Shown here one piece after another: positions 1 through 64,000 of a stretch of 64,000 bases of DNA (position 1 is the first letter of the stretch; every line of letters starts with the position of its first letter). The position numbers and the translations under genes are program-made. The notes under the pieces were generated by a model. That model searched no databases. It was not told the origin of the DNA and saw only the letters and a program-made list of their open reading frames with translations. This stretch comes from Arcobacter sp. (lineage in GTDB: Bacteria; Campylobacterota; Campylobacteria; Campylobacterales; Arcobacteraceae), in NCBI GenBank assembly GCA_020048055.1, contig JAIFNA010000003.1:62001-126000 (forward strand). Direction: 5' to 3'.

Positions 1-2
1 AC

Positions 3-95
3 AATACACAACCAATTAATATTACTTTCATGGAAGATGCAAAAAAACATATTACAAAAAGTGTTGTTTTATCTTTTGAATTGTATAAAACTTGA
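3..95 (+). CDS. C-terminal tail of an unknown protein (partial at window edge)
   Basis: An open frame enters from the left edge and stops with TGA at 93-95. The roughly 30 visible residues are hydrophilic and end in SFELYKT; no family was recognised. A second frame, also open from base 1, runs to a TAA at 193-195 and is lysine-rich at its end (KKYSKYRKN). The two join smoothly if one A of the run at 87-90 is ignored, so the true protein may extend to 195 through a frameshift or sequence error. Too little is visible to assign a function. Confidence 0.35.
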   Translation, partial: NTQPINITFMEDAKKHITKSVVLSFELYKT

Positions 96-200
96 AGACT
101 CTACGCAAAATAAAATGACAAAAAATGAAGCGAAATACCCAGTTGAAACTTCCAAAGATGGAAGCAAAAAATACAGTAAATACAGAAAAAACTAACTCAA

Positions 201-1004
201 ATGTTTCACAAACTCCTCATTTTTATAATGCTTCTCTCATCCCTTTTTTCATTTGAAGTGCAAAAACCACAAATTTATGATGACCAAAATATAAGCGGTT
301 GGTTGATGAGTGAGAAACTTGATGGTGTGCGTGGATACTGGGATGGGAAAAAATTATACACCAAAAATGGTAATCTTATAAACGCTCCAAAAGAGTTTAC
401 CGCAAACTTTCCGCCATTTCCACTTGATGGAGAACTTTGGAGCAAAAGAGATGACTTCTCTTTTATCCAATCAACTGTTCTAGATGAGACTCCTTCAAAA
501 AATTGGGAAAAAATCACTTACAATATCTTTGAAGTACCGGAGGCAAATGGAGATTTTTTAGGGCGACTTGAAAGTGCAAAAGAATGGTTTGAAATACATC
601 CAAATCCACATATAAATATCATCAAACAAATCGTTTGTAAAGATGAGGAGCATTTACAAAAGTATCTGGGAGAAATTATTGAACTTAAAGGGGAAGGTGT
701 GATAGTAAAAAATAAAAAGGAGCCTTATCAAACAGGGAGAAGCCCACATATTTTAAAAGTTAAAATTGCCCAAGATATGGAGGGAATAACAACAGGATAC
801 AATTACGATAAAGATGGGAAATTAAAAAGTTTAAAACTAAAACTTGATAATGGAGTGATTTTCAATCTTGGAGGTGGTTTTAGTGAACTTGAAAAGGAAA
901 ACCCTCCAAAAATAGGTGAAATAGTAACCTTTAAATATTATGGTTTTACAAAAAATGGTGTACCTAAATTTACTAGTTTTTTAAGGGTTAGGAGAGGGGA
1001 ATAG
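201..1004 (+). CDS. Exported ATP-dependent DNA ligase (LigE type)
   Basis: Small 267-residue ATP-dependent DNA ligase that seals nicks through a lysine-AMP intermediate. Nucleotidyltransferase motif I is EKLDGVRG with the nucleophile Lys39; DGEL (76-79) fits motif III, GEGVIVK (164-170) motif IV and LKVK (185-188) motif V. A short OB-fold domain follows to the C terminus. Residues 1-18 form a hydrophobic signal peptide, as in the Haemophilus, Neisseria and Campylobacter small ligases, so it probably acts in the periplasm. There it may repair DNA before or during uptake (inference). The essential NAD-dependent LigA is expected elsewhere. It ends 5 bp before the convergent gene at 1010. Confidence 0.9.
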   Translation: MFHKLLIFIMLLSSLFSFEVQKPQIYDDQNISGWLMSEKLDGVRGYWDGKKLYTKNGNLINAPKEFTANFPPFPLDGELWSKRDDFSFIQSTVLDETPSKNWEKITYNIFEVPEANGDFLGRLESAKEWFEIHPNPHINIIKQIVCKDEEHLQKYLGEIIELKGEGVIVKNKKEPYQTGRSPHILKVKIAQDMEGITTGYNYDKDGKLKSLKLKLDNGVIFNLGGGFSELEKENPPKIGEIVTFKYYGFTKNGVPKFTSFLRVRRGE

Positions 1005-1009
1005 ATTTA

Positions 1010-1216
1010 TCACCTTTTTTTAAGATAATTATCTATCTCATTTTTAGCAATTTGATTTATCTCCCTAAAACTTTTATCAAGATTTCTCAAAACAGATTCA
1101 AAAAGTGGGTCGTTTGAGTGATATTTTTTAAATCTATTCATATTCTCTTCATACTTGAGAAAATAACTTCCCCTTAACATTTTCCAATTATCGATAAGTT
1201 TTTCTTTTTCAGTCAT
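1010..1216 (-). CDS. Small conserved-type hypothetical protein
   Basis: Codes for 68 hydrophilic, probably helical residues without a signal peptide or cysteines. The start codon overlaps the stop of the upstream phosphatase gene by 4 bp (ATGA), so the two are probably translated together. No family was recognised. The tight overlap and the absence of a better frame on either strand argue that it is real. Its function is unknown; being coupled to a low-molecular-weight phosphatase does not define one. Confidence 0.6.
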   Translation of the reverse strand: MTEKEKLIDNWKMLRGSYFLKYEENMNRFKKYHSNDPLFESVLRNLDKSFREINQIAKNEIDNYLKKR

Positions 1217-1665
1217 ATTATTCTCTTCTCTTCAATCAAATTATGCACACATGTTTCTATCATCAAAAAAACTTTCAAAAATCCATCAAATCCATCAAAA
1301 AAATAAGGGTCAGGGACATCTTGATTGTCATATCCAAAAGAACCCAATTTGAAAAGTTTTTCTTTTGGGCAACCCATCTTTAAAAGATTTTTCATATTAC
1401 TCTCATCAAGCCCAACAATAATATCAAAACTTACAAAATCATCTTTTGTAATTGCTCTTGCTCTATATTTACTTATGTCAATATTGTTTGCTTTTGCTAT
1501 TTTTATTGAGTTTGCACATGGTTTCTCCCCTTGATGATAATCCCCTGTTCCACAGCTATCAACTACAATATCAAGATTCTTTTCATAAGCCATATTTAAT
1601 GCCACACCTTTTGCAATTGGTGAGCGACATATATTTCCAAGACATACAAATAATATTTTTTTCAA
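1213..1665 (-). CDS. Low-molecular-weight protein-tyrosine phosphatase
   Basis: 150 residues. The P-loop CLGNICRS lies at the N terminus (Cys8 nucleophile, Arg14), and the general acid is in DPYFFDG (Asp119). Both position and length match the LMW-PTP family, which removes phosphate from tyrosine residues in the cytoplasm and in bacteria often acts on polysaccharide-export kinases. No tyrosine kinase or capsule gene is nearby, so its target is open. Arsenate reductases share this fold, but the DPYF motif favours phosphatase. It is the first gene of a two-gene unit with the 68-residue protein at 1010, and is divergent from hypE. Confidence 0.85.
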   Translation of the reverse strand: MKKILFVCLGNICRSPIAKGVALNMAYEKNLDIVVDSCGTGDYHQGEKPCANSIKIAKANNIDISKYRARAITKDDFVSFDIIVGLDESNMKNLLKMGCPKEKLFKLGSFGYDNQDVPDPYFFDGFDGFLKVFLMIETCVHNLIEEKRII

Positions 1666-1750
1666 TTTCTACCTTTATTATAAAATGATTTATTCTAACA
1701 TAAATAGTTTTTGATACAATAAATGAATAACTATTCAAAAAAGGTAGCCT

Positions 1751-2743
1751 ATGGATAAACAAATTAAATTAGCGCATGGAAACGGTGGAAGTGAAAACAA
1801 TGAGCTTATCACAAAGGTATTTTATGAGGCATTTAAAAATGATATTTTGGAAAAAAGTGAGGATGCTGCGATTATTGAAAATGGGAAATTAGCATTTTGT
1901 ACCGATAGTTTTACAATTAGTCCACTTTTTTTTAATGGGGGAGATATAGGAAAGATATCAATTTGTGGGACTTGCAATGACCTTGCCATGATGGGTGCAA
2001 AACCAAAATATCTGAGTCTTGCTGTTATTATTGAAGAGGGTTTTAGTTTTGAAATGTTACAAAAAATTGTAGATTCAATCAAAAAAGAGTTAGCTATCAA
2101 TGGTGCGATCATTGTTACAGGTGATACAAAAGTGGTTCCAAAAGGGGGTGTTGATAAGATATTTATAAACACAACTGGAATTGGTGAAGTTTTGCAACCA
2201 AATATCTCAGCTTCAAACATAAAAGAGGATGATGTAATAATAGTTAGCCGTGATATTGGAACTCACGGAGCGACGATTTTTGCTCAAAGAGAGGGAATTG
2301 AGCTTCAATCAAACCTTAAAAGTGATTGTAGTTCACTATATCCGACTGTAAAAAAATTACTTGATGCGAACCTCAAGATAAACGCCTTAAGAGATGCAAC
2401 TAGAGGTGGTGTTGCTGCTGTTTTAAATGAATGGGCAAAAGCTTCAAGTATATGCATTGAAGTTGAAGAGGGAAAAATTCCTATTGATGATGAAGTAAGG
2501 GGACTTTGCGAAATACTTGGTTTTGAAGCTACTGCTTTGGCAAATGAGGGTACTTTTTTAATAGCCGTTCACCCAGATGATGCCATCAGCACACTTAATA
2601 TTCTAAAAGAAGCAAATTCAAATGCTTCAATAATCGCAAAAGCAACAAATAACCACAAACAAAAAGTGATACTAAAAAGTAGCTGGGGAACACAAACATT
2701 TTTAGAGACACCTACTGGTGAGCTTCTACCAAGGATTTGTTAA
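1751..2743 (+). CDS. hypE: Hydrogenase maturation protein HypE
   Basis: 330 residues ending in PRIC, whose C-terminal cysteine carries the carbamoyl group from HypF and is dehydrated to thiocyanate, supplying the cyanide ligands of the [NiFe] active site. The N-terminal half has the AIRS/PurM-like ATP-binding fold (GNGG, then ITGDTKV-type segments) and the C-terminal half the second AIRS domain. Length is normal. Its stop overlaps the hypA start by one base (TAATG). No hypB, hypC, hypD, hypF or hydrogenase gene is in the window, so the maturation genes are split. A candidate -10, TACAAT, is near 1713. Confidence 0.95.
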   Translation: MDKQIKLAHGNGGSENNELITKVFYEAFKNDILEKSEDAAIIENGKLAFCTDSFTISPLFFNGGDIGKISICGTCNDLAMMGAKPKYLSLAVIIEEGFSFEMLQKIVDSIKKELAINGAIIVTGDTKVVPKGGVDKIFINTTGIGEVLQPNISASNIKEDDVIIVSRDIGTHGATIFAQREGIELQSNLKSDCSSLYPTVKKLLDANLKINALRDATRGGVAAVLNEWAKASSICIEVEEGKIPIDDEVRGLCEILGFEATALANEGTFLIAVHPDDAISTLNILKEANSNASIIAKATNNHKQKVILKSSWGTQTFLETPTGELLPRIC

Positions 2744-3084
2744 TGCACGAATATAGTATAGTTCAATCTTTGCTTAATAGTTGTGAAGATAATGTAAAAC
2801 AAAATAACGCTTCAAAAGTTACCAAAGTGGTTGTTAAAATTGGGGTACTTAGTGGAGTTGAGCCAGACTTACTTGATGTTGCTTTTAATACTTTTAAAGA
2901 AAATACAATATGCCATGATGCTGTGTTTATTTTAAACATACAAAAAGTAATTATAAACTGTAAAAATTGTAATTCAACCTCAACACTTGAAAAACATGAA
3001 TATTCGTGTCCAACTTGTCAAAGCATTGAAGTTGAAATAATAGACGGTGAAGATATGTACCTTATGCAACTTGAACTAGAATAA
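2743..3084 (+). CDS. hypA: Hydrogenase nickel-insertion protein HypA
   Basis: 113 residues. The start is placed at the ATG overlapping the hypE stop, because the family begins MHE with His2 as a nickel ligand; an upstream TTG would add two residues and displace it. Zinc site cysteines are Cys73, Cys76, Cys89 and Cys92 (CKNC...CPTC). With HypB, HypA delivers nickel to the hydrogenase large subunit; in Helicobacter it also serves urease. It is the last gene of the hypE-hypA pair and faces the gene at 3136. Confidence 0.93.
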   Translation: MHEYSIVQSLLNSCEDNVKQNNASKVTKVVVKIGVLSGVEPDLLDVAFNTFKENTICHDAVFILNIQKVIINCKNCNSTSTLEKHEYSCPTCQSIEVEIIDGEDMYLMQLELE

Positions 3085-3135
3085 GTATATAAACCTTAAG
3101 TTCAGTTTCTTTAAGAAGTTAAGATTCAAACATTC

Positions 3136-3687
3136 TTAATGTTCATAACCTCTTTTATTGTGATGTTTTATATTATCCTTAACCTCTTTTTCATTATCGA
3201 GTAGCTCTTTTAATCTACTTTTTTGCTCATTATTTAGCGTGTTATAGATTTTTTCTATAATCATTGCTTGATGAGTTATCTTATTTTCTTTTGCCTCATT
3301 TTCCATCTCTATAAATTTTTGTGAATCAAATTGATGTTTACTAAAAGCTTCACTTAATGAATTATTTGTTGGCTTGTTGCTTTCTAATATGGTTTTAATC
3401 TCATTTTTTTGAGAGATAGAAAGTGATATTTTATCTATATTATGTAAAAAAAGTTTTACGCTATCGCCACCTTTTAAACCACATTTTTCACTACTACACC
3501 CTTGCATTTTATCTTTACAGCTATTTTTTCCACTACATCCTTTTGACTCATCTTTGTTTCCACAAGATGACTTATGTGACTTACAAGCTCCATCCATTTT
3601 CGCTTTGCAGCCATTTTCCATACCATTTGCTATCGTAAAAGTTACACCCAAAGTCAAAAGACCCGCTAGTAATTTGTTAATTTTCAT
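3136..3687 (-). CDS. Exported cysteine-rich Spy/CpxP-like protein
   Basis: 183 residues in three parts. A signal peptide covers about 1-20. A low-complexity segment at 27-69 carries seven cysteines (27, 35, 42, 51, 57, 64, 69) among Lys, Gly and Ser. A helical C-terminal half has two LTxxQ-like motifs, LSISQ (89-93) and LNNEQ (151-155), and a His-containing tail. The C-terminal half resembles the periplasmic Spy/CpxP/ZraP chaperone-sensor group; the cysteine-rich segment suggests metal binding (inference). No DUF692-type modifying enzyme is adjacent. The divergent neighbourhood holds no metal pump. Exact function is not known. Confidence 0.6.
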   Translation of the reverse strand: MKINKLLAGLLTLGVTFTIANGMENGCKAKMDGACKSHKSSCGNKDESKGCSGKNSCKDKMQGCSSEKCGLKGGDSVKLFLHNIDKISLSISQKNEIKTILESNKPTNNSLSEAFSKHQFDSQKFIEMENEAKENKITHQAMIIEKIYNTLNNEQKSRLKELLDNEKEVKDNIKHHNKRGYEH

Positions 3688-3759
3688 ATTCTCCCCTTTT
3701 GTTTGTTTATTGATAAAAGTATATATTTAAATAACTAATGAAATATAAATAATAAACCA

Positions 3760-5187
3760 TTAATTATAATCATTTACTAAAATATCCGCAGGTAAAGTTA
3801 TTATAAATTCTGCTCCTGTAAATATTTCTTTATTGTGTTCAAAAGTAATATTTTTTACATATATCGCTCCACCTAAATGTTCTGTTATTATCTGATATGA
3901 CATATGTAAACCAATCCCTGTCCCAATTGACTGATGTTTTGTTGTAAAATATGGCTCAAATATTTTATCAATAATATCATCTGGAATTCCACCGCCGCTA
4001 TCTTTGATTTTAATAAAAATATCTCCATCAACATAAGCATCAATTAAAATATATCCATCTTTGCCGATTGCATCTGTTGCATTTTTTACCATATTTACTA
4101 TAACTTGTCTAAGCTGATTTATATGCGTATTGATCTTAAAACTATCTACCTTTTTTATAAATTCTATATTTGAATTAATAAAAATTGCGTTAAACATACT
4201 ATCAACAATATCAAATATATCTTCTATATGTCCAACCTCTTTTGGTTTATCTGGTAGAAAAAGATCTCTAAAATTATCAATTGTAATAGATAGATACTCA
4301 GCATTTTCCAAAATCAAATCTGCATTAGTTTCTAATTTTTCAGATGTCATAAGACCTAAATCTTGATACACTCTAAGTCCACTTGCACAAGTTGTGATTA
4401 CATTTAGTGGCTGTCTCCACTGATGAGCAATATTTGAAATCATCTCACCCATAGATGCCATTTTTGCTTGCTGAAACATAAGTTTCTCTTGGATATGTAA
4501 CTCGTGTGTTCTTTGTACTACCGTCATCTCTAATTCATTTTTGATGCAACCCATATTGGATCTATAAATAAGAAAAAATGGAATGATTATTAAAAGATAG
4601 AATAACATCTCTAGAAATGATGACAACAACTTATTTTGCAAATACTCATCAATGTTACTAATATCAATATCTGCACCAACTACATATTTTGTCCCGTCAT
4701 TTGACACAAAAGGAATATATAAAGCATAAAAATCTCCCCATTTATCATGACACTCATCAAATGCAGATTTATTTTGTTTGAAAACTTCTCTAAGTATAGG
4801 GGATGCATCATTATAACTATCCCCAAAATGGGATATATTTGTTTTTGTAGCAATTTCATTATCAGTAGCGCTTGAAGCCGTAAAAATGATTTTATTATTA
4901 TCTTCAACCATTGTATAGATGTATTTAACGCCAAAAATTTTTGCCTGTTTTGAAAGGATTTCAATATTATGAAAATCTTCATCTTTTGTTATTTTGTCTT
5001 TTAGCATATTTTTATTGTGAAAGTTTTGTGATAATAAAAACGGTGTTATTTTTACACTTTTTAAGAGTAGTGAATTTATATGATTTATATAGTGTTCTTT
5101 TGCAGTTAAATAGTTTTGAGTGATATGAAACAATACAGCTAGCAGATAAAAGATAGCCGCAAAATAGTAATATTTTTTATAATTCAT
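3760..5187 (-). CDS. Membrane sensor histidine kinase (orphan)
   Basis: 475 residues. TM1 is at about 8-26, a periplasmic domain of about 155 residues resembles a Cache/PDC sensor, and TM2 is at about 190-208. A coiled linker leads to a kinase core with the H-box AHQWRQPLN (His255), N-box N369, G1 box DSGGG (396-400) and G2 box GTGIGL (422-427). This H-box form is typical of Campylobacterota kinases. No response regulator is adjacent, so its partner is elsewhere. An inverted repeat with 9-bp arms (5188-5196 / 5215-5223) lies directly before the start and covers part of the AGGA ribosome-binding site. The signal it senses is unknown. Confidence 0.88.
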   Translation of the reverse strand: MNYKKYYYFAAIFYLLAVLFHITQNYLTAKEHYINHINSLLLKSVKITPFLLSQNFHNKNMLKDKITKDEDFHNIEILSKQAKIFGVKYIYTMVEDNNKIIFTASSATDNEIATKTNISHFGDSYNDASPILREVFKQNKSAFDECHDKWGDFYALYIPFVSNDGTKYVVGADIDISNIDEYLQNKLLSSFLEMLFYLLIIIPFFLIYRSNMGCIKNELEMTVVQRTHELHIQEKLMFQQAKMASMGEMISNIAHQWRQPLNVITTCASGLRVYQDLGLMTSEKLETNADLILENAEYLSITIDNFRDLFLPDKPKEVGHIEDIFDIVDSMFNAIFINSNIEFIKKVDSFKINTHINQLRQVIVNMVKNATDAIGKDGYILIDAYVDGDIFIKIKDSGGGIPDDIIDKIFEPYFTTKHQSIGTGIGLHMSYQIITEHLGGAIYVKNITFEHNKEIFTGAEFIITLPADILVNDYN

Positions 5188-5223
5188 AATACAATCCTAA
5201 CAAATTTTGGACTTGATTGTATT
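5188..5223 (-). promoter_or_regulatory. Inverted repeat over the kinase ribosome-binding site
   Basis: Perfect 9-bp arms (AATACAATC and GATTGTATT) are separated by 18 nt. On the minus strand the second arm ends at the ATG of the sensor kinase and includes two bases of its AGGA ribosome-binding site. It could fold in the mRNA and limit translation, or be a DNA operator. As it is A/T-rich with a long loop, it may also be chance. Confidence 0.3.
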
Positions 5224-5272
5224 ATAAAATTGATTAATTCGTTATTGTATAAATGGCTTATTTGGCGGGGAA

Positions 5273-6937
<1,665 letters not shown>

Positions 6938-6942
6938 TTAAA

Positions 6943-7212
6943 TTATTTTGTAATCACACCTAAGATGTCTTTTTCAGTATCAAGCACTAAGTAATCAACA
7001 TCATCAAGCGTTAAACTTGTTCCAGCATATTTTGCATAAACAACAATATCACCAACTTTAATATCTTCACAACTACAACTAACAGCTACAACTTCAGCTT
7101 GTGTTGGCTTCTCTTTTGAAGCATTATCTGGTAAAAAAATACCACTTGAAGTTTGTTTTTTCTCCTCTGGTATTTTTGCTAATATTCTATTTCCTAATGG
7201 TTTAAAATTCAT
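6943..7212 (-). CDS. groES: Co-chaperonin GroES
   Basis: 89 residues, slightly short but within range. It has the family start ([12 protein letters not shown]), the mobile-loop segment and the C-terminal strand. It forms the heptameric lid of GroEL and is the first gene of groES-groEL. Upstream are a near-perfect sigma70 promoter and a CIRCE inverted repeat, so heat-shock control by an HrcA repressor is expected; hrcA itself is not in the window. Confidence 0.97.
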
Positions 7213-7247
7213 TTTGATCCCTTTTTTATTAATAATTTAAGCTAATT

Positions 7248-7274
7248 CTAGCACTCAGTCTACTTGAGTGCCAA
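7248..7274 (-). promoter_or_regulatory. CIRCE operator (HrcA site) of groES-groEL
   Basis: Inverted repeat CTAGCACTC-N9-GAGTGCCAA, matching the CIRCE consensus TTAGCACTC-N9-GAGTGCTAA at 16 of 18 arm positions. It lies directly downstream of the -10 element and covers the predicted transcription start. This is the usual placement for repression by HrcA. Confidence 0.95.
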
Positions 7275-7275
7275 A

Positions 7276-7304
7276 ATTATATATAAATATGTATTTGTTG
7301 TCAA
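7276..7304 (-). promoter_or_regulatory. Sigma70 promoter of groES-groEL
   Basis: Read on the minus strand: TTGACA at 7304-7299, a 17-bp spacer, and TATAAT at 7281-7276. Both hexamers and the spacing match the consensus exactly, which is rare in Campylobacterota, where -35 boxes are usually weak. CIRCE follows immediately. A strong promoter held down by a repressor fits a heat-shock operon. Confidence 0.9.
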
Positions 7305-7350
7305 TAGTTTTTAATTACAAACAAACTATATTTGGAGTAAGCACAAAGCA

Positions 7351-7385
7351 AAATAGGTTTGAAAATATTATTTCCAAACCTATTT
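7351..7385 (-). terminator. Hairpin after efp
   Basis: An 11-bp perfect stem (AAATAGGTTTG / CAAACCTATTT), extendable by a few A-T pairs, lies 37 bp beyond the efp stop. On the minus strand the stem runs into TATTTTGCTTT, a modest T-rich tail. It probably ends efp transcription before the groES promoter region. Confidence 0.6.
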
Positions 7386-7421
7386 ATTAAAAGAATAATC
7401 TATACAAAACTAGAAATTTAA

Positions 7422-7982
7422 TTATTTAACTTTTTCTAAATATTCTCCAGTTTTTGTATCACATTTTATAACATCACCTTCTACAATATGAAAAGGGATT
7501 TGAACGACAGCACCACTTTCTAAAGTTGCAGGTTTTTTACCACCTTGAGAATCACCTTTAAAGTTTGGCGGTGTTTCTACAATTCTAAGCTCAACAGTAT
7601 TAGGTGCTTCAACAGTAATAGCCTCACCTTTAAAAAACATCATATCTACACTCATACCATCAATAATCCATTTCGCAGTTTCACCAACTTGGTCATAACT
7701 AAGTGCAATTTGCTCATATGTTTCATTATCCATAAATTGTAACATCTCACCATCATCATACAAAAATTGCATAGTTTTTGGTTGCAAATCAGGCACTTCA
7801 CATTTATCACCAGCATGAAAAGTTTTTTCAATAGTTTTCCCATTGATAAAATTTTTGATTTTACATCTTACAAAAGCTGCACCTTTTCCTGGTTTTACAT
7901 GTTGATACTCAGTAATTCTGTATGGAATTCCATCAACTTCAATCTTTAAACCTTTTTTTAATTCACTCATACCTATTGCCAT
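7422..7982 (-). CDS. efp: Translation elongation factor P
   Basis: 186 residues with the three-domain EF-P layout. The tip loop [10 protein letters not shown] carries Lys33, the position that is lysylated in many bacteria and that reaches the peptidyl-transferase centre to relieve stalling at polyproline. The [11 protein letters not shown] start is kept because the helix-free N-terminal strand begins right after it; Met5 is a possible alternative. No epmA or epmB gene is nearby, so modification cannot be judged here. It is 18 bp downstream of serA and probably cotranscribed with it. Confidence 0.97.
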
Positions 7983-8000
7983 AAGTAGTTCTCCTATTTT

Positions 8001-9590
8001 TTAAATATTTACAAAATAAACAGCATTTGCTGCTTTTAAGTTTCTAAGTTTGTCTAAAATATCTTCTGTGATATTGTCATCAACAATAATTACAGCCAAA
8101 GCACCTTTTTTATTTCTTCCAAGTCTGAAATCTGCGATATTGATATTATTATCACCGAGTATTTTTCCAACATCACCAATAACACCAGGAACATCAGAAT
8201 TTTTAAATAAAATCATTTTTCCAGCAGGAATAACATCAACAATGTAATCATTAATATCTACTATTCTTTGAACATCTTCATCAAAAATAGTTCCACTAAT
8301 TTTGTTTACACCATGTTGTGTTGTAACTTTAATTGTCACTTTGTTTTTATATACACTATTGTTTGGATTTTCAGATGTTTCCAAAATAATATCTTTCTCG
8401 TGTGCAACAAAAGTAGCATTTACATAATTGATTTTTTCCAATCCGATAGATGGGGTTAAAGCTCCAACAGCAGCAAATGTAATTAAACTTTCAAGATATT
8501 GAGCAATTTCACCTTCAGCTTCAACTTTAATCGAAGCAATTGCTGATTTATCCATTTGAGCTATTGTAAATGCCATTTTTTGAGTAAGTTCAAGATATGG
8601 TTTTACAAAAGATGGGATTTTTGTTTCATCAATTGGAAGATTAAGTGCATGTGGATAACCTATTCCTCTAGCAGCTTCAATAGCATTTTCAGCTGCTTGA
8701 GTAGCAATTTTGTATTGAGATTCAACAGTGTTAGCTCCAAGGTGTGCTGTTACAATAATATTATCCAAATCAAGAAGCTTATTGCTAGTTGCTGGCTCTT
8801 TATTAAAAACATCAATCCCCGCGATTGCTATTTTCCCAGATTTTAAATTATTATACAAATCATCTTCATTGTACAATCCACCTCTTGCACAATTGATAAG
8901 TATTACTCCATCTTTCATCTTATCAATCTCTTTTTGAGTTATCATATTTACAGTTTCTGTATTTTTTGGTGTATGTATAGTAATAATATCACAAGCTAAA
9001 ATATCATCAAAATTTGTTGTATATTCGATACCCAAATCTGTTGCTTTTTTAGAATTAATATATGGGTCGTAAGTTATTACATCAGCCTCAAAAGATTTTG
9101 CTCTTAAAGCTACACGATGTCCAATATTACCAAATCCAATAACACCAATTTTTTTACCATAAAGCTCTTGTCCATACCAATCTTCTCTTTTCCAAAGTCT
9201 CTCATTTTTAAGTTGAGAATGAGCAAATGGCATCTTTCTCATGCAAGATAGTATATGAGCCATTGTAAGCTCAGTTGCTGCAATTGTATTTGCTGTTGGT
9301 ACATTCATAGCAATAATACCTCTTTGGCTACAACCACCAATATCAACATTATCAACACCAACTCCAGCTCTCACTATCGCTTTGAGATTTATACCAGCAT
9401 TTAAAAATCTCTCATCAACGTCAGTTGAGCTTCTAGTTATTACAACTTGTGCATCTTTGATAACATCAAGAAGCTTTACTTTATCAACATCAGCTGCAAA
9501 TACATAATTGATGTCAGCTGTATTTTTTAGTATCTCTAACCCACTTTCGTGGATATGATCACAAACTACAATTGTAGGTTTATTACTCAT
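8001..9590 (-). CDS. serA: D-3-phosphoglycerate dehydrogenase
   Basis: 529 residues, the long form. An N-terminal substrate domain surrounds a Rossmann domain with GVIGFGNIGHRVA, followed by an allosteric substrate-binding domain and a C-terminal ACT domain that senses serine. It catalyses the first step of serine synthesis, NAD-dependent oxidation of 3-phosphoglycerate. It sits 31 bp after rpsA and 18 bp before efp on the same strand, so rpsA-serA-efp may share a transcript. Confidence 0.96.
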   Translation of the reverse strand: MSNKPTIVVCDHIHESGLEILKNTADINYVFAADVDKVKLLDVIKDAQVVITRSSTDVDERFLNAGINLKAIVRAGVGVDNVDIGGCSQRGIIAMNVPTANTIAATELTMAHILSCMRKMPFAHSQLKNERLWKREDWYGQELYGKKIGVIGFGNIGHRVALRAKSFEADVITYDPYINSKKATDLGIEYTTNFDDILACDIITIHTPKNTETVNMITQKEIDKMKDGVILINCARGGLYNEDDLYNNLKSGKIAIAGIDVFNKEPATSNKLLDLDNIIVTAHLGANTVESQYKIATQAAENAIEAARGIGYPHALNLPIDETKIPSFVKPYLELTQKMAFTIAQMDKSAIASIKVEAEGEIAQYLESLITFAAVGALTPSIGLEKINYVNATFVAHEKDIILETSENPNNSVYKNKVTIKVTTQHGVNKISGTIFDEDVQRIVDINDYIVDVIPAGKMILFKNSDVPGVIGDVGKILGDNNINIADFRLGRNKKGALAVIIVDDNITEDILDKLRNLKAANAVYFVNI

Positions 9591-9621
9591 ATTTTCTCCA
9601 GTTTTTAAAAGTTTTTTTAAA

Positions 9622-11286
9622 TTATTTTCTAAGTTGTCCAGCTAATGCATCGCCTAAAGTCATTGAACTATCATCACTAACTGATTTTAAAACTTCTCTA
9701 TTTTTTTGAGACTCTAATCTTTTCATAGAAAGTCTTACTCTATTGTTTTGTTTGTCAATGTTTACAACAACAGCTTCAACCTCATCACCAATTTTTAATT
9801 CTGGATTTTCTTCAGTTACAGTTAATAAATCTTCTTTTCTGATTAAACCGTCAAGATTATTTTCTAATTTAACAAATACACCAAAATCTTTAATGTCTTT
9901 TACAACAGATTTAATAATATCTCCATTTGCATATTGAGATGCAAATTTATCAGCAGGAGACTCACCAAGTGCTTTGATACTTAAAGAGATATTCTCTTTT
10001 TCTCTATCGATTTTGATGATTTTAACTTCAACAGTATCACCTTTTTTGAAAATATCTTTACATTTTACATTTGATTCCCAGCTAGCTTCTTCATTGTGTA
10101 ACAATCCGTCAACTTCACCGATAGTGATAAATGATCCAAATTCTGTAAGAGTAGCAACAGTACCACTAATAACATCACCGATTTTATGCTCTTCAAGGAA
10201 TTTTTTAAATGGCTTAGGTTGTAAAGACTTAAGACTTACTCTTAATTTTCTTTTATCACAATCAAGATCAATAACTTCAACATTAATCTCATCACCAATA
10301 TTTAAATAATCTTTTGGATTTTTTACATTTTTATTCCATGAAATTTCAGAGATATGCAATAACCCCTCAATATCATTTCCAAGATCAACAAATGCACCAT
10401 AAGTTTCGAAATTTGAAACAGTCACAGTGATAGTATCACCAACTTCTAGTTGCTCTCTTATCTCTTCCCAAGGGTTTGGCATAGCATCTTTGATAGATAA
10501 TGAAAGGTGACCTTTTTCTTTGTCGTATGATTTTACAATAACTTCAACTTTATCACCCTCTTTATAGTAAGAAGATGGATTAACTGGACCTTTGTACGAG
10601 ATTTCATTATAGTTAACAAGTCCATCGATTCCACCCATATCAACAAACATTCCATAGCTTGTGATTTTTTTAACGATACCCTCTTTAACTTCTGTTGAAC
10701 CCATAAGTTTAGAGATTTGTTCATCTTTGTTTTTTTGGAAATCTTCAATTAATTTTTTTCTTGAGATTACTATGCTGTTTGCATCTTTTTTAGCTTTTAA
10801 AACAACTGCTTTGATTTTTTTACCAACAGCACCAATTGCTTTGATGTAACCTTGTGCCATTGGCATAAAGTATTCCATTCCATCACTACTCTCAACTATA
10901 AACCCAGCTCTTGGTTTAATTGAAGTGATAATACCCTCAACAATAACATTCTCAGGCTCTTCACCATATTTTTCAAAGAACTCATTAAATTTCAGTCTTT
11001 GTAAAACTTTTTTATGAGAAATTGATGGTCTTTCTCCTCTTGAACTTGTCAACATAACTTTTAAAGTATCACCAACTTTATAAGCTACTTTACCATTAAT
11101 TGTGATCTCTGAAATATTTAATCTTCCTTCACTTTTTTGACCTACATCAACCAATAAACTCTCATTGTTCATCTCAACAATAACCCCATCAACAACTGTG
11201 TTTGTCTCTGTTTGTTTTTCACTCTCCTCAAATAATTCTGCGAAGTTCTCGTCTTCTGCTAATTCAAATTCTTGAAATCTTTTCAT
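9622..11286 (-). CDS. rpsA: 30S ribosomal protein S1
   Basis: 554 residues with six successive S1/OB RNA-binding repeats, the length seen in most Proteobacteria-like S1 proteins. It binds mRNA and brings it to the 30S subunit. The ATG at 11286 is preferred over an immediately preceding TTG. A likely -10, TACAAT, is at 11327-11322 on the minus strand. It is the first gene of the probable rpsA-serA-efp unit. Confidence 0.97.
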   Translation of the reverse strand: MKRFQEFELAEDENFAELFEESEKQTETNTVVDGVIVEMNNESLLVDVGQKSEGRLNISEITINGKVAYKVGDTLKVMLTSSRGERPSISHKKVLQRLKFNEFFEKYGEEPENVIVEGIITSIKPRAGFIVESSDGMEYFMPMAQGYIKAIGAVGKKIKAVVLKAKKDANSIVISRKKLIEDFQKNKDEQISKLMGSTEVKEGIVKKITSYGMFVDMGGIDGLVNYNEISYKGPVNPSSYYKEGDKVEVIVKSYDKEKGHLSLSIKDAMPNPWEEIREQLEVGDTITVTVSNFETYGAFVDLGNDIEGLLHISEISWNKNVKNPKDYLNIGDEINVEVIDLDCDKRKLRVSLKSLQPKPFKKFLEEHKIGDVISGTVATLTEFGSFITIGEVDGLLHNEEASWESNVKCKDIFKKGDTVEVKIIKIDREKENISLSIKALGESPADKFASQYANGDIIKSVVKDIKDFGVFVKLENNLDGLIRKEDLLTVTEENPELKIGDEVEAVVVNIDKQNNRVRLSMKRLESQKNREVLKSVSDDSSMTLGDALAGQLRK

Positions 11287-11321
11287 CAACTTGCCTACCC
11301 TTGTATATAATTTTGTGGATG

Positions 11322-11327
11322 ATTGTA
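11322..11327 (-). promoter_or_regulatory. Probable -10 element of rpsA
   Basis: TACAAT on the minus strand, preceded by GG (extended type), about 36 bp upstream of the rpsA start. No clear -35 box is present, as is common in this phylum. Confidence 0.45.
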
Positions 11328-11397
11328 CCCTAGTTAGCCTTAAATTTTATACCAATATTTATATATTTTGAAGTGGCTTTAATTTTTTTATAAAAGA

Positions 11398-13188
11398 TTA
11401 TTGCTTAACAATATAGCCAAGTTCAATAAGCTTATTGTAGATTTGTCCACTTATCTCTCCAGCAGCAGTTCCACCGTGCCCACCATGTTCTACAAGGACT
11501 GTAACTGCGTACTGTGGTTTATCAAATGGAGCGTATGATGTTAGCCAAGCGTGTGATCTTTGGTAATACTCTAGTTCATTCTCGGCCATCCTTTTCTTTT
11601 CAGATTGTGGGATACCAATAACTTGAGCTGTTCCTGTTTTACCTGCAATTGGAATTTGTGAGTTTCTAACATTAGCAACAGCAGTTCCACCTCCATGATT
11701 AGTAACTTCAAACATCCCTTGTCTGATAAGTGCAAAGTGTTCACTTGATGTATCAAGATCAATTATTTTTACGCCATTTTGTGATTTTATAAAATGTGGT
11801 TGTACAAGTTTACCAGTTGCTAGTGCACCTGTATATCTTGCAATTTGCATTGGTGTAACATTTAAAAACCCTTGTCCAATAGATGAAACAACCGTTTCAC
11901 CCTGATACCATGGCATTTTTAAAATATTTTGCTTCCACATTTTATTTGGATTAATCCCAACTGATTCATTTGGCTGGTCAACTCCAGTTTGCTCACCTAT
12001 TCCAAATTTTTTTAGCGTTTTACTTATATTATCAATCCCTATTTTTAAACTCCCTTTATAAAAGAAATCATCACAACTTTCCCTTATGGCTTTTATAAAT
12101 CCTGTTTCACCATGTCCACTTTGTCTCCAACATCTAAAATTTCTATTTCCAAATTGCAACGAACCAGTACAATAAATAGAAGTATCAGGACTAATTCCAT
12201 TTTCCAAAAATGATATTGCGACACCCATTTTTATAACCGAACCTGGTGGATATTTACCATTTATGAGTTTGTTTGTAAATGGGTGATTAAAATCATTGAT
12301 AATATTATTCCAATCATCGTGGCTAACACCATTTACAAAAATATTATTATCAAATTCAGGAAAACTTCCCCCTGCTAAAATCTCACCATCATTAACATCC
12401 ATAACAATAACCGCCCCAGATTGATCGGCAAAAATCTCATGAATATATTTTTGTAATCTCATATCAACTGTTGTGTGTATATCTTGTACACTTGGTGGTT
12501 TATCTCCTGCAATTCCTACTATTTTATAAACAGAATTTACTTTTATTGTTTTAACCCCGAGTTCACCTTGAAGCTCTTTATTATAAAACTTCTCCAAACC
12601 ACTTTTACCAATCGTTTCATAATATTTTTGTTTTTCATCTTTTTCTATGTCTTTAACACTTATTCTCCCTGTATATCCTATAAAATGGGCGCCAATATTT
12701 CCATACGGATAAAATCTACTTGTTGATGATTTTATCTCTACATAGTCATTTGAATTAAATATAGGGTAGTACTTAAAAAAATCATCATAAGGTATATGCT
12801 CAACCAAAACTATATCTTCATGACGATACATGCTATCTTCGTTCATATATGTTTTTTCCAAGTCTGCGTAAGTATATTGCGGAAAGTATTTCTCTATAAG
12901 CCTAAAAATATTTTGTAATTCACCAACTGTTTTTGAAGCTTGAAGATGTGGTTTAACTGTAATTCTAAAACCAATTTTATTAAGTGCTAAAAAATCGCCA
13001 TTTCTATCCAATATTGCCCCTCTAGGAGCTGGGGTATATTCCCTTTTTAAATGATTTTTGTTTGATAGATTTTCATAATATTCATTTGAAGCGATACTAA
13101 GATTAAAAACCCTACCAAGTATCAAAATACAAATAGCGATAGCAAAATAGATAACAACCAAAATTCTCAAAACAATATCCTCATACAA
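11398..13188 (-). CDS. mrdA: Penicillin-binding protein 2 (elongasome transpeptidase)
   Basis: 596 residues. An N-terminal membrane anchor at about 8-27 is followed by a dimerisation/pedestal domain and a transpeptidase domain with PPGSVIKMG (SxxK, catalytic serine) and the AGKTGTAQ (KTG) motif. It cross-links lateral-wall peptidoglycan in the periplasm together with RodA and the MreBCD complex. It overlaps the upstream membrane gene by 8 bp, the normal mreD-mrdA order. Class and length fit PBP2 rather than FtsI. Confidence 0.95.
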   Translation of the reverse strand: MYEDIVLRILVVIYFAIAICILILGRVFNLSIASNEYYENLSNKNHLKREYTPAPRGAILDRNGDFLALNKIGFRITVKPHLQASKTVGELQNIFRLIEKYFPQYTYADLEKTYMNEDSMYRHEDIVLVEHIPYDDFFKYYPIFNSNDYVEIKSSTSRFYPYGNIGAHFIGYTGRISVKDIEKDEKQKYYETIGKSGLEKFYNKELQGELGVKTIKVNSVYKIVGIAGDKPPSVQDIHTTVDMRLQKYIHEIFADQSGAVIVMDVNDGEILAGGSFPEFDNNIFVNGVSHDDWNNIINDFNHPFTNKLINGKYPPGSVIKMGVAISFLENGISPDTSIYCTGSLQFGNRNFRCWRQSGHGETGFIKAIRESCDDFFYKGSLKIGIDNISKTLKKFGIGEQTGVDQPNESVGINPNKMWKQNILKMPWYQGETVVSSIGQGFLNVTPMQIARYTGALATGKLVQPHFIKSQNGVKIIDLDTSSEHFALIRQGMFEVTNHGGGTAVANVRNSQIPIAGKTGTAQVIGIPQSEKKRMAENELEYYQRSHAWLTSYAPFDKPQYAVTVLVEHGGHGGTAAGEISGQIYNKLIELGYIVKQ

Positions 13189-13624
13189 ATAATAACAATA
13201 GGGTCATATCTATAAGATAATTCAAAAGTAAAGTAGCTGACAGCCCAATTGTTATTTCGCCTAAAATATTAAACAATCCAAAAACACCACCATAAAAAAT
13301 AAAAACTATCACAATTGCTGATAATTTATGAGAAGCTAGTGCGATTTTTAATTTTGGTGCGATAAACATATGAATAAAAAATGCCAATAACGAAAGGCTA
13401 AAAAGTTTTAAACCTTGCGAAAGCTCAATAATTGAAAATGCGATAACCATTGAAGTAAATGTGTAATAATTTTCTTTTTCTAAACTGCTACTAAAAACTA
13501 CATAAACTATCCCTATAAGTAATAATGACAAAAAATGTACTGGGAGAAAAATATTTGCAACAACAACAATTGTCAAAAATGAGAAGATAACAATGGGATT
13601 ATTGAGAGAAGTTTTTTTGTCCAT
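13181..13624 (-). CDS. Probable rod-shape protein MreD
   Basis: 147 residues, almost entirely hydrophobic, with about five membrane segments and no catalytic motif. Sequence alone is weak evidence, but its size, topology and place directly before mrdA (8-bp overlap) fit MreD, the membrane part of the rod complex. mreB and mreC are not next to it. A generic small membrane protein cannot be excluded. Confidence 0.55.
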   Translation of the reverse strand: MDKKTSLNNPIVIFSFLTIVVVANIFLPVHFLSLLLIGIVYVVFSSSLEKENYYTFTSMVIAFSIIELSQGLKLFSLSLLAFFIHMFIAPKLKIALASHKLSAIVIVFIFYGGVFGLFNILGEITIGLSATLLLNYLIDMTLLLLFV

Positions 13625-13729
13625 TTTGAAAATATAGCATATATTTTATTTACTATTACTAAGAAATTAAGCTAAGAAAAAGTTATGGTTAAATCCCATA
13701 TAATCCGAGCAATTTTAAAAATTTAATAG

Positions 13730-15082
<1,353 letters not shown>

Positions 15083-15100
15083 ATTTTAGGAAATAAAATA

Positions 15101-16177
15101 ATGGATTTTATAAACGGACTAAGTGAAGCAAACCCTGAGAGATTTTTTCTTTTAAGCACTTTGATATTTGGCTTTCTATATGGCTTTATAGCCCAAAGGG
15201 AGCAATTTTGCTTTAGCGGAGGGATAAAAGATTTTATCCTTTTTGGGCAAACAAAAAGAACCGCATCACTTATTATGGCGATATTAACAGCAATTTTAGC
15301 TACACAATATTTTGGATACAAACTTGAAATTGATTTTTTAGATACAAGATATTTTTCAAATGTTAACTATCTTTTTATAGTTGTTGGTGGAATCTTATTT
15401 GGTTATGGGATGATGGTAAGTGATGGATGTAGCAGTCGTCACCTTATAAAATTAGCTGGGAGAGATATAGACTCCTTGTTTGTACTTTTAGCTCTTGGGA
15501 TATTCTCATTTATTACTTATACTACACTAGCTACTTTTAATGAAATTATTTACAGTAGTGCGCTAGTAAATTATTTCCAACAAATTGAAGCTACAAAAAT
15601 AAGTTTGTATTTTATTGTAACTGTTTTGGTTTTGTTTTTATTCAAAAGTTTAGGAAAATTTAAAAATATATTGCAAACTTGGGATGGTGTTTTAATTGGA
15701 CTACTTGTTGCGTTTGGTTGGGCTTTAACATCATATTTTATAAATGAGATGTTTTTAGAAGAAACTCTTCAAAGCTTATCTTTTGTCTATCCACTTGGAA
15801 AAGTAATCGAATATGGATATAGTAAATTTGAAACAACTATACTAATTTTTCCAGTTATTGTTATGATTGGTGTTTTAATTGGGGCTTTTGTTTCTTCACT
15901 TTTCAATAAAAAATATAGTAAAAAACAAATGTGTGATACAACAAATCAAACTCCACCTAAACTTTGGCACAAAATGGCTGGTGGTGCTTGTATGGGAATT
16001 GGTGGAATGTTAGCTATTGGATGTACTGTTGGGCAAGGACTTAGTGGGCTTTCAACACTTTCCCTTGCGTCTTTGATTGCAATAATATCGATATATATTT
16101 CAGCTTATATTACAGCTTATTTTATGAGAAAAAATAACTCATTAGTGGCTTGTTTTTACTTCGATTTTAAACAATAA
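15101..16177 (+). CDS. YeeE/YedE family sulfur-compound permease
   Basis: 358 residues with about nine or ten membrane segments in two halves. Conserved cysteine motifs of the YeeE/YedE (TsuA-like) family are visible: GCSSRHL in the first half and GCTVGQGLSG in the second. Family members take up thiosulfate or related sulfur compounds through cysteine sites in the channel. The gene follows thiC by 18 bp, so import of a sulfur species for thiamine thiazole formation is a reasonable inference, although ThiC itself uses no sulfur substrate. No TusA-like gene is adjacent. Confidence 0.82.
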   Translation: MDFINGLSEANPERFFLLSTLIFGFLYGFIAQREQFCFSGGIKDFILFGQTKRTASLIMAILTAILATQYFGYKLEIDFLDTRYFSNVNYLFIVVGGILFGYGMMVSDGCSSRHLIKLAGRDIDSLFVLLALGIFSFITYTTLATFNEIIYSSALVNYFQQIEATKISLYFIVTVLVLFLFKSLGKFKNILQTWDGVLIGLLVAFGWALTSYFINEMFLEETLQSLSFVYPLGKVIEYGYSKFETTILIFPVIVMIGVLIGAFVSSLFNKKYSKKQMCDTTNQTPPKLWHKMAGGACMGIGGMLAIGCTVGQGLSGLSTLSLASLIAIISIYISAYITAYFMRKNNSLVACFYFDFKQ

Positions 16178-16210
16178 TATATAGTGAATTATAAATTCAC
16201 TATATATTAT
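16174..16210. terminator. Perfect hairpin shared by two convergent genes
   Basis: A 17-bp perfect inverted repeat with a 3-nt loop (ATA). It contains the stop codons of both the permease gene (16175-16177) and the facing gene (16200-16202). It is A/T-rich with no T-run on either side, so termination would rely on the long stem. It probably serves both strands. Confidence 0.65.
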
Positions 16211-16790
16211 CAATTAACCTTGGATTTAAAGTATTGATTTTCTCCATCCATTCTTGTTCTTTTAAATCCAAAGGTATTTTAGATTGCTTACCCCTAAATG
16301 CCCATTGGATTGTATAAAAATCTTTTGTACCTCTGATTACTTGTATTAATGCTGTTTCGCTTTTACCAGAAATATTGCCACAACTAACTACAAAAGTTTG
16401 TTTTGTCTCATTTGATTCTTCCTTGAGCATTAAAAGTGAAAATGTTGTAGGACAAGCATTTCTGAAGCCCTCAATCATAAAAGAAGAAAAATTCTCTTTA
16501 GTAACATGTGGCAAGGTGGCTACATTCTTAGCACCACTAACTGTTATCATCTCACTCCAAACATCTAGTGTTTGACCTTTTGGAACAATCTCAAGTAAAA
16601 ATGACACTCCACTATCTTGTCTTTCAGAATAAGGTGGCCATAATGTCTCAGGTATTACAAAATAAACTGTTTGGTTATAGACTCTAACAACACTTTGCAT
16701 ACTTTTGACATAATTTGATTCAGAAGCATGTATTTGAAATGGTGACATGAAAACAATAAATGCAATCAAAAATTTATTTAGTTTTTTCAC
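16200..16790 (-). CDS. Exported protein of unknown function
   Basis: 196 residues with a clear signal peptide (about 1-22, ending at HASES). The mature part is a mixed alpha/beta protein with two cysteines (in NACPTT and VSCGN) that could form a disulfide. It contains a proline/aromatic segment (LWPPYSERQDSG) but no catalytic motif that I recognise. It has its own upstream region of 194 bp shared with the divergent mrp gene and ends inside the shared hairpin. Function unknown; periplasmic location is inferred. Confidence 0.6.
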   Translation of the reverse strand: MKKLNKFLIAFIVFMSPFQIHASESNYVKSMQSVVRVYNQTVYFVIPETLWPPYSERQDSGVSFLLEIVPKGQTLDVWSEMITVSGAKNVATLPHVTKENFSSFMIEGFRNACPTTFSLLMLKEESNETKQTFVVSCGNISGKSETALIQVIRGTKDFYTIQWAFRGKQSKIPLDLKEQEWMEKINTLNPRLIDNI

Positions 16791-16984
16791 TAATAACCTT
16801 TAAGTAATTTTTTTTAGTTTATCAATAACTCTCTAAAACTTTATTAAATTTATTCTCTTGGACTAAAATACCTACAAAATCAAATTAAGACAAAATTTAT
16901 CTTACTTAGTTAGAATTCCCACGATTTCGAAAGAAATAATGTAGAAATAAGCTATAAAAATAGGACATTTTAAAGGAAAAAATT

Positions 16985-18193
16985 ATGATAACAATTGAAA
17001 ATATAAAAGAGAAATTATCAAATGTAAAATATCCAGGATTTGCAAAGTCAATAGTTGATTTTGGATTTATAAAAGATATTGCAGTTGATGGAGATAAAGT
17101 TGCAGTGTATGTTGAGATAACATCAAGTGCACAGGAAGTTGAAGCAGAATTAAGAGAAAACATCACAAAAGAACTTACAATTTTAGGTATCTCTAATCCA
17201 AGTATCACGATAAATAAACCGCAAGCACCAAAGCAGATGAGCAACTCTATGAGTGGAAATAATATGACTCCACAAGTTAAAAACTTTGTTATGGTTAGTT
17301 CAGGAAAAGGTGGGGTAGGAAAATCAACAACATCGGTAAATCTTGCTATTGCACTTGCTATGCAAGGGAAAAAAGTGGGGCTACTAGATGCTGATATATA
17401 TGGACCAAATATCCCTCGTATGATGGGACTTGAACATAATGAACCTGAAATAATCGGAAATAAAATAATGCCTTACAAAGCTTATGGTGTAGAAGTTATG
17501 TCTATGGGGAGTTTAGTTGAAGAGGGAAAAGCTCTTGTTTGGAGAGGTGCTATGATACAAAAAGCAATCCAACAACTTTTACGAGATATTTTGTGGTCTG
17601 AACTTGATGTTTTAGTTATAGATATGCCTCCAGGAACTGGTGATGCTCAGCTGACTTTAGCTCAAAGTGTACCAGTTGCAGCAGGGATAAATGTAACAAC
17701 TCCACAACATGTGGCACTTGATGACAGTAGAAGAAGTTTAGAGATGTTCAGCAAACTTCATATCCCAATTGCTGGAATCATCGAAAATATGAGTGGTTTT
17801 GTATGTCCAAAATGTGGTGAAGAGAGTGATATTTTCGGAAAAGGGACTTGTGAAGAGTTGGCTAAAGAGTACAACACAAAAGTTTTAGCAAATATACCAA
17901 TTGAACCTAGCATTAGAGTTGGTGGAGATGATGGAAAACCAGTTGTTTATTTTTATCCAGATAGCAAAACAGGGAAAAAATACCTTCAAGCTGCACAGCA
18001 ACTTTGGGAACAAATTGAAAAAGCAAACGCAAATGGAGAGATAGGAAATGATGCAATTCAACCAAATCTTCCAAAAGGTGTAAGTGCTTGTAGCACTGAA
18101 GGTCAAGCGTATCAAAAAGAACAAGCTGCTAAAAAAGAGGCTGAAAAAGCTTCAAAAAGTGGTGGATGTTGTGGTGGAGGACACTGCGACTAA
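16985..18193 (+). CDS. Mrp/ApbC family iron-sulfur carrier ATPase
   Basis: 402 residues. An N-terminal MIP18/DUF59-like domain (about 1-75) precedes a P-loop NTPase with the deviant Walker A SSGKGGVGKST (105-115). A CPKCG pair near 275 matches the cysteines that hold a bridging Fe-S cluster in this family. The protein ends in an unusual tail of about 60 residues, helical and then Gly/Cys-rich (GGCCGGGHCD), which could bind metal or a cluster. It delivers Fe-S clusters to apoproteins in the cytoplasm. It is transcribed alone, with TATAAAAAT near 16953 as a possible -10. Confidence 0.92.
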   Translation: MITIENIKEKLSNVKYPGFAKSIVDFGFIKDIAVDGDKVAVYVEITSSAQEVEAELRENITKELTILGISNPSITINKPQAPKQMSNSMSGNNMTPQVKNFVMVSSGKGGVGKSTTSVNLAIALAMQGKKVGLLDADIYGPNIPRMMGLEHNEPEIIGNKIMPYKAYGVEVMSMGSLVEEGKALVWRGAMIQKAIQQLLRDILWSELDVLVIDMPPGTGDAQLTLAQSVPVAAGINVTTPQHVALDDSRRSLEMFSKLHIPIAGIIENMSGFVCPKCGEESDIFGKGTCEELAKEYNTKVLANIPIEPSIRVGGDDGKPVVYFYPDSKTGKKYLQAAQQLWEQIEKANANGEIGNDAIQPNLPKGVSACSTEGQAYQKEQAAKKEAEKASKSGGCCGGGHCD

Positions 18194-18283
18194 CAAATAG
18201 GTGATTGATAAGAATTATTGCCTCGCAGTGACTGAAGTGTATGACTTTTCAAAATAAGGCAAATATTTCAACTAATTATTTAA

Positions 18284-18304
18284 AAGAGGGAATTTCTCCC
18301 TCTT
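18284..18304. terminator. Bidirectional hairpin between mrp and the response regulator
   Basis: Eight-bp stem AAGAGGGA / TCCCTCTT with a 5-nt loop. The stem is flanked by TTCTTT on the plus side and by TTTTAAAT on the minus side, so it can end both convergent transcripts. Confidence 0.7.
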
Positions 18305-18306
18305 CT

Positions 18307-18906
18307 TTACAAAATACAATACCCCTCATCGATAACATTTCTAATAACATCCTCTTCAAGTTTACCTCTAAGTCGTCTTATCAATGCTCGAAGTCCGTCC
18401 AAAGTCATCGTTTTATTTTCATATACCGCTTCATCTATATTGGCATAAGTAGTTACTAAACCTTTATTTTCAACCAAAAGCATTAAAAATCTTCTCTCTT
18501 TTTTTGACAAAGTTGTATTTGGTTTGAGTTTTATCTCTTTGAGATTTTCACTCAGATTTGAAAAATGTAAATCTATTTTTAACCGCAATTCTTCCAAATG
18601 AAATGGTTTTTTAAGATAATCAATACAGCCAAAATTGTAGGCGCTTTTGATTGTTTGGATGTCAATATTGGATGAGATGATGATGATTTTTGCATTTTTT
18701 GATTGATTTTGGATGAGTTGTAAAAGTTCAAGTCCAGAGATATTTGGAACATTGATATCCATAATATACAAGTCATACATCGAATCGATTGCATCAATCA
18801 CATCATTGCCATCATAAAAAACATCAACACTATATCCACTATAATGAAGTGCATCACATATCGATTTATTTAAAGCTATATCATCTTCAAGGAGTAAAAT
18901 TTTCAT
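18307..18906 (-). CDS. Response regulator, OmpR-like
   Basis: 199 residues. The receiver domain has acidic residues Glu7, Asp8 and Asp9, phosphoacceptor Asp50 (in YIMDINVPN), and the conserved Lys100 (LKKPF). The short C-terminal part (about 130-199) is a compact winged helix with LDGLRALIRRLRGKL as the likely recognition helix. It pairs with the kinase gene directly upstream (14-bp gap). There is no Shine-Dalgarno sequence before the ATG. Instead, a palindrome and a -10 box at 18912-18947 would start transcription at the A of the ATG. It probably binds that palindrome and those at 20637 and 21797. Confidence 0.9.
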   Translation of the reverse strand: MKILLLEDDIALNKSICDALHYSGYSVDVFYDGNDVIDAIDSMYDLYIMDINVPNISGLELLQLIQNQSKNAKIIIISSNIDIQTIKSAYNFGCIDYLKKPFHLEELRLKIDLHFSNLSENLKEIKLKPNTTLSKKERRFLMLLVENKGLVTTYANIDEAVYENKTMTLDGLRALIRRLRGKLEEDVIRNVIDEGYCIL

Positions 18907-18911
18907 AATGA

Positions 18912-18950
18912 TTTATAGCATTATGAAATGTCATCGGAATGACATTTGAA
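18912..18950 (-). promoter_or_regulatory. Palindromic operator and -10 box of the response regulator gene
   Basis: Perfect inverted repeat with 9-bp arms, AAATGTCAT (18926-18934) and ATGACATTT (18939-18947), spacer of 4. On the minus strand it reads TTCAAA-N1-GTCAT-N4-ATGAC, then exactly 12 bp, then TATAAA (18917-18912). The same arrangement occurs at 20628-20668 and 21788-21828. The site lies in the last codons of the kinase gene. The predicted start point coincides with the regulator ATG. Confidence 0.7.
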
Positions 18951-20690
18951 CAGATAGATAAAAATATTTTCATTTTTTTCATTATTTTTACTATTTGAAA
19001 CCACATCAAAGATGATATTGTATTTTTGTGAGATATTTTTGACGATATTTAGCCCCAAACCATATCCACCCACAACATTATTTTCTCTGTAATATTTGCT
19101 AAATATCTTATTTGTGTTATCGATTCTTACCCCAAAGTTTTTAAATTGCAGTTTATTTTCTCTAAGGAGTATCTCAATAGTGCTATTTGGAACACTGTAT
19201 TTGATGGCATTTGAGATGTTATTGTCGATAAGCCTTATAAGTTCAGTTTTCGACATCATCACTTGACACTCACTATTGATATCTGAAACTATTTTCCTAC
19301 CGTTCATTGAAGCTATTTTTAAAAAATATTCGATTCTCTCTTCTACAATCTCTTCCAAATCCAAAATCTCCACCACATAATCTTCTGCCCCTTTTTTTAT
19401 CATAAACTCCATATCTTCATACGATTTATGCAAAATCTTCACAGCACTATCGATTTGATTTGAGTATTCATCTTCCCCAAGTTGAGCTTTTTTTAAATCG
19501 TTATTTAAAGTGATGATGCTTAGTGGAGTTTTGAGTTCGTGCATCGCACTTTGGATAAATCTATCTTGATTGGAAAGCGTTATCTCTTTTGTTCTCACAA
19601 GTGAGATGATAACAATCGCAATAAGCCCAAAAACAGTTAAAATAGCAAACAAATAATCAACATTTTGTATCTCCTGAAGATGTGCAGTTTCATCTAAAAT
19701 GATAGAAAATATTATCGTTGTATCATCAAAGATTGAGCTTTTTGTAGAAAAATAAAGAGCATGAAAGTGGACACCATCTTTTATAAATTCACTTGAATAG
19801 ATAGTTTTCTCTTTGAGTGTAGAGGCTACTTTTTGCCCCTCTTGTATCCTCTTTTGAATCTCCTCTAAAGTTGGCTTATATGATGGAAAATCTTTTAAAA
19901 TCAAATCATTGATAAACCCCGTATTTACTTTGATAAAAGCTTTTGCTTCTACGATATTTGGGTAATTATTTAAAACTTCTCGAATAGACTCTAATTCGAT
20001 TTTGGTTTGTGGGTAGTTGTAGCTAACTTGTAAAATCCCAGCTTTATCTTTTGTGTAGTATGAATCGCTAAATGAGAAGAAATTTTTTGCTGATTTTTCA
20101 AAAATAGGGGTGCTGACACCTATTTGATTATTTGTGAAATGCTCATCAAACTCTCTTTTTGCAAAAGAAAGATTGAAATTCAAATCTTTTAGATAAGTTG
20201 TATTTTTGATAACATACTCTTTGTTTGAGATGTAAATATTATACGGTTTGTTTTTGCACCCTTGATTTATCATATCGTGAATTTGTTTGAGATTTAAAGA
20301 AAGTGGGTCTTGGTTTGAAGTGGCTAGATAATTTAGCACTTTTTGGTGTTTGGTTTCCAAAATATCTTTTTGTTTGGTGTAATCATAAAGCAATTTTGAA
20401 AGCATCCCATCGACATCATTTTTGATTTTGTAAAAGAGTATTTGAGTATCTTTTTCGTGAGATTTTTGGATACTTTTCGTTAAAAGTCTATACCCTACAA
20501 AGTCCAAAACTAAAAATATCAAAACAATAAAAAATATAAATGATGAGAATTTGAGAGTTTTGATTTGAAGCCTTTTTGTAATAGTGTCGTATAAATTAGC
20601 AAAATAGTAGCAAATTTTAACAAAAAACTTCAAAAAGTCATTTCTATGACATTTGAATTCTGTATTATGACTCGTAAAAAATAAAAGCAT
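18921..20690 (-). CDS. Membrane sensor histidine kinase of the two-component system
   Basis: Up to 589 residues. TM1 is at about 49-68, followed by a periplasmic sensor region of about 275 residues and TM2 at about 346-364. There is no obvious HAMP; the H-box is SAMHELKTPLS (His384), with an ATPase domain (NNISNAIKYS, GYGLGLNI) at the C terminus. The start is uncertain: the first 45 residues of this frame look non-native and overlap the plus-strand operator/promoter at 20628-20668, but no good later ATG exists (TTG at 20633 is possible). It forms an operon with the regulator at 18307. The ligand is unknown. Confidence 0.87.
   Translation of the reverse strand: MLLFFTSHNTEFKCHRNDFLKFFVKICYYFANLYDTITKRLQIKTLKFSSFIFFIVLIFLVLDFVGYRLLTKSIQKSHEKDTQILFYKIKNDVDGMLSKLLYDYTKQKDILETKHQKVLNYLATSNQDPLSLNLKQIHDMINQGCKNKPYNIYISNKEYVIKNTTYLKDLNFNLSFAKREFDEHFTNNQIGVSTPIFEKSAKNFFSFSDSYYTKDKAGILQVSYNYPQTKIELESIREVLNNYPNIVEAKAFIKVNTGFINDLILKDFPSYKPTLEEIQKRIQEGQKVASTLKEKTIYSSEFIKDGVHFHALYFSTKSSIFDDTTIIFSIILDETAHLQEIQNVDYLFAILTVFGLIAIVIISLVRTKEITLSNQDRFIQSAMHELKTPLSIITLNNDLKKAQLGEDEYSNQIDSAVKILHKSYEDMEFMIKKGAEDYVVEILDLEEIVEERIEYFLKIASMNGRKIVSDINSECQVMMSKTELIRLIDNNISNAIKYSVPNSTIEILLRENKLQFKNFGVRIDNTNKIFSKYYRENNVVGGYGLGLNIVKNISQKYNIIFDVVSNSKNNEKNENIFIYLFKCHSDDIS
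20628..20668 (+). promoter_or_regulatory. Palindromic operator and -10 box driving the membrane protein gene
   Basis: TTCAAA-N2-GTCAT (20637-20641), spacer TTCT, ATGAC (20646-20650), 12 bp, then TATTAT (20663-20668). About 30 bp are nearly identical to the site at 21788-21828. The palindrome centre would lie near -32, over the -35 region. It points to the gene at 20808 and leaves a leader of about 130 nt. It also lies inside the 5' part of the kinase frame on the other strand. Confidence 0.7.
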
Positions 20691-20807
20691 AGCCTGGAAA
20701 ATTGCTAATTATTTTAATTTGATAGCGATGACACTAAAAGAGTGTGAACATAGAGATAAATTACATAATAGTTAAATATCTCATTAATTTTAAAAGGAAT
20801 GGAGCAT

Positions 20808-21356
20808 ATGGAAGAATATTCAAAAAATGAAGAATTTGGTAATCAAGGAATACATCGAGTTAGAGACCCTTTATCTATTTTGATAGTGTTGGCATTTATT
20901 GCCATGGAAGTATTTGTTGTTTACAAGATGATTGAGGGTTCAAATGGTTTTGGTGGTTTTGGTGATTTTCTAATCATTATTGCAATTTTTGTTTTACCAG
21001 TATTAAGATTAATTGCCATTTGGAACGGGGTCGAGATTGATTATGACAATGGAATATTAACACTACCAGGTGGCGGAATATCAGCTAATTCAATCTTTGA
21101 TTATCTCAATCCTGTATTTATGTTTCAGTATTTCCTTAGAAAAGAAGTAAAACTTAGTGAAATTAAAAGCATCAGCACATCGGTAACTTCAAAAGTATAT
21201 GGTGACAGTGGCAAAAGGATGTATAAATATTTAATATCTATCATAGGTAAATTTGGGGGAATTACATTGACTTATAAAGATGAAAACAAGCGAGATGAGA
21301 TTTATAGTTTGATTAGAGAGATTAATCGAATGGGAACTCCATTTATGCGTTCTTAA
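20808..21356 (+). CDS. Unknown membrane protein with PH-like cytoplasmic part
   Basis: 182 residues. Two hydrophobic segments at about 20-40 and 50-65 are separated by a Gly/Phe loop. The C-terminal 110 residues (from NGVEIDYDNGILTLPGG) have the alternating strand pattern and final helix of bacterial PH-like (YdbS/YcdB-type) domains; this is a fold-level guess. The ATG at 20808 is preferred because AGGA lies 9 bases before it; the ATG at 20799 is too close. It is probably controlled by the adjacent two-component system through the site at 20628-20668. Function unknown. Confidence 0.7.
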   Translation: MEEYSKNEEFGNQGIHRVRDPLSILIVLAFIAMEVFVVYKMIEGSNGFGGFGDFLIIIAIFVLPVLRLIAIWNGVEIDYDNGILTLPGGGISANSIFDYLNPVFMFQYFLRKEVKLSEIKSISTSVTSKVYGDSGKRMYKYLISIIGKFGGITLTYKDENKRDEIYSLIREINRMGTPFMRS

Positions 21357-21453
21357 TCTTAAAATAAGAGTACAAATTTTAGCAAATCAATTTTTATCAA
21401 AAAGCTGATTTGCTTATCTATCACTCCATTTGAAAGAATCTAAGAAAATCAAA

Positions 21454-21698
21454 TTACAATCTTTCTATATGATTTTTGAGTTCATTGATATATTGTGCAT
21501 CAAAAGGTGAATAAACTCCAGTCCCACTTCTATATCTCAACAGCATCGCTGACTTTTTTTGCTTTCTCTGTTGATATTGACGGATAGCCATCATCAAATA
21601 TTGTACAAAAACTCATTAAATCTTTCTTGTATATCGACACCATTTGGGATAAGTTGATTGTAAAGATTATCTTGAACTTGTAAATGTATCGTTTGCAT
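21454..21698 (-). pseudogene. Decayed type II antitoxin gene
   Basis: Starts at an ATG with a good AGGAT ribosome-binding site and reads MQTIHLQVQDNLYNQLI... for 34 codons, then shifts frame near FLYN. It continues as FDDGYPSISTEKAKKVSDAVE, then shifts again into YRSGTGVYSPFDAQYINEL and a proper stop. Removing one base at each break gives an 80-residue protein. The layout resembles small antitoxins of the MQT...FNEF...DDGYPS...YRSG type that I associate with Campylobacterota. No partner toxin frame follows. Both breaks could be sequence errors, but two in 245 bp argue for decay. Confidence 0.65.
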
Positions 21699-21787
21699 TG
21701 ATTATCCTTTTGTTTTGTAGTTTTATGGTAATAACTTAGCTAAGAAATAAGAACAATTTTCTTAATTTTAAAAATTTTTCTCAAAAA

Positions 21788-21828
21788 CTTCAAAAAGTCA
21801 TTTCTATGACATTCCATTTTTGTATCAT
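21788..21828 (+). promoter_or_regulatory. Palindromic operator and -10 box of the lipoprotein gene
   Basis: TTCAAA-N2-GTCAT (21797-21801), TTCT, ATGAC (21806-21810), 12 bp, then TATCAT (21823-21828). Spacing is identical to that at 20628-20668 and on the minus strand at 18912-18950. The leader to the ATG at 21857 is about 22 nt and holds AAGGAG. Confidence 0.7.
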
Positions 21829-21856
21829 CACCTGATTTAAAAAATAAGGAGAAAAA

Positions 21857-23212
21857 ATGAAACTAAAAAATTTAGTACAAACGATGACACTTTCTATTTT
21901 AGCAAGTGCAATGTTAATTGGTTGTGGTGGTGGAAGCGATAGTGCAGCACCAGTAGATGATATACAAACAGGAACTTTTATCGATGCACCTGTAAAAGGG
22001 TTGTATTTTAAAACAGCAACACAACAAGGCTACACAAACGATAGTGGAGAGTTTAGCTATAAAGCAGGTGAAACAGTAGAGTTTAAACTTGGAAATTTAT
22101 CACTAGGAACTGTAAGTGCTGGTGATTTGATTAGCCCTTATAAAATGGCAGGAATTCTAAGTTCTAGTGACAGTAATATTTCAACTAACATAGCATTATT
22201 GCTTCAAAATTTAGATGGCAATAGAACAAATACAGCTATGCTTGATGTGTCAAAATTAAAAGATATGAATTTAAGTGATTTTAATTTATCGGTGGGTAGT
22301 GCCACTTTCGAAACATTATTGTCAAATAAATTAACAGCTGGAAATTTTGATAACTATATTAATTCTAATGATAAATCATTGTTAACGATAGCTACAGTAA
22401 AACAATCTATGAAAACATTTGTCCAATCAAAAGAAGCAGAAATAAACAATCCAACTAAATTGATTGGTAAGTCATATGTCGGAATTGAAGGAAATGATAT
22501 TTTAGGTTACGAAAAAAGAGATTTCACATTGGTTTGGAATGATTCAACAGTAAGCGGAAAATATGAGGGAGACTCGTTTTCTGGAAGCTATACCGTTACA
22601 GCAGATAAAATCATAAAAATAACTTTTGATGATGGCGATACTGATAATATTAAAATTATTGATTTTTCTCCAAATGTAGTTGCAGTTTGTTCAGCAGATA
22701 CTGAAGAAGAGGCAAAAGCTTGTACTGAAGCAACTAGCTATTGGGTGGCATCAAATATTGCAGATACATTTATAGCAACAAAAAATAGTACCTCGACAAC
22801 TATACTAAAAAATAAATCTTTAGTGACAAATTTTAGTGAGTTGCAGAATAAAACATTTGGTCATATAAATGGTCATTCAACATTTTCAATCAATCAAAAT
22901 GGTGATATCTCATCTACCGATTTTGCACAAGGTAATACTTCTTATAAAGCTACATTCAATAATGGTGCTTTAAATATTACTGGGATTGATACATACCAAA
23001 ATAATGAAGCTCTTGATGACACTTATGCAGTCTATAAATATGATTTAACGGGTGCAATACTAAATGAAAAACAATTTAGTCAACTATTTTATAACAATGC
23101 TCAATATAGTAACAAGATTTACACATTTACTAGTGGTAGTATGTATTGTAGTATGTTATGGGATCAATGCTGGCTTGATGAAACAGCTACAGCACAAGCT
23201 AATTCAAAATAA
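21857..23212 (+). CDS. Large lipoprotein of unknown function
   Basis: 451 residues. The signal peptide ends in a lipobox LIGC with Cys23, followed by GGG and an acidic linker, as in outer-membrane lipoproteins. Residues about 38-85 (FIDAPVKGLYF...NDSGEFSYKAGETVEFKLG) match a repeat seen at the N terminus of many marine proteobacterial lipoproteins, a carboxypeptidase-regulatory-like beta sandwich. The remainder is beta-rich with scattered cysteines near 275-290 and 435-440. AAGGAG precedes the ATG. The upstream operator suggests induction by the two-component system at 18307-20690. Role unknown; surface or periplasmic sensing or binding is possible. Confidence 0.8.
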   Translation: MKLKNLVQTMTLSILASAMLIGCGGGSDSAAPVDDIQTGTFIDAPVKGLYFKTATQQGYTNDSGEFSYKAGETVEFKLGNLSLGTVSAGDLISPYKMAGILSSSDSNISTNIALLLQNLDGNRTNTAMLDVSKLKDMNLSDFNLSVGSATFETLLSNKLTAGNFDNYINSNDKSLLTIATVKQSMKTFVQSKEAEINNPTKLIGKSYVGIEGNDILGYEKRDFTLVWNDSTVSGKYEGDSFSGSYTVTADKIIKITFDDGDTDNIKIIDFSPNVVAVCSADTEEEAKACTEATSYWVASNIADTFIATKNSTSTTILKNKSLVTNFSELQNKTFGHINGHSTFSINQNGDISSTDFAQGNTSYKATFNNGALNITGIDTYQNNEALDDTYAVYKYDLTGAILNEKQFSQLFYNNAQYSNKIYTFTSGSMYCSMLWDQCWLDETATAQANSK

Positions 23213-23245
23213 AGATTTCCCTCATCCCTAAGTTGTACTCCCCTC

Positions 23246-23268
23246 GCTCCAACTTTCAAAGTTGGAGC
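23246..23268. terminator. Hairpin after the lipoprotein gene
   Basis: An 11-bp perfect inverted repeat (GCTCCAACTTT / AAAGTTGGAGC) around one base, 34 bp after the stop. It is unusually G+C-rich for the region but lacks a following T-run, so it could be an mRNA-stabilising structure rather than a classical terminator. Confidence 0.5.
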
Positions 23269-23399
23269 AAAAATATCACCCTTTGCCTTTTAAATATCAA
23301 ATCAAATATCTAATAACATCCAAACTCTTAAAAATATTTGTCTTCAAATATCATCTTTTACAATATAATTTTCAATAAAATTAGGCTTATAAGAAAGTA

Positions 23400-23427
23400 T
23401 ATAATATAATATGTAAAATTTTACATA
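23400..23427 (+). promoter_or_regulatory. Promoter and palindromic operator of the toxin-antitoxin operon
   Basis: Overlapping TATAAT boxes at 23400-23405 and 23405-23410 are followed by the perfect 18-bp palindrome TATGTAAAATTTTACATA (23410-23427). An AAGGGG ribosome-binding site follows 2 bp later. This is the classical arrangement for autorepression by an antitoxin or antitoxin-toxin complex. Confidence 0.7.
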
Positions 23428-23439
23428 CAAGGGGTAAAA

Positions 23440-23715
23440 ATGGTGGCTTATAGGAGAGATGAGATAATCTCAGCAAGTGAAGTTGCAAGGGGTTTTTCTA
23501 CTATTTTAAATAGTATTGTTGAAAAAACAAAAGATAGATTTGCTATATCTAAAAACAATAAATTAGAAGCAGTTATCATCGATATCAAAGAGTATGAGAT
23601 GCTAAAAGATGCTTATGATAGACTTGAAGATAAAGAAATTAGTGCTATTTTAGCCCAAAGAAGTAGTGAAGACAAAGAGGTGTCTCATTCAAAAATATTA
23701 ACTATTGAACTTTAA
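23440..23715 (+). CDS. Type II antitoxin, Phd/YefM-like
   Basis: 91 residues. The N-terminal segment IISASEVARGFSTILNSI and the following AISKNNKLEAVIIDIKEYEML match the DNA-binding dimer fold of Phd/YefM antitoxins. The acidic, flexible C-terminal half would wrap the toxin. A good ribosome-binding site (AAGGGG) precedes it. The toxin gene begins one base after its stop. It is likely to repress its own promoter through the palindrome at 23410-23427. Confidence 0.88.
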   Translation: MVAYRRDEIISASEVARGFSTILNSIVEKTKDRFAISKNNKLEAVIIDIKEYEMLKDAYDRLEDKEISAILAQRSSEDKEVSHSKILTIEL

Positions 23716-23716
23716 A

Positions 23717-24007
23717 ATGAAACGGGAGATTCAACTTACTTATCTTAAAAGTGCCAAAAAGTTTTTAGATAAAAATAAAAGTATTTTAACCGAAAGTGAA
23801 GTAGATGAGCTTGTTATAAAATTTATCAAAAGTAAGTTTTATGGGATAGATATAAATATCAACTATAAACAACTTCAAGGGGAATGGGATAATTTTTATA
23901 GAATCAGAAAAGGAAATATTCGAGTGATTTTAAGCATTAAAGATGACGAAATAGTTATAGAAGCTATAATTGAGGATATAGGATCTAGAGGAGACATCTA
24001 TAAATAA
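23717..24007 (+). CDS. Type II toxin, RelE/ParE-like
   Basis: 96 residues from the ATG at 23717; a TTG 12 bases earlier lies inside the antitoxin gene. The end pattern FYRIRKGNIRVILSI...VIEAIIEDIGSRGDIY is the typical strand pair and C-terminal box of the RelE/ParE superfamily (IRVI...I..IGhRgdvY). Members cut ribosome-bound mRNA or poison gyrase; sequence by eye cannot tell which. It forms a two-gene operon with the antitoxin at 23440. Confidence 0.87.
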   Translation: MKREIQLTYLKSAKKFLDKNKSILTESEVDELVIKFIKSKFYGIDININYKQLQGEWDNFYRIRKGNIRVILSIKDDEIVIEAIIEDIGSRGDIYK

Positions 24008-24021
24008 ATAAGATTTAAAAC

Positions 24022-24044
24022 AAATATGTCAATCTGACATATTT
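24022..24044. terminator. Inverted repeat between toxin and comM-like genes
   Basis: Perfect 10-bp arms (AAATATGTCA / TGACATATTT) with a 3-nt loop, 14 bp after the toxin stop. Its T-rich right flank could end the toxin transcript. It also lies about 60 bp before the next start and could be an operator. Confidence 0.4.
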
Positions 24045-24101
24045 TCTAACTTATTAAATCTTTTTCGTTATCATTCTTTATAAATTTGATGGGGAATGAT
24101 A

Positions 24102-25616
24102 ATGAAAAAGATGACGAACCTAAAATGTGCGACAATTGATGGCATCGATGCAATAATTGTTGATATAGAGTCCACATTTACAAACGGGCTCCCTAGCTTT
24201 TCAATTGTTGGTTTAGGCAATAATGCAATCCAAGAATCAAAAGACCGTATAAAATCATCCCTACTTACAAATGATTTCAAATTTCCACCTAAAAAAATAA
24301 CGATAAATCTCAGCCCAAGTGAAGTTACAAAAAAAGGTAGTCATCTTGATTGTGCTATGGCACTTTTAATTGCACTAAATGAGCAAAAAATTGACTTTCA
24401 AGATTTTTTTGTTTTTGGGGAATTGGGATTAGATGGGACTTTAAAAGATACAAGTTCAATATTTATCTTGATACTTTCACTAGCAAAACAAGGGAAAATT
24501 AAAAATGTTCTTATTCCCAAAGAATCAATCGATAAAATCTCTAAAATTCCAAATATAAACATCTTTGTAGCACAAAATCTAACAGAAGCGATAGATTTTT
24601 TTGGAAATAAAAAGGATGAAATAAAAGAGAGATACAAAGTCTTAAATAGAAGTTTTGAATACAATTTTTTACACATAGATGGTGAAAAATATTTTTACGA
24701 CACAAACTATAAGCTTAACTTTTCTGATGTTAAAGGGCAAAAAATAGCAAAAAGAGCAGCGCTGATAAGTACAGCAGGAAACCACAATATACTTTTTGAA
24801 GGAAGTCCTGGGTGTGGAAAATCGATGATAACAAAAAGAATGCAATATATTATGCCTCCAATGAGCCTTGAAGAGATTTTAGAAAAAGCAAAAATTGATG
24901 CACTTGGGGGGAAAGAGCCTGATTTTAAACCGGTTAGAACATTTATAAATCCTCATCATACAAGCACAAAAGCTTCAATCTTGGGTGGGACAAAAATTGG
25001 TGAAATTGCTCTTTGTAACAATGGAATCTTATTTTTTGATGAGCTTCCACATTTCTCTAAAGATATAATTGAAGCATTAAGAGAACCCTTAGAAGATCAT
25101 AATATTTTGGTTTCAAGGGTAAATACAAAAGTAAAGTATGATACAAAATTTCTTTTTATTAGCGCTATGAATCCATGTCCTTGTGGCAATCTTTTAAGTA
25201 CAACAAAAGAGTGCAGATGCAATGAACTTGAGGTTCAAAGATACAAAAATAGACTTTCAGATCCATTTCTTGATAGGATTGATTTGATTATTAAGATGGG
25301 AGAAGTTTCAAAAGATGATAAAACAGATATTGATTCAGTAACTATGCATAATTTAGTTTTAAAGACATTTGAATTTCAAAAACATAGAGGTCAAACTGAG
25401 TTAAATGGAAAACTAAACGAGGAAGATATTATAAAATACTGTAAATTATCTCATGATAGTCAAGATATTTTAGATAAAGCAATCGATAGATTCTCACTCT
25501 CTTTTAGAGCAATCAATAAAATATTAAAAGTCTCTCGGACAATTGCTGATTTAGAAAGTAGTCAGGATATCAACAAAGAGCATATTTTAGAGGCTTTAAG
25601 TTATAGAAAAAGATAA
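24102..25616 (+). CDS. ComM/YifB-like Mg-chelatase-type AAA+ ATPase
   Basis: 504 residues from the ATG at 24102, which has GGGG seven bases upstream; ATG 24096 is too close to it. The N-terminal domain (TFTNGLPSFSIVGL, then NLSPSEVTKKGSHLDCAMAL) is the family hallmark. Walker A is EGSPGCGKSMI, Walker B lies in ILFFDELPHF, then a CxC...CxC zinc-like patch (MNPCPCG...ECRCN) and the C-terminal Mg-chelatase lid. ComM is a hexameric helicase that extends recombination joints in natural transformation. It is convergent with infA. Confidence 0.92.
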   Translation: MKKMTNLKCATIDGIDAIIVDIESTFTNGLPSFSIVGLGNNAIQESKDRIKSSLLTNDFKFPPKKITINLSPSEVTKKGSHLDCAMALLIALNEQKIDFQDFFVFGELGLDGTLKDTSSIFILILSLAKQGKIKNVLIPKESIDKISKIPNINIFVAQNLTEAIDFFGNKKDEIKERYKVLNRSFEYNFLHIDGEKYFYDTNYKLNFSDVKGQKIAKRAALISTAGNHNILFEGSPGCGKSMITKRMQYIMPPMSLEEILEKAKIDALGGKEPDFKPVRTFINPHHTSTKASILGGTKIGEIALCNNGILFFDELPHFSKDIIEALREPLEDHNILVSRVNTKVKYDTKFLFISAMNPCPCGNLLSTTKECRCNELEVQRYKNRLSDPFLDRIDLIIKMGEVSKDDKTDIDSVTMHNLVLKTFEFQKHRGQTELNGKLNEEDIIKYCKLSHDSQDILDKAIDRFSLSFRAINKILKVSRTIADLESSQDINKEHILEALSYRKR

Positions 25617-25694
25617 TTTCAATGCAACATTAAGAGAAAACCCCCAAATATTACCATTGAAATAAATTTATTTGATTTTATAGCTTGGAAACAA

Positions 25695-25913
25695 CTATTT
25701 ATATCTATGGGTAATTCTACCTTTATCGAGTGAATATGGTGTAATTTCAACCCTAACTGTATCACTTAGTAAAATTTTAATATAGTGCATTCTCATCTTT
25801 CCAGAGATATGGCATAAAACAATATGCCCATTATCAAGCTCAACCCTAAATGTTGCATTTGGTAAAACTTCTACAACCTTACCATCAATAACAATTACAT
25901 CATCTTTAGCCAT
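25695..25913 (-). CDS. infA: Translation initiation factor IF-1
   Basis: 72 residues, full length, with the OB-fold sequence of IF-1 ([32 protein letters not shown]). It binds the ribosomal A site during initiation. It is the last gene of the minus-strand ribosomal cluster, 51 bp after map. The rpmJ-rpsM-rpsK-rpsD-rpoA-rplQ genes that follow infA in many genomes are absent here. Confidence 0.97.
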
Positions 25914-25964
25914 TCTATTTCCTTTTTAAATTTTATGACAACGGTTGTTATCATTTTAATTACT

Positions 25965-26726
25965 TTAAATTTTTGTTAAAATTTCAGCTTTTCCATTAAC
26001 AACAGCAACTTGATGCTCATAATGGCTAGCTCTCAACCCATCTCTACTTCTAACAGACCATTTATCAATTTTATCGATTTCAGGTTCTTCATCTTTTTGG
26101 CAAATCATCGGTTCAATACAAAATACCATTCCGTTTTTTATTTTAGGACCTTGTTTTGGATTATTACCTTCAAGATAATTTGGTACTTCTGGATCACAAT
26201 GAGGCTCTCGACCAATTCCATGTCCACAAAATCTAACAAGTGGGACAAAGCCCCTTTTTGTTATAAATTTCTCTAAAGCATAACTTAATTCTTTAAATCT
26301 CATTCCATCTTTGATTATGCTAATTGCATAATAAAGTGCATCTTTACTGCAAGCAATAAGATCCTCATCCTCTTTAGATATTTTACCTATTGGTATTGTA
26401 ATAGCGGCATCACCATACCAACCATCAACTTCACTTCCAATATCAATACCTAAAATATCACCATCTTTTAGAACCTGAGTTGTTGGAACACCATGAATAA
26501 TAACTTCATTAAGTGATGTACAAATTGCATTTGGAAACCCATAAAGCCCTTTAAATGAAGGTCTAGCTCCAAGACTTAAAAGGTATTCTTCACCCATTTT
26601 ATCAACATCCAATAAAGTCATTCCAGATTTTACATTGTCTTGTAAGTAAGAAAGGGTCTTCGCGACCGCATGACCTGCGATACGAAGCTTTTCTATTTCA
26701 TTTTGTTTTCGAAGAGGTATTGCCAA
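25965..26726 (-). CDS. map: Methionine aminopeptidase, type I
   Basis: 253 residues with the pita-bread fold metal ligands visible in order: D in GDILGIDIGSEVDG, D in WYGDAAIT, H in CGHGIGREPH, E in VFCIEPM and E in YEHQVAV. It removes the initiator methionine from nascent proteins. It lies 3 bp after secY, as is common in spc operons. Confidence 0.96.
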   Translation of the reverse strand: MAIPLRKQNEIEKLRIAGHAVAKTLSYLQDNVKSGMTLLDVDKMGEEYLLSLGARPSFKGLYGFPNAICTSLNEVIIHGVPTTQVLKDGDILGIDIGSEVDGWYGDAAITIPIGKISKEDEDLIACSKDALYYAISIIKDGMRFKELSYALEKFITKRGFVPLVRFCGHGIGREPHCDPEVPNYLEGNNPKQGPKIKNGMVFCIEPMICQKDEEPEIDKIDKWSVRSRDGLRASHYEHQVAVVNGKAEILTKI

Positions 26727-26729
26727 ATT

Positions 26730-27992
26730 TTACAAACCCACAGCGCTTAAAGTTTTATATTTATTCATATATTGTTGAGCTTCAATTTTTCTCATAGTAT
26801 CAATGGCAACTTGAACTACAATCATAACTGCAACACCACCAAAGAAGAATGGAACACCCATAGCTTTAACAATTAACCATGGAATTGTTGCGACAGCACC
26901 TAAATATACAGAACCCCATAAAGTCAATCTACTTGCAGTTTCATTTAAAAAGTCTTTTGTAGTATCTCCAGTTCTAATACCTGGGATAAATCCACCTTGT
27001 CTTTTTAAGTTTTCACTAATATCTTTTGCATTAAATGTAATTGATGCATAAAAATATGCAAAAAATACAACAAAAATAAATGTCAAAAGGTTAAATGTAT
27101 AACTATTTGGATTAAGATAATCAGCAATAATCATCACATATTCATTTTGACTACCTTGTAAGATAGTAGATGGAAACATTAAAATCGCACTTGCAAAAAT
27201 TACAGGAATAACACCACTAAGATTTAACTTAATAGGGATGTAATTCATAATTCTTTTTGATTGATTTTCCATCATCACTTTTTTGCTATAAGTTATAGGA
27301 ACTCTTCTCTCAGCTAACTCTACATAAATGATAAATCCAACTGTAGCAAGTATTATCACTAATAATGCAATAACTGTTAAGAAATTCATTTGTCCATTGT
27401 TAACTAATTCAACTGTTCCACCTATTGCACTTGGAATTGCGGAAACAATACCTGCAAAAATAATTAAACTTATACCGTTACCAATACCCCTTTGTGTGAT
27501 TTGTTCACCAATCCACATAAGTAACATTGTTCCAGTTAACATCGATATTGTAGCTATAAAGATAAATGTATTAAGATCTAACATAATAGCACTTGCTCCT
27601 GTTTTACCTGTCAATGAGTTTAATCCCATAGAAACACCAATTGCTTGGATTATAGTAATAACAATAGTTGTGTATCTAATGATTTGCATATATTTTTGCA
27701 TTCCGTCTCGCTCTTTTTTCATTTTACCAAGAGCAGGGAAAGTAGCAGCAAGTAGCTCCATAATAATAGAGGCAGTGATGTAAGGCATAATACCAAGTGA
27801 GATAATACTCATTCTTTCAACAGCATTCCCACTAAACATATTAGCAAGTCCCAACGCGTTGTTTGAATTTGTATCAAAAAACTCTTTAATTACATTAAGA
27901 TCGACACCAGGAACTGGCACATAAGCCAGCAATCTGTATATTAAAACAAATCCTAAAGTTATTAAGATTTTATTTAATAAGTCTTTATTCAC
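26730..27992 (-). CDS. secY: Preprotein translocase subunit SecY
   Basis: 420 residues with ten membrane segments. Family motifs include the N-terminal RLLAYVPVPGVD, IISLGIMPYITASII and QRGIGNGISLIIFAGI. It forms the protein-conducting channel with SecE and SecG. The gene sits between rplO (2 bp) and map (3 bp) in the spc part of the cluster. Confidence 0.98.
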   Translation of the reverse strand: MNKDLLNKILITLGFVLIYRLLAYVPVPGVDLNVIKEFFDTNSNNALGLANMFSGNAVERMSIISLGIMPYITASIIMELLAATFPALGKMKKERDGMQKYMQIIRYTTIVITIIQAIGVSMGLNSLTGKTGASAIMLDLNTFIFIATISMLTGTMLLMWIGEQITQRGIGNGISLIIFAGIVSAIPSAIGGTVELVNNGQMNFLTVIALLVIILATVGFIIYVELAERRVPITYSKKVMMENQSKRIMNYIPIKLNLSGVIPVIFASAILMFPSTILQGSQNEYVMIIADYLNPNSYTFNLLTFIFVVFFAYFYASITFNAKDISENLKRQGGFIPGIRTGDTTKDFLNETASRLTLWGSVYLGAVATIPWLIVKAMGVPFFFGGVAVMIVVQVAIDTMRKIEAQQYMNKYKTLSAVGL

Positions 27993-27994
27993 AA

Positions 27995-28399
27995 TTATTT
28001 ACCAGCTGTAACAGTAATGTTTTCGTCTTTGATTTTAGATACTAAATCTTTAGCACCCAATCCGATTAATTTCACTTTTGAAACAGTGCTAGAAATTCTG
28101 TAAACTTCTTTAATTGAAGCCATAGTAATCTCAGCTAATTCAGCTATTTTAGTAACTTTATCAACATTGATTGTCATTGGTTTTACAACTCTTGAAGTAA
28201 ATCCAACTTTAGGAAGTCTTCTATGAAGTGGTTGTTGTCCACCCTCAAAACCTCTTTTCATTGAATAACCACTTCTAGCTTTTTGACCTTTGTTACCTTT
28301 TCCAGCAGTTTTACCGTTACCAGTAGCATGCCCTCTTCCTACTCTTTTACTATTTTTAGTACTTCCAGCAGCAGGAGTTAAATCTTGTAATATTGACAT
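27995..28399 (-). CDS. rplO: 50S ribosomal protein L15
   Basis: 134 residues. It shows the glycine/lysine-rich N-terminal extension ([17 protein letters not shown]) and the [15 protein letters not shown] motif of L15. It binds 23S rRNA late in assembly. It lies between rpsE and secY with gaps of 2-3 bp. Confidence 0.98.
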
Positions 28400-28402
28400 T
28401 TT

Positions 28403-28846
28403 CTATCCTTTTATCATAGCTAATGCTTCAACAGTAGCTTGAACTAAATTGTTTGGATTATTTGAACCTAAAGATTTTGCAATAATATCTTTAATACCAA
28501 CAAGCTCAAGAACAGGTCTAGCAGCTCCACCAGCAATTAGTCCAGTACCTTCAGATGCAGGTTTTAATAAAATTCTACTTGCATTATATTTATGCTCAAT
28601 ATCATGGTTAATAGTTGTACCATGTACATTAACTTTTACTAAAGATTTAAATGCATCATCAAGTGCTTTCTTGATAGCATCTGGAACCTCTTTAGCTTTA
28701 CCTGTACCAAAACCAACTGTACCTTTTTTATCTCCTACAACAACAAGAGCAGTAAATCTAAATCTTCTACCACCCTTAACAACTTTAGTAACTCTTCCTA
28801 TCTTTACGATAGCTTCTTCGAAATCTTCTCTATTTATTACCGCCAT
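28403..28846 (-). CDS. rpsE: 30S ribosomal protein S5
   Basis: 147 residues from the ATG at 28846 ([12 protein letters not shown]). The adjacent ATG at 28849 is an equal alternative, while the longer frame to 28873 would overlap rplR by 17 bp and is unlikely. AAGGGG precedes the start. The double-stranded RNA-binding domain ([20 protein letters not shown]) and the [11 protein letters not shown] loop are present. S5 contributes to decoding accuracy. Confidence 0.97.
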
Positions 28847-28856
28847 CATAAGCCCC

Positions 28857-29216
28857 TTATACTCTGATTCCATTGTCTCTTAGTGCATCAGCAAAGCTTG
28901 CTATTACACCATGATACAAGTAACCATTTTTATCAAATACAACTGTTTCGATATTTTTAGCTTTTAAGTTTTCTGCCATAACAGCAGCAACTTTAACAAC
29001 ATTTTCTTTATTTACACCAAGTTTCATAGCTCTACTATCAACAGCTGCAAGTGTTACACCAGCAACATCATCGATAGCTTGAGCATAAAAATATTTATTA
29101 GATTTAAAAACTGTAAGTCTAGGTTTAGCTACACTTCCATCAATTTTCCCTCTAATTCTTCTTTTTCTTCTTAATCTTAATGCATTTTTTTTCGCTAAGT
29201 CTTTAATTCTACTCAT
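28857..29216 (-). CDS. rplR: 50S ribosomal protein L18
   Basis: 119 residues with the basic N terminus ([12 protein letters not shown]), [14 protein letters not shown] and the C-terminal [17 protein letters not shown] of L18, which binds 5S rRNA. It lies between rplF and rpsE in normal spc order. Confidence 0.98.
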
Positions 29217-29226
29217 AATTTATACC

Positions 29227-29763
29227 TTACTTTTTAGAAGTTTTTCCGGCTTTTCTAATGATTGTCTCATCAGTATATTTAACACCTTTACCTTTGTATG
29301 GTTCTGGTTTTCTAAAGCCTCTAATTATTGCAGCAACTTGACCAACTTGTTGTTTGCTACTACCTTTTACATTAATTATATTTTTGTCAACACTAATTTC
29401 AATATCAGCAGGAATATCAAAATTTATAGGATGTGAATAACCAAGTTGTAACTCTAAAATATCACCTTTAACAGCAGCCTTATAACCAACACCGTTAATC
29501 TCTAAAGATTTACTAAATCCTGATACTAAACCAGTGATTGCATTTGCAGTTAATGATCTATAAGTTCCCCAAAATGCTTTATCTTGAGATGTTTCACCCT
29601 TAAGTCTAAATACAATATTTCCTTCAGAAACATCAATTCCAACTCTACTGTGCGTATCAAGTTCAACAACTTTGCTACCTTTTTTGATAACAACAACTGA
29701 ACCATTTACAGATACTTCAATACCAGCTGGTATAGCGATAGGTAATTTACCAATTCTTGACAT
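29227..29763 (-). CDS. rplF: 50S ribosomal protein L6
   Basis: 178 residues. It begins [14 protein letters not shown] and ends with the conserved [12 protein letters not shown] signature and a lysine-rich tail. It binds near the sarcin-ricin loop and factor-binding site. It is 10 bp after rpsH. Confidence 0.98.
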
Positions 29764-29773
29764 AACTCACCCC

Positions 29774-30172
29774 TTACCATATAGAACAAAGAATTTCACC
29801 ACCAACATTTAGTTTGTAAGCTTCATCATTACTTACAACACCTTTGTTAGTAGAAACAACTATTGTTCCATATCCATTTTTAAAATTTTTAAGTTCAGTA
29901 GCAGATTTATAAACTCTTCTTCCTGGCTTAGATTCTCTTTTTACTTCGTTGATAACACTTTTTTCATTGTCGTCATACTTTAAAACTACTTTTAAAGATT
30001 TTTTATTGTTTCCAATATCTTCTACACTGTAACTTTCAATGTAATTTTTTTGCTTTAAAACATTCATAACTGCTTCAACTGTATTAGAGTGAATTAGAGT
30101 AGTTACTTCTAATTTTCTCATAGCAGCATTTCTGATTCGAGTTATTGCGTCTGCGATTAAATCATTCATCAT
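29774..30172 (-). CDS. rpsH: 30S ribosomal protein S8
   Basis: 132 residues. The family start [15 protein letters not shown] is preceded by one extra Met; AGGA lies seven bases before the first ATG, so 30172 is kept, with 30169 as alternative. The C-terminal GGEILCSIW is typical. In E. coli S8 also represses the spc operon; no such site was identified here. Confidence 0.97.
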
Positions 30173-30205
30173 GGGCTTATCCTCTTTCTTTTTTTATTTT
30201 AATTG

Positions 30206-30391
30206 TTACCAACTAGCTTTTCTAATTCCAGGAATTAATCCCTCATTAGCCATCTTTCTTAAACATATTCTACAAAGTCCAAAATCTCTATAAACAGATT
30301 TTGGTCTTCCACAAATTGAACATCTTGTGTACGCTCTAGTAGAAAATTTAGCAGGTTTAGCTGCTTTTAGTATCATAGCTTTCTTTGCCAT
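30206..30391 (-). CDS. rpsN: 30S ribosomal protein S14, zinc-binding type
   Basis: 61 residues, the short C+ form with two CxxC pairs ([20 protein letters not shown]) that bind zinc. It is sometimes named rpsZ. The longer zinc-independent form is not seen here. It lies directly after rplE with a one-base overlap. Confidence 0.97.
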
Positions 30392-30942
30392 TATGCTCTC
30401 CCAGTTTTAGTAAACGGTACACCAAGAAGTTCTAACAATCTAAATGATTGTACATCACTATCTGTTGTAGTTGTTATTGAAATATTCATTCCGTGAGTTT
30501 TGATGATATTATCATACTCAACTTCTGGGAACATCAATTGCTCATCAAGACCGAAGTTAAAGTTACCGTGACCGTCAAATCCAGTTCTATCAACTCCTCT
30601 AAAGTCTTTTACTCTTGGAAGTGCTATTGAGCATAATTTATCCATAAAATTATACATTTGCTCACCTCTAAGTGTAACTTTAACACCAACTGGCATATCT
30701 TCTCTAACTTTAAAACCAGCAACTGATTTTTTAGATTTGATAGTAACAGCTTTTTGTCCAGCAATTAAAGAGATAGTATCGCTAATATTTTGCATTAATT
30801 TAGTATCTTTCATAGCTTCACCAGCACCCACAGAGATAGTAACTTTCTCTAAAGCAGGTGTTAACATTTTGTTTTGAACAAATTCAGATTGTAAAACAGG
30901 TCTGATTTCATTTTTATATTTTTCAAATAATCGTGCAGCCAT
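30391..30942 (-). CDS. rplE: 50S ribosomal protein L5
   Basis: 183 residues from the ATG at 30942 ([13 protein letters not shown]), chosen because GAGGGTGA lies seven bases upstream; an in-frame GTG at 30951 would overlap the rplX stop. It contains the [19 protein letters not shown] segment near its end and contacts 5S rRNA and P-site tRNA. Confidence 0.97.
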
Positions 30943-30943
30943 A

Positions 30944-31183
30944 TTATTCACCCTCTACTTTTGATACATTAGAGATATCAATTGGCATCTCTTTATTTAC
31001 AAAACCACCATTTGGGTTTTTCTCAGCATCTGGTTTAACAGTTTTTTTAGCAATTTTACAATCTTTAACGATCACTTTTCCTAATTTAGGAAACACTGCT
31101 AATACTTCACTGATTTTACCTTTATCATCACCAGCAATAATTTTTACACTATCACCTTTTTTAATTTTATATTTAGTAGCCAT
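30944..31183 (-). CDS. rplX: 50S ribosomal protein L24
   Basis: 79 residues with the KOW motif ([20 protein letters not shown]). It starts assembly of the large subunit at the 5' end of 23S rRNA. It is shorter than the E. coli protein but usual for this phylum. Its start overlaps the rplN stop by one base. Confidence 0.97.
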
Positions 31184-31554
31184 TATAATACCTCCGGAGC
31201 AAGTGAAACAATTTTCATAAATCCACTATATCTAACTTCTCTAGCAACTGGTCCGAAAATTCTCGTTCCAATTGGTTCTCTTTTTGCATCTATAATAACA
31301 GCTGCATTATCATCAAATCTAATTAAAGAACCATTTTCTCTTTGAACCTCTTTATGAGTTCTAACGATAACAGCTTTAACAACTTGACCTCTTTTAATCT
31401 TAGCAGCATGTGGAACAGCTTTTTTTACTGAAGCCACGATTACATCACCAACTGTTGCGTATCTTCTTTTAGAACCACCTAAAACTTTAATACACATAAT
31501 CTCTTTAGCACCACTGTTGTCAGCTACATTTAATCTTGTAAAACTTTGAATCAT
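31183..31554 (-). CDS. rplN: 50S ribosomal protein L14
   Basis: 123 residues with [17 protein letters not shown] and the conserved [10 protein letters not shown]-terminal motif. It lies at the subunit interface and contacts L19. Overlaps of one base with rpsQ and rplX indicate translational coupling. Confidence 0.98.
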
Positions 31555-31808
31555 TAGTTAACTCCCGCAGAAATTATTGTATTTAATCTAAAAGACTTAG
31601 TTTTAGATAATGGTCTGCATTCAACAGCCGAAATTGTATCACCAACATTCACTTCATTTTTTTCATCATGAACTAAATATTTTTTAAATCTCTTTACAGT
31701 TTTGTGGTATTTTGGGTGTAAAACTTTTCTCGTTACAAGAACAGATACAGTTTTGTCTCCGCTTCTTTTAACCACAACACCTTGAATTTCTCTTTTATGT
31801 GAATTCAT
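31554..31808 (-). CDS. rpsQ: 30S ribosomal protein S17
   Basis: 84 residues from the ATG at 31808 ([12 protein letters not shown]), which has AAGGATAAG just upstream; a longer frame to 31829 would overlap rpmC and is not used. The OB fold with [18 protein letters not shown] is typical. It is a primary binder of 16S rRNA. Confidence 0.97.
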
Positions 31809-31818
31809 TATCTTATCC

Positions 31819-32010
31819 TTAGTTTGCACTAACTGCAGTTATAGCAGTTTGAATTCTAGCTATATCTTTTTTAACTAGCTTTAATTCACTTGTGTTAGTT
31901 AATTGCATTGTTTTTAACTTAGCTCTAAGTTCAAACAATAACACCTTTTTCTCTTTTAATAATGCTTTTAGTTCTTCTAAACTTTTAGTATTTAAATCAG
32001 AATATATCAT
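31819..32010 (-). CDS. rpmC: 50S ribosomal protein L29
   Basis: 63 residues, two helices, with the [20 protein letters not shown] start of the family. It sits by the peptide exit tunnel. Its start lies 14 bp inside the end of rplP, an unusually long overlap for this cluster. Confidence 0.97.
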
Positions 32011-32422
32011 TTTGCGCCTCTAATGTTACGATTTTTGTTTTAAATGGTAATTTATGAAGAGCTAAAGTTAATGCTTCTCTTGCTAATGATTCTTCAACAC
32101 CAGCCATCTCAAAACAAATTCTACCTGGCTTAATGTTCATTACCCATTTATCAACACTTCCTTTACCTTTACCCATCCTAGTTTCAAGTGGTTTAGCAGT
32201 TAAAGGTTTATCAGGGAATACAGTAATCCAAACTTTACCAGTTCTTTTTACTTTTCTCGTCATTGCAATCCTTGCTGCTTCGATTTGTCTTGAATCTATT
32301 CTTCCATGTTCTAAAGCTTTAAGTCCGATAGTTCCGTAAGAAAGTTCGCACCCTCTCATAGAGTTTCCTCTATTTCTACCTTTCATCACTTTTCTGAATT
32401 TAGTTCTTTTAGGCATTAACAT
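31997..32422 (-). CDS. rplP: 50S ribosomal protein L16
   Basis: 141 residues, [19 protein letters not shown] start, central [20 protein letters not shown] loop. It contacts A-site tRNA. It lies 2 bp after rpsC and overlaps rpmC by 14 bp. Confidence 0.98.
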
Positions 32423-32424
32423 GA

Positions 32425-33132
32425 TTAGTTACCTCTTCTTGCTGGTTTACTTGGTCTTCTTTTTTTGTTATCAAACTCTTCAGTTTTTTCTGGTTGGATA
32501 CCTTTTGCAAGTACTTCACCTTTGAAAATCCAAACTTTAATTCCAGTACAACCATAAGTAGTATGACCTTCAGCAAAACCATAATCGATTTTTGCTCTTA
32601 ATGTATGCAATGGAACTCTTCCTTCTAAATACCACTCAGTTCTAGCCATTTCAGCTCCACCAAGTCTTCCAGAAACAGACACTTTAATACCTTTTGCTCC
32701 AGCTTTGATAGCATTTTGCATAACTCTTTTCATAGCTCTTCTAAATGCAACTCTTCTTTCAAGTTGTTGAGCTACATTTTCAGCAGCTAATTGAGCAGAA
32801 AGGAAAGGTTTTCTCTCTTCTTTGATATTTACAGCGATCTCTTTTCCAACTAATGATGCAAGAGCAGTTTTGATCTTCTCAACATCAGCACCTTTTTTAC
32901 CAATTATGATACCTGGTTTAGCTGCAACGATAGTAACTCTAACTTTTTTAGCAGTTCTTTCGATTACAGTTTGTGCTATACCAGCATAATAAAGTTCTTT
33001 TTTAATATATTTTCTGATTTTATCATCTTCGGCTATATTAGCAGGCATTTTATCAAAACTTGGAAACCATCTGCTTTCCCAGTTTCTATTAATCCCTAAT
33101 CTTAGTCCAATTGGATTTACTTTTTGACCCAT
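32425..33132 (-). CDS. rpsC: 30S ribosomal protein S3
   Basis: 235 residues. It has the N-terminal [13 protein letters not shown], a KH domain with the GXXG-like [10 protein letters not shown], and the [11 protein letters not shown] motif. It forms part of the mRNA entry channel. Its start overlaps the rplV stop by one base. Confidence 0.98.
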
Positions 33133-33461
33133 TACTTATCTCCTTCTCTTGCAGCTACTTCAACATAAATATGTGCAGTAGGTCTATGCTTAGGTGATGC
33201 ACTTCCTCTAGCTCGTGGAGTAAATCTCTTAAGAACTGGACCTTTGTCAACTCTACAACTTGTAACGATTGCGTCTTCTGATTCTAAACCAGCATTAGCA
33301 ACAGCAGAAGCTATAACTTTTGCAATAATTCCAGCTGCTTTATTTGGAGTAAACTCTAAAGAAGCGATAGCCACTTCAGCATTCATACCTTGAACTTCTC
33401 TAGCTATTAATCTAGCTTTAATTGGAGAAAGTCTAATAAATTTCAATGTTGCTTTACTCAT
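33132..33461 (-). CDS. rplV: 50S ribosomal protein L22
   Basis: 109 residues with [15 protein letters not shown] and the C-terminal beta-hairpin signature [16 protein letters not shown], which lines the exit tunnel. It lies between rpsS and rpsC. Confidence 0.98.
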
Positions 33462-33464
33462 TGA

Positions 33465-33743
33465 TTAACCTACCTTTCTTTGAACAGAACCTTTGTGTCC
33501 CTTAAATGTTCTAGTTGGTGCAAATTCACCTAATTTATAACCGATATGATTTTCAGTAATAGTTACTGGGATGAAATTTCTTCCATTGTGTACAGTAAAT
33601 GTTAATCCTATCATAGTTGGTAAAATCGTACTTCTTCTTGACCAAGTTTTAATTGGTTTTTTGTCATTAGTTTCTATAGCTTTAGTCACTTTTTTTGATA
33701 AATGAGCATCAACAAATGGACCTTTTTTAATACTTCTTGCCAT
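33465..33743 (-). CDS. rpsS: 30S ribosomal protein S19
   Basis: 92 residues, [11 protein letters not shown] start and the [20 protein letters not shown] motif. It is located on the 30S head with S13. It lies 9 bp after rplB. Confidence 0.98.
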
Positions 33744-33752
33744 TATTTACCC

Positions 33753-34580
33753 TTATTTCTTTCTTTTTGAGATAATCAGTCTATCACTAGCTTTTTTCTT
33801 TCTAGTTTTATAACCTTTAGTTGGCATACCCCATGGAGTAACAGGATGTCTACCTGGACCAGTTTTACCTTCACCTCCACCGTGTGGGTGATCGATTGGG
33901 TTCATTGCAGATCCTCTTGTTTGTGGTCTAATACCCATATGTCTAGCACGACCAGCTTTACCAATTACCATATTAGAATAATCTTCATTTCCAACTATTC
34001 CAATTGTAGCCATACAAACACCAAGAATTTTTCTCATCTCACCGCTTGGAAGTCTCATAATTACATACTTGTCTTCTCTACCCATAACTTGAGCATATCC
34101 ACCAGCAGATCTTGCGATTTGACCACCATGTCCTGGACTCATCTCAATATTATGAACCATTGTACCAACAGGGATACTCATAAGTTGCATAGCATTACCA
34201 GTTTTAATATCAAGACCACTTATAGCCGCTTGTATACTATCTCCAACTTTCATACCACTTGCTTGTAATATATATCTTTTGTCACCATCAACATAAGTAA
34301 CAAGACAAATTCTACAATTTCTGTATGGGTCATATTCAACAGTTGTTACTGTACCTGGAATATCAAATTTATTTCTTTTAAAATCGATAATTCTATATTG
34401 TTTTTTTGCACCAGCTTCTTTATGTCTGCTTGTTATTCTTCCGTTATTATTTCTACCAGCAGTAGCTTTCACTTTTACTAAAAGAGATTTAACAGTAGGT
34501 TTTGAAGTAATATCAGAAGTGTCCATAACACTCATAAATCTTCTTGCAGGTGTAATTGGTCTAAATTTTTTAATTGCCAT
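33753..34580 (-). CDS. rplB: 50S ribosomal protein L2
   Basis: 275 residues with the OB and SH3-like domains. The peptidyl-transferase-associated loop [20 protein letters not shown] contains the conserved histidine. It is needed for subunit joining. Order rplW-rplB-rpsS is normal. Confidence 0.98.
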
Positions 34581-34591
34581 CTTTACTTTCC

Positions 34592-34873
34592 TTATGCCGA
34601 TAGGTTCGCTATTTGAGCGCCTTCAGGTAATGTTACATAGAATTTTTTGAAGTCTGGACGAGATCCAATTCTCCCTTTAAATCTTTTAACTTTACCATTT
34701 TGTCTTAAAGAATTTACATTTTTAGGTGTTACTCCAAAATACTCTTTAAATACCTCTTTTAATCCATTTTTAGTCATTTTAGGACTAGTCTGAACAACAA
34801 TTACTCCATTTTCTTGAAGTGCTATTGTTTTTTCTGTATAAAGGATCGATTTGATATCTGTAATATCTGCCAT
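34592..34873 (-). CDS. rplW: 50S ribosomal protein L23
   Basis: 93 residues with the loop region [19 protein letters not shown]. It lies at the exit tunnel and is the docking site for trigger factor and SRP. It is 15 bp after rplD. Confidence 0.97.
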
Positions 34874-34888
34874 ATTTTACCCTTCTTC

Positions 34889-35494
34889 TTAAGCTATTAA
34901 GCTGTCAACCACAGCTTTTTCAATCAATATTGAGTGAAAAGCAGCTATTGCATAAGCATTTAATTCTGATTTTTCTATCACATAACAATTTTTAATATTT
35001 CTAAATGCAAGGTATGTATTGTCATCAAAATTTTCAACAACAATCAATACATCTCTTTTGTTTATTTTATTAACTATTGCAGCCGCATCTTTAGTTTTTG
35101 CAGATTCAACTTTTATAGAATCAACAACAAATAAACAACCTTTTTCAGCCTGAGCATTAATTGCATAATTAAGTGCTAAAACTTTTTGTTTTTTATTTAT
35201 TTTTTGGTTGTAGTTTCTATTTGATGGTCCAAAAACTTGTCCACCGCCAACGAATAATGGTGATCTTTTAGAACCCCATCTAGCTGCTCCACTTCCTTTT
35301 TGTGATTTAGGTTTTTTACCACCACCACTAACTTCACTTCTATTTTTAACTCTAGCCGTATTAGATCTTAAAGATGCCAAATAAGACTTTACAAATAGGT
35401 GTAAGTTATGTGCATTAATATTTTGAAATTTCTCTGGTAAAACTATTTCACCATTTGCTTCAAATTTATCATTTAGTACTACTAATTTAGACAT
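34889..35494 (-). CDS. rplD: 50S ribosomal protein L4
   Basis: 201 residues with the tunnel-loop signature [20 protein letters not shown]. In E. coli L4 also regulates the S10 operon through its leader; whether this occurs here is unknown. It overlaps rplC by one base. Confidence 0.97.
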
Positions 35495-36066
35495 TACGCT
35501 ATCCTTACTTTTCCTAATGAACCGTTTGCGCCAGCAACAGATCCTTTAAGAACTAATATTCCAGTCTCTTTATCAAAAGAAACTATGTTGTTTTTATGAG
35601 TAATTGTTTCATTACCATATTGTCCTGGCATTTTCTTACCTGGTTGTACTCTTCCTGGCCATTCACAGTTACCAATTGATCCTGTTCTTCTACCCATTCT
35701 GTGTCCGTGAGAACCTCTACCACCAGCAAAATTCCATCTTTTTACAACACCTGAAAATCCTCTACCTTTAGTTTTAAATGTTGATTTTACAACCACACCT
35801 TCAACTAACATTGAGCTATCTAAATCTCCAGCTTCAGTGTTTACAACATTCATTGTTGCAAATCTATTAAACTCTTTTGAGATGTTGTATTTTTTTTGTT
35901 GCCCTTCGATAGCTTTGTTAAATTTCTTACCACTGCTATATGCAACTATTGCTACACCATTATTAACTTCACAAACTTTAGCATCTAATACTTTTACTAA
36001 TGTAACAGGTATCGCAGGTACTGTAATAGTTCTACTCATTCCGATTTTTTCTACAATAAATTCCAT
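35494..36066 (-). CDS. rplC: 50S ribosomal protein L3
   Basis: 190 residues with the conserved central motif [20 protein letters not shown], which includes the loop that reaches the peptidyl-transferase centre. It is 10 bp after rpsJ. Confidence 0.98.
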
Positions 36067-36076
36067 CTATTACCTC

Positions 36077-36391
36077 CTACTCTTTACCCATTGATCTTAC
36101 TTCTACATCCACTTCTGGTGCAAGATCAAGTTTCATTAACGAATCGATTGTATCTGGTGTTGCAGATACAATATCAATAATTCTTGCATGAATTCTAATT
36201 TCGAATTGCTCTCTGCTTGATTTATTAACATGTGGCGATTTTATAACAGTATATCTTCTGAATTTTGTAGGGATTGGAATCGGTCCTACTAATTCAGCTC
36301 CTGTTCGTTTAACAGCTTCGATAATCGAAGCAACAGAACGATCTAAAACTCTATGATCATAAGCTTTAAGCTTTAATCTTATTTTTTCCAT
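36077..36391 (-). CDS. rpsJ: 30S ribosomal protein S10
   Basis: 104 residues from the ATG at 36391 ([17 protein letters not shown]), preceded by AAAGGA; a longer frame to 36421 would add ten residues not found in the family. It contains the [15 protein letters not shown] signature. It is the first gene of the 23-gene minus-strand cluster and also the NusE antitermination factor. Confidence 0.97.
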
Positions 36392-36458
36392 TGTTTTTCC
36401 TTTAAAGAACTCGTCAGGCATTATTTTAATACAACCCTGATCTTATGTATGAGGCGGG

Positions 36459-36487
36459 ATTTTAGCCAAAAAGATTGTTAAAGTCAA
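36459..36487 (-). promoter_or_regulatory. Promoter of the ribosomal protein cluster
   Basis: On the minus strand: TTGACT (36487-36482), 17-bp spacer ending in TTTTTGGC, TAAAAT (36464-36459). The leader to rpsJ is about 60 nt, too short for an E. coli-type S10 leader. It is the only strong promoter seen for the whole cluster. Confidence 0.8.
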
Positions 36488-36570
36488 TAATATTAGAGTG
36501 ATTTTTAGACAAATTTATCCAATTTTTGTGAATTTATTTCCTTTTAATAAGGAACATATTAATATTTTAC

Positions 36571-37635
36571 ATGAATATCTTAGAAACTCTTTATGAAAAC
36601 AAAATCACTTTTCCAACTCTTTTTGATAGAAAAGTTGTCATTAATAATAAAAAAACATTTTTATTTGGTCCAAAACTATGTGGTAAAACTTCAATTATTT
36701 TTAATTATTTAAAAGAAAATGATGAAAATTATCTATATATTGATTTTGATGATTTTAGATACGACATTGAGGACTTAAGTGAATTACAAACTTTTATCAC
36801 AAAGAATAAAATAAAAACTTGTATTATTGAAAACTACATTAATGGATTTACTTTACCAAATATTGATACTTTAATACTTACAGGTCTTTACAAATCTTAT
36901 ATTCCAGACTTTTCATACATTAAGGTTATGCCATTAGATTTTGAAGAGTTTTTACTTTTTGATACAAAACACCAAAATACAACCAATAGTTTTAATAGCT
37001 TTTTGAAATATGGAAATATTCCAGAAATTATTGAAGTCAAAGACTACAAAAAGATAAATAGAAACAAAGAGTTAATTAAACTATACGATGCCAATCAAAA
37101 TACAATTGAAATATTAAAAATCCTAGTTAAGTCATCTGGTGAGCTTAAATCACCATTTTGGCTCTACAATATCCTTAAAAAGAATATAAAAATCTCTAAA
37201 GATTTTTTTTACAAAACAATAAAAGATTTTGAAAACAACAATACAATTATCTTTTGTCCAAAATTCAATCAGCCAAATGCAGTCAAAAAAATATTTTGTT
37301 TCAATTTTGCCCTTATTGATATTGTAAGCTACAAAAAGAATTTTTCAAATCTATTTTCTAATATGATTTTCCTTGAATTATTTAATCAAAATCAAGAGAT
37401 CTTTTATCTTGAGTATATTGATTTTTATACTCCACATAATAATAGTATAGTTTTGAGTATCCCATTTTACAATACTTTACAAATGTCAAAAATTCTACCC
37501 AAACTACTAAAGTATATTGATGAGCTTAAAATAAATAAAATAACAATCGTAACAATTAGTAATTTTGATACACTTTATGTTGATAAAATTGAAGCACAAA
37601 TTATCCCATTTTACGAATGGGCATTAGGAAAATAG
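36571..37635 (+). CDS. ATP-binding protein, AAA_14/DUF4143-like
   Basis: 354 residues. Walker A is FGPKLCGKTSI (residues 32-42). A short domain follows with YLYIDFDDFRYD and a Walker-B-like hydrophobic strand, and then KVMPLDFEEFLLFD, the pattern of the AAA_14 family. The C-terminal part has a winged-helix-like stretch and a nuclease-fold-like region (FYLEYIDFYTP) as in DUF4143. Such proteins are widespread in Campylobacterota; the role is unknown. It ends directly at the rnhB start (no gap), so the two are cotranscribed. Confidence 0.75.
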   Translation: MNILETLYENKITFPTLFDRKVVINNKKTFLFGPKLCGKTSIIFNYLKENDENYLYIDFDDFRYDIEDLSELQTFITKNKIKTCIIENYINGFTLPNIDTLILTGLYKSYIPDFSYIKVMPLDFEEFLLFDTKHQNTTNSFNSFLKYGNIPEIIEVKDYKKINRNKELIKLYDANQNTIEILKILVKSSGELKSPFWLYNILKKNIKISKDFFYKTIKDFENNNTIIFCPKFNQPNAVKKIFCFNFALIDIVSYKKNFSNLFSNMIFLELFNQNQEIFYLEYIDFYTPHNNSIVLSIPFYNTLQMSKILPKLLKYIDELKINKITIVTISNFDTLYVDKIEAQIIPFYEWALGK

Positions 37636-38208
37636 ATGAATAAAAAAATATGTGGTATAGATGAAGCTGGAAGAGGACCACTTGCTGGTCCTCTTTGTGT
37701 TGCTGGAGTTATATTCAAAAAAGATATTGCAAATAATAAACAATTTACTTTTTTAAATGATAGTAAAAAACTTACAGAAAAAAAGAGGGAATTACTGTTT
37801 CCACTTATAAAGGAAAACTCCCATTACCATATTGTTTTAAAATCAAATCATGAAATTGATAAATTTGGAATTTCATATTGTCTAAAAACAGCAATTATGG
37901 AAATTATGAACAATATCCCAAAAGACGAGGGGATTAATTTTTTAATAGATGGAAACACATCTTTTGGAATTGAAAACTTAAATCATCTTATAAAAGCTGA
38001 CACATTAATAAAAGAAGTTTCAGCTGCATCCATTTTGGCAAAAGTTACAAGAGATAGATTTATGATGGAAATCTCTAAAGATTACCCTTTGTATGAATTT
38101 ACTAAACATAAAGGATATGGTACAGCCTTACATGTTGAAAAAATCAAATTATTTGGAAAATCAAATCTTCACAGACTTACTTTCAAACTGAAAGGGATAG
38201 ACAGCTAG
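37636..38208 (+). CDS. rnhB: Ribonuclease HII
   Basis: 190 residues with CGIDEAGRGPLAGPLCVAGV at the N terminus (catalytic Asp8 and Glu9) and the later IKADTLIKEVSAASILAKV with the third carboxylate. It removes RNA from RNA-DNA hybrids and starts ribonucleotide excision. Its stop codon shares the palindrome CTAG with the stop of the convergent yeiH-type gene. Confidence 0.96.
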   Translation: MNKKICGIDEAGRGPLAGPLCVAGVIFKKDIANNKQFTFLNDSKKLTEKKRELLFPLIKENSHYHIVLKSNHEIDKFGISYCLKTAIMEIMNNIPKDEGINFLIDGNTSFGIENLNHLIKADTLIKEVSAASILAKVTRDRFMMEISKDYPLYEFTKHKGYGTALHVEKIKLFGKSNLHRLTFKLKGIDS

Positions 38209-39206
38209 CGAATAAAGAATATAACAAACGAAAGAGTAAAGATTATTTGAATCAAAAAAATTAATGTCCCAACAAGAAGCGCAACTTTCCCATTTTCTTT
38301 TATTGAAGCAAATGTTATCCTAAGTCCAATCGCACCCATCGATACAAGAAGTAAAAAATTGCTGATTTTACTAATCAAATCTATAAAAATGTGTGGCAAC
38401 GAAATTAGTGTTGTAATAGTTGAAAACACTATAAAAAAGATTATAAATAGTGGAATATTTCTCCATACAGTTTTTAACGGATTGATAGATGCACTATTTT
38501 GTTGATTGTTGGAAATTTCCCCTTGTTCGCTTTTTACAAAAATAAATATCAATACAACAATCAAAAATGCTAGCATTAAAACTCTACCCATCTTTACAAT
38601 TGTTGCATTTGCTCCAGCAATATCCCCATAAGCAAACCCACCAGCAACTGCTTGTCCAACAGCTTGAAGTGTATTTCCCATAAAAATACCAGCTTCATTT
38701 TGATTTAGCCCAAGAGTCAATGCAAGCAAAGGGAGTAAAAACATCCCAACTGTGCCTAAAAAATTTATAACAGTTACGGAGATAGCAACATCAACTTCTT
38801 TTGCTTTAACTATATCTTTTGTAGCTCCAATAGCACTAGCACCACAAATTCCATTGCCAATCCCAAGCAAAAGTGAAAGCTTAAAATCGATTTTAAAAAG
38901 TTTTGAGATAAAGACTGAACTACCAATTGCAACAAAAATACCGATAATAATTAAAATAATTGTAACAATTCCAAGCTCTTGAAGTTTTGTAAAATCAAGT
39001 CCAAATCCCATCAATGCAACTGAAATAGCTAAAATATTTTTTTCACTATAACCAATGCCTGTATTATAAATTTTTGGAATTTGTATTGTATTTGAAATCA
39101 AGATTCCAAGTAAAATAGCCAAAACGGCGGAACCCAAAAAGATAAATTCCCCAAAAAATAAAGCCAAAACCGCTATAACTGATGATAATCCAATTCCATA
39201 TATCAT
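38205..39206 (-). CDS. YeiH-family membrane protein (putative sulfate exporter family)
   Basis: 333 residues with about ten membrane segments. Motifs ILLGILISNT, ISVALMGFGLDF, GIGNGICGASAIGAT and VGQAVAGGFAYGD are those of the YeiH/UPF0324 family, annotated as putative sulfate exporters and induced by sulfur compounds in some species. The start is placed at 39206 (MIYGIGL), which begins 14 bp after the alaS stop; a longer frame would overlap alaS. The substrate is not proven. Its end overlaps rnhB by 4 bp. Confidence 0.85.
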   Translation of the reverse strand: MIYGIGLSSVIAVLALFFGEFIFLGSAVLAILLGILISNTIQIPKIYNTGIGYSEKNILAISVALMGFGLDFTKLQELGIVTIILIIIGIFVAIGSSVFISKLFKIDFKLSLLLGIGNGICGASAIGATKDIVKAKEVDVAISVTVINFLGTVGMFLLPLLALTLGLNQNEAGIFMGNTLQAVGQAVAGGFAYGDIAGANATIVKMGRVLMLAFLIVVLIFIFVKSEQGEISNNQQNSASINPLKTVWRNIPLFIIFFIVFSTITTLISLPHIFIDLISKISNFLLLVSMGAIGLRITFASIKENGKVALLVGTLIFLIQIIFTLSFVIFFIR

Positions 39207-39219
39207 CTTTACTATCAGC

Positions 39220-41775
39220 TTAAATATTCTCTTTTGCAAAACTAAGTGCAAATTGTTTTGCTTCTTCTACCTTTGAGCTATCTTTACCGCCGGCTGATGC
39301 GAAGTCTGCTCTTCCGCCACCATTTCCGCCAACAATTGGAGCAACGGCTTTTACCCAATCTCCAGCTTTTAGGTTACAGTTTTTTACACCTGAGACCAAA
39401 GTTACCTTTTCATCTTTTGATTGAAGAAGAAGTACAGCTACACTCTCATTTCCGTTTTTAAGGTCATCTACAAGTTTTTTTATATCACCATGCAAAACTA
39501 CATCAACAACAACTTTAGTATTACCAATCATCATTTCACAAAGCGGTGATTGAATATTTTCATGTGCTGATTTTAGTTCACATTTGAGCTCTTTTATTTG
39601 CTCTTTTAATTTACTTATCCCTTGCAATGGCTCTTTTGTTTTGAGTTCATTTTCAATCAAAGAAAGTTTACCAATCGTATCTTTCGTATAATTAATTGCA
39701 CTTAATCCACAAACTGCTTCGATTCGACGAACCCCAGCGCTCACACCACGCTCGAATGTGATATAAAAACTACCAATAAGTCCCGTATTTTTAACATGTG
39801 TCCCACCACAAAACTCAACACTCACATCACCAAATTCAACAACTCTAACAACATCGCCATACTTTTCACCAAACATTGCTATCGCGCCTTTCTCTTTGGC
39901 TTTACCAATTGGTAACTCTTCAACGCTACCATCTATTGCATGTGCAATCATAGAATTTACAATATCTTGAACCTCATCAATTTGCTCTTTTGTAAGTGCT
40001 TTTGGATAGGTAAAATCAAATCTAAGTCTTTTGTCATCATTTAAACTTCCAGCTTGAGACACACTCTCCCCTAAAATCATCCTTAGTGCACTTTGTAAAA
40101 GATGTGTCGCACTATGATGTTTTGCAACTTCGGAACGATTAACAACAACAGCCTCAACAATTTCACCAACTTTTAGTGTTAAAGACTCAACTTCAACTTG
40201 TGACATATTTATGCCGTGAATTTTTTTTGTCTCTTTAACTATTGCTATATGTTCACCATCTTTTAAAGCACCAACATCACCCTCTTGTCCACCACTTGTG
40301 GCATAAAATGGTGTATTATCAAGAACTACCCAGCCAGTTGTGCCCTCTTGCAAAGTATGTACTTTTTTAAAACTGTCATCAAGTAAAGCGATAATTTTTG
40401 AACTACTTGCGGTATTTTCATAACCAATAAAATTATTTACACCTATCTCATCAAGTAAAGATTTAAAATCACCCTCATTTGCATCATCTCCACTACCTTT
40501 CCACGCAGCTTTTGCTTTTGCTTTTTGTTCACCCATACATCTCTCAAAAGTTTCAATATCAACTTGAAGATTTTTTTCCCTAAGCATATCTTCTGTTAAA
40601 TCAAGTGGGAATCCGTGAGTATCATAAAGATTAAATGCTACTTCACCGCTAAAGATATCTTTTGTATTGATAAGTTCTGCGTTAAAAAGCTCCATTCCGC
40701 TAGCAATAGTATGAAAAAATCTATCCTCTTCCATTGTTACTTGTTCATTTATAAAAGTGTGCTTTTCAATTAATTCATTATAGTGTTTACCCATAATATC
40801 AACTAGAGTATCAACAATATTTGCCATAAATGCTGTTCTAAATCCAAGTAAATAACCGTGTCTTACGGCTCTTCTTAAAATTCTTCGTAAAACATATCCT
40901 CTCCCTGCTTTATCAAAAAGTATCCCTTGACTTAACATAAAAGAAACTGTTCTAACATGGTCAGCAATAACCCTAAAACTACCAATATTTTTTTCATCAA
41001 TTTTTGATGGTGATAACGACTCAAGCTTATCAATCAAAGGCTTAAAAGTAGAGGAATCAAAATTATTTCTAACCCCTTCTTTGATAGCTGTAATTCGTTC
41101 AAGTCCCATTCCAGTGTCAATTGATGGTTTTGGCAATGGATTTAGTTTTCCATCCGCCGTTCTTTCATATTGCATAAATACTAAGTTCCAGATTTCTAAG
41201 AACCTATCGCCATCTCCCCCCATTTTATCTTCTGGGGAATTGAAGTATTCCTCCCCCTGGTCATAAAAAATCTCACTACAAGGTCCACAAGCTCCCGTTT
41301 CACCCATAGACCAAAAGTTATCTTTATCTCCAAATCTAACAATTCTATCACTTGAAATATGTTCACACCACATAACAAATGCTTCATCATCATCGTTATG
41401 AACAGTTACCCAGAGTTTATCTTTTGGTAAAGCCAAATTAATTGTAATGAATTCCCAAGCATAGGCGATAGCATCTTTTTTGAAATAATCACCAAATGAA
41501 AAATTTCCAAGCATCTCAAAAAGTGTATGATGTCTTGCTGTATAACCTACATTTTCAAGGTCATTGTGTTTTCCACCAGCTCTTACACAAAGCTGACAAC
41601 TTGTTGCTTTTGGATTTTGGGGAACTGGTATATTTCCTGTAAAAATATCTTTAAATTGAACCATTCCAGCATTTGTAAACAAAAGAGTTGCATCATCAGG
41701 GACAAGTGGCGAACTCTTAATGATTGTGTGGTTTTTACTATTGAAAAAGTCTAAAAATTCTTTTCTTATATTCAT
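39220..41775 (-). CDS. alaS: Alanine-tRNA ligase
   Basis: 851 residues from the ATG at 41775 ([16 protein letters not shown]), with AAAG upstream; the longer frame to 41817 is not family-like. The aminoacylation domain ([19 protein letters not shown]-type segment), the editing domain with the zinc motif HHSATHLL and CGGTHV, and the C-terminal DHHA1 domain ([15 protein letters not shown]) are all present. It charges tRNA-Ala and edits Ser/Gly. Confidence 0.97.
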
Positions 41776-42082
41776 CTTTATTATCCATATTTTATTTGAG
41801 GCAAAGATTATATCCAAAGCTACTATTATTTTTAATAAAAAACTACGATATTATCAACATTAATGATTTTTTGGCTCACTTTTTTTTAGCGTATTATTGA
41901 AATAGTTTCTAGGATAAAAAATTTAATAGCCCTCCAAAAGGTTGCTTAAAGAAAAACTTACCTATAATTTTTCCCACTAATTTTACGAAATCGTAATGAT
42001 TATGTTTTAAGTTTAAAAGTGGTTTTGGGTGTGAAATAACAAACTCAAAATAAAAAGTAAAATACAAATTAAGGACAAAAAA
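41776..42082. other. 307-bp intergenic region between alaS and trxA
   Basis: Divergent promoter region. It holds a plausible trxA promoter (TTGCTT 41942-41947, TATAAT 41963-41968) and a small palindrome TTACGA-AA-TCGTAA (41983-41996). No RNA gene (6S, SRP, tmRNA, RNase P) was recognised and no frame over 30 codons looks coding. Confidence 0.5.
41942..41968 (+). promoter_or_regulatory. Probable promoter of trxA
   Basis: TTGCTT at 41942-41947 and a perfect TATAAT at 41963-41968, with a short 15-bp spacer. The start point would be near 41975, giving a leader of about 108 nt that contains the palindrome at 41983-41996. Confidence 0.5.
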
Positions 42083-42400
42083 ATGGGAAAATATATTGAA
42101 TTATCAAATGAGAATTTTGAAGCAACAGTAAATGAGGGTGTTTCGTTAGTGGATTTCTGGGCTCCATGGTGTGGACCATGTAGAATGATCGCTCCAGTAA
42201 TTGAAGAGCTAGCAAATGATTTTGACGGTAAAGCAAATATCTGCAAAGTAAATACAGATGAGCAACAAGAATTAGCTAGCAAATTTGGTGTAAGATCAAT
42301 TCCTACAATTCTTTTAATGAAAGATGGAAAAGTAGTTGAAACTATGATTGGTGCTGCTTCTAAACAAGCATTTGCTGATAAGTTAAATAGTTTACTATAA
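42083..42400 (+). CDS. trxA: Thioredoxin 1
   Basis: 105 residues with the active site WAPWCGPCRM (Cys30, Cys33) and the cis-proline in RSIPTIL. It reduces cytoplasmic disulfides and is recharged by the TrxB encoded 82 bp downstream. A strong hairpin between the two genes (42421-42454) suggests that part of the transcript ends after trxA, so more thioredoxin than reductase would be made. Confidence 0.98.
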   Translation: MGKYIELSNENFEATVNEGVSLVDFWAPWCGPCRMIAPVIEELANDFDGKANICKVNTDEQQELASKFGVRSIPTILLMKDGKVVETMIGAASKQAFADKLNSLL

Positions 42401-42420
42401 TCATTAGATGTAACTAAAAT

Positions 42421-42460
42421 AAAAAGGTTGGGTATTAAGTTATCCGACCTTTTTATATTT
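42421..42460 (+). terminator. Terminator between trxA and trxB
   Basis: A 14-bp stem (42421-42434 / 42441-42454, two G-T wobbles) with a 6-nt loop, its 3' arm ending in TTTTT followed by ATATTT. It is a good intrinsic terminator candidate that may be partly read through to trxB. Confidence 0.8.
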
Positions 42461-42482
42461 AACACCACAAAAAAGGATAAAT

Positions 42483-43412
42483 ATGTTGGATTTTGCAATT
42501 ATCGGAGGGGGTCCTGCTGGACTTACAGCTGGACTTTATGCCACAAGAGGTGGACTTAAAAATGTTGTTATGTTTGAAAAAGGACTTCCAGGCGGACAAA
42601 TAACACAAAGTAGTGAAATTGAAAACTATCCTGGTCAAATTGATGTTGTAACTGGAATGGAGCTTATGGAAAAGTGGCCTGAACAATGTAAAAGATTTGG
42701 TCTTCAACACCAAATGAACGAAGTGTCAAAAGTTACTAAAAATGGAGATATTTTTCAACTTTTACTAGGAACTGGTGAAATAATTGAAGCAAAATCTGTT
42801 TTAATAGCAACAGGGAGCGTTCCAAAACCAGCAAATATCAAAGGTGAAAAAGAATTTTTTGGAAAAGGTGTAAGTACTTGTGCTACTTGCGATGGATTCT
42901 TTTATAGAAACAAAGATGTAGCTGTTATTGGCGGTGGAGATACTGCTGTTGAAGAGGCTATCTTTTTAGCAAATATCTGTAAAACTGTATATGTAGTACA
43001 CAGGAGAGATGAATTTAGAGCATCACCTCATGAAGTTGAAAAAATGAATAAAACAAAAAATATTATTCAGGTTTTAAGTCATACAAGCGATGAAATTATT
43101 GGTGATATGAGTGGGGTTACTGGTTTGATTGTAACATCAAAAGATACAAATGAAACGAAAACGTTAGATGTCCATGGTGTTTTTGTTTTTGTTGGTCGTA
43201 ATGTATTAAATCAAACACTAATTCAAGATGATGGTAGCTTTTTGTGTGAAACAAATAGTTCAGGTGAAGTTATAGTTGATTTAAATATGAAAACTTCTAT
43301 TCCAGGACTGTTTGCGGCTGGTGATATTAGAATAAATGCGCCAAAACAAGTTGTTTGTGCAGCTGGTGATGGCGCTACTGCTGGAATTGGTGCTATTGCA
43401 TATTTGCAATAA
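42483..43412 (+). CDS. trxB: Thioredoxin reductase
   Basis: 309 residues. FAD motif [12 protein letters not shown] at the N terminus, redox pair CATC (Cys133, Cys136), NADPH motif [12 protein letters not shown] and the second FAD motif GLFAAGDIR near the end. It is a low-molecular-weight thioredoxin reductase that recharges TrxA. The ribosome-binding site AAAAGGA lies before the ATG. Confidence 0.97.
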
Positions 43413-43485
43413 ATTAAAAATTTCATTGTCACAATTGACTATCAAAAAATGATTAGTCAAAAACAAAATTAAGGGAAAATAATAG

Positions 43486-44259
43486 ATGTTAAAAGTTGGA
43501 ATTTTAGGAAGTACTGGTAGGGTTGGCTCACTACTTATTGATGATTTGGAAAATAATGAAAATATGCAAGTTGGAAGTGTTCATGTATTTGATGAACTTA
43601 AAAAAGCACTTCCAAAAGATGCAGTAGTAACAAATGATATGAAAACTATGTTAGCTAATTGTAATGTTGTGATTGATTTTTCAGCTCCAAAAGCAACAGA
43701 AGAATTGCTAAATAGTGTAATCTCAATTGGTGGAAATAAACCACTAGTAATTGCTACAACCGGATTTAATGAACACCAAAAAAACCTTCTTATGGAAGCT
43801 AGTAAAATAACTCCAATTCTTTACGCAACAAATATGAGTTTGGGCGTAGCTGTTCTAAATAAACTTGTATCTTTAGCATCTAAAACTTTAAGAGATTTTG
43901 ACTGCGAAATAGTAGAGCAACACCACAAACATAAAGTTGACAGCCCGAGCGGAACAGCTTTAACTTTAGCAGAACATGCAGCAAGCGCAAGAGAACTTGA
44001 ACTTAATAATGTAAGAGTTAGTGGTAGAGATGGTGTGATTGGTGCTAGAACCAAAAATGAGATTGGTGTTATGAGTTTAAGAGGTGGTGATATTGTAGGA
44101 CGACATACTGTTGGATTTTATAACGATGGAGAATTTTTGGAACTTAACCACACTGCTACATCAAGAAATACTTTTAGCAAAGGTGCAATCAAAGCGGCTA
44201 TGTGGCTTTCAACTCAAGAAAATGGTTTATACTCAATAAACGATTGTTTAGGACTTTAA
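43486..44259 (+). CDS. dapB: 4-hydroxy-tetrahydrodipicolinate reductase
   Basis: 257 residues. N-terminal Rossmann motif GILGSTGRVG (usually GxxGRMG) and substrate motif EQHHKHKVDSPSGTAL with the catalytic His and Lys. It makes tetrahydrodipicolinate for lysine and meso-diaminopimelate of the cell wall. purF starts one base after its stop. Confidence 0.96.
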   Translation: MLKVGILGSTGRVGSLLIDDLENNENMQVGSVHVFDELKKALPKDAVVTNDMKTMLANCNVVIDFSAPKATEELLNSVISIGGNKPLVIATTGFNEHQKNLLMEASKITPILYATNMSLGVAVLNKLVSLASKTLRDFDCEIVEQHHKHKVDSPSGTALTLAEHAASARELELNNVRVSGRDGVIGARTKNEIGVMSLRGGDIVGRHTVGFYNDGEFLELNHTATSRNTFSKGAIKAAMWLSTQENGLYSINDCLGL

Positions 44260-44260
44260 T

Positions 44261-45616
44261 ATGTGTGCGATAGTAGGAATTTATGGAAATGATAATGCAG
44301 CAAGATTAGCAAGCGCAGCACTTTTTGCGATGCAACATCGTGGACATGAAGCAACTGGAATTAGTAGCGGTGGATACAACGATAAAAAAATATATACTGT
44401 TAAAAACAGAGGTTATGTTAGAGATGTTTACACCGAACAGGCATTTAAAATTCTTCAAGGGGATATGGCAATAGGGCATAATAGATATTCAACTGCAGGA
44501 AGTGATTCTGTTTTTGATGCTCAACCAATTCATGCAAAATATAAACTTGGTGAAATCTCAATTGTCCACAATGGAAACCTTATAAATAAAGATGAAGTTA
44601 GGCAAAAACTTATAGATGATGGTGCAATTTTTCAAACAGGGATGGATACGGAAAATTTAATTCACCTAATTGCAAAATCATCTAAAGATAGACTTACAGA
44701 TAGAATTAAAGAAGCCCTGCAAAAAGTAAAGGGTGCATACAATTTCATAATTCAAAGCAGAAGTAAGTTATTTGTGATTAGAGATCAACACGGGATTCGT
44801 CCTCTTAGTTTGGGCAGATTAAAAAGTGGTGGCTGGATAGTGGCAAGTGAAACTTGTGCATTCGATTTAGTTGAGGCGGAATTTATAAGAGATGTAAGAC
44901 CTGGTGAAATGCTTATTTTATCAGACAAAGATAGTGAACCTGAATCAATTCAACTTTTTGAAGGTTTCCCTTTTAGACCTTGTGCATTTGAATATATCTA
45001 TTTTGCAAGACCAGATAGTGTAATTGATGGGAAAAGTGTATATAAAGCGCGAGAAAATATGGGTAAAGCTTTAGCTTCAAATGATATTGGAAACGGTATT
45101 TTTGCAGATATGGTTATACCAGTTCCAGATAGTGGAGTTCCAGCTGCACTTGGTTATGCGCAACAAAGTGGAATACCTTTTGAACTTGGCATTATCAGAA
45201 ATCACTATGTTGGAAGAACATTTATAGAGCCAACACAAGAGATGAGAAATATTAAAGTCAAAATGAAACTTAATCCTATGAAATCCCTGATTAATGGAAA
45301 ATCACTCATTGTGATTGATGATAGTATTGTAAGGGGAACTACGAGTAAAAGAATTGTACAAATGCTTAAAGAAGCAGGGGCCAAAGAGGTTCATTTTAGG
45401 GTTGCAAGTCCTATGATTCAACATCCATGTTTTTATGGAATAGATACTCCAACAAAAGAGGAACTGATAAATGCTAGGATGAGTAAAGAAGAAGTGTGTA
45501 AATACATTGGTGCCGATTCTTTAGAATATATCTCACTTGAAAACCTAAAAGATGCACTTGGAAACGATAGAAACTACTCAATGGTAAGTTTTGATGGCGA
45601 TTATTTTATTGTATAG
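44261..45616 (+). CDS. purF: Amidophosphoribosyltransferase
   Basis: 451 residues. Cys2 is the glutaminase nucleophile directly after Met (MCAIVGIYG), so there is no propeptide as in the Bacillus type. The PRPP-binding motif is IVIDDSIVRGTTSKR. It catalyses the first committed step of purine synthesis, making phosphoribosylamine from PRPP and glutamine. It is coupled to dapB. Confidence 0.97.
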   Translation: MCAIVGIYGNDNAARLASAALFAMQHRGHEATGISSGGYNDKKIYTVKNRGYVRDVYTEQAFKILQGDMAIGHNRYSTAGSDSVFDAQPIHAKYKLGEISIVHNGNLINKDEVRQKLIDDGAIFQTGMDTENLIHLIAKSSKDRLTDRIKEALQKVKGAYNFIIQSRSKLFVIRDQHGIRPLSLGRLKSGGWIVASETCAFDLVEAEFIRDVRPGEMLILSDKDSEPESIQLFEGFPFRPCAFEYIYFARPDSVIDGKSVYKARENMGKALASNDIGNGIFADMVIPVPDSGVPAALGYAQQSGIPFELGIIRNHYVGRTFIEPTQEMRNIKVKMKLNPMKSLINGKSLIVIDDSIVRGTTSKRIVQMLKEAGAKEVHFRVASPMIQHPCFYGIDTPTKEELINARMSKEEVCKYIGADSLEYISLENLKDALGNDRNYSMVSFDGDYFIV

Positions 45617-45630
45617 GATATGATTTTTAA

Positions 45631-46626
45631 TTGAAACAGCTCCTAACGATAGGTAAATACTTCAAAAATAAATTTGGAGAGAAAGTTTACAAAATACCAA
45701 TTAGTATAAGTGGATTTACCTGTCCAAATATAGATGGAACAGTCGCAAAAGGTGGCTGTACATTTTGCGAGAATGAATCTTTTTCGCCAAATCTAACAGA
45801 CAAATCAAAATTTAAATTAAATTTATCAAGCACACAAAATCCATATTTAGCGAAACAATTACTTCAGCTAGAAATGCAATTTATTGCAACATCACAAAGA
45901 TTAAGTAAAAAATTTGGTGCTAAAAAATTTATTGTCTATTTTCAATCTTTTACAAACACTTATGCTCCAATAGATACACTAAAAGCATTATATGAAAAAG
46001 CATTATCATTTGAAAATGTAGTTGGACTTAGCATAGGGACAAGAACAGACTGCATAACAGACGAAACAATAGATTTTTTAGTATCGCTTTCAAAGAGAGA
46101 ACTTCCTCTTTACCTTATAAATGAAAAAACAAAAACTTCAACATATGAAATATGGGTTGAATATGGAATTCAATCTATTTTTGATGAAACTTTACTAAAA
46201 ATAAATCGTGGTCACGATTTTGCAAATGTAAAAGAGTGGATAACAAAAACAAAAAATAGTGGTCTACTTGTATGTGGGCATTTAATTTTTGGACTTCCAG
46301 ATGAAACAGAGGAGATGATGTTACAAACAGTTACAGAATCAATAAATTTAAATATTGACTCAATTAAATTTCACCCCCTATATGTTACAAAAAATACATT
46401 ACTTACTTCTGAATATTTAAAGGGAAATTTTAAACCAATAAGTGAAGAGCTTTACATTAAAATACTCGTAAAATCTATTAAGCTTCTCCCATCAAAGATT
46501 TCAATATCAAGGCTAACAGCAGGGATTGAAAACGATTCCTTGCTTGATCCTTTGTGGTGTAAAAATAAACATCACCAAATGAAAAATATAAAATCTGCTC
46601 TTTTACAAGAAAATCTTTTTTACTAA
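45631..46626 (+). CDS. Radical SAM protein, TIGR01212/YhcC family
   Basis: 331 residues starting at TTG (the only plausible start; AGGAT lies 11 bases upstream). The cluster cysteines follow the family spacing C-x14-C-x2-C in CPNIDGTVAKGGCTFC, followed by AKKFIVYFQSFTNTYAP. YhcC-type proteins are common radical SAM enzymes of unproven function, possibly in RNA modification. It is 14 bp after purF and likely the last gene of trxB-dapB-purF. Confidence 0.85.
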   Translation: MKQLLTIGKYFKNKFGEKVYKIPISISGFTCPNIDGTVAKGGCTFCENESFSPNLTDKSKFKLNLSSTQNPYLAKQLLQLEMQFIATSQRLSKKFGAKKFIVYFQSFTNTYAPIDTLKALYEKALSFENVVGLSIGTRTDCITDETIDFLVSLSKRELPLYLINEKTKTSTYEIWVEYGIQSIFDETLLKINRGHDFANVKEWITKTKNSGLLVCGHLIFGLPDETEEMMLQTVTESINLNIDSIKFHPLYVTKNTLLTSEYLKGNFKPISEELYIKILVKSIKLLPSKISISRLTAGIENDSLLDPLWCKNKHHQMKNIKSALLQENLFY

Positions 46627-46730
46627 AACAGATCCTCACTATTTTCTATTTATTATAATATTAATAATTTTAAATAATAATTTTTATCTATTTTTACAAA
46701 AGTAAACCAATAGATTAAGAAATTTAACAT

Positions 46731-46736
46731 TATAAT
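46731..46736 (+). promoter_or_regulatory. -10 element of petABC
   Basis: Perfect TATAAT 34 bp before the petA start, without a consensus -35 hexamer at the right distance. The intergenic region before it (46627-46730) is A/T-rich and shows no gene. Confidence 0.6.
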
Positions 46737-46769
46737 GACAAGCTAAAAATTTATTACAAGGAAAAAAGT

Positions 46770-47327
46770 ATGTCTGAAAGTATGAATAGACGAGATGCAA
46801 TGGGAATTGCATTTGGTGCATGCGCTGCTGTTGGTGGTGTATTTGCTCTTGCAGGTATGAAAAAAGCTTGGGATCCACTTCCAAGTGTAAAAGCAGCAGG
46901 AACAACTGTTGTAGATATCTCAAAAGCTGAACCAAATGTTCTTTATACAGAAAAATGGAGAGGTAAACCAATTTTTATTGTTAAAAAAACAGCTGAAATG
47001 GTTGCTGCTTCTAGCGAAGATGTTAAAAAAAGAGATGTTATTATAGGAAGCGACCATTATATGATTTGTATTGGACTATGTACACACTTAGGTTGCATCC
47101 CATCATACGATCCAAAAAATGCTACAAATAATGAAGCATTTTTATGTGCATGTCATGGGGCAACATACAACCAATCTGGTATAAACACAAAAGCACCTGC
47201 TCCACTACCGATGTTAATTCCAGAGTTTAAAATTGCAGATGGACAAATAATCATTGGTGAAGCTGGTCCTGAATATGAAAAAATGAAAGCTGCTGGTGTG
47301 CTTGGCGCAACACCACTAAAAGCGTAA
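46770..47327 (+). CDS. petA: Cytochrome bc1 Rieske iron-sulfur subunit
   Basis: 185 residues. A twin-arginine-like start (NRRDAMGIAFG) leads into one membrane anchor at about 12-30. The [2Fe-2S] motifs are CTHLGC (Cys104, His106, Cys109) and CACHG (Cys126, Cys128, His129). It takes electrons from quinol and passes them to cytochrome c. It is the first gene of petABC, 9 bp before petB. Confidence 0.96.
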   Translation: MSESMNRRDAMGIAFGACAAVGGVFALAGMKKAWDPLPSVKAAGTTVVDISKAEPNVLYTEKWRGKPIFIVKKTAEMVAASSEDVKKRDVIIGSDHYMICIGLCTHLGCIPSYDPKNATNNEAFLCACHGATYNQSGINTKAPAPLPMLIPEFKIADGQIIIGEAGPEYEKMKAAGVLGATPLKA

Positions 47328-47336
47328 GGGGTAACA

Positions 47337-48557
47337 ATGGCACATTTTGATAAAAACGCGAAACCATTTTCAGAACAATGGTTAGATGATAGACTTGGCG
47401 TTAGAACACTTAAGAGAGTTTTGGCAGAAGAGTATTGGATTCCAAAAGATATAAACTTCTTATGGGCAATGGGTATGATTTTAGCTGTAACATTTGGTTT
47501 ACTTACAATATCTGGAATTTTCCTTTTGATGTACTACAAACCAGATGCTGCTTTAGCGTTTGATAGTGTAAACTATACAATCATGCAAGAAGTTGGATAT
47601 GGTTGGTTGTTTAGACATATTCATGGTGTAGCTGCATCGGTTGTATTTTTAATAATATATATTCATATGTTTACAGGGATATATTATGGCTCGTACAAAC
47701 AAGGCAGAGAGATGATTTGGATATCTGGTATGCTATTGTTTGTAACTTTTTCAGCTGAAGCATTCTCTGGATATATGTTACCTTGGGGACAAATGTCTTA
47801 CTGGGCTGGTATGGTTATTACAAATTTATTTAGTGCTGGTTCATTAGAACTTAACGGCGTAGTTGAATGGATTAGAGGTGATTATGTGCCTGGTGATGCA
47901 TTCTTGACAAGATTCTTTATGCTTCACGTATTATTACTGCCATTAGCAATTATTGGGATTATTGTTTTACATTTTGGAACTCTTAGAATTCCTCATGTTA
48001 ACAATCAAGAAGGCGCAATGATAGATTTTGACGAAGAGGCAAAAAAATATTTAGCTGGAAATACTCAAGAAGCAAAAGTTATAAGATTCCAATTTGATTT
48101 CCTTTCAAAAGACTTTATGGTTTTGGGATTCTTCTTGATTTTATTCTTCTATCTTACTTTCTATCACTTCCAATTTGCGATGGATCCAGTTAACTTTGAT
48201 CCAGCTGATGGATTAAAAACACCTGCACATATCTATCCTGAATGGTATTTCTTGTGGTCGTATGAAATTTTAAGACCATTCCCTAAAGATCCAGGATTGA
48301 TTGCGTTTGCATTCTCTCAAGTTATTTTTGTACTTTTACCATTCCTTGATAGAAGTCCAAATGCAGTCCCAGCACACAAAAGACCAATGTTCTTTGTATG
48401 GTTCTGGTTATTGCTGATCGATATGATTATTCTAACAATGATGGGTAAATTGCCACCTGAGGGTATGTTTAGTACAATCGGATTATGGGCAGCAATTGCA
48501 TTTATAGTTCTATGGGTAGCATTGCCATTCATAACTAAAAATGAAAAAAAGATATAA
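47337..48557 (+). CDS. petB: Cytochrome bc1 cytochrome b subunit
   Basis: 406 residues, a full-length cytochrome b with eight or more membrane helices. Haem-ligand histidines are visible in RHIHGVAAS and HVLLLPLAIIGIIVLH. The Qo motif PEWYF is present (HIYPEWYFLWSYEILR). It forms the quinol-oxidising core in the inner membrane. Confidence 0.97.
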   Translation: MAHFDKNAKPFSEQWLDDRLGVRTLKRVLAEEYWIPKDINFLWAMGMILAVTFGLLTISGIFLLMYYKPDAALAFDSVNYTIMQEVGYGWLFRHIHGVAASVVFLIIYIHMFTGIYYGSYKQGREMIWISGMLLFVTFSAEAFSGYMLPWGQMSYWAGMVITNLFSAGSLELNGVVEWIRGDYVPGDAFLTRFFMLHVLLLPLAIIGIIVLHFGTLRIPHVNNQEGAMIDFDEEAKKYLAGNTQEAKVIRFQFDFLSKDFMVLGFFLILFFYLTFYHFQFAMDPVNFDPADGLKTPAHIYPEWYFLWSYEILRPFPKDPGLIAFAFSQVIFVLLPFLDRSPNAVPAHKRPMFFVWFWLLLIDMIILTMMGKLPPEGMFSTIGLWAAIAFIVLWVALPFITKNEKKI

Positions 48558-48564
48558 GGGGAAT

Positions 48565-49503
48565 ATGATGAGAGAATTAAAAATATTAGTAGTAGTTGTA
48601 TTCTTTTCGCTTGTAACATATTGGGGAGTTGAGCCTTTTGCTCACTCACAAATGCATAAACATGTTGAAAGTGGTAATTTTGAGTATAAAAATATGCCAA
48701 AACCAGCCGAAGGTGATGTAGCTAAAGGTAAAGAATTAGTAATGGCAAACTGTGTAGCTTGTCATAGTATAAGTTCCCAAAGTGTTCCTGCTCCAATGGA
48801 CGCAGTAACTGCAAGTACAACTTACGGTGTAAATCCACCGGATCTAAGTAATGCGGGCGTTATTTTTGCTTCTAACTATTTAGCTGCATTTATAGCAGAT
48901 CCAGCAAAAGCTTCAAATGTATCACACAAATTCCCTGAGGGTAGTGGTAAAGCTCATCCGATGCCATCTTATAACTATATGCCAGCCGAAGATATTGCGA
49001 GCATAGTAAGCTACCTTAAATCAATTGGTAAAAAAGAATTAACTCCAAAAGAGGTATTTGTTGATGCTTGTGGAAGATGTCATGCGGCTAGATATGATAA
49101 TAAAGTTATGGGTGAAAAATGGACACAAATCGGACAAAAACAAAAGTTCAAATATGAAAAAGATTCACTTGCTTTTGACATCCAAGTGTTAGATTATCAA
49201 GCTAATTTATCTAAATATATGGGTAAATTACCTCCAGATTTATCAATGATGCTAAGAGCTAGAAGTGAAAATTTCTTAGAAACATTTATTGAAAATCCTC
49301 AAACTCAATTAGCAGGTACTGCTATGCCAGCTGTTGGATTAACAAAAGATGGTTATGAAAAAGTTATGAAACATTTAGAAAATATAGGTGATCCAAGTAA
49401 ACCTGAGAGAGATTCTATGGGTATTTGGTTTGTATTATATGCTGCCATATTCACAGTTCTTGCTGTATTATGGAAAAAATCTGTTTGGAGAAAATTACAC
49501 TAG
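48565..49503 (+). CDS. petC: Cytochrome bc1 diheme cytochrome c subunit
   Basis: 312 residues from the ATG at 48565 (AAGGGG upstream; 48568 equally possible). A signal anchor at about 4-22, two CxxCH haem sites (CVACHS and CGRCHA) in two cytochrome c domains, and a C-terminal membrane anchor (FVLYAAIFTVLAVLW). This two-haem c4-like subunit replaces the usual single-haem c1 and is a known trait of Campylobacterota. Confidence 0.94.
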   Translation: MMRELKILVVVVFFSLVTYWGVEPFAHSQMHKHVESGNFEYKNMPKPAEGDVAKGKELVMANCVACHSISSQSVPAPMDAVTASTTYGVNPPDLSNAGVIFASNYLAAFIADPAKASNVSHKFPEGSGKAHPMPSYNYMPAEDIASIVSYLKSIGKKELTPKEVFVDACGRCHAARYDNKVMGEKWTQIGQKQKFKYEKDSLAFDIQVLDYQANLSKYMGKLPPDLSMMLRARSENFLETFIENPQTQLAGTAMPAVGLTKDGYEKVMKHLENIGDPSKPERDSMGIWFVLYAAIFTVLAVLWKKSVWRKLH

Positions 49504-49512
49504 TTTTCTCCT

Positions 49513-49542
49513 TGTATCACTAGAATAAATTCTAGTGATACA
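49513..49542. terminator. Hairpin between petC and rsmE
   Basis: A 13-bp perfect stem (TGTATCACTAGAA / TTCTAGTGATACA) with a 4-nt loop lies 10 bp after petC and 15 bp before the end of the convergent rsmE. There is no T-run on the plus side. It probably serves both transcripts. Confidence 0.65.
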
Positions 49543-49557
49543 GATAAAAAATAATGT

Positions 49558-50229
49558 TTATAAAATAATAATTGAAGCCAAAGTAACAACAGCAGTTTCA
49601 CTTCTCAGAATAATATTAGAGTTAATTCCAACAACTTTCTCCGGCTTAAACTTCTCTGCCTCTTTATTAGAAAAACCACCCTCGCACCCAAGTACAATTG
49701 TCTCTATTTTAGATTTATGATCACTAATATTATTGCTACTAAAATTAAACATAAAACTATCTGGATTTGCTTCCAAAAATGTATCTAAATTTTTAACATA
49801 AGATAATTCAATAATATCACTTCTTCCACACTGAGAGGATGAATTTTGTAGTAATTTAATTAGTTTTTCAAAGTTTATAGATGTATTTCTTTGAGAATAT
49901 TCACAATCAATAAAAGTTATTTTAGAAACACCTATTTCATTTAATGATGCTATAACTTTTTCTATATTTTTAAAATCTATTTTACACCAACCAATATGGA
50001 GTTTTTTATTTGACTTAATAATTTTTAACTCTTTATCTTGTAATTTAATTGTTGTCGATTTTTTATCGACAAACTCAATTTTATATTCATAGATAAAATC
50101 ATCAAGGAGGTTTCTTAGAAAAATATTTTTATCTTTATCGTGTCTTCTTACCTTAAAGAGATAATTATGCAAATCCCCATCAATTTTTAAAGTAGCACTA
50201 GATGCATCTTTATGATAAATAAACTGCAT
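49558..50229 (-). CDS. rsmE: 16S rRNA m3U1498 methyltransferase
   Basis: 223 residues. An N-terminal PUA-like domain precedes a SPOUT methyltransferase knot with the conserved ending IVLGCEGGFSNKEAEKF...LGxRILRxET-like INSNIILRSETAV. It methylates U1498 in the decoding centre. It follows the membrane gene at 50232 by 2 bp. Confidence 0.93.
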   Translation of the reverse strand: MQFIYHKDASSATLKIDGDLHNYLFKVRRHDKDKNIFLRNLLDDFIYEYKIEFVDKKSTTIKLQDKELKIIKSNKKLHIGWCKIDFKNIEKVIASLNEIGVSKITFIDCEYSQRNTSINFEKLIKLLQNSSSQCGRSDIIELSYVKNLDTFLEANPDSFMFNFSSNNISDHKSKIETIVLGCEGGFSNKEAEKFKPEKVVGINSNIILRSETAVVTLASIIIL

Positions 50230-50231
50230 TA

Positions 50232-50648
50232 CTAAAACAACTTAGCAACGATATACATTAATGCAATAGCAATAATTTGCATAAGATAGATTTTTTTTGC
50301 ATAAACCCTAAATTCTTCTTGTAATTCAACTTGGTTTAGTCTGATTACTCTCATTTTTTTATACCTTTTGATTTCACTAATCATCAAAAAAAGTGCAACA
50401 GGTATCATAAGGATAATGGTTGGATTTAAATCATGGGTAAAGCCAGACAATACTGCACCTGTATATGCAACAATGAAATTCACAGCATGAAAATATGGTG
50501 TAAGTGTTTTTAGTCTTTTTGCCATAAAAAAGAAACTTGTCATATTTTGTACAGTATAGTAATTTATTGAGATGACAACAATAAGTGCAAAAATTGCAAC
50601 GATATGCACCGATGTCGATGTAGTAATAAGTTCAAAGCCAGCTTCCAA
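50232..50648 (-). CDS. Small membrane protein of unknown function
   Basis: 138 residues with four predicted membrane helices (about 12-32, 52-68, 75-92, 118-136) and a basic loop KRYKKMRVIRLNQ. No family recognised. It is translated just before rsmE (2-bp gap) and is divergent from moeA. Its topology is similar to small helper proteins of the Campylobacterota such as those next to rsmE; no function is inferred. Confidence 0.65.
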   Translation of the reverse strand: MEAGFELITTSTSVHIVAIFALIVVISINYYTVQNMTSFFFMAKRLKTLTPYFHAVNFIVAYTGAVLSGFTHDLNPTIILMIPVALFLMISEIKRYKKMRVIRLNQVELQEEFRVYAKKIYLMQIIAIALMYIVAKLF

Positions 50649-50707
50649 AAAAATCCTTTTATATAAATTAAGTTATTATAACACACAGACAATTATAAAG
50701 GCTCTTG

Positions 50708-51925
50708 ATGGCAATATGTATTAAAAAAGCAATCCAATTAATTAATCAAAATGTAAAAAAACTATCATACGAAATCGTACCTATTGAAAATAGTATTGGC
50801 AGTATTTCAGCGGAAAATATATATGCTAAATACTCATTGCCAAACTACAATAATTCTGCAATGGATGGGTATGGAGTAAAGCTATCAGATGGAGGAACAT
50901 TAGTTAAACAAATTGATAAAATATTAGCAGGAAGCTCAAAAGACACCGCAATACAAAATGGTGAAACAATAAAAATAATGACAGGCTCAAGAGTTCCTGC
51001 TAGTGTCGAAGCGATTGCCCCTCAAGAAAATGTAACTATTGATAAAGATGGGAATATACTTCTTCCAAAAAAAATTGAAAAAAATCAACACATTAGATTT
51101 GTAGGGGAAGATGTTACAAATGGTGAGCTACTAATTAGTGATGGGGATGAGATAAATTTTGCATCAATTACACTTTTGGCATCTCAAGGGATTACCCATA
51201 TTAAAATATACAGGAAACCAAAGGTTTGTGTTTTTACAAGTGGAGAAGAGCTAAAACTACACTATGAAACTATTGAGGACTTTCAGCTTTACAATTCAAA
51301 TACCCCCACACTTTTAGCAAGAGCAAAGGAATTTGGAGCGGACGCCGTATTTGTTGGTATGGCAAATGATAACGTTGACTCTATAAAGGAGATGATTAAA
51401 AATTCACTTCATAGTGATTTTATAATAACAAGCGGAGGGATAAGTGTTGGAGAGGCTGATTTTACAAAAGAAGCATTTGAAGCTTTTGCTATGGAGATAT
51501 TTTTTAGCGGAATAGATATTAAACCAGGAAAACCAACACTATTTGGTAAAATAAATAACACTTACATATTAAATCTTCCAGGTAATCCCCTAGCAGCAAC
51601 ACTTATCTTTGAAGTCTTTGGAAAAATAATACTCCAACAACTTCGTGGAAGCAAAGAGATATATCATAATTTTATTCTAAGCAAAATTCCAAATGACCTA
51701 GATAACAAAAAAGGGCGCACAACACTCATTCCTGGATTTTTTGACGGAGAGTACTTTACAGCAGAACCAAAACGACTACCTGGAATGGTAGGTGTTCTTC
51801 ATAAGTGCAATAGCATGATAATACTTGGTAAAAACAAAGAGTTAATTAAAAAAAATGAAGTAGTAAAAATTTTACCGATAAATTGGAAATTTTTTAGTAG
51901 TATTCCGAAAGATTTTTTCAACTAA
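50708..51925 (+). CDS. moeA: Molybdopterin molybdenumtransferase MoeA
   Basis: 405 residues from the ATG at 50708 (AAAGG before it). Motifs include NNSAMDGYG, IKIMTGSRVP, VFTSGEEL and the LPGNPLAA box. It inserts molybdenum into adenylated molybdopterin. It leads a run moeA-moaA-queC of the same direction with gaps of 12 and an overlap. Confidence 0.95.
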   Translation: MAICIKKAIQLINQNVKKLSYEIVPIENSIGSISAENIYAKYSLPNYNNSAMDGYGVKLSDGGTLVKQIDKILAGSSKDTAIQNGETIKIMTGSRVPASVEAIAPQENVTIDKDGNILLPKKIEKNQHIRFVGEDVTNGELLISDGDEINFASITLLASQGITHIKIYRKPKVCVFTSGEELKLHYETIEDFQLYNSNTPTLLARAKEFGADAVFVGMANDNVDSIKEMIKNSLHSDFIITSGGISVGEADFTKEAFEAFAMEIFFSGIDIKPGKPTLFGKINNTYILNLPGNPLAATLIFEVFGKIILQQLRGSKEIYHNFILSKIPNDLDNKKGRTTLIPGFFDGEYFTAEPKRLPGMVGVLHKCNSMIILGKNKELIKKNEVVKILPINWKFFSSIPKDFFN

Positions 51926-51937
51926 ACAAGGAACAAG

Positions 51938-52894
51938 ATGCTCATTGATGGACACAATAGAAAAGTAGATTATTTACGCATTTCAGTCACCGAAAGATGC
52001 AATTTTAGATGTCAATATTGTATGCCAGAAAAACCATTTTCTTGGGTACCTCATGAAAATTTATTGACATTTGAGGAGTTATTTTTATTTGTAAAAGTAT
52101 CTATTGATGAAGGTATTACAAAAATAAGATTAACAGGTGGTGAGCCACTATTGCGAAAAGATTTAAGTGTTTTTATTAAGATGATAAATGACTATGCTCC
52201 AAATATAGATTTAGCAATCACTACAAACGCCTTTTTACTTTCAACCTACGCACAAGCACTAAAAGATGCTGGCTTAAAAAGATTAAATATCTCACTTGAT
52301 AGCCTAAACAAAGAAACAGCACACTATATCGCAAAAAAAGATGTGCTTAATGAAATTCTAGCTGGAATTGAAACTGCAGATCAAGTTGGGTTAAAAATTA
52401 AAATAAATTGTGTTCCCTTACAAGATATAAATGACAAAGAGATACTTGATTTACTTGAGTTTTGCAAAAATAAAAATTACGAAATTAGATTTATAGAATT
52501 TATGGAAAACTCACATGCAAATGTGAAACAAGGACTAAATTCACAAGAGATTCAAAACATTATCGCCTCAAAATATAAATTTGAAAAAACGAAAAAAGAT
52601 GGTTGTAGTCCGTCTCAAAGCTATACTCTTGAAGATGGTTATATTTTTGGGATAATTGAGCCGCATCTTGATAATTTTTGTAGTGATTGCAATCGAATAA
52701 GATTAACTGCTGAGGGGTACTTAATTCCTTGCTTATATTTTGAAGATGCACTTAGTATCGCTGAAGCTATAAAAAAGAGAGACCTAGGTGAAGCTGTCAA
52801 TATACTAAAAAATGTTTTGAAAAATAAACCAGAAAAAAACAAATGGGGAGATGAAAATAATAGTAATCGAGCATTTTATGAGACAGGTGGATGA
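51938..52894 (+). CDS. moaA: GTP 3',8-cyclase MoaA
   Basis: 318 residues. The radical SAM motif is [10 protein letters not shown], the second cluster cysteines lie in [18 protein letters not shown], and the C terminus ends in the double glycine ETGG required for activity. It makes the first intermediate of molybdenum cofactor from GTP. It overlaps the queC frame by 4 bp. Confidence 0.96.
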
Positions 52895-52896
52895 AA

Positions 52897-53577
52897 ATGG
52901 ATAAAAACAAAATAAATAAAAAAGCAGTTTGTGTTTTAAGTGGTGGCATGGACTCAACACTAAGCACATATTTGGCACAAAATGATGGATATGAAATAAT
53001 TGCGCTTCATTTTAACTATGGACAAAGAACTGAACACAAAGAGCTGGAGTGTTTTAGAAATATTTGTATTGAGCTAAACATAAAAGAGAAATACGAGATA
53101 AATATTCCATTTTTTACACAAATTGGTGCCAGTGCCTTAACTGATAATTCAATTGATGTACCAGTTGATGGGATTGAAGCTGGTGTTCCGATTACATATG
53201 TGCCATTTAGAAACGGTATCTTTTTAAGTATAGCCGCAGCGATAGCTGAAAAACATAGTGCTGGTGCCATATTTATAGGGGTTGTGGAGGAAGATAGTAG
53301 CGGCTATCCTGATTGTAGTGATACTTTTATTGAGAAAATGGAAAATTCTATCAATCAAGGTACAAGAGATGAGACAAAAATTACTATAAAAACACCACTT
53401 GTCCATATGACAAAAGAAGCTATTGTGAAAAAATCTATTTTGTTATCTATTCCACTACATTTAACTTGGAGTTGCTACAAAAATGAAAAAAAAGCCTGTG
53501 GTGTTTGTGATAGTTGCAGACTAAGGCTCAAAGGTTTTAGTCTGGCTGGTAAAATTGATGCGATTCCATATGAGTAG
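52897..53577 (+). CDS. queC: 7-cyano-7-deazaguanine synthase QueC
   Basis: 226 residues from the ATG at 52897, which has AGGTGG six bases upstream; the ATG at 52891 overlapping the moaA stop is too close to it. The PP-loop is VLSGGMDST and a zinc site is formed by the C-terminal CYKNEKKACGVCDSC. It converts 7-carboxy-7-deazaguanine to preQ0 for queuosine. The other que genes are not nearby. Confidence 0.95.
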   Translation: MDKNKINKKAVCVLSGGMDSTLSTYLAQNDGYEIIALHFNYGQRTEHKELECFRNICIELNIKEKYEINIPFFTQIGASALTDNSIDVPVDGIEAGVPITYVPFRNGIFLSIAAAIAEKHSAGAIFIGVVEEDSSGYPDCSDTFIEKMENSINQGTRDETKITIKTPLVHMTKEAIVKKSILLSIPLHLTWSCYKNEKKACGVCDSCRLRLKGFSLAGKIDAIPYE

Positions 53578-53591
53578 GAGGAAAAAGTTAG

Positions 53592-55340
53592 CTACTTTGA
53601 TATCTCCCTTTGATGAACATCATAACCGTAAATATCATCATAAAAATAGATATTATTTTCTTTATCAACGCTAACAGTAAAGTATCGAACAAAAACTGGT
53701 ATATTACTTGATAGATTGATAACTTCTCCATTTATATTTTTTGCATTTTTTGCTTTAAAAGTTTTCAATTTATCAATCTTTTTATCTTTTTCAAGTAAAT
53801 ATATAAGGAGTTTTTCTGGTTCACTTAGTCTTATGCAACCAGAACTAAAAGTTCTTTTATATTTTGTAAATAAATCTTTTCTATCTGTATCATGCATATA
53901 AACAGAATACTTATTTGGGAAAATAAATTTCATATCGCCTAATGGATTCTTTTTTCCTGGGTTTGCTATAAAAACAAATGGACTAATATCCGTATCCTTA
54001 AAACTATTCCACTCTACAAGTGACGGGTCAATTTCAATCTGTTTTCCTCTATTTAAAACAAAAACTTTCATATCGTGTTCTTTAAAATAGTTAAGCTGAT
54101 CGCCTTTTTGAGAAAAAATATCTTTTGAAATAACAGATGGCGGAACAGTCCATGTTGGGTTCAATACAATATATTTTATCTTTTCACTAAAAATTGGTGT
54201 TGCTCTTTTTGCTTGACCCACAATCACTTTCATAGTCAAAATATCTTTATTTTCATCAACTAATTTCATCTGCAATGAAGGGATATTTACGATAATCTTA
54301 GTTGCATCTTGTGTACTTGAACGATCCATCCATCTATATCGCTCCATATTTAAACCAACTATTGCCATCCTCTCCTCGACTGGTATATTTAGAGATTTAA
54401 TAGTTTCCATATTAATAATTCCACTTGACTTTAAATTATTCCTTAGCTGATAATTTTTAATCGTATCAATTAGATCAGTCTCATCATATATTGTATTTTC
54501 AAGATTTACAAAAGTCTTCAATTCACCACTTCTAAAAAGCCTCTCTTTAATAAGTGTTAATTTATCACTTGAGTTATTAATCTCTATATTTTCTGTAATA
54601 TTTAAATCACCCCAGCCACCCTGCAGTCTAATCTCATCATATTTTTTCATTGTATTTAAAAGTTTAAAATATGTTTCATATTTTGGATAAAGCTCAACTA
54701 GAGATTTTTTTATTTTCCCAACTTTATATGACGATTTTAAATGTTGAATTGCGCTAAAATAACCTTTTTTTCCACGATCCCAACTGATTAAATCTTCATC
54801 GACTTCATCTTTATTCTTCTTGTTTTTATCTTTAGCATTAACTTTATTCAAATTTTTTTTAATAAACTTCTCCCAATTAGTGGAGCCATAATATAAATCT
54901 ATTACCAAAGAAAGATAGCCATTTGTAAGCAAAATATCAAGTCTTGTAGCATCTGCATTTGTATCATAATCTCTAAATTTAGCACTTTTAAAACTATTAA
55001 TTTTTGATTTTATCTCTACTAGATTATAGTCTTTCTCTTTCAATCCATGCAAGTGCGATTCTTCAAGTGATGCCAACAACTCCTCACCTTTATTATTTAA
55101 ACGCAAATCTTCGCCGATCCAAAGGAATGTTTTTTTATTGTTGCAATAATCGTCATAAAACTTCTTGGTAAGAGTTGGATTTTTTAAATCTTTAAATAGT
55201 TCAGTTTCAATATTTTTATTTACCTGAACACAATTTGATAAAATTTGATTTTTATTTAGCTCACCAAATGAATCTGAAAGCAACGATAAAATAATAAAAA
55301 TTATGAGATTTAATCTACTCACGAAAAGCCTTAAATACAA
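53592..55340 (-). CDS. L,D-transpeptidase, YcbB-like
   Basis: 582 residues. An N-terminal signal or anchor (about 8-26), a long helical scaffold, a peptidoglycan-binding-like stretch (DTIKNYQLRNNLKSSGIIN) and a YkuD domain with the active-site block HDTDRKDLF...SSGCIRL (Cys502). Such enzymes make 3-3 cross-links or attach proteins to peptidoglycan in the periplasm. It is longer than the Csd6 type of Helicobacter. It is a single gene, convergent with queC (14-bp gap). Confidence 0.88.
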   Translation of the reverse strand: MYLRLFVSRLNLIIFIILSLLSDSFGELNKNQILSNCVQVNKNIETELFKDLKNPTLTKKFYDDYCNNKKTFLWIGEDLRLNNKGEELLASLEESHLHGLKEKDYNLVEIKSKINSFKSAKFRDYDTNADATRLDILLTNGYLSLVIDLYYGSTNWEKFIKKNLNKVNAKDKNKKNKDEVDEDLISWDRGKKGYFSAIQHLKSSYKVGKIKKSLVELYPKYETYFKLLNTMKKYDEIRLQGGWGDLNITENIEINNSSDKLTLIKERLFRSGELKTFVNLENTIYDETDLIDTIKNYQLRNNLKSSGIINMETIKSLNIPVEERMAIVGLNMERYRWMDRSSTQDATKIIVNIPSLQMKLVDENKDILTMKVIVGQAKRATPIFSEKIKYIVLNPTWTVPPSVISKDIFSQKGDQLNYFKEHDMKVFVLNRGKQIEIDPSLVEWNSFKDTDISPFVFIANPGKKNPLGDMKFIFPNKYSVYMHDTDRKDLFTKYKRTFSSGCIRLSEPEKLLIYLLEKDKKIDKLKTFKAKNAKNINGEVINLSSNIPVFVRYFTVSVDKENNIYFYDDIYGYDVHQREISK

Positions 55341-55495
55341 TAAATTTGCACAAGTTGGATTTGAAAGTAAGGTAGTAGCTGTATCATTAAATGCCTATTG
55401 ATTTTGTTTTGAAGTTGGGATTGTATTCGATTAATTATTAATGTAACTTAAAAGTTTAAAGATTTGAAAAAAATGGGGATTTTTTGATTTTTAAG

Positions 55496-55570
55496 TGGCT
55501 CCGGATGCTGGGTTCGAACCAGCGACCAAATGATTAACAGTCATCTACTCTACCGCTGAGCTAATCCGGA
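55496..55570 (-). tRNA. tRNA-Asn (anticodon GTT)
   Basis: 75 nt including a genome-encoded CCA end (55496-55498). The acceptor stem TCCGGAT / ATCCGGA pairs perfectly, the anticodon GTT is at 55538-55536, and the T-loop GGTTCGAACC is present. A TATAAT box lies about 33 bp upstream. Confidence 0.97.
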
Positions 55571-55602
55571 ACATATAAAAGCTATTCGCTTTTGTGGGTA
55601 GA

Positions 55603-55608
55603 ATTATA
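55603..55608 (-). promoter_or_regulatory. -10 element of tRNA-Asn
   Basis: TATAAT on the minus strand inside a longer T/A stretch, 33-38 bp upstream of the mature tRNA end. No clear -35 box is visible. Confidence 0.5.
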
Positions 55609-55768
55609 TATAAAGAAACTTTTATATAACTTAAATTTTTAACAAATTTTCAATATTTTTTTACAGCCAAAAATTACAATATTTTAAATAATATTGTATG
55701 TTTTATTTTACATTTTCGTGATAAAATAATTACTTATTTATATAAAATTCAAAATATTAGGAAACACA

Positions 55769-56716
55769 ATGAAACCAAATTTATTACTTACAAAAACATC
55801 TCTTGCTTTAATTTTGATACTCTCATCAGTTGGAGCAAAAGATTTAAAGCAACTAACACTTAACACAAATTTTGACGCAAAAGTATTGGACTTTAATAAA
55901 AAAATATTAAATTCAAATCCATCGTTTGAACTAAAAAGTCAAACAATAACAAAGAAAGAACAACTAGGAACCGATAAAAACTGGTTTGCTTACACACTTG
56001 ATCTTGTGATTATGGAGAAAGATTCAAATAGAGAGATTAAAACTCCATATTTTTTATTTTCAAATGGTGAAAATATCACGACAACAATGATTAATTTAAA
56101 TACGAACGAGAGATATGGAGATGATATCTTAAAATCAATAAGACAAAATGGACAACTTGCAAGAGAAAAAGAAAGAGGTGAGTTCGAGAAGAAATTTATT
56201 TTAAATAATGCTTATTACACAAAGGATAGGCTAATAGCTGGAAATCATGATGCTAAAACAAAGGTAGCGATTTTTAGTGACCCTTTATGTGTTTATTGCA
56301 TAAAAAATGTGCCAATGATTATTGAAGAGATAGACAAAAGAAGTGATATTGCGCTCTATTATTTCAACTATCCTCTTGATTCAATACACCCAACAAGTCA
56401 AACAGTTATAAAGGCAATTGAAGCATCTAAAGCACTTGGGATAAAAAATAGTGAACTAAAAGTTTACAAAGCAAATATGGAGAATTTTTATGATGTCTAC
56501 AAAACAACTGACGCACAAATTTCACTTGATTCAGTAAATACTATTTTAGGGACTAAATTTACACTAAGTGACCTAAATAAAAAAGAGATTGACGATAGGC
56601 TTCAAAGCGATATTAAGATTGCAACTGAATCAAAAATTGAAGGGACACCTTCAATTTTATTTAACGGAAGTTTTCTTGAGGCTAGAGAAAAATTATTTGA
56701 AGCATTAAAAAAATAG
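55769..56716 (+). CDS. Exported thioredoxin-fold protein with CVYC motif (DsbA/DsbC-like)
   Basis: 315 residues. Signal peptide about 1-23; an N-terminal domain of about 130 residues; then a thioredoxin fold with DPLCVYC (Cys174, Cys177), a helical insertion, and the cis-proline loop EGTPSILF near 296. It resembles the thiol:disulfide interchange proteins found in Campylobacterota (DsbC/DsbG/ScsC group) and probably works on cysteine proteins such as cytochromes in the periplasm. Whether it oxidises or isomerises is not clear. It is 12 bp before acpS. Confidence 0.82.
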   Translation: MKPNLLLTKTSLALILILSSVGAKDLKQLTLNTNFDAKVLDFNKKILNSNPSFELKSQTITKKEQLGTDKNWFAYTLDLVIMEKDSNREIKTPYFLFSNGENITTTMINLNTNERYGDDILKSIRQNGQLAREKERGEFEKKFILNNAYYTKDRLIAGNHDAKTKVAIFSDPLCVYCIKNVPMIIEEIDKRSDIALYYFNYPLDSIHPTSQTVIKAIEASKALGIKNSELKVYKANMENFYDVYKTTDAQISLDSVNTILGTKFTLSDLNKKEIDDRLQSDIKIATESKIEGTPSILFNGSFLEAREKLFEALKK

Positions 56717-56728
56717 CAGTTTCTAATT

Positions 56729-57082
56729 ATGATTGGGATTGATATTACGCAAATTGGACGCATTGAGAAACTATACTTAAAATGGGGAGAGAAAGGTTTA
56801 GGAAAATTTCTATCCCAAAAAGAGATAAATATAGCTAAAACTCCAACAACTATCGCTGGATTTTGGGCTGCAAAAGAAGCGGCAAGTAAAGCTCTAGGGA
56901 CAGGCATAGGGAAAGAGTGCTCATTTAGTGATATTAAAATCAAAAAATTACCATCAGGTCAACCAATAATTAAATACAAAAAACATATTAGAAAAAAATT
57001 TAAAATCTTAAATTCTCATCTAAGTATCACACACGATGGTGGTTTTGCAATTGCAGTTGTGGTAAATGAGGTCAAAAAATGA
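56729..57082 (+). CDS. acpS: Holo-acyl-carrier-protein synthase
   Basis: 117 residues with IGIDITQIGRIEKL and the Mg-binding FWAAKEAASKALGTG motif. It transfers phosphopantetheine from CoA to acyl carrier protein. Its end overlaps the permease gene by 4 bp (ATGA). Confidence 0.96.
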   Translation: MIGIDITQIGRIEKLYLKWGEKGLGKFLSQKEINIAKTPTTIAGFWAAKEAASKALGTGIGKECSFSDIKIKKLPSGQPIIKYKKHIRKKFKILNSHLSITHDGGFAIAVVVNEVKK

Positions 57083-58038
57083 ATTCACTTATCAAACAAT
57101 TCTTATATCTATTTTTTATGCTTTTTATCATCTCTTTGATTTCATTTACTGCTGTAAATTTTGCCCCAAATAGTTTTTTTGCAAGTGGTGAATTAAACCC
57201 AAATATAACCCCTGAAAGAATTGAACATTTAAAAGAGATTTATAGTCTTGACAAACCATTTTACATTCAATTTTTTTCATGGATTTCAAATATTTTAGTG
57301 CTTGATTTTGGAATATCTTTTAGTAGTGGTGAAGCGGTTAAAGATGAGATACTCAGTCGACTACCAATTACACTAGTTATAAATATCACAAGCATGGTAT
57401 TAATTTTTCTATTTTCAATCTATATTGGAATTAAAGCAGCTTTAAATAATGGTGGTTTTTTTGATAAATTGACTACGCAATTTACTATTATTAGCTTCTC
57501 TATGCCATCATTTTATTTAGCTCTTCTGTTAACATTTTTATTATCAATTACTTTTCATGTATTTCCACTCTCTGGGGTATCAAGTGATGAAAGTTTAGTT
57601 GGATTTTCAAAATATACCGATATTGCTTGGCACCTAGTATTGCCAATTTTTATTATTATTTTTGGAGGACTTGGTAGCTTAACACTATATATTAGGGCAT
57701 TAACATTAGAAATTCTAAAAAGTGACTATATATTTTTTGCAAAAGCAAGGGGTTTAAGCAACAAAAGAATACTTAGACTTTATATTTTACCAAACCTATA
57801 TCCAACAATAATTACACTTATAGGGCTCTCATTACCTGGAATTTTTGGAGGAAGCGTTATTCTTGAAACCATCTTTGGAATAGATGGAATGGGATTGTTG
57901 TTTTTCCAAAGTGCTATGAGTAACGACTATCCTGTAATTATGGGAATTCTTATAACTGGTGCATTTTTAACACTCCTTGGAAATATATTTGCTGATTTGG
58001 CACTAATTAAATTAAATCCAAACTCAAAAGCATTTTAA
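57079..58038 (+). CDS. ABC transporter permease, DppB type
   Basis: 319 residues with six membrane segments. The N-terminal extracellular part and the DKPFYIQFFSWI segment are typical of oligopeptide/nickel permeases of the DppB/NikB group. The EAA-loop motif AKARGLSNKRILRLYILPN is clear. DppB normally works with a DppC partner and two ATPases, but the next gene is unrelated, so the partner genes are elsewhere or lost. The substrate is unknown. Confidence 0.88.
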   Translation: MNSLIKQFLYLFFMLFIISLISFTAVNFAPNSFFASGELNPNITPERIEHLKEIYSLDKPFYIQFFSWISNILVLDFGISFSSGEAVKDEILSRLPITLVINITSMVLIFLFSIYIGIKAALNNGGFFDKLTTQFTIISFSMPSFYLALLLTFLLSITFHVFPLSGVSSDESLVGFSKYTDIAWHLVLPIFIIIFGGLGSLTLYIRALTLEILKSDYIFFAKARGLSNKRILRLYILPNLYPTIITLIGLSLPGIFGGSVILETIFGIDGMGLLFFQSAMSNDYPVIMGILITGAFLTLLGNIFADLALIKLNPNSKAF

Positions 58039-58142
58039 TTAACCAAAATAAAATAGCTAAATAACTTTAGATAAAATTACAAAAACTTATACTAAACTTT
58101 TACAACAATAGTTTTTCTATTGATTTTTTAAAAAGGAATATT

Positions 58143-58568
58143 ATGAAAAATATATCTAAAAAGTTACCGCTGATGATACTTGCACTAACTTTTGCGTCAG
58201 TTAGTTACGCTAAAGATTTACATAAAGTTGTAATTCAAATAAGTACTGATGACAAAAAAGTTCAGGCATTGGCTCTAAATAATGCTGTAAATTTGCAAAA
58301 ACATTATGGTATTGATAATGTTGAAGTTGAAGTTGTAGCTTATGGTCCTGGGCTTTCTGTTCTTACAGCTGAGTCTGAAGAATCAAATAGAGTTAAAAAT
58401 CTATCTATGCAAAATATACATTTTAATGCATGTGAAAATACAATGGAAAAAGTAAAAAAGGATACAGGCAAAGATGTTACACTAACTTCTGGTGTTGTTA
58501 AAGTTACAGCTGGAGTTGTTAAAATCGTTGAATTACAAGAGGAAGGCTACACTTACCTAAGACCATAA
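58143..58568 (+). CDS. Exported DsrE/DsrF-like protein
   Basis: 141 residues with a signal peptide (about 1-23, cleaved after SYA). The mature part HKVVIQISTDDKKVQALALNNAVNL... VEVVAYGPGLSVL...NIHFNACENTM is the DsrE/DsrF/TusD-like fold. Cytoplasmic members relay sulfur on a cysteine; this one, with one Cys in FNACENT, would be periplasmic. AAAAGGA precedes the ATG. Sulfur trafficking is an inference. Confidence 0.78.
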   Translation: MKNISKKLPLMILALTFASVSYAKDLHKVVIQISTDDKKVQALALNNAVNLQKHYGIDNVEVEVVAYGPGLSVLTAESEESNRVKNLSMQNIHFNACENTMEKVKKDTGKDVTLTSGVVKVTAGVVKIVELQEEGYTYLRP

Positions 58569-58573
58569 AAGAA

Positions 58574-58601
58574 GCTTCTATAAGAAATATCTTATGGAAG
58601 C
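58574..58601. terminator. Hairpin between the DsrE-like and ThiE-like genes
   Basis: A 12-bp stem (GCTTCTATAAGA / TCTTATGGAAGC, one G-T wobble) with a 4-nt loop. It lies 5 bp after the plus-strand stop and contains the stop of the minus-strand gene. Confidence 0.6.
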
Positions 58602-59129
58602 AAATCCATAGCAATTTGTTTTTTCAATCTCTTTTAGTTGATTTTTCAACACAATTCCGCCAAGTGCAATAATTTTAATATCATACGATTTAACAACATT
58701 TTGAAGCTCTAAAATACCTTTTGGCTCCCCTTTATGAGGGGTTATAAAAATTGGTGAATATGTTACTTTATCTACACCGTTTTTTATGGCATTTTTAATA
58801 TCTTGATGAGTATGACAACTTATCACAACATCGAGTCCAAAATGTTGCACTTTATTGATCTTATCAAATTGCGAAGATGTTAAATGAACACCTTTTACTT
58901 GATATTTTTTTGCTAAATCAATATGACTATTGATGTATGTTTCCTTAAGATTGTTTTGAAAACAAACATCAATAAAAACCTCAATTAACTCTTCAGTATT
59001 TATAGAACTTTTATCCCTAAAGCAAATCATATCTGGCATATTTAACTTTAGTGCTTTTTGAAGAACTGATTTAAATATTTTTGGGTTGCTTGAATAATAT
59101 TGTGGGTCTGTTATTAGATAGGATTTCAT
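58578..59129 (-). CDS. ThiE/TenI-like thiamine phosphate synthase family protein
   Basis: 183 residues, shorter than ThiE (about 210). Barrel motifs YLITDP, ICFRDK, GVHLTSSQ and IALGGI are present. The conserved phosphate-binding and Mg residues are partly changed, so it may be a TenI-type regulator or thiazole tautomerase rather than a full ThiE. thiC lies 44 kb away. It is a single gene, 79 bp after atpB on the same strand. Confidence 0.75.
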   Translation of the reverse strand: MKSYLITDPQYYSSNPKIFKSVLQKALKLNMPDMICFRDKSSINTEELIEVFIDVCFQNNLKETYINSHIDLAKKYQVKGVHLTSSQFDKINKVQHFGLDVVISCHTHQDIKNAIKNGVDKVTYSPIFITPHKGEPKGILELQNVVKSYDIKIIALGGIVLKNQLKEIEKTNCYGFASIRYFL

Positions 59130-59169
59130 AAAAAGATTTTAGCTATATTTTTTATTTTTTTAATAAAAA

Positions 59170-59191
59170 AAGGGCTTCAAGAGAAGCCCTT
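59170..59191 (-). terminator. Terminator of atpB
   Basis: A 9-bp perfect stem (AAGGGCTTC / GAAGCCCTT) with a 4-nt loop, 18 bp after atpB, followed on the minus strand by TTTTTTATT. It is a classical intrinsic terminator. Confidence 0.88.
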
Positions 59192-59208
59192 AAAAAGTTA
59201 TTTTTTGA

Positions 59209-59895
59209 TTAGTGGTGAGCTTCTTCAGCCATCATAACCGAACCAGCTATGTAAACATAAGAAAGGATCATAAAAATAAATGCTTGAAGTATTCCAAATG
59301 CAAACAAGAAGAAGAAACCTGGAAGAGGTGCAATCCAAGGTACAAGCATAAGTAAAACCATTAAAAACATATCATCACCTTTGATTGAACCAAAAAGTCT
59401 GAATGCCAAAGATACAATTCTTGAAATGTGTGAAATTACTTCAATTGGAAACATAAGTGGCGCAAGCGCAGGAACTGGTCCCATCATGTGTCCAAGATAC
59501 TTTCCAGCACCATTTTCTTTAAAACCTAAATAGTTATAGTAAGCAAAAACCATAATTGCTAATGCTAAAGTAAAGTTAATATTTCCAGTTACAGATTCAA
59601 ATCCAGGGATAATTCCCATCATATTTGCTACAAATATTACAAAACCAAGGGTAGCGATAAGTGGCATAAATTTTTTTGCATTTTTTGCACCCATTGAGTC
59701 TGTACCAATTGATACAACACCTTGAATATATGCTTCCATAATGTTTTGAGTACCTGTTGGCACAAGTTGTATTTTTCGCGTTGCTGCTCTTGCAACTAAT
59801 AAAACAATAGTTACTGTTAAAATTAGATGCGATAATATCATCCATTCTTGGGAGTGTCCAAATGTCCCTAAAAATGTAAATAATCTTTCTTCCAT
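59209..59895 (-). CDS. atpB: ATP synthase F0 subunit a
   Basis: 228 residues with five or six membrane helices. The key helix carries the essential Arg in SLAFRLFGSIKGDD. It forms the proton half-channels. It stands alone, away from the other F0F1 genes, as is usual in Campylobacterota. A terminator follows it. Confidence 0.97.
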   Translation of the reverse strand: MEERLFTFLGTFGHSQEWMILSHLILTVTIVLLVARAATRKIQLVPTGTQNIMEAYIQGVVSIGTDSMGAKNAKKFMPLIATLGFVIFVANMMGIIPGFESVTGNINFTLALAIMVFAYYNYLGFKENGAGKYLGHMMGPVPALAPLMFPIEVISHISRIVSLAFRLFGSIKGDDMFLMVLLMLVPWIAPLPGFFFLFAFGILQAFIFMILSYVYIAGSVMMAEEAHH

Positions 59896-59964
59896 AATCG
59901 TCCTTTTTGTGTTTGATATTTTGCCATTATAATTAAAGATTGTTAAAAATCTTATTATAGGTTT

Positions 59965-61170
59965 TTAAATTTCTCTAAATCTATATCCATTTTCTTTTAA
60001 TTTAGCTTTTATGCTATCTTTATGCTCAATCCCTTTTATTTCAAGTCCAATAGTTACATTAGCTTCTCCAAAATCAAGCTGTACTGAATTTCTATCATAA
60101 TCAATCATAACTATGTTTGCGTAGACATCTTTAAAAACCTCAGTCAATCTCATTAGACTTCCTGGTTTATCAACAAGTGTAACAATCATATTCATTTTTC
60201 GATTTGATTCCAAAAGACCTTTTTCAATTATAACAGAAAGCATTGTAACATCAATATTGCCACCACTAAGTGGCAAAACAACTGTTTTATTTTTTATATC
60301 TATTTTATTATGCATTACAGCTGCGAGTCCAACAGCGCCTGCGCCCTCAACAACAATTTTTTGCTTTTCTAATAAAAATAATATTGCACTTGCGATCTCT
60401 TGATCTTCAACCTCTACAATCTCATCAACAAGTTCTAGCACATAATCCAACATTTTTGGCGTCACATCTCTGACTGCTATTCCATCTGCAATTGTTTTAA
60501 CTGCTATGTTATCAATTGGTGTTTTTGCCCTATATGAAGTATTCATAGCAGATGCTCCGCTTGCTACTACGCCTACTATTTTAATTGATGGTTTTAATTG
60601 TTTAACCGCACTTGCTATTCCACTTATAAGCCCACCTCCACCAATAGGAACAATAATAATATCAATATCTTGTAGCTCTTCAAAAATCTCTAAAAATATT
60701 GTCCCTTGACCAGCTATAACATCATCATCAGCAAAAGGATGGATAAAAGTTTTATTATTTCTTTTTGCATATTCTGTGGCAAATGAGTATGCTTCATCAT
60801 AGTTACTTCCATGTAAAATAACCTCCGCACCATAAGATTTAACGCCACTTATTTTAGTAAGCGGTGTTGCTTCTGGCATCACAATTGTTGCTTCAATTCC
60901 ATAGTGTCTTGCGCTAAAAGCCATCCCTTGAGCATGATTTCCAGCACTTGCGGCAACTACACCTAATTTTTTTTCACCTTCATTTAGAAGTGAAATTTTA
61001 TTAAATGCACCCCTTATTTTAAAGCTACCAGTTAATTGTAAATTTTCTTTTTTGAAGTAGATATTTGAAGTTAATTCTTTGCTTAATGTTGGTGCGAATG
61101 CTAATGGCGTATTGTAAACAACACCATCCAGTCTCTTTTTTGCGTTTATTATGTCATTTAATGTTATCAT
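59965..61170 (-). CDS. ilvA: Threonine ammonia-lyase
   Basis: 401 residues. PLP lysine in TGSFKIRGAFNKI, the glycine-rich phosphate loop IGGGGLISGIA and a C-terminal ACT domain (about 325-401). The short form with one ACT domain. It turns threonine into 2-oxobutanoate for isoleucine. It is divergent from trmD. Confidence 0.93.
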   Translation of the reverse strand: MITLNDIINAKKRLDGVVYNTPLAFAPTLSKELTSNIYFKKENLQLTGSFKIRGAFNKISLLNEGEKKLGVVAASAGNHAQGMAFSARHYGIEATIVMPEATPLTKISGVKSYGAEVILHGSNYDEAYSFATEYAKRNNKTFIHPFADDDVIAGQGTIFLEIFEELQDIDIIIVPIGGGGLISGIASAVKQLKPSIKIVGVVASGASAMNTSYRAKTPIDNIAVKTIADGIAVRDVTPKMLDYVLELVDEIVEVEDQEIASAILFLLEKQKIVVEGAGAVGLAAVMHNKIDIKNKTVVLPLSGGNIDVTMLSVIIEKGLLESNRKMNMIVTLVDKPGSLMRLTEVFKDVYANIVMIDYDRNSVQLDFGEANVTIGLEIKGIEHKDSIKAKLKENGYRFREI

Positions 61171-61214
61171 CGCGAAATTGTATCAAATAGCAACTAAAAT
61201 AATTAAGGGACCAA

Positions 61215-61895
61215 ATGACTTTCACTTTTGTGACACTTTTTCCAAATCTCATCAAATTTTACTTTCAAGACTCAATTCTAAAAAAGGCAATAAATGAAAA
61301 TATCGTCTCAATTGATTTTTACAATCCGAGAGATTTTTCAAGCGATAAACACAAAAAAGTAGATGATACATTATGCGGTGGAGGCGCTGGTCAACTTATG
61401 TTTCCACAACCACTTTTTGACACACTAGAAACCATAAAGAATAAATATCAAGATGCATATATAATATTTCCACTTGCATCAGCAAAACCTTTTAATCAAA
61501 ATGATGCAATAAGATTGGCTAAGAAAAAAAATATTGTTTTAGTAAGTGGTCGTTACGAGGGTATTGATGAGAGGGTTATTGAAAAATTTGCTGATGAAGT
61601 TTTTAGCATTGGTGACTATATTTTAACTGGTGGTGAATTGCCATCACTTGTAATGGCTGATTCAATCAGTAGAAACATAAATGGTGTACTTGGGAACTTA
61701 GATTCACTCAATGATGAAAGCTACAATAATTTAGCAACAAATAGAAAAATGCTTCTTGAAGCACCATCTTTTACAAAACCAATAAATTTTAGAAATTTGC
61801 TTGTTCCTTCAGAATTATTAAAGGGTAATCACGATAAAATCCGAGGCTTAAAAAATAAGATGTCTTTGTGCAAAACTAAGTACTATAGACCATAA
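61215..61895 (+). CDS. trmD: tRNA (guanine-N1)-methyltransferase
   Basis: 226 residues. SPOUT fold with KVDDTLCGGGAGQLM, VSGRYEGIDERV and the knot motif IGDYILTGGELP. It methylates G37 next to the anticodon. It is followed by rplS after 48 bp, the usual rpsP-rimM-trmD-rplS tail; rpsP and rimM are not upstream here. Confidence 0.97.
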   Translation: MTFTFVTLFPNLIKFYFQDSILKKAINENIVSIDFYNPRDFSSDKHKKVDDTLCGGGAGQLMFPQPLFDTLETIKNKYQDAYIIFPLASAKPFNQNDAIRLAKKKNIVLVSGRYEGIDERVIEKFADEVFSIGDYILTGGELPSLVMADSISRNINGVLGNLDSLNDESYNNLATNRKMLLEAPSFTKPINFRNLLVPSELLKGNHDKIRGLKNKMSLCKTKYYRP

Positions 61896-61897
61896 AA

Positions 61898-61936
61898 TGG
61901 GGCACTGCCACTTACCATGGTACCCCCGAAATAAAG
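61898..61936 (+). promoter_or_regulatory. G+C-rich leader between trmD and rplS
   Basis: In an A/T-rich surrounding, this short spacer carries GGGG (61899-61902), CCCC (61924-61927) and the self-complementary TACCATGGTA (61913-61922) between them. The two runs can pair with a hairpin inside. It may be an autoregulatory r-protein leader or a processing site; evidence is only base composition and pairing. Confidence 0.4.
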
Positions 61937-61943
61937 GGAAAAA

Positions 61944-62300
61944 ATGAAAAACAAATATATAGCGGCTTTTGAAGCAGCTCAGATGGCAGGTAAAGTAATA
62001 CCACAATTTAAAGCTGGAGACACTTTAAAACTTGGTGTTGAAATTACAGAGGGTGCAAAATCAAGAATTCAGTTTTTTGAAGGAATTGTAATTGCACTTA
62101 GAGGTGAAGGTGTATCTAATACGTTTACTATAAGAAAAATCGGTGCTAACAGTGTTGGTGTTGAGCGAATTTTCCCATTATATTCTGATAGCTTAAAAAC
62201 TATCGAAGTATTAAGAAGAGGAAGAGTAAGAAGAGCTAAACTTCACTTCTTAAGAGCATTAAAAGGTAAAGCAGCAAAAATCAAAGAATTAAGAAACTAA
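61944..62300 (+). CDS. rplS: 50S ribosomal protein L19
   Basis: 118 residues, with [20 protein letters not shown], the [19 protein letters not shown] signature and the C-terminal [14 protein letters not shown]. It bridges the subunits. A strong terminator follows. Confidence 0.97.
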
Positions 62301-62320
62301 TATTTTTGTTTTTGACTTTC

Positions 62321-62351
62321 AAGGGCAAGTGTTTTTCACTTGCCTTTTTTT
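62321..62351 (+). terminator. Terminator of rplS
   Basis: GGCAAGTG / CACTTGCC stem (62324-62331 / 62337-62344) with loop TTTTT, followed by seven T. Classical intrinsic terminator. Confidence 0.92.
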
Positions 62352-62395
62352 ATGCAAAATTAAACATAAATAGTATGTGATTACCAAGTAACAAT

Positions 62396-63262
62396 ATGTT
62401 AAAAAATTCTCCGATACAAAAAATCAATTTTAAAGATAGAGATATCTATATCAAAAGAGATGATTTACTTCATAAAGATTTTAGTGGAAATAAAGCTAGG
62501 AAATTTCACTATTTTTTAGAAAATGACTTTCCAGAAATTGATACTATTGTAAGTTATGGATCAAATCAATCAAATGCGATGTATAGTTTGTCTGTTTTGG
62601 CAAAATTAAAAAAATGGAATTTTAAATATTTTACAAACCATATCCCTTCATTTTTAAAAGAACATCCAAATGGAAATTACAAATATGCACTTAAAAACAA
62701 CATGGAATTGATTGTTGATTTAAATTTTGATAAAGCAAACTACCAAAAAAAAGAGAATGAACTCTTTATTGATGAGGGTGGAGCAATCAGTAAAGCTAGT
62801 TTTGGACTTCAGATATTGGCTGAAGAAATAAATACTTGGAAAAACAAAAATAATATAAAATATCTAAAAATCTTTTTGCCAAGCGGAACAGGAACAACTG
62901 CTCTATTTTTGCAAAAGTTTACAAACGATGAAGTTATAACTTGTCCTTGTGTTGGCGATAGAGAATATTTGATGAAACAATTTAAAGAATTAGAACCAAA
63001 TCTCAAAACTTACCCAAGAATTTTGGAAACAACCAAAAAATATCATTTTGGAAAACTTTATCTTGAAAACTTTGAAATATGGAAAAAGCTAAAAAATGCA
63101 ACAGATATAGAGTTTGACCTTTTGTACGACCCGATTGGCTGGAATATATTGCTGAAAAATCTTGATAAATTCCTAGAAACTGATATTTTATATATCCACC
63201 AAGGTGGACTTATAGGAAACAAAACAATGCTCCCAAGGTATGAAAGAAAATTTGACTCATAA
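62396..63262 (+). CDS. PLP-dependent enzyme of the ACC deaminase / D-cysteine desulfhydrase family
   Basis: 288 residues. The N-terminal YIKRDDLLHKDFSGNKARKF holds the PLP-binding lysine of the family; VSYGSNQSNAMYSL and LPSGTGTTALFL are the following phosphate-binding loops. Possible activities are deamination of 1-aminocyclopropane-1-carboxylate or cleavage of D-cysteine; sequence by eye cannot decide. It is shorter than typical members (about 330). It lies after the rplS terminator and is convergent with ribE. Confidence 0.8.
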   Translation: MLKNSPIQKINFKDRDIYIKRDDLLHKDFSGNKARKFHYFLENDFPEIDTIVSYGSNQSNAMYSLSVLAKLKKWNFKYFTNHIPSFLKEHPNGNYKYALKNNMELIVDLNFDKANYQKKENELFIDEGGAISKASFGLQILAEEINTWKNKNNIKYLKIFLPSGTGTTALFLQKFTNDEVITCPCVGDREYLMKQFKELEPNLKTYPRILETTKKYHFGKLYLENFEIWKKLKNATDIEFDLLYDPIGWNILLKNLDKFLETDILYIHQGGLIGNKTMLPRYERKFDS

Positions 63263-63275
63263 AAATAATTAAATT

Positions 63276-63902
63276 TTAATACTTAGCCATAATTTTATCA
63301 ATATCGTCCCAACTCATATGTGATTTATTTTCCTCTTTCGGACTAAAAATATTGTAAACGTATCGTGCAAACATATCAGTTTCAATATTGATTTTGCTAT
63401 TAATTTTATATGATTTAAACAATGTATTTTCTATGGTATGAGGAATAATCGTAAGTCTAAATTGACTCTTATTATTCGTAACATCATTAACCGTAAGACT
63501 TACTCCATCTACAGTTATACTTCCTTTTGGTATTACAAATTTGATATATTCTTTTGGCAATTCAATAAAAAAATCATGTGAATTACCATTGCTTTTAATA
63601 GCTTTTATAGTTCCAATACAATCAATATGCCCTTGAACAATATGCCCTTCAAACCTATCCCCCATCATCATTGCTGGCTCTATATGAACTTCATTTTTAT
63701 AATTTTCTATAGCTAAAACATCTTTTGACTCAGGGGAAAGCTCAACACAAAATGTTCCATTTCCAAAAGATACAACAGTTAAACACGCACCATTTATGGC
63801 TATACTATCTCCAATTTTTGGCAAATATTTTGCTTTTATTGTAAGTTTATTTCCAACAAAACTTTCAACCCTTGCAATCTCCCTAATAAGCCCAGTAAAC
63901 AT
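63276..63902 (-). CDS. ribE: Riboflavin synthase alpha chain
   Basis: 208 residues with the family start MFTGLIREIARV, two similar lumazine-binding halves (SIAINGACLTVVSF and SITVDGVSLTVNDV). It converts two 6,7-dimethyl-8-ribityllumazine molecules to riboflavin. It is 8 bp after the stop of the partial gene at 63911, so both are probably cotranscribed. Confidence 0.96.
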   Translation of the reverse strand: MFTGLIREIARVESFVGNKLTIKAKYLPKIGDSIAINGACLTVVSFGNGTFCVELSPESKDVLAIENYKNEVHIEPAMMMGDRFEGHIVQGHIDCIGTIKAIKSNGNSHDFFIELPKEYIKFVIPKGSITVDGVSLTVNDVTNNKSQFRLTIIPHTIENTLFKSYKINSKINIETDMFARYVYNIFSPKEENKSHMSWDDIDKIMAKY

Positions 63903-63910
63903 TACGAATC

Positions 63911-64000
63911 CTATCTTTTGCTTGATAAATATGATTTTGTTTTTTTAGCAAAAGTTGCTGAGTCAATTTTTTTCTTTGGTTTTTTCTCTTTAACCTTTAC
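63911..64000 (-). CDS. C-terminal tail of an unknown protein (partial at window edge)
   Basis: The frame is open from the right edge to a TAG at 63913-63911. The visible 29 residues are very lysine-rich (KVKEKKPKKKIDS, then TKSYLSSKR). No family can be named from a charged tail. It ends 8 bp before ribE and is probably the gene upstream of it in the same operon. Confidence 0.55.
   Translation of the reverse strand, partial: VKVKEKKPKKKIDSATFAKKTKSYLSSKR

Follow-up and report, generated by a model that had tools for sequence, protein, structure and literature searches.

In Escherichia coli, the OmpR-type response regulator PhoB binds head-to-tail to the direct repeats of the Pho box, which are TGTCAT-like, recur with an 11-bp period, and lie over the −35 region (PMC3348028, PMC4415409). 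Sulfurospirillum, in the same phylum as the bacterium considered here, has an OmpR-type regulator, PceP, that also binds direct repeats over the −35 region; the PceS/PceP system controls genes around its own locus and is proposed to activate itself (PMC7755780). Campylobacter and Helicobacter form leaderless mRNAs from genes whose −10 element lies a few nucleotides before the ATG and which lack a ribosome site, and such genes have switched between leaderless and leadered states during evolution (PMC3847290). In C. jejuni, the −10 element lies 4 to 8 nt ahead of the transcription start, no −35 element is present, and mapping has revealed leaderless ATG mRNAs of the form predicted below (PMC3847290).

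The locus reported here lies in a 64,000-nucleotide stretch of Arcobacter sp. DNA (the window) and probably encodes an uncharacterized OmpR/PhoB-type two-component system with Pho-box-like promoters and a self-activating, leaderless response regulator (RR) gene; we found no earlier description of it in the open literature on Arcobacter regulators. With PhoB it shares the type of regulator and the sequence, period, and position of the repeats. It differs in its dCACHE-like periplasmic sensor, in its predicted surface-protein targets, and in having only three sites, all of them local. We rejected the possibility that the RR is a PhoB orthologue, because it scores 50.6 bits against a curated PhoB cut-off of 296.2. 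Its likeness to PceS/PceP, which in our case is predicted, extends to direct repeats overlapping −35, control of genes around its own locus, and autoactivation; PceS/PceP differs in its repeat (CTATW), its membrane-helix sensor, and its dehalogenation targets. Unlike the Campylobacter and Helicobacter leaderless promoters, that of the RR gene lies inside the upstream kinase gene and carries the RR's own predicted binding site. The features of the locus are as follows.

18307 to 18906, minus strand: response regulator, OmpR/PhoB type (receiver plus winged helix), 199 aa, predicted leaderless (Pfam Response_reg 2.6e-23, Trans_reg_C 1.7e-08)
18912 to 18917, minus strand: −10 hexamer TATAAA of the RR gene, 10 bp after the repeat and 5 nt before the RR ATG
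18928 to 18944, minus strand: direct repeat TGTCAT-TCCGA-TGACAT, the predicted RR site for its own gene, within the 3' end of the kinase gene and kept in L035 and 10 further loci; by pattern reading, GTCATTCCGATGAC at 18943-18930, then 12 bp, then TATAAA at 18917-18912
18921 to 20615, minus strand: sensor histidine kinase (transmembrane helix, dCACHE-like periplasmic sensor, transmembrane helix, HisKA/HATPase); exact start codon unsure
20636 to 20652, plus strand: direct repeat AGTCAT-TTCTA-TGACAT upstream of the PH-like gene; by pattern reading, GTCATTTCTATGAC at 20637-20650, then 12 bp, then TATTAT
20663 to 20668, plus strand: −10 hexamer TATTAT of the PH-like gene, 10 bp after the repeat
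20799 to 21356, plus strand: target 1, a small membrane protein with two transmembrane helices and a beta-rich cytoplasmic part, PH-like by resemblance only
21796 to 21812, plus strand: direct repeat AGTCAT-TTCTA-TGACAT upstream of the lipoprotein gene, in a copied promoter piece; by pattern reading, GTCATTTCTATGAC at 21797-21810, then 12 bp, then TATCAT
21823 to 21828, plus strand: −10 hexamer TATCAT of the lipoprotein gene, 10 bp after the repeat
21857 to 23212, plus strand: target 2, a surface lipoprotein of 451 aa, Shine-Dalgarno sequence AAGGAG

Both RR domains (PF00072 and PF00486) score over the Pfam cut-off, and the best solved relative, 1kgs (5.4e-37), matches over the full length, as do other structures. 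The partner histidine kinase adjoins the RR, and the pair is kept in relatives; HATPase_c (2.9e-09) is over its Pfam cut-off and HisKA (9e-05) just under. No curated full-length family was found for the two-component system, and the kinase sensor has no sequence match in the PDB. In the predicted sensor model (pLDDT 86.6), two PAS-like lobes follow a long N-terminal helix, as in dCACHE domains. Foldseek matched it to dCACHE sensors at 1e-7 to 1e-8, the top structural matches being mostly those of amino-acid chemoreceptors and kinases, with modest TM-scores (0.25-0.5); on this model, the ligand is likely a small molecule. Neither the window (20550-20690, minus) nor L035 (11490-11510, minus) has an ATG at the expected kinase start. 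The aligned position holds an isoleucine codon (ATC or ATA) after a Shine-Dalgarno-like stretch, and a non-AUG start is possible; in L035, the ATA overlaps the stop of the upstream gene (ATAA).

The initial annotation of this DNA, which omitted the kinase gene, the RR site inside it, and the leaderless geometry, had proposed that three promoters sharing a palindrome with fixed spacing to the −10 define a local regulon. All three sites and their hexamers are present where it placed them, with 12-bp gaps. The 1,997,449-base genome contains four exact copies of GTCAT-N4-ATGAC (reversed control, 0): three are those of the window, each 12 bp before a −10-like hexamer, and the fourth lies within a coding gene that reads as soxB. 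The chance that three of four random sites fall inside one 2.9-kb stretch is ∼8e-6. The two plus-strand copies, said to share about 30 bp, have 31 consecutive identical bases and 83% identity over 60 bp, which suggests a promoter piece that has been copied and leaves the two sites only partly independent. Rather than lying between genes, the RR site occupies the last kinase codons (...FKCHSDDIS*). Genome pattern searches found no other credible site elsewhere in the window's genome. In this genome no genes other than those for the RR, the PH-like protein, and the lipoprotein are preceded by an exact site, the remaining matches being coding; we thus found no control of phosphate uptake genes of the kind that marks a Pho regulon. 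We also rejected off-locus matches to TGNCAYN5TGNCAY as extra targets, because all 10 genomic strand-hits, the RR site excepted, are within ORFs; for one of them (L101), in a 64-aa ORF, the call as coding is unsure.

At related kinase/regulator loci, the conserved element is a direct repeat, TGNCAY-N5-TGNCAY (for example, TGCCAC-AATAC-TGACAC), which has an 11-bp period and ends exactly 10 bp before the −10. The sites first gathered for alignment had been picked with the direct-repeat pattern, which biased the alignment; to avoid this bias we scanned 407 kb around related kinases, testing all periods and gaps. TGNCAY pairs numbered 33 at period 11, versus 0, 0, 3, 2, 2, 1, and 2 at periods 8, 9, 10, 12, 13, 14, and 15, respectively; random sequence of the same composition gave a mean of 1.4 and a maximum of 4. 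The gap between repeat and TA(W3)T was 10 bp in 21 cases, versus 0 to 2 at each of 5 to 9 and 11 to 15 bp, and when gaps of 9 to 11 bp were permitted, 33 of 33 sites had 10 bp. A direct-repeat operator with a period of about 11 bp is what would be expected of the OmpR/PhoB family.

Of 104 genomes of the family, about 20 have a full-length kinase with its sensor, which is sparser in other families of the order; in nearly all kinase-bearing genomes, an RR gene follows it. Twenty kinase-bearing genomes hold 39 matches of repeat plus −10 at 10 bp (reversed control, 1), 25 of which are within 8 kb of the kinase by our own count. The window's sites are not among the 39, since each deviates at one position (TATAAA, or the left arm AGTCAT). 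Judged by sequence, the same wiring appears to recur in about 20 related bacteria. Another OmpR-family regulator, PhoB-like for example, might instead use these sites, leaving the adjacent pair as a bystander: at least six further matches to the RR exist in the window's genome, and 20 same-family genomes without a full-length kinase have 25 repeat-plus-−10 matches (control, 2), which suggests that other OmpR-type regulators use similar sites. We think this unlikely, because one genome after another, other families included, has its sites clustered around the kinase-regulator locus, because the RR gene itself carries one, and because the window's genome has no credible site beyond the locus. 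The link of a local regulon to the adjacent two-component system, as first proposed, is supported. Between kinase and regulator, two genomes of another family have a gene for a TonB-dependent receptor (L228:5260-7221 and L229:5455-7353), hinting at a nutrient or metal signal in those two genomes.

The predicted target 1 belongs to no Pfam or NCBIfam family, and its PH-like character stays a resemblance because the structure model is too poor (pLDDT 51). Homologues occur in only three other genomes among 399 of the order. The G072 homologue is oriented divergently to the kinase gene and sits behind a site of four consecutive repeats with an 11-bp period (L086); an outer membrane barrel gene comes after it. 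A transposase-like gene truncates the kinase gene there, with no regulator behind it. The N-terminal ∼200 aa of the lipoprotein (target 2) are widespread in the order, and the N-terminal part of a homologue weakly matches the SslE/AcfD model. In G430, from another family, the kinase gene and the gene for a lipoprotein homologue (45% identity over 190 aa) diverge, and the intergenic site between them reads TGACAT-GTGAA-TGACAT-N10-TATGAT; in G239, a homologue is likewise divergent from a weaker relative of the kinase. Other genomes have site-bearing genes for an autotransporter, an Lcl_C adhesin-like protein, a long flagellin, a FlgE-like protein, and an LprI-type protein. All of these targets are surface or envelope proteins, and the envelope-response system suggested at the outset fits this list of lipoproteins, autotransporter, barrel, adhesin, long flagellin, and LprI as read from sequence.

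Some loci add observations on the promoters themselves. L195 carries two near-identical whole promoters, through the Shine-Dalgarno sequence, before different genes (L195:2053 and L195:4599), a second instance in which promoter copying would have brought a gene into the regulon. At L082 to L085, L087, L090, and L091, a conserved, very small acidic ORF lies behind a repeat-driven promoter divergent from the kinase; its C-terminal end reads ..YDYIDEEFEEDDDxxWIKL, with variants.

We consider it quite likely that the system as a whole works as an OmpR/PhoB-type pair with direct-repeat sites, three activated promoters, and a leaderless, self-activated RR gene. The sequences themselves show the sites, how they are spaced and conserved, and that they go with the kinase-regulator pair; from this we infer binding by the RR, activation rather than repression, the start site, and a signal that is probably a small molecule. 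The phosphorylated RR would bind head-to-tail to the TGNCAY direct repeat (11-bp period) at about −39 to −23 and recruit RNA polymerase to the −10 located 10 bp past the repeat, in the manner of PhoB at the Pho box, so activating three promoters here: its own and those of the genes for the membrane protein and the surface lipoprotein. Against this, the left arm reads AGTCAT rather than TGTCAT at both plus-strand sites of the window, which look like recent copies of one another; the RR site also encodes protein, and the position of a site does not by itself prove activation. Since the repeats overlap the −35 position, the RR could conversely repress by covering that region, giving a negative loop; this reading is as improbable as the bystander, given that the fixed 10-bp gap is the activation geometry of the Pho box, that promoters of C. 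jejuni lack a −35 element that could be blocked (PMC3847290), and that a repressor has no need of such exact phasing.

As for the RR's own promoter, it would lie in the last kinase codons, with transcription starting at or within one base of the RR ATG. In 12 loci (the window, L035, L073 to L081, and L228), the site is present, the −10 ends 5 to 6 nt before the RR ATG, and there is no usable Shine-Dalgarno sequence; the AGGA of L078 lies upstream of the −10 and hence outside the transcript. In another 12 (L082 to L085, L087 to L091, and L231 to L233), the RR has a Shine-Dalgarno sequence and the site is absent. The gap from −10 to ATG is 7 nt in L229, and L072 and L230 have neither the site nor a Shine-Dalgarno sequence. 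A −10 about 6 nt before the ATG with no Shine-Dalgarno sequence, as found for the RR gene, is the mark of a leaderless gene. Given the C. jejuni start spacing and leaderless ATG mRNAs, we predict transcription to start at the RR ATG; on sequence grounds, the RR mRNA is predicted to be leaderless and self-activated, which would form a positive feedback loop. A quick kinase tree needs two changes for the leaderless-type state, one gain and one loss. A yet less probable alternative is that the RR site is merely coding sequence and the RR is translated from a kinase-RR operon mRNA: the two genes are adjacent and the site does encode the kinase C-terminus (FKCH/FNCH), but all synonymous third positions of the site are retained in L035 even though the kinase proteins share only 61% identity, conservation extends beyond the coding part to the −10 and its spacing from the ATG, and site-bearing loci lack a Shine-Dalgarno sequence that relatives without the site possess. 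This conservation supports the proposal that the regulator controls itself.

It is very unlikely that the element is a genuine palindrome recognized by a symmetric dimer, for example a regulator of the CRP/FNR type (5-N4-5): all three window sites are perfect GTCAT-N4-ATGAC inverted repeats, that of the PH-like gene extends to TTCAAA...TTTGAA, and one relative (L228) is also palindromic, yet the strict palindrome gives 2 strand-counts in the 407 kb, both from the single L228 site, against 33 direct repeats, most sites have arms like TGCCAC...TGACAC that are impossible as inverted repeats, L086 has four tandem repeats, and the −10 is on one side only. The window sites look palindromic because their arms read GTCAT and ATGAC, both of which fit TGNCAY or nearly so. 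We therefore rejected the palindrome as the conserved unit; neither the alignment nor the 407-kb scan found arms kept inverted in relatives, as CRP/FNR-type operators would have them. Of the initial annotation, the local regulon stands, and both targets have parallels elsewhere (G072 and G430); the palindrome falls, and the motif conserved with its −10 in orthologous regions is the direct repeat rather than the inverted form. The fixed 12-bp spacing is true in the window, but what relatives conserve is a direct repeat whose end lies 10 bp from the −10. Nor is TTCAAA part of the element: it represents F-K codons at the RR site, and relatives have TTTAAT and others.

Sequence alone thus provides an uncharacterized two-component system with a predicted binding site, the geometry of its promoters, and a regulon open to testing. 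With one gain and one loss on the kinase tree, a leaderless RR promoter embedded in the kinase gene would be an unusual route to positive feedback. More tentatively, the locus may be a transferable, self-activating surface switch, in which operator, promoter, and mRNA start lie in the kinase's last codons, leaderless positive feedback operates, genes join by way of a copied 60-bp promoter piece, and a long flagellin and a FlgE-like hook protein are also driven in relatives; we regard this wider reading as possible rather than likely. If it were true, it would provide flagellar-type genes with one DNA-binding regulator in a group that reportedly lacks RpoN, FliA, and FlgRS, and in which no DNA-binding regulator was found near flagellar loci (PMC9321776). 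We rejected a general flagellar regulator: main flagellins lack the site, and only the locus-adjacent long flagellin and FlgE-like genes have one. The site is missing from 30 flagellin-type loci elsewhere, of which 29 are in relatives and one is an FlgL-like gene of the window's genome. The window's genome, rated 99.99% complete, has flhA/fliI-like and FlgL-like genes (G000:C8:88997-89347, L171); a search with PF00669 found no main flagellin in it.

Between the PH-like and lipoprotein genes, the window contains a broken antitoxin-like reading frame (21440-21700, minus). An intact relative of this frame, with a toxin-like partner gene, lies directly upstream of the kinase in G001 (L035:11492-12023, minus). 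Downstream of the lipoprotein gene, at 23440-24007 (plus), a Phd/YefM-type antitoxin gene is followed by a short gene, possibly its toxin. Scanning genome contigs with the kinase yielded a single locus. Finally, CAMCYD010000016.1 (L041), titled as a Helicobacter pylori PMSS1 metagenome-assembled genome, carries the same kinase as the G001 contig, which belongs to the window's genus; its title looks wrong.

Follow-up and report, generated by a model that had tools for sequence, protein, structure and literature searches.

A probable self-activated, leaderless promoter for a response regulator within the 3' end of an adjoining kinase gene in Campylobacterales

A response regulator gene on the minus strand of the 64-kb window (the whole stretch of DNA analysed) probably has its own autoactivated promoter, lying inside the adjoining kinase gene at its 3' end and yielding a leaderless mRNA, and probably shares its box-dependent control with a few neighbouring genes. 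The sequence-level basis for this assessment comprises the promoter array, the conservation of that array, the absence of a Shine-Dalgarno (SD) sequence and the local clustering of boxes. We propose that the regulator gene would be transcribed from a separate promoter inside the 3' end of the kinase gene, where the phosphorylated regulator would bind a tandem TGNCA-N6-TGNCA box. This box may replace a -35 element and aid RNA polymerase at a -10 element located 11 nt downstream. The transcript is predicted to begin at the ATG, with its A as the expected start, or within about two bases of it, and the regulator would be translated from this leaderless mRNA. The regulator may also activate a few neighbouring genes via identical arrays of box and -10 followed by ordinary leaders. 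The features of the regulator-kinase locus are as follows.

18307..18906, minus strand: response regulator of OmpR/PhoB type, 199 aa, predicted leaderless (Pfam Response_reg and Trans_reg_C)
18921..20564, minus strand: sensor histidine kinase, from a putative ATC start (Pfam HATPase_c above cut-off, HisKA below cut-off)
18940..18944, minus strand: first half-site, TGTCA, within the last kinase codons
18929..18933, minus strand: second half-site, TGACA, 11 bp past the first; both together form the palindrome at 18926-18947
18912..18917, minus strand: -10 element, TATAAA, exactly 11 nt past the second half-site and 5 nt (TCATT) before the ATG
18904..18906, minus strand: regulator start codon ATG, with A 18906 as the transcription start predicted from the position of the -10

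The regulator carries a receiver domain (PF00072, 82.7 bits) and a Trans_reg_C winged helix (PF00486, 34.8 bits), which identify it as OmpR/PhoB type, and its N-terminus, MKILLLEDD, is kept among relatives. The kinase stop codon, TAA (18923-18921, minus strand), lies 14 nt 5' of the regulator ATG. A preliminary description of this DNA had reported a -10-like TATAAA just before the ATG, and this element is indeed present at 18917-18912, with no coordinate in need of correction. That description had also placed an operator in the last codons of the kinase. Its position holds, as a perfect 22-bp palindrome, AAATGTCAT-TCCG-ATGACATTT (in full, AAATGTCATTCCGATGACATTT), occupies 18947-18926 of the minus strand inside the final kinase codons. 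The palindrome does not hold as the element itself, because what is conserved instead is an 11-bp direct repeat: many relatives carry the half-sites TGCCA and TGACA, neither being the inverse of the other, whereas the direct repeat with its 11-bp period is kept by all. A tandem site of this kind, as in OmpR/PhoB-type regulators, is thus a sequence feature of both the window and its relatives. Comparison of these sites indicates that the conserved operator is the 11-bp direct repeat, of which the window palindrome is the special case TGTCA/TGACA.

To define this conservation, 129 loci were gathered with their upstream DNA. Removal of eight duplicate, re-fetched or window stretches (L001, L006-L011, L014) and ten weak matches (L004, L005, L042-L049) left 111 loci plus the window, and addition of L189 gave 113 regulator genes. 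Column counts exclude L041, a near copy of L039, and some of the comparison genomes are fragmentary. The array TGNCA-N6-TGNCA-N11-TAnnnT-N5-7-ATG is found in 16 of the 113 regulator genes, the window's included, with N6 and N11 invariant. These fixed spacings lend support to the earlier proposal of an internal promoter that has the start codon at its expected start point. Departures are small: the window -10 ends in A where T is usual, and L039, L129, L015 and L021 miss one or two half-site letters. Over the 11 fixed letters the boxed genes, which were chosen by eye from box and -10, score 9-11, versus at most 6 in the 97 others. Twelve of the boxed genes belong to the window's family, two come from genomes named Sulfurovum, one from a Campylobacterales bacterium and one from a genome of another family (G405, family f6), such that the array spans at least two families. 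Protein identity to the window regulator is approximately 41-65% in the tblastn matches and 56% for L189. A profile search of 398 genomes yielded matches in 79 at 1e-50; among the 22 of these loci inspected upstream, the array is carried only by the window, L216 (the L028 gene), L210 (the L189 gene) and L209, where the 75 nt leading up to the start look identical to those of L039.

The distance from the kinase stop to the ATG is 8-18 nt for 10 of the 16 boxed loci and 35 nt for L015. In the other five (L039, L040, L041, L129 and L189), the gene directly upstream is not the kinase. A different gene ends 92-100 nt upstream in L039, L040 and L041, encoding a TonB plug domain in L039 (Pfam), and approximately 93 nt upstream in L189, and L129 has no ORF of more than 100 codons ending within 150 nt upstream of the regulator. 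Because the array is unchanged where the upstream gene is not the kinase, it is a feature of the DNA and does not simply follow from kinase coding. The array is likewise unchanged in L021, although a different reading frame of the kinase runs through the repeat there.

A -10 matching at 5/6 or better is present in 14 of the 16 boxed genes and 4 of the 97 others, a partly circular comparison given that the boxed set was picked on box and -10. For a less circular test, every TGNCA-N6-TGNCA in 171 kb around 15 loci was considered, with no -10 required. This gave 19 distinct box sites, regulator promoters included. On one strand or the other, a -10 matching at 5/6 or better stands at exactly +11 in 15 of them; any other spacing from 3 to 22, with both strands summed, gives at most 3. 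Conservation of this kind shows a selected element and says nothing on the sign of its action. The fixed N11 spacing, in turn, suggests contact between the regulator and polymerase, and hence activation.

The absence of an SD sequence before the regulator ATG, also noted in the preliminary description, was borne out by a duplex energy of +1.6 between an anti-SD sequence and the region 20 to 4 nt before the ATG. The median energy is -0.05 for the 16 boxed regulators versus -3.7 for the 97 others (p 8e-9, with relatives entering as non-independent draws). In all 16 boxed regulators, the window's included, the -10 sits 5-7 nt from the ATG, too close for an SD to fit, irrespective of the exact nearby base at which transcription begins. 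We infer leaderless translation of the regulator from this position of the -10 relative to the ATG only. An AAGGA located 15-19 nt before the ATG in the boxed locus L015 counts against the leaderless reading. Ten unboxed regulators of the same clade, namely L128 plus nine from genus g2, each have GGAG, AAGGA or AGGGG. On a tree, the boxed or unboxed state requires at least 3 changes, versus a mean of 14.4 when shuffled, with the direction of change not given by the tree. In a second regulator of the same genome as the window, L003 (G000:C10:77192-77838), five nt separate a TATAAT from the ATG (TATAATTTTTTATG) and there is no box; this is possibly another leaderless regulator.

A -10 adjoining an ATG is by itself at chance level in this genome: TATAAT-N5-7-ATG has 149 matches genome-wide versus 168 for the reversed pattern. 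Likewise, a sigma70 consensus scan gave 59 promoters versus 52 +/- 7 in shuffles, with no excess in the region. The array stands above chance because the whole of it is conserved across relatives. An order-wide search for box, -10, N5-7 and ATG found matches in 43 of 398 genomes, against 12 control matches (hand count). When 30 of these loci were translated, 25 had no ORF of more than 40 aa at the ATG, and three of the five longer ones encode a window-type regulator.

Additional copies of the box lie close to the regulator. The palindrome with up to 3 mismatches occurs 3 times in the window versus 0.26 expected, and the 2.0-Mb genome holds four such sites (0, 1, 2 and 3 mismatches), of which the best three are at this locus, within 3 kb. 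The palindrome copies at 20633 and 21793 point away from the kinase, toward plus-strand genes. The only other good box copies in the window genome are these, within 3 kb, facing two genes with ordinary leaders, as listed below.

20636..20668, plus strand: box 2, AGTCA-N6-TGACA-N11-TATTAT, facing the 185-aa membrane-protein gene
20799..21356, plus strand: predicted target 1, membrane protein, 185 aa from the first ATG (alternative start ATG 20808)
21796..21828, plus strand: box 3, AGTCA-N6-TGACA-N11-TATCAT, facing the lipoprotein gene
21857..23212, plus strand: predicted target 2, lipoprotein-like secreted protein, 451 aa, with a leader and SD AAGGAG

The 185-aa protein has no Pfam or NCBIfam match and the 451-aa protein no Pfam match. 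From the box at the regulator's own start and this local clustering, we infer binding of the regulator to its own promoter. The idea that the kinase, too, has a boxed promoter was dropped, as the minus strand shows no -10 at N11 from box 2. Box 2 and box 3 each lie in about 30 bp of almost the same sequence (AAAACTTCAAAAAGTCATTTCTATGACATT; window 20620-20655 and 21780-21815), which looks as if one promoter had been duplicated.

The predicted leaderless layout is, among box promoters, specific to the regulator. The distance from -10 to ATG is 5-7 nt in 15 of 15 regulator promoters found by script, and 6 nt in L021, which the pattern missed. For nine other box promoters that are followed by an ORF start no more than 200 nt away, the distance is 23-130 nt, and three more sites have no such start; this list was made by requiring a -10 at N11, and cannot itself prove the N11 spacing. 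Eight of the nine non-regulator box genes have an SD energy of -3.1 or lower. The first ATG of the 185-aa gene in the window scores +1.7, and ATG 20808 lies nine bases on.

Strict matches to box plus -10 number 34 in 12 genomes with a boxed regulator, 8 of them regulator promoters (reversed pattern, 4), and 26 in 12 genomes without a close relative (reversed pattern, 1). The first total is hardly higher than the second, so other regulators must use or mimic the motif. The reversed box is probably a poor control as well, owing to its composition (TG/CA versus AC/GT). The genome-wide count is therefore no evidence for the window regulator, and only clustering near the regulator is informative. 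Of the remaining strict matches in the genomes that have a boxed regulator, 8 lie within approximately 5.2 kb of it (two each in G012, G036 and G057, one each in G092 and G025) and 18 elsewhere in approximately 30 Mb (both hand counts).

Flagellins, a FlgE-like protein and an autotransporter are among the products of the genes that follow the nearby boxes. Box promoters precede flagellin or FlgE-like genes beside the two-component system in L202 (promoter 6763, gene 6831-8282), L204 (6026, 6088-7524) and L200 (2688, 2747-5908), a hint that an additional filament or surface structure is under this control. In L190 (1765-5151) and L193 (5196-7451), the same TGNCA-N6-TGNCA-N11-TAnnnT boxes precede a different two-component pair, found in other families, or its neighbours, several of them with ordinary leaders.

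The same leaderless promoter could instead be repressed by its product. By occupying the -35 region (centre near -31), the regulator would block polymerase and hold its own level constant. Negative autoregulation is common among bacterial regulators, and the geometry of a box that overlies the -35 region of its own promoter is suited to it. However, box and -10 are 11 nt apart in every one of the 16 regulator promoters and, by strict -10, at 15 of 19 box sites, which counts against repression because steric blocking would tolerate other spacings. In addition, no common -35-like hexamer is evident in the aligned boxed promoters, and sites of the Helicobacter pylori regulator HP1043 are placed alike where no -35 exists, according to the passages on it in PMC5253667. 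We consider repression unlikely and favour positive autoregulation, given that the layout matches that of HP1043 and resembles that of PhoB.

Two further explanations were considered. The regulator might be only the second gene of a kinase-regulator transcript, with its translation coupled to the kinase stop 14 nt upstream and the -10 being AT-rich noise. The short stop-to-ATG distances in 10 of the 16 boxed loci would suit such coupling, as would the lack of enrichment of TATAAT-N5-7-ATG in the genome, but the array is kept in the five loci with a non-kinase upstream gene, box and -10 stay exactly N11 apart, and the ten unboxed relatives of the same clade have an SD. This explanation is improbable as a result. 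Still further from likely, and hardly credible, is an RNA hairpin at the kinase 3' end that would act as an attenuator or as a site of processing or protein binding. The window sequence could fold into a stem of 9 bp capped by a loop of 4 bases; yet the inverted symmetry is lost in relatives (TGCCA...TGACA) where the direct repeat is kept, no T-run follows the palindrome, and there is neither a call by the terminator scan nor an Rfam match at this site. Since conservation is confined to the direct repeat, neither the hairpin nor an operator of inverted-repeat type was retained.

The kinase gene seems to have an unusual start of its own. N-terminal comparison places it at ATC 20564-20562 (minus strand), with AAGG at 20574-20571, six nt upstream, and the window kinase thus seems to start at ATC. 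In its nearest relative, L127, the same codon is ATA, with GGAG six nt upstream and a TGA two codons before, and thirteen further kinases examined have an ATG or TTG available at that start position. Loci of the Sulfurovum type (L039, L040, L041 and L189) differ in other respects: the regulator ORF is approximately 400 aa with a C-terminal GGDEF (Pfam on L039 only), and the gene order is kinase, TonB-plug-like protein, regulator. Genes resembling ZnuA and ZnuC (named by eye) follow in L039-L041, and also in L128.

A leaderless, self-controlled promoter held at fixed geometry across divergent Campylobacterales would offer a natural setting for the question of why genes become leaderless. Sister genes with an SD in the same clade would make both modes comparable on the same protein, and an exact 5' end and a small regulon are predicted from sequence alone. 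We also entertain, as a tentative and rather doubtful extension, a built-in amplifier. The kinase would be kept scarce by its non-canonical start (ATC; ATA in the nearest relative) and the regulator supplied in excess from the autoactivated leaderless promoter, giving a switch-like response with SD-independent initiation (70S or stress-tolerant). If this were true, the box in the last kinase codons would mean that regulator binding constrains the C-terminus of a protein.

Several known systems share parts of this arrangement. The consensus half-site of PhoB is TGTCA, placed before the -10. The Pho box of Escherichia coli PhoB is described, in the part of PMC3978041 that concerns it, as 22 bp made up of two 11-bp direct repeats. 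Paired 11-bp repeats are likewise found in the window, but its system bears no sign of phosphate sensing, and the regulator falls short of the NCBIfam PhoB models TIGR02154 (50.6 bits, cut-off 296.2) and NF053854 (66.9 bits, cut-off 270). Lambda cI, a phage repressor with inverted-repeat operators, is positively autoregulated. Its expression from PRM is named as leaderless in a passage of PMC9938897. The protein is unrelated to the window regulator, and the likeness consists of leaderless expression combined with positive autoregulation.

HP1043 (HsrA) of H. pylori, as presented in the passages on it in PMC5253667, recognizes direct repeats of 11 bp that directly precede the -10 and stand in for a -35, and it binds its own promoter. 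It belongs to the same phylum as the window regulator, both are receiver/winged-helix proteins of OmpR type, and in both the repeats before the -10 are 11 bp (one helical turn) apart. However, HP1043 is an orphan without a kinase and recognizes the half-site TTTAAG, whereas the window regulator has a kinase gene alongside and TGNCA half-sites; with neither orphan status nor TTTAAG repeats, it does not qualify as an HP1043/HsrA orthologue. Leaderless expression forms no part of those passages.

In Campylobacter jejuni, where they have been mapped, and in H. pylori, leaderless mRNAs have ATG starts with TAnAaT directly upstream and no RBS, and swaps between leaderless and leadered orthologues split operons, according to the relevant portions of PMC3847290. 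These mRNAs resemble the present case in their ATG, adjoining -10 and lack of an RBS, but the arrangement described there includes no regulator box, and the terms response regulator and two-component are absent from the main text of that paper. In Streptomyces, the part of PMC5487470 on MtrA describes a leaderless transcript from the ATG and a MtrA ChIP peak near -50 that suggests autoregulation. The likeness is that of a leaderless response regulator; MtrA is from Actinobacteria and encoded in a regulator-first operon, mtrAB-lpqB, rather than nested in a kinase gene. A fused array of box, -10 and ATG nested at the end of a kinase gene was not described in the literature listed by searches, most of which was covered short of full text. 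Already known from the portions of these papers cited here are leaderless mRNAs in this phylum and a leaderless, probably autoregulated response regulator in Streptomyces.
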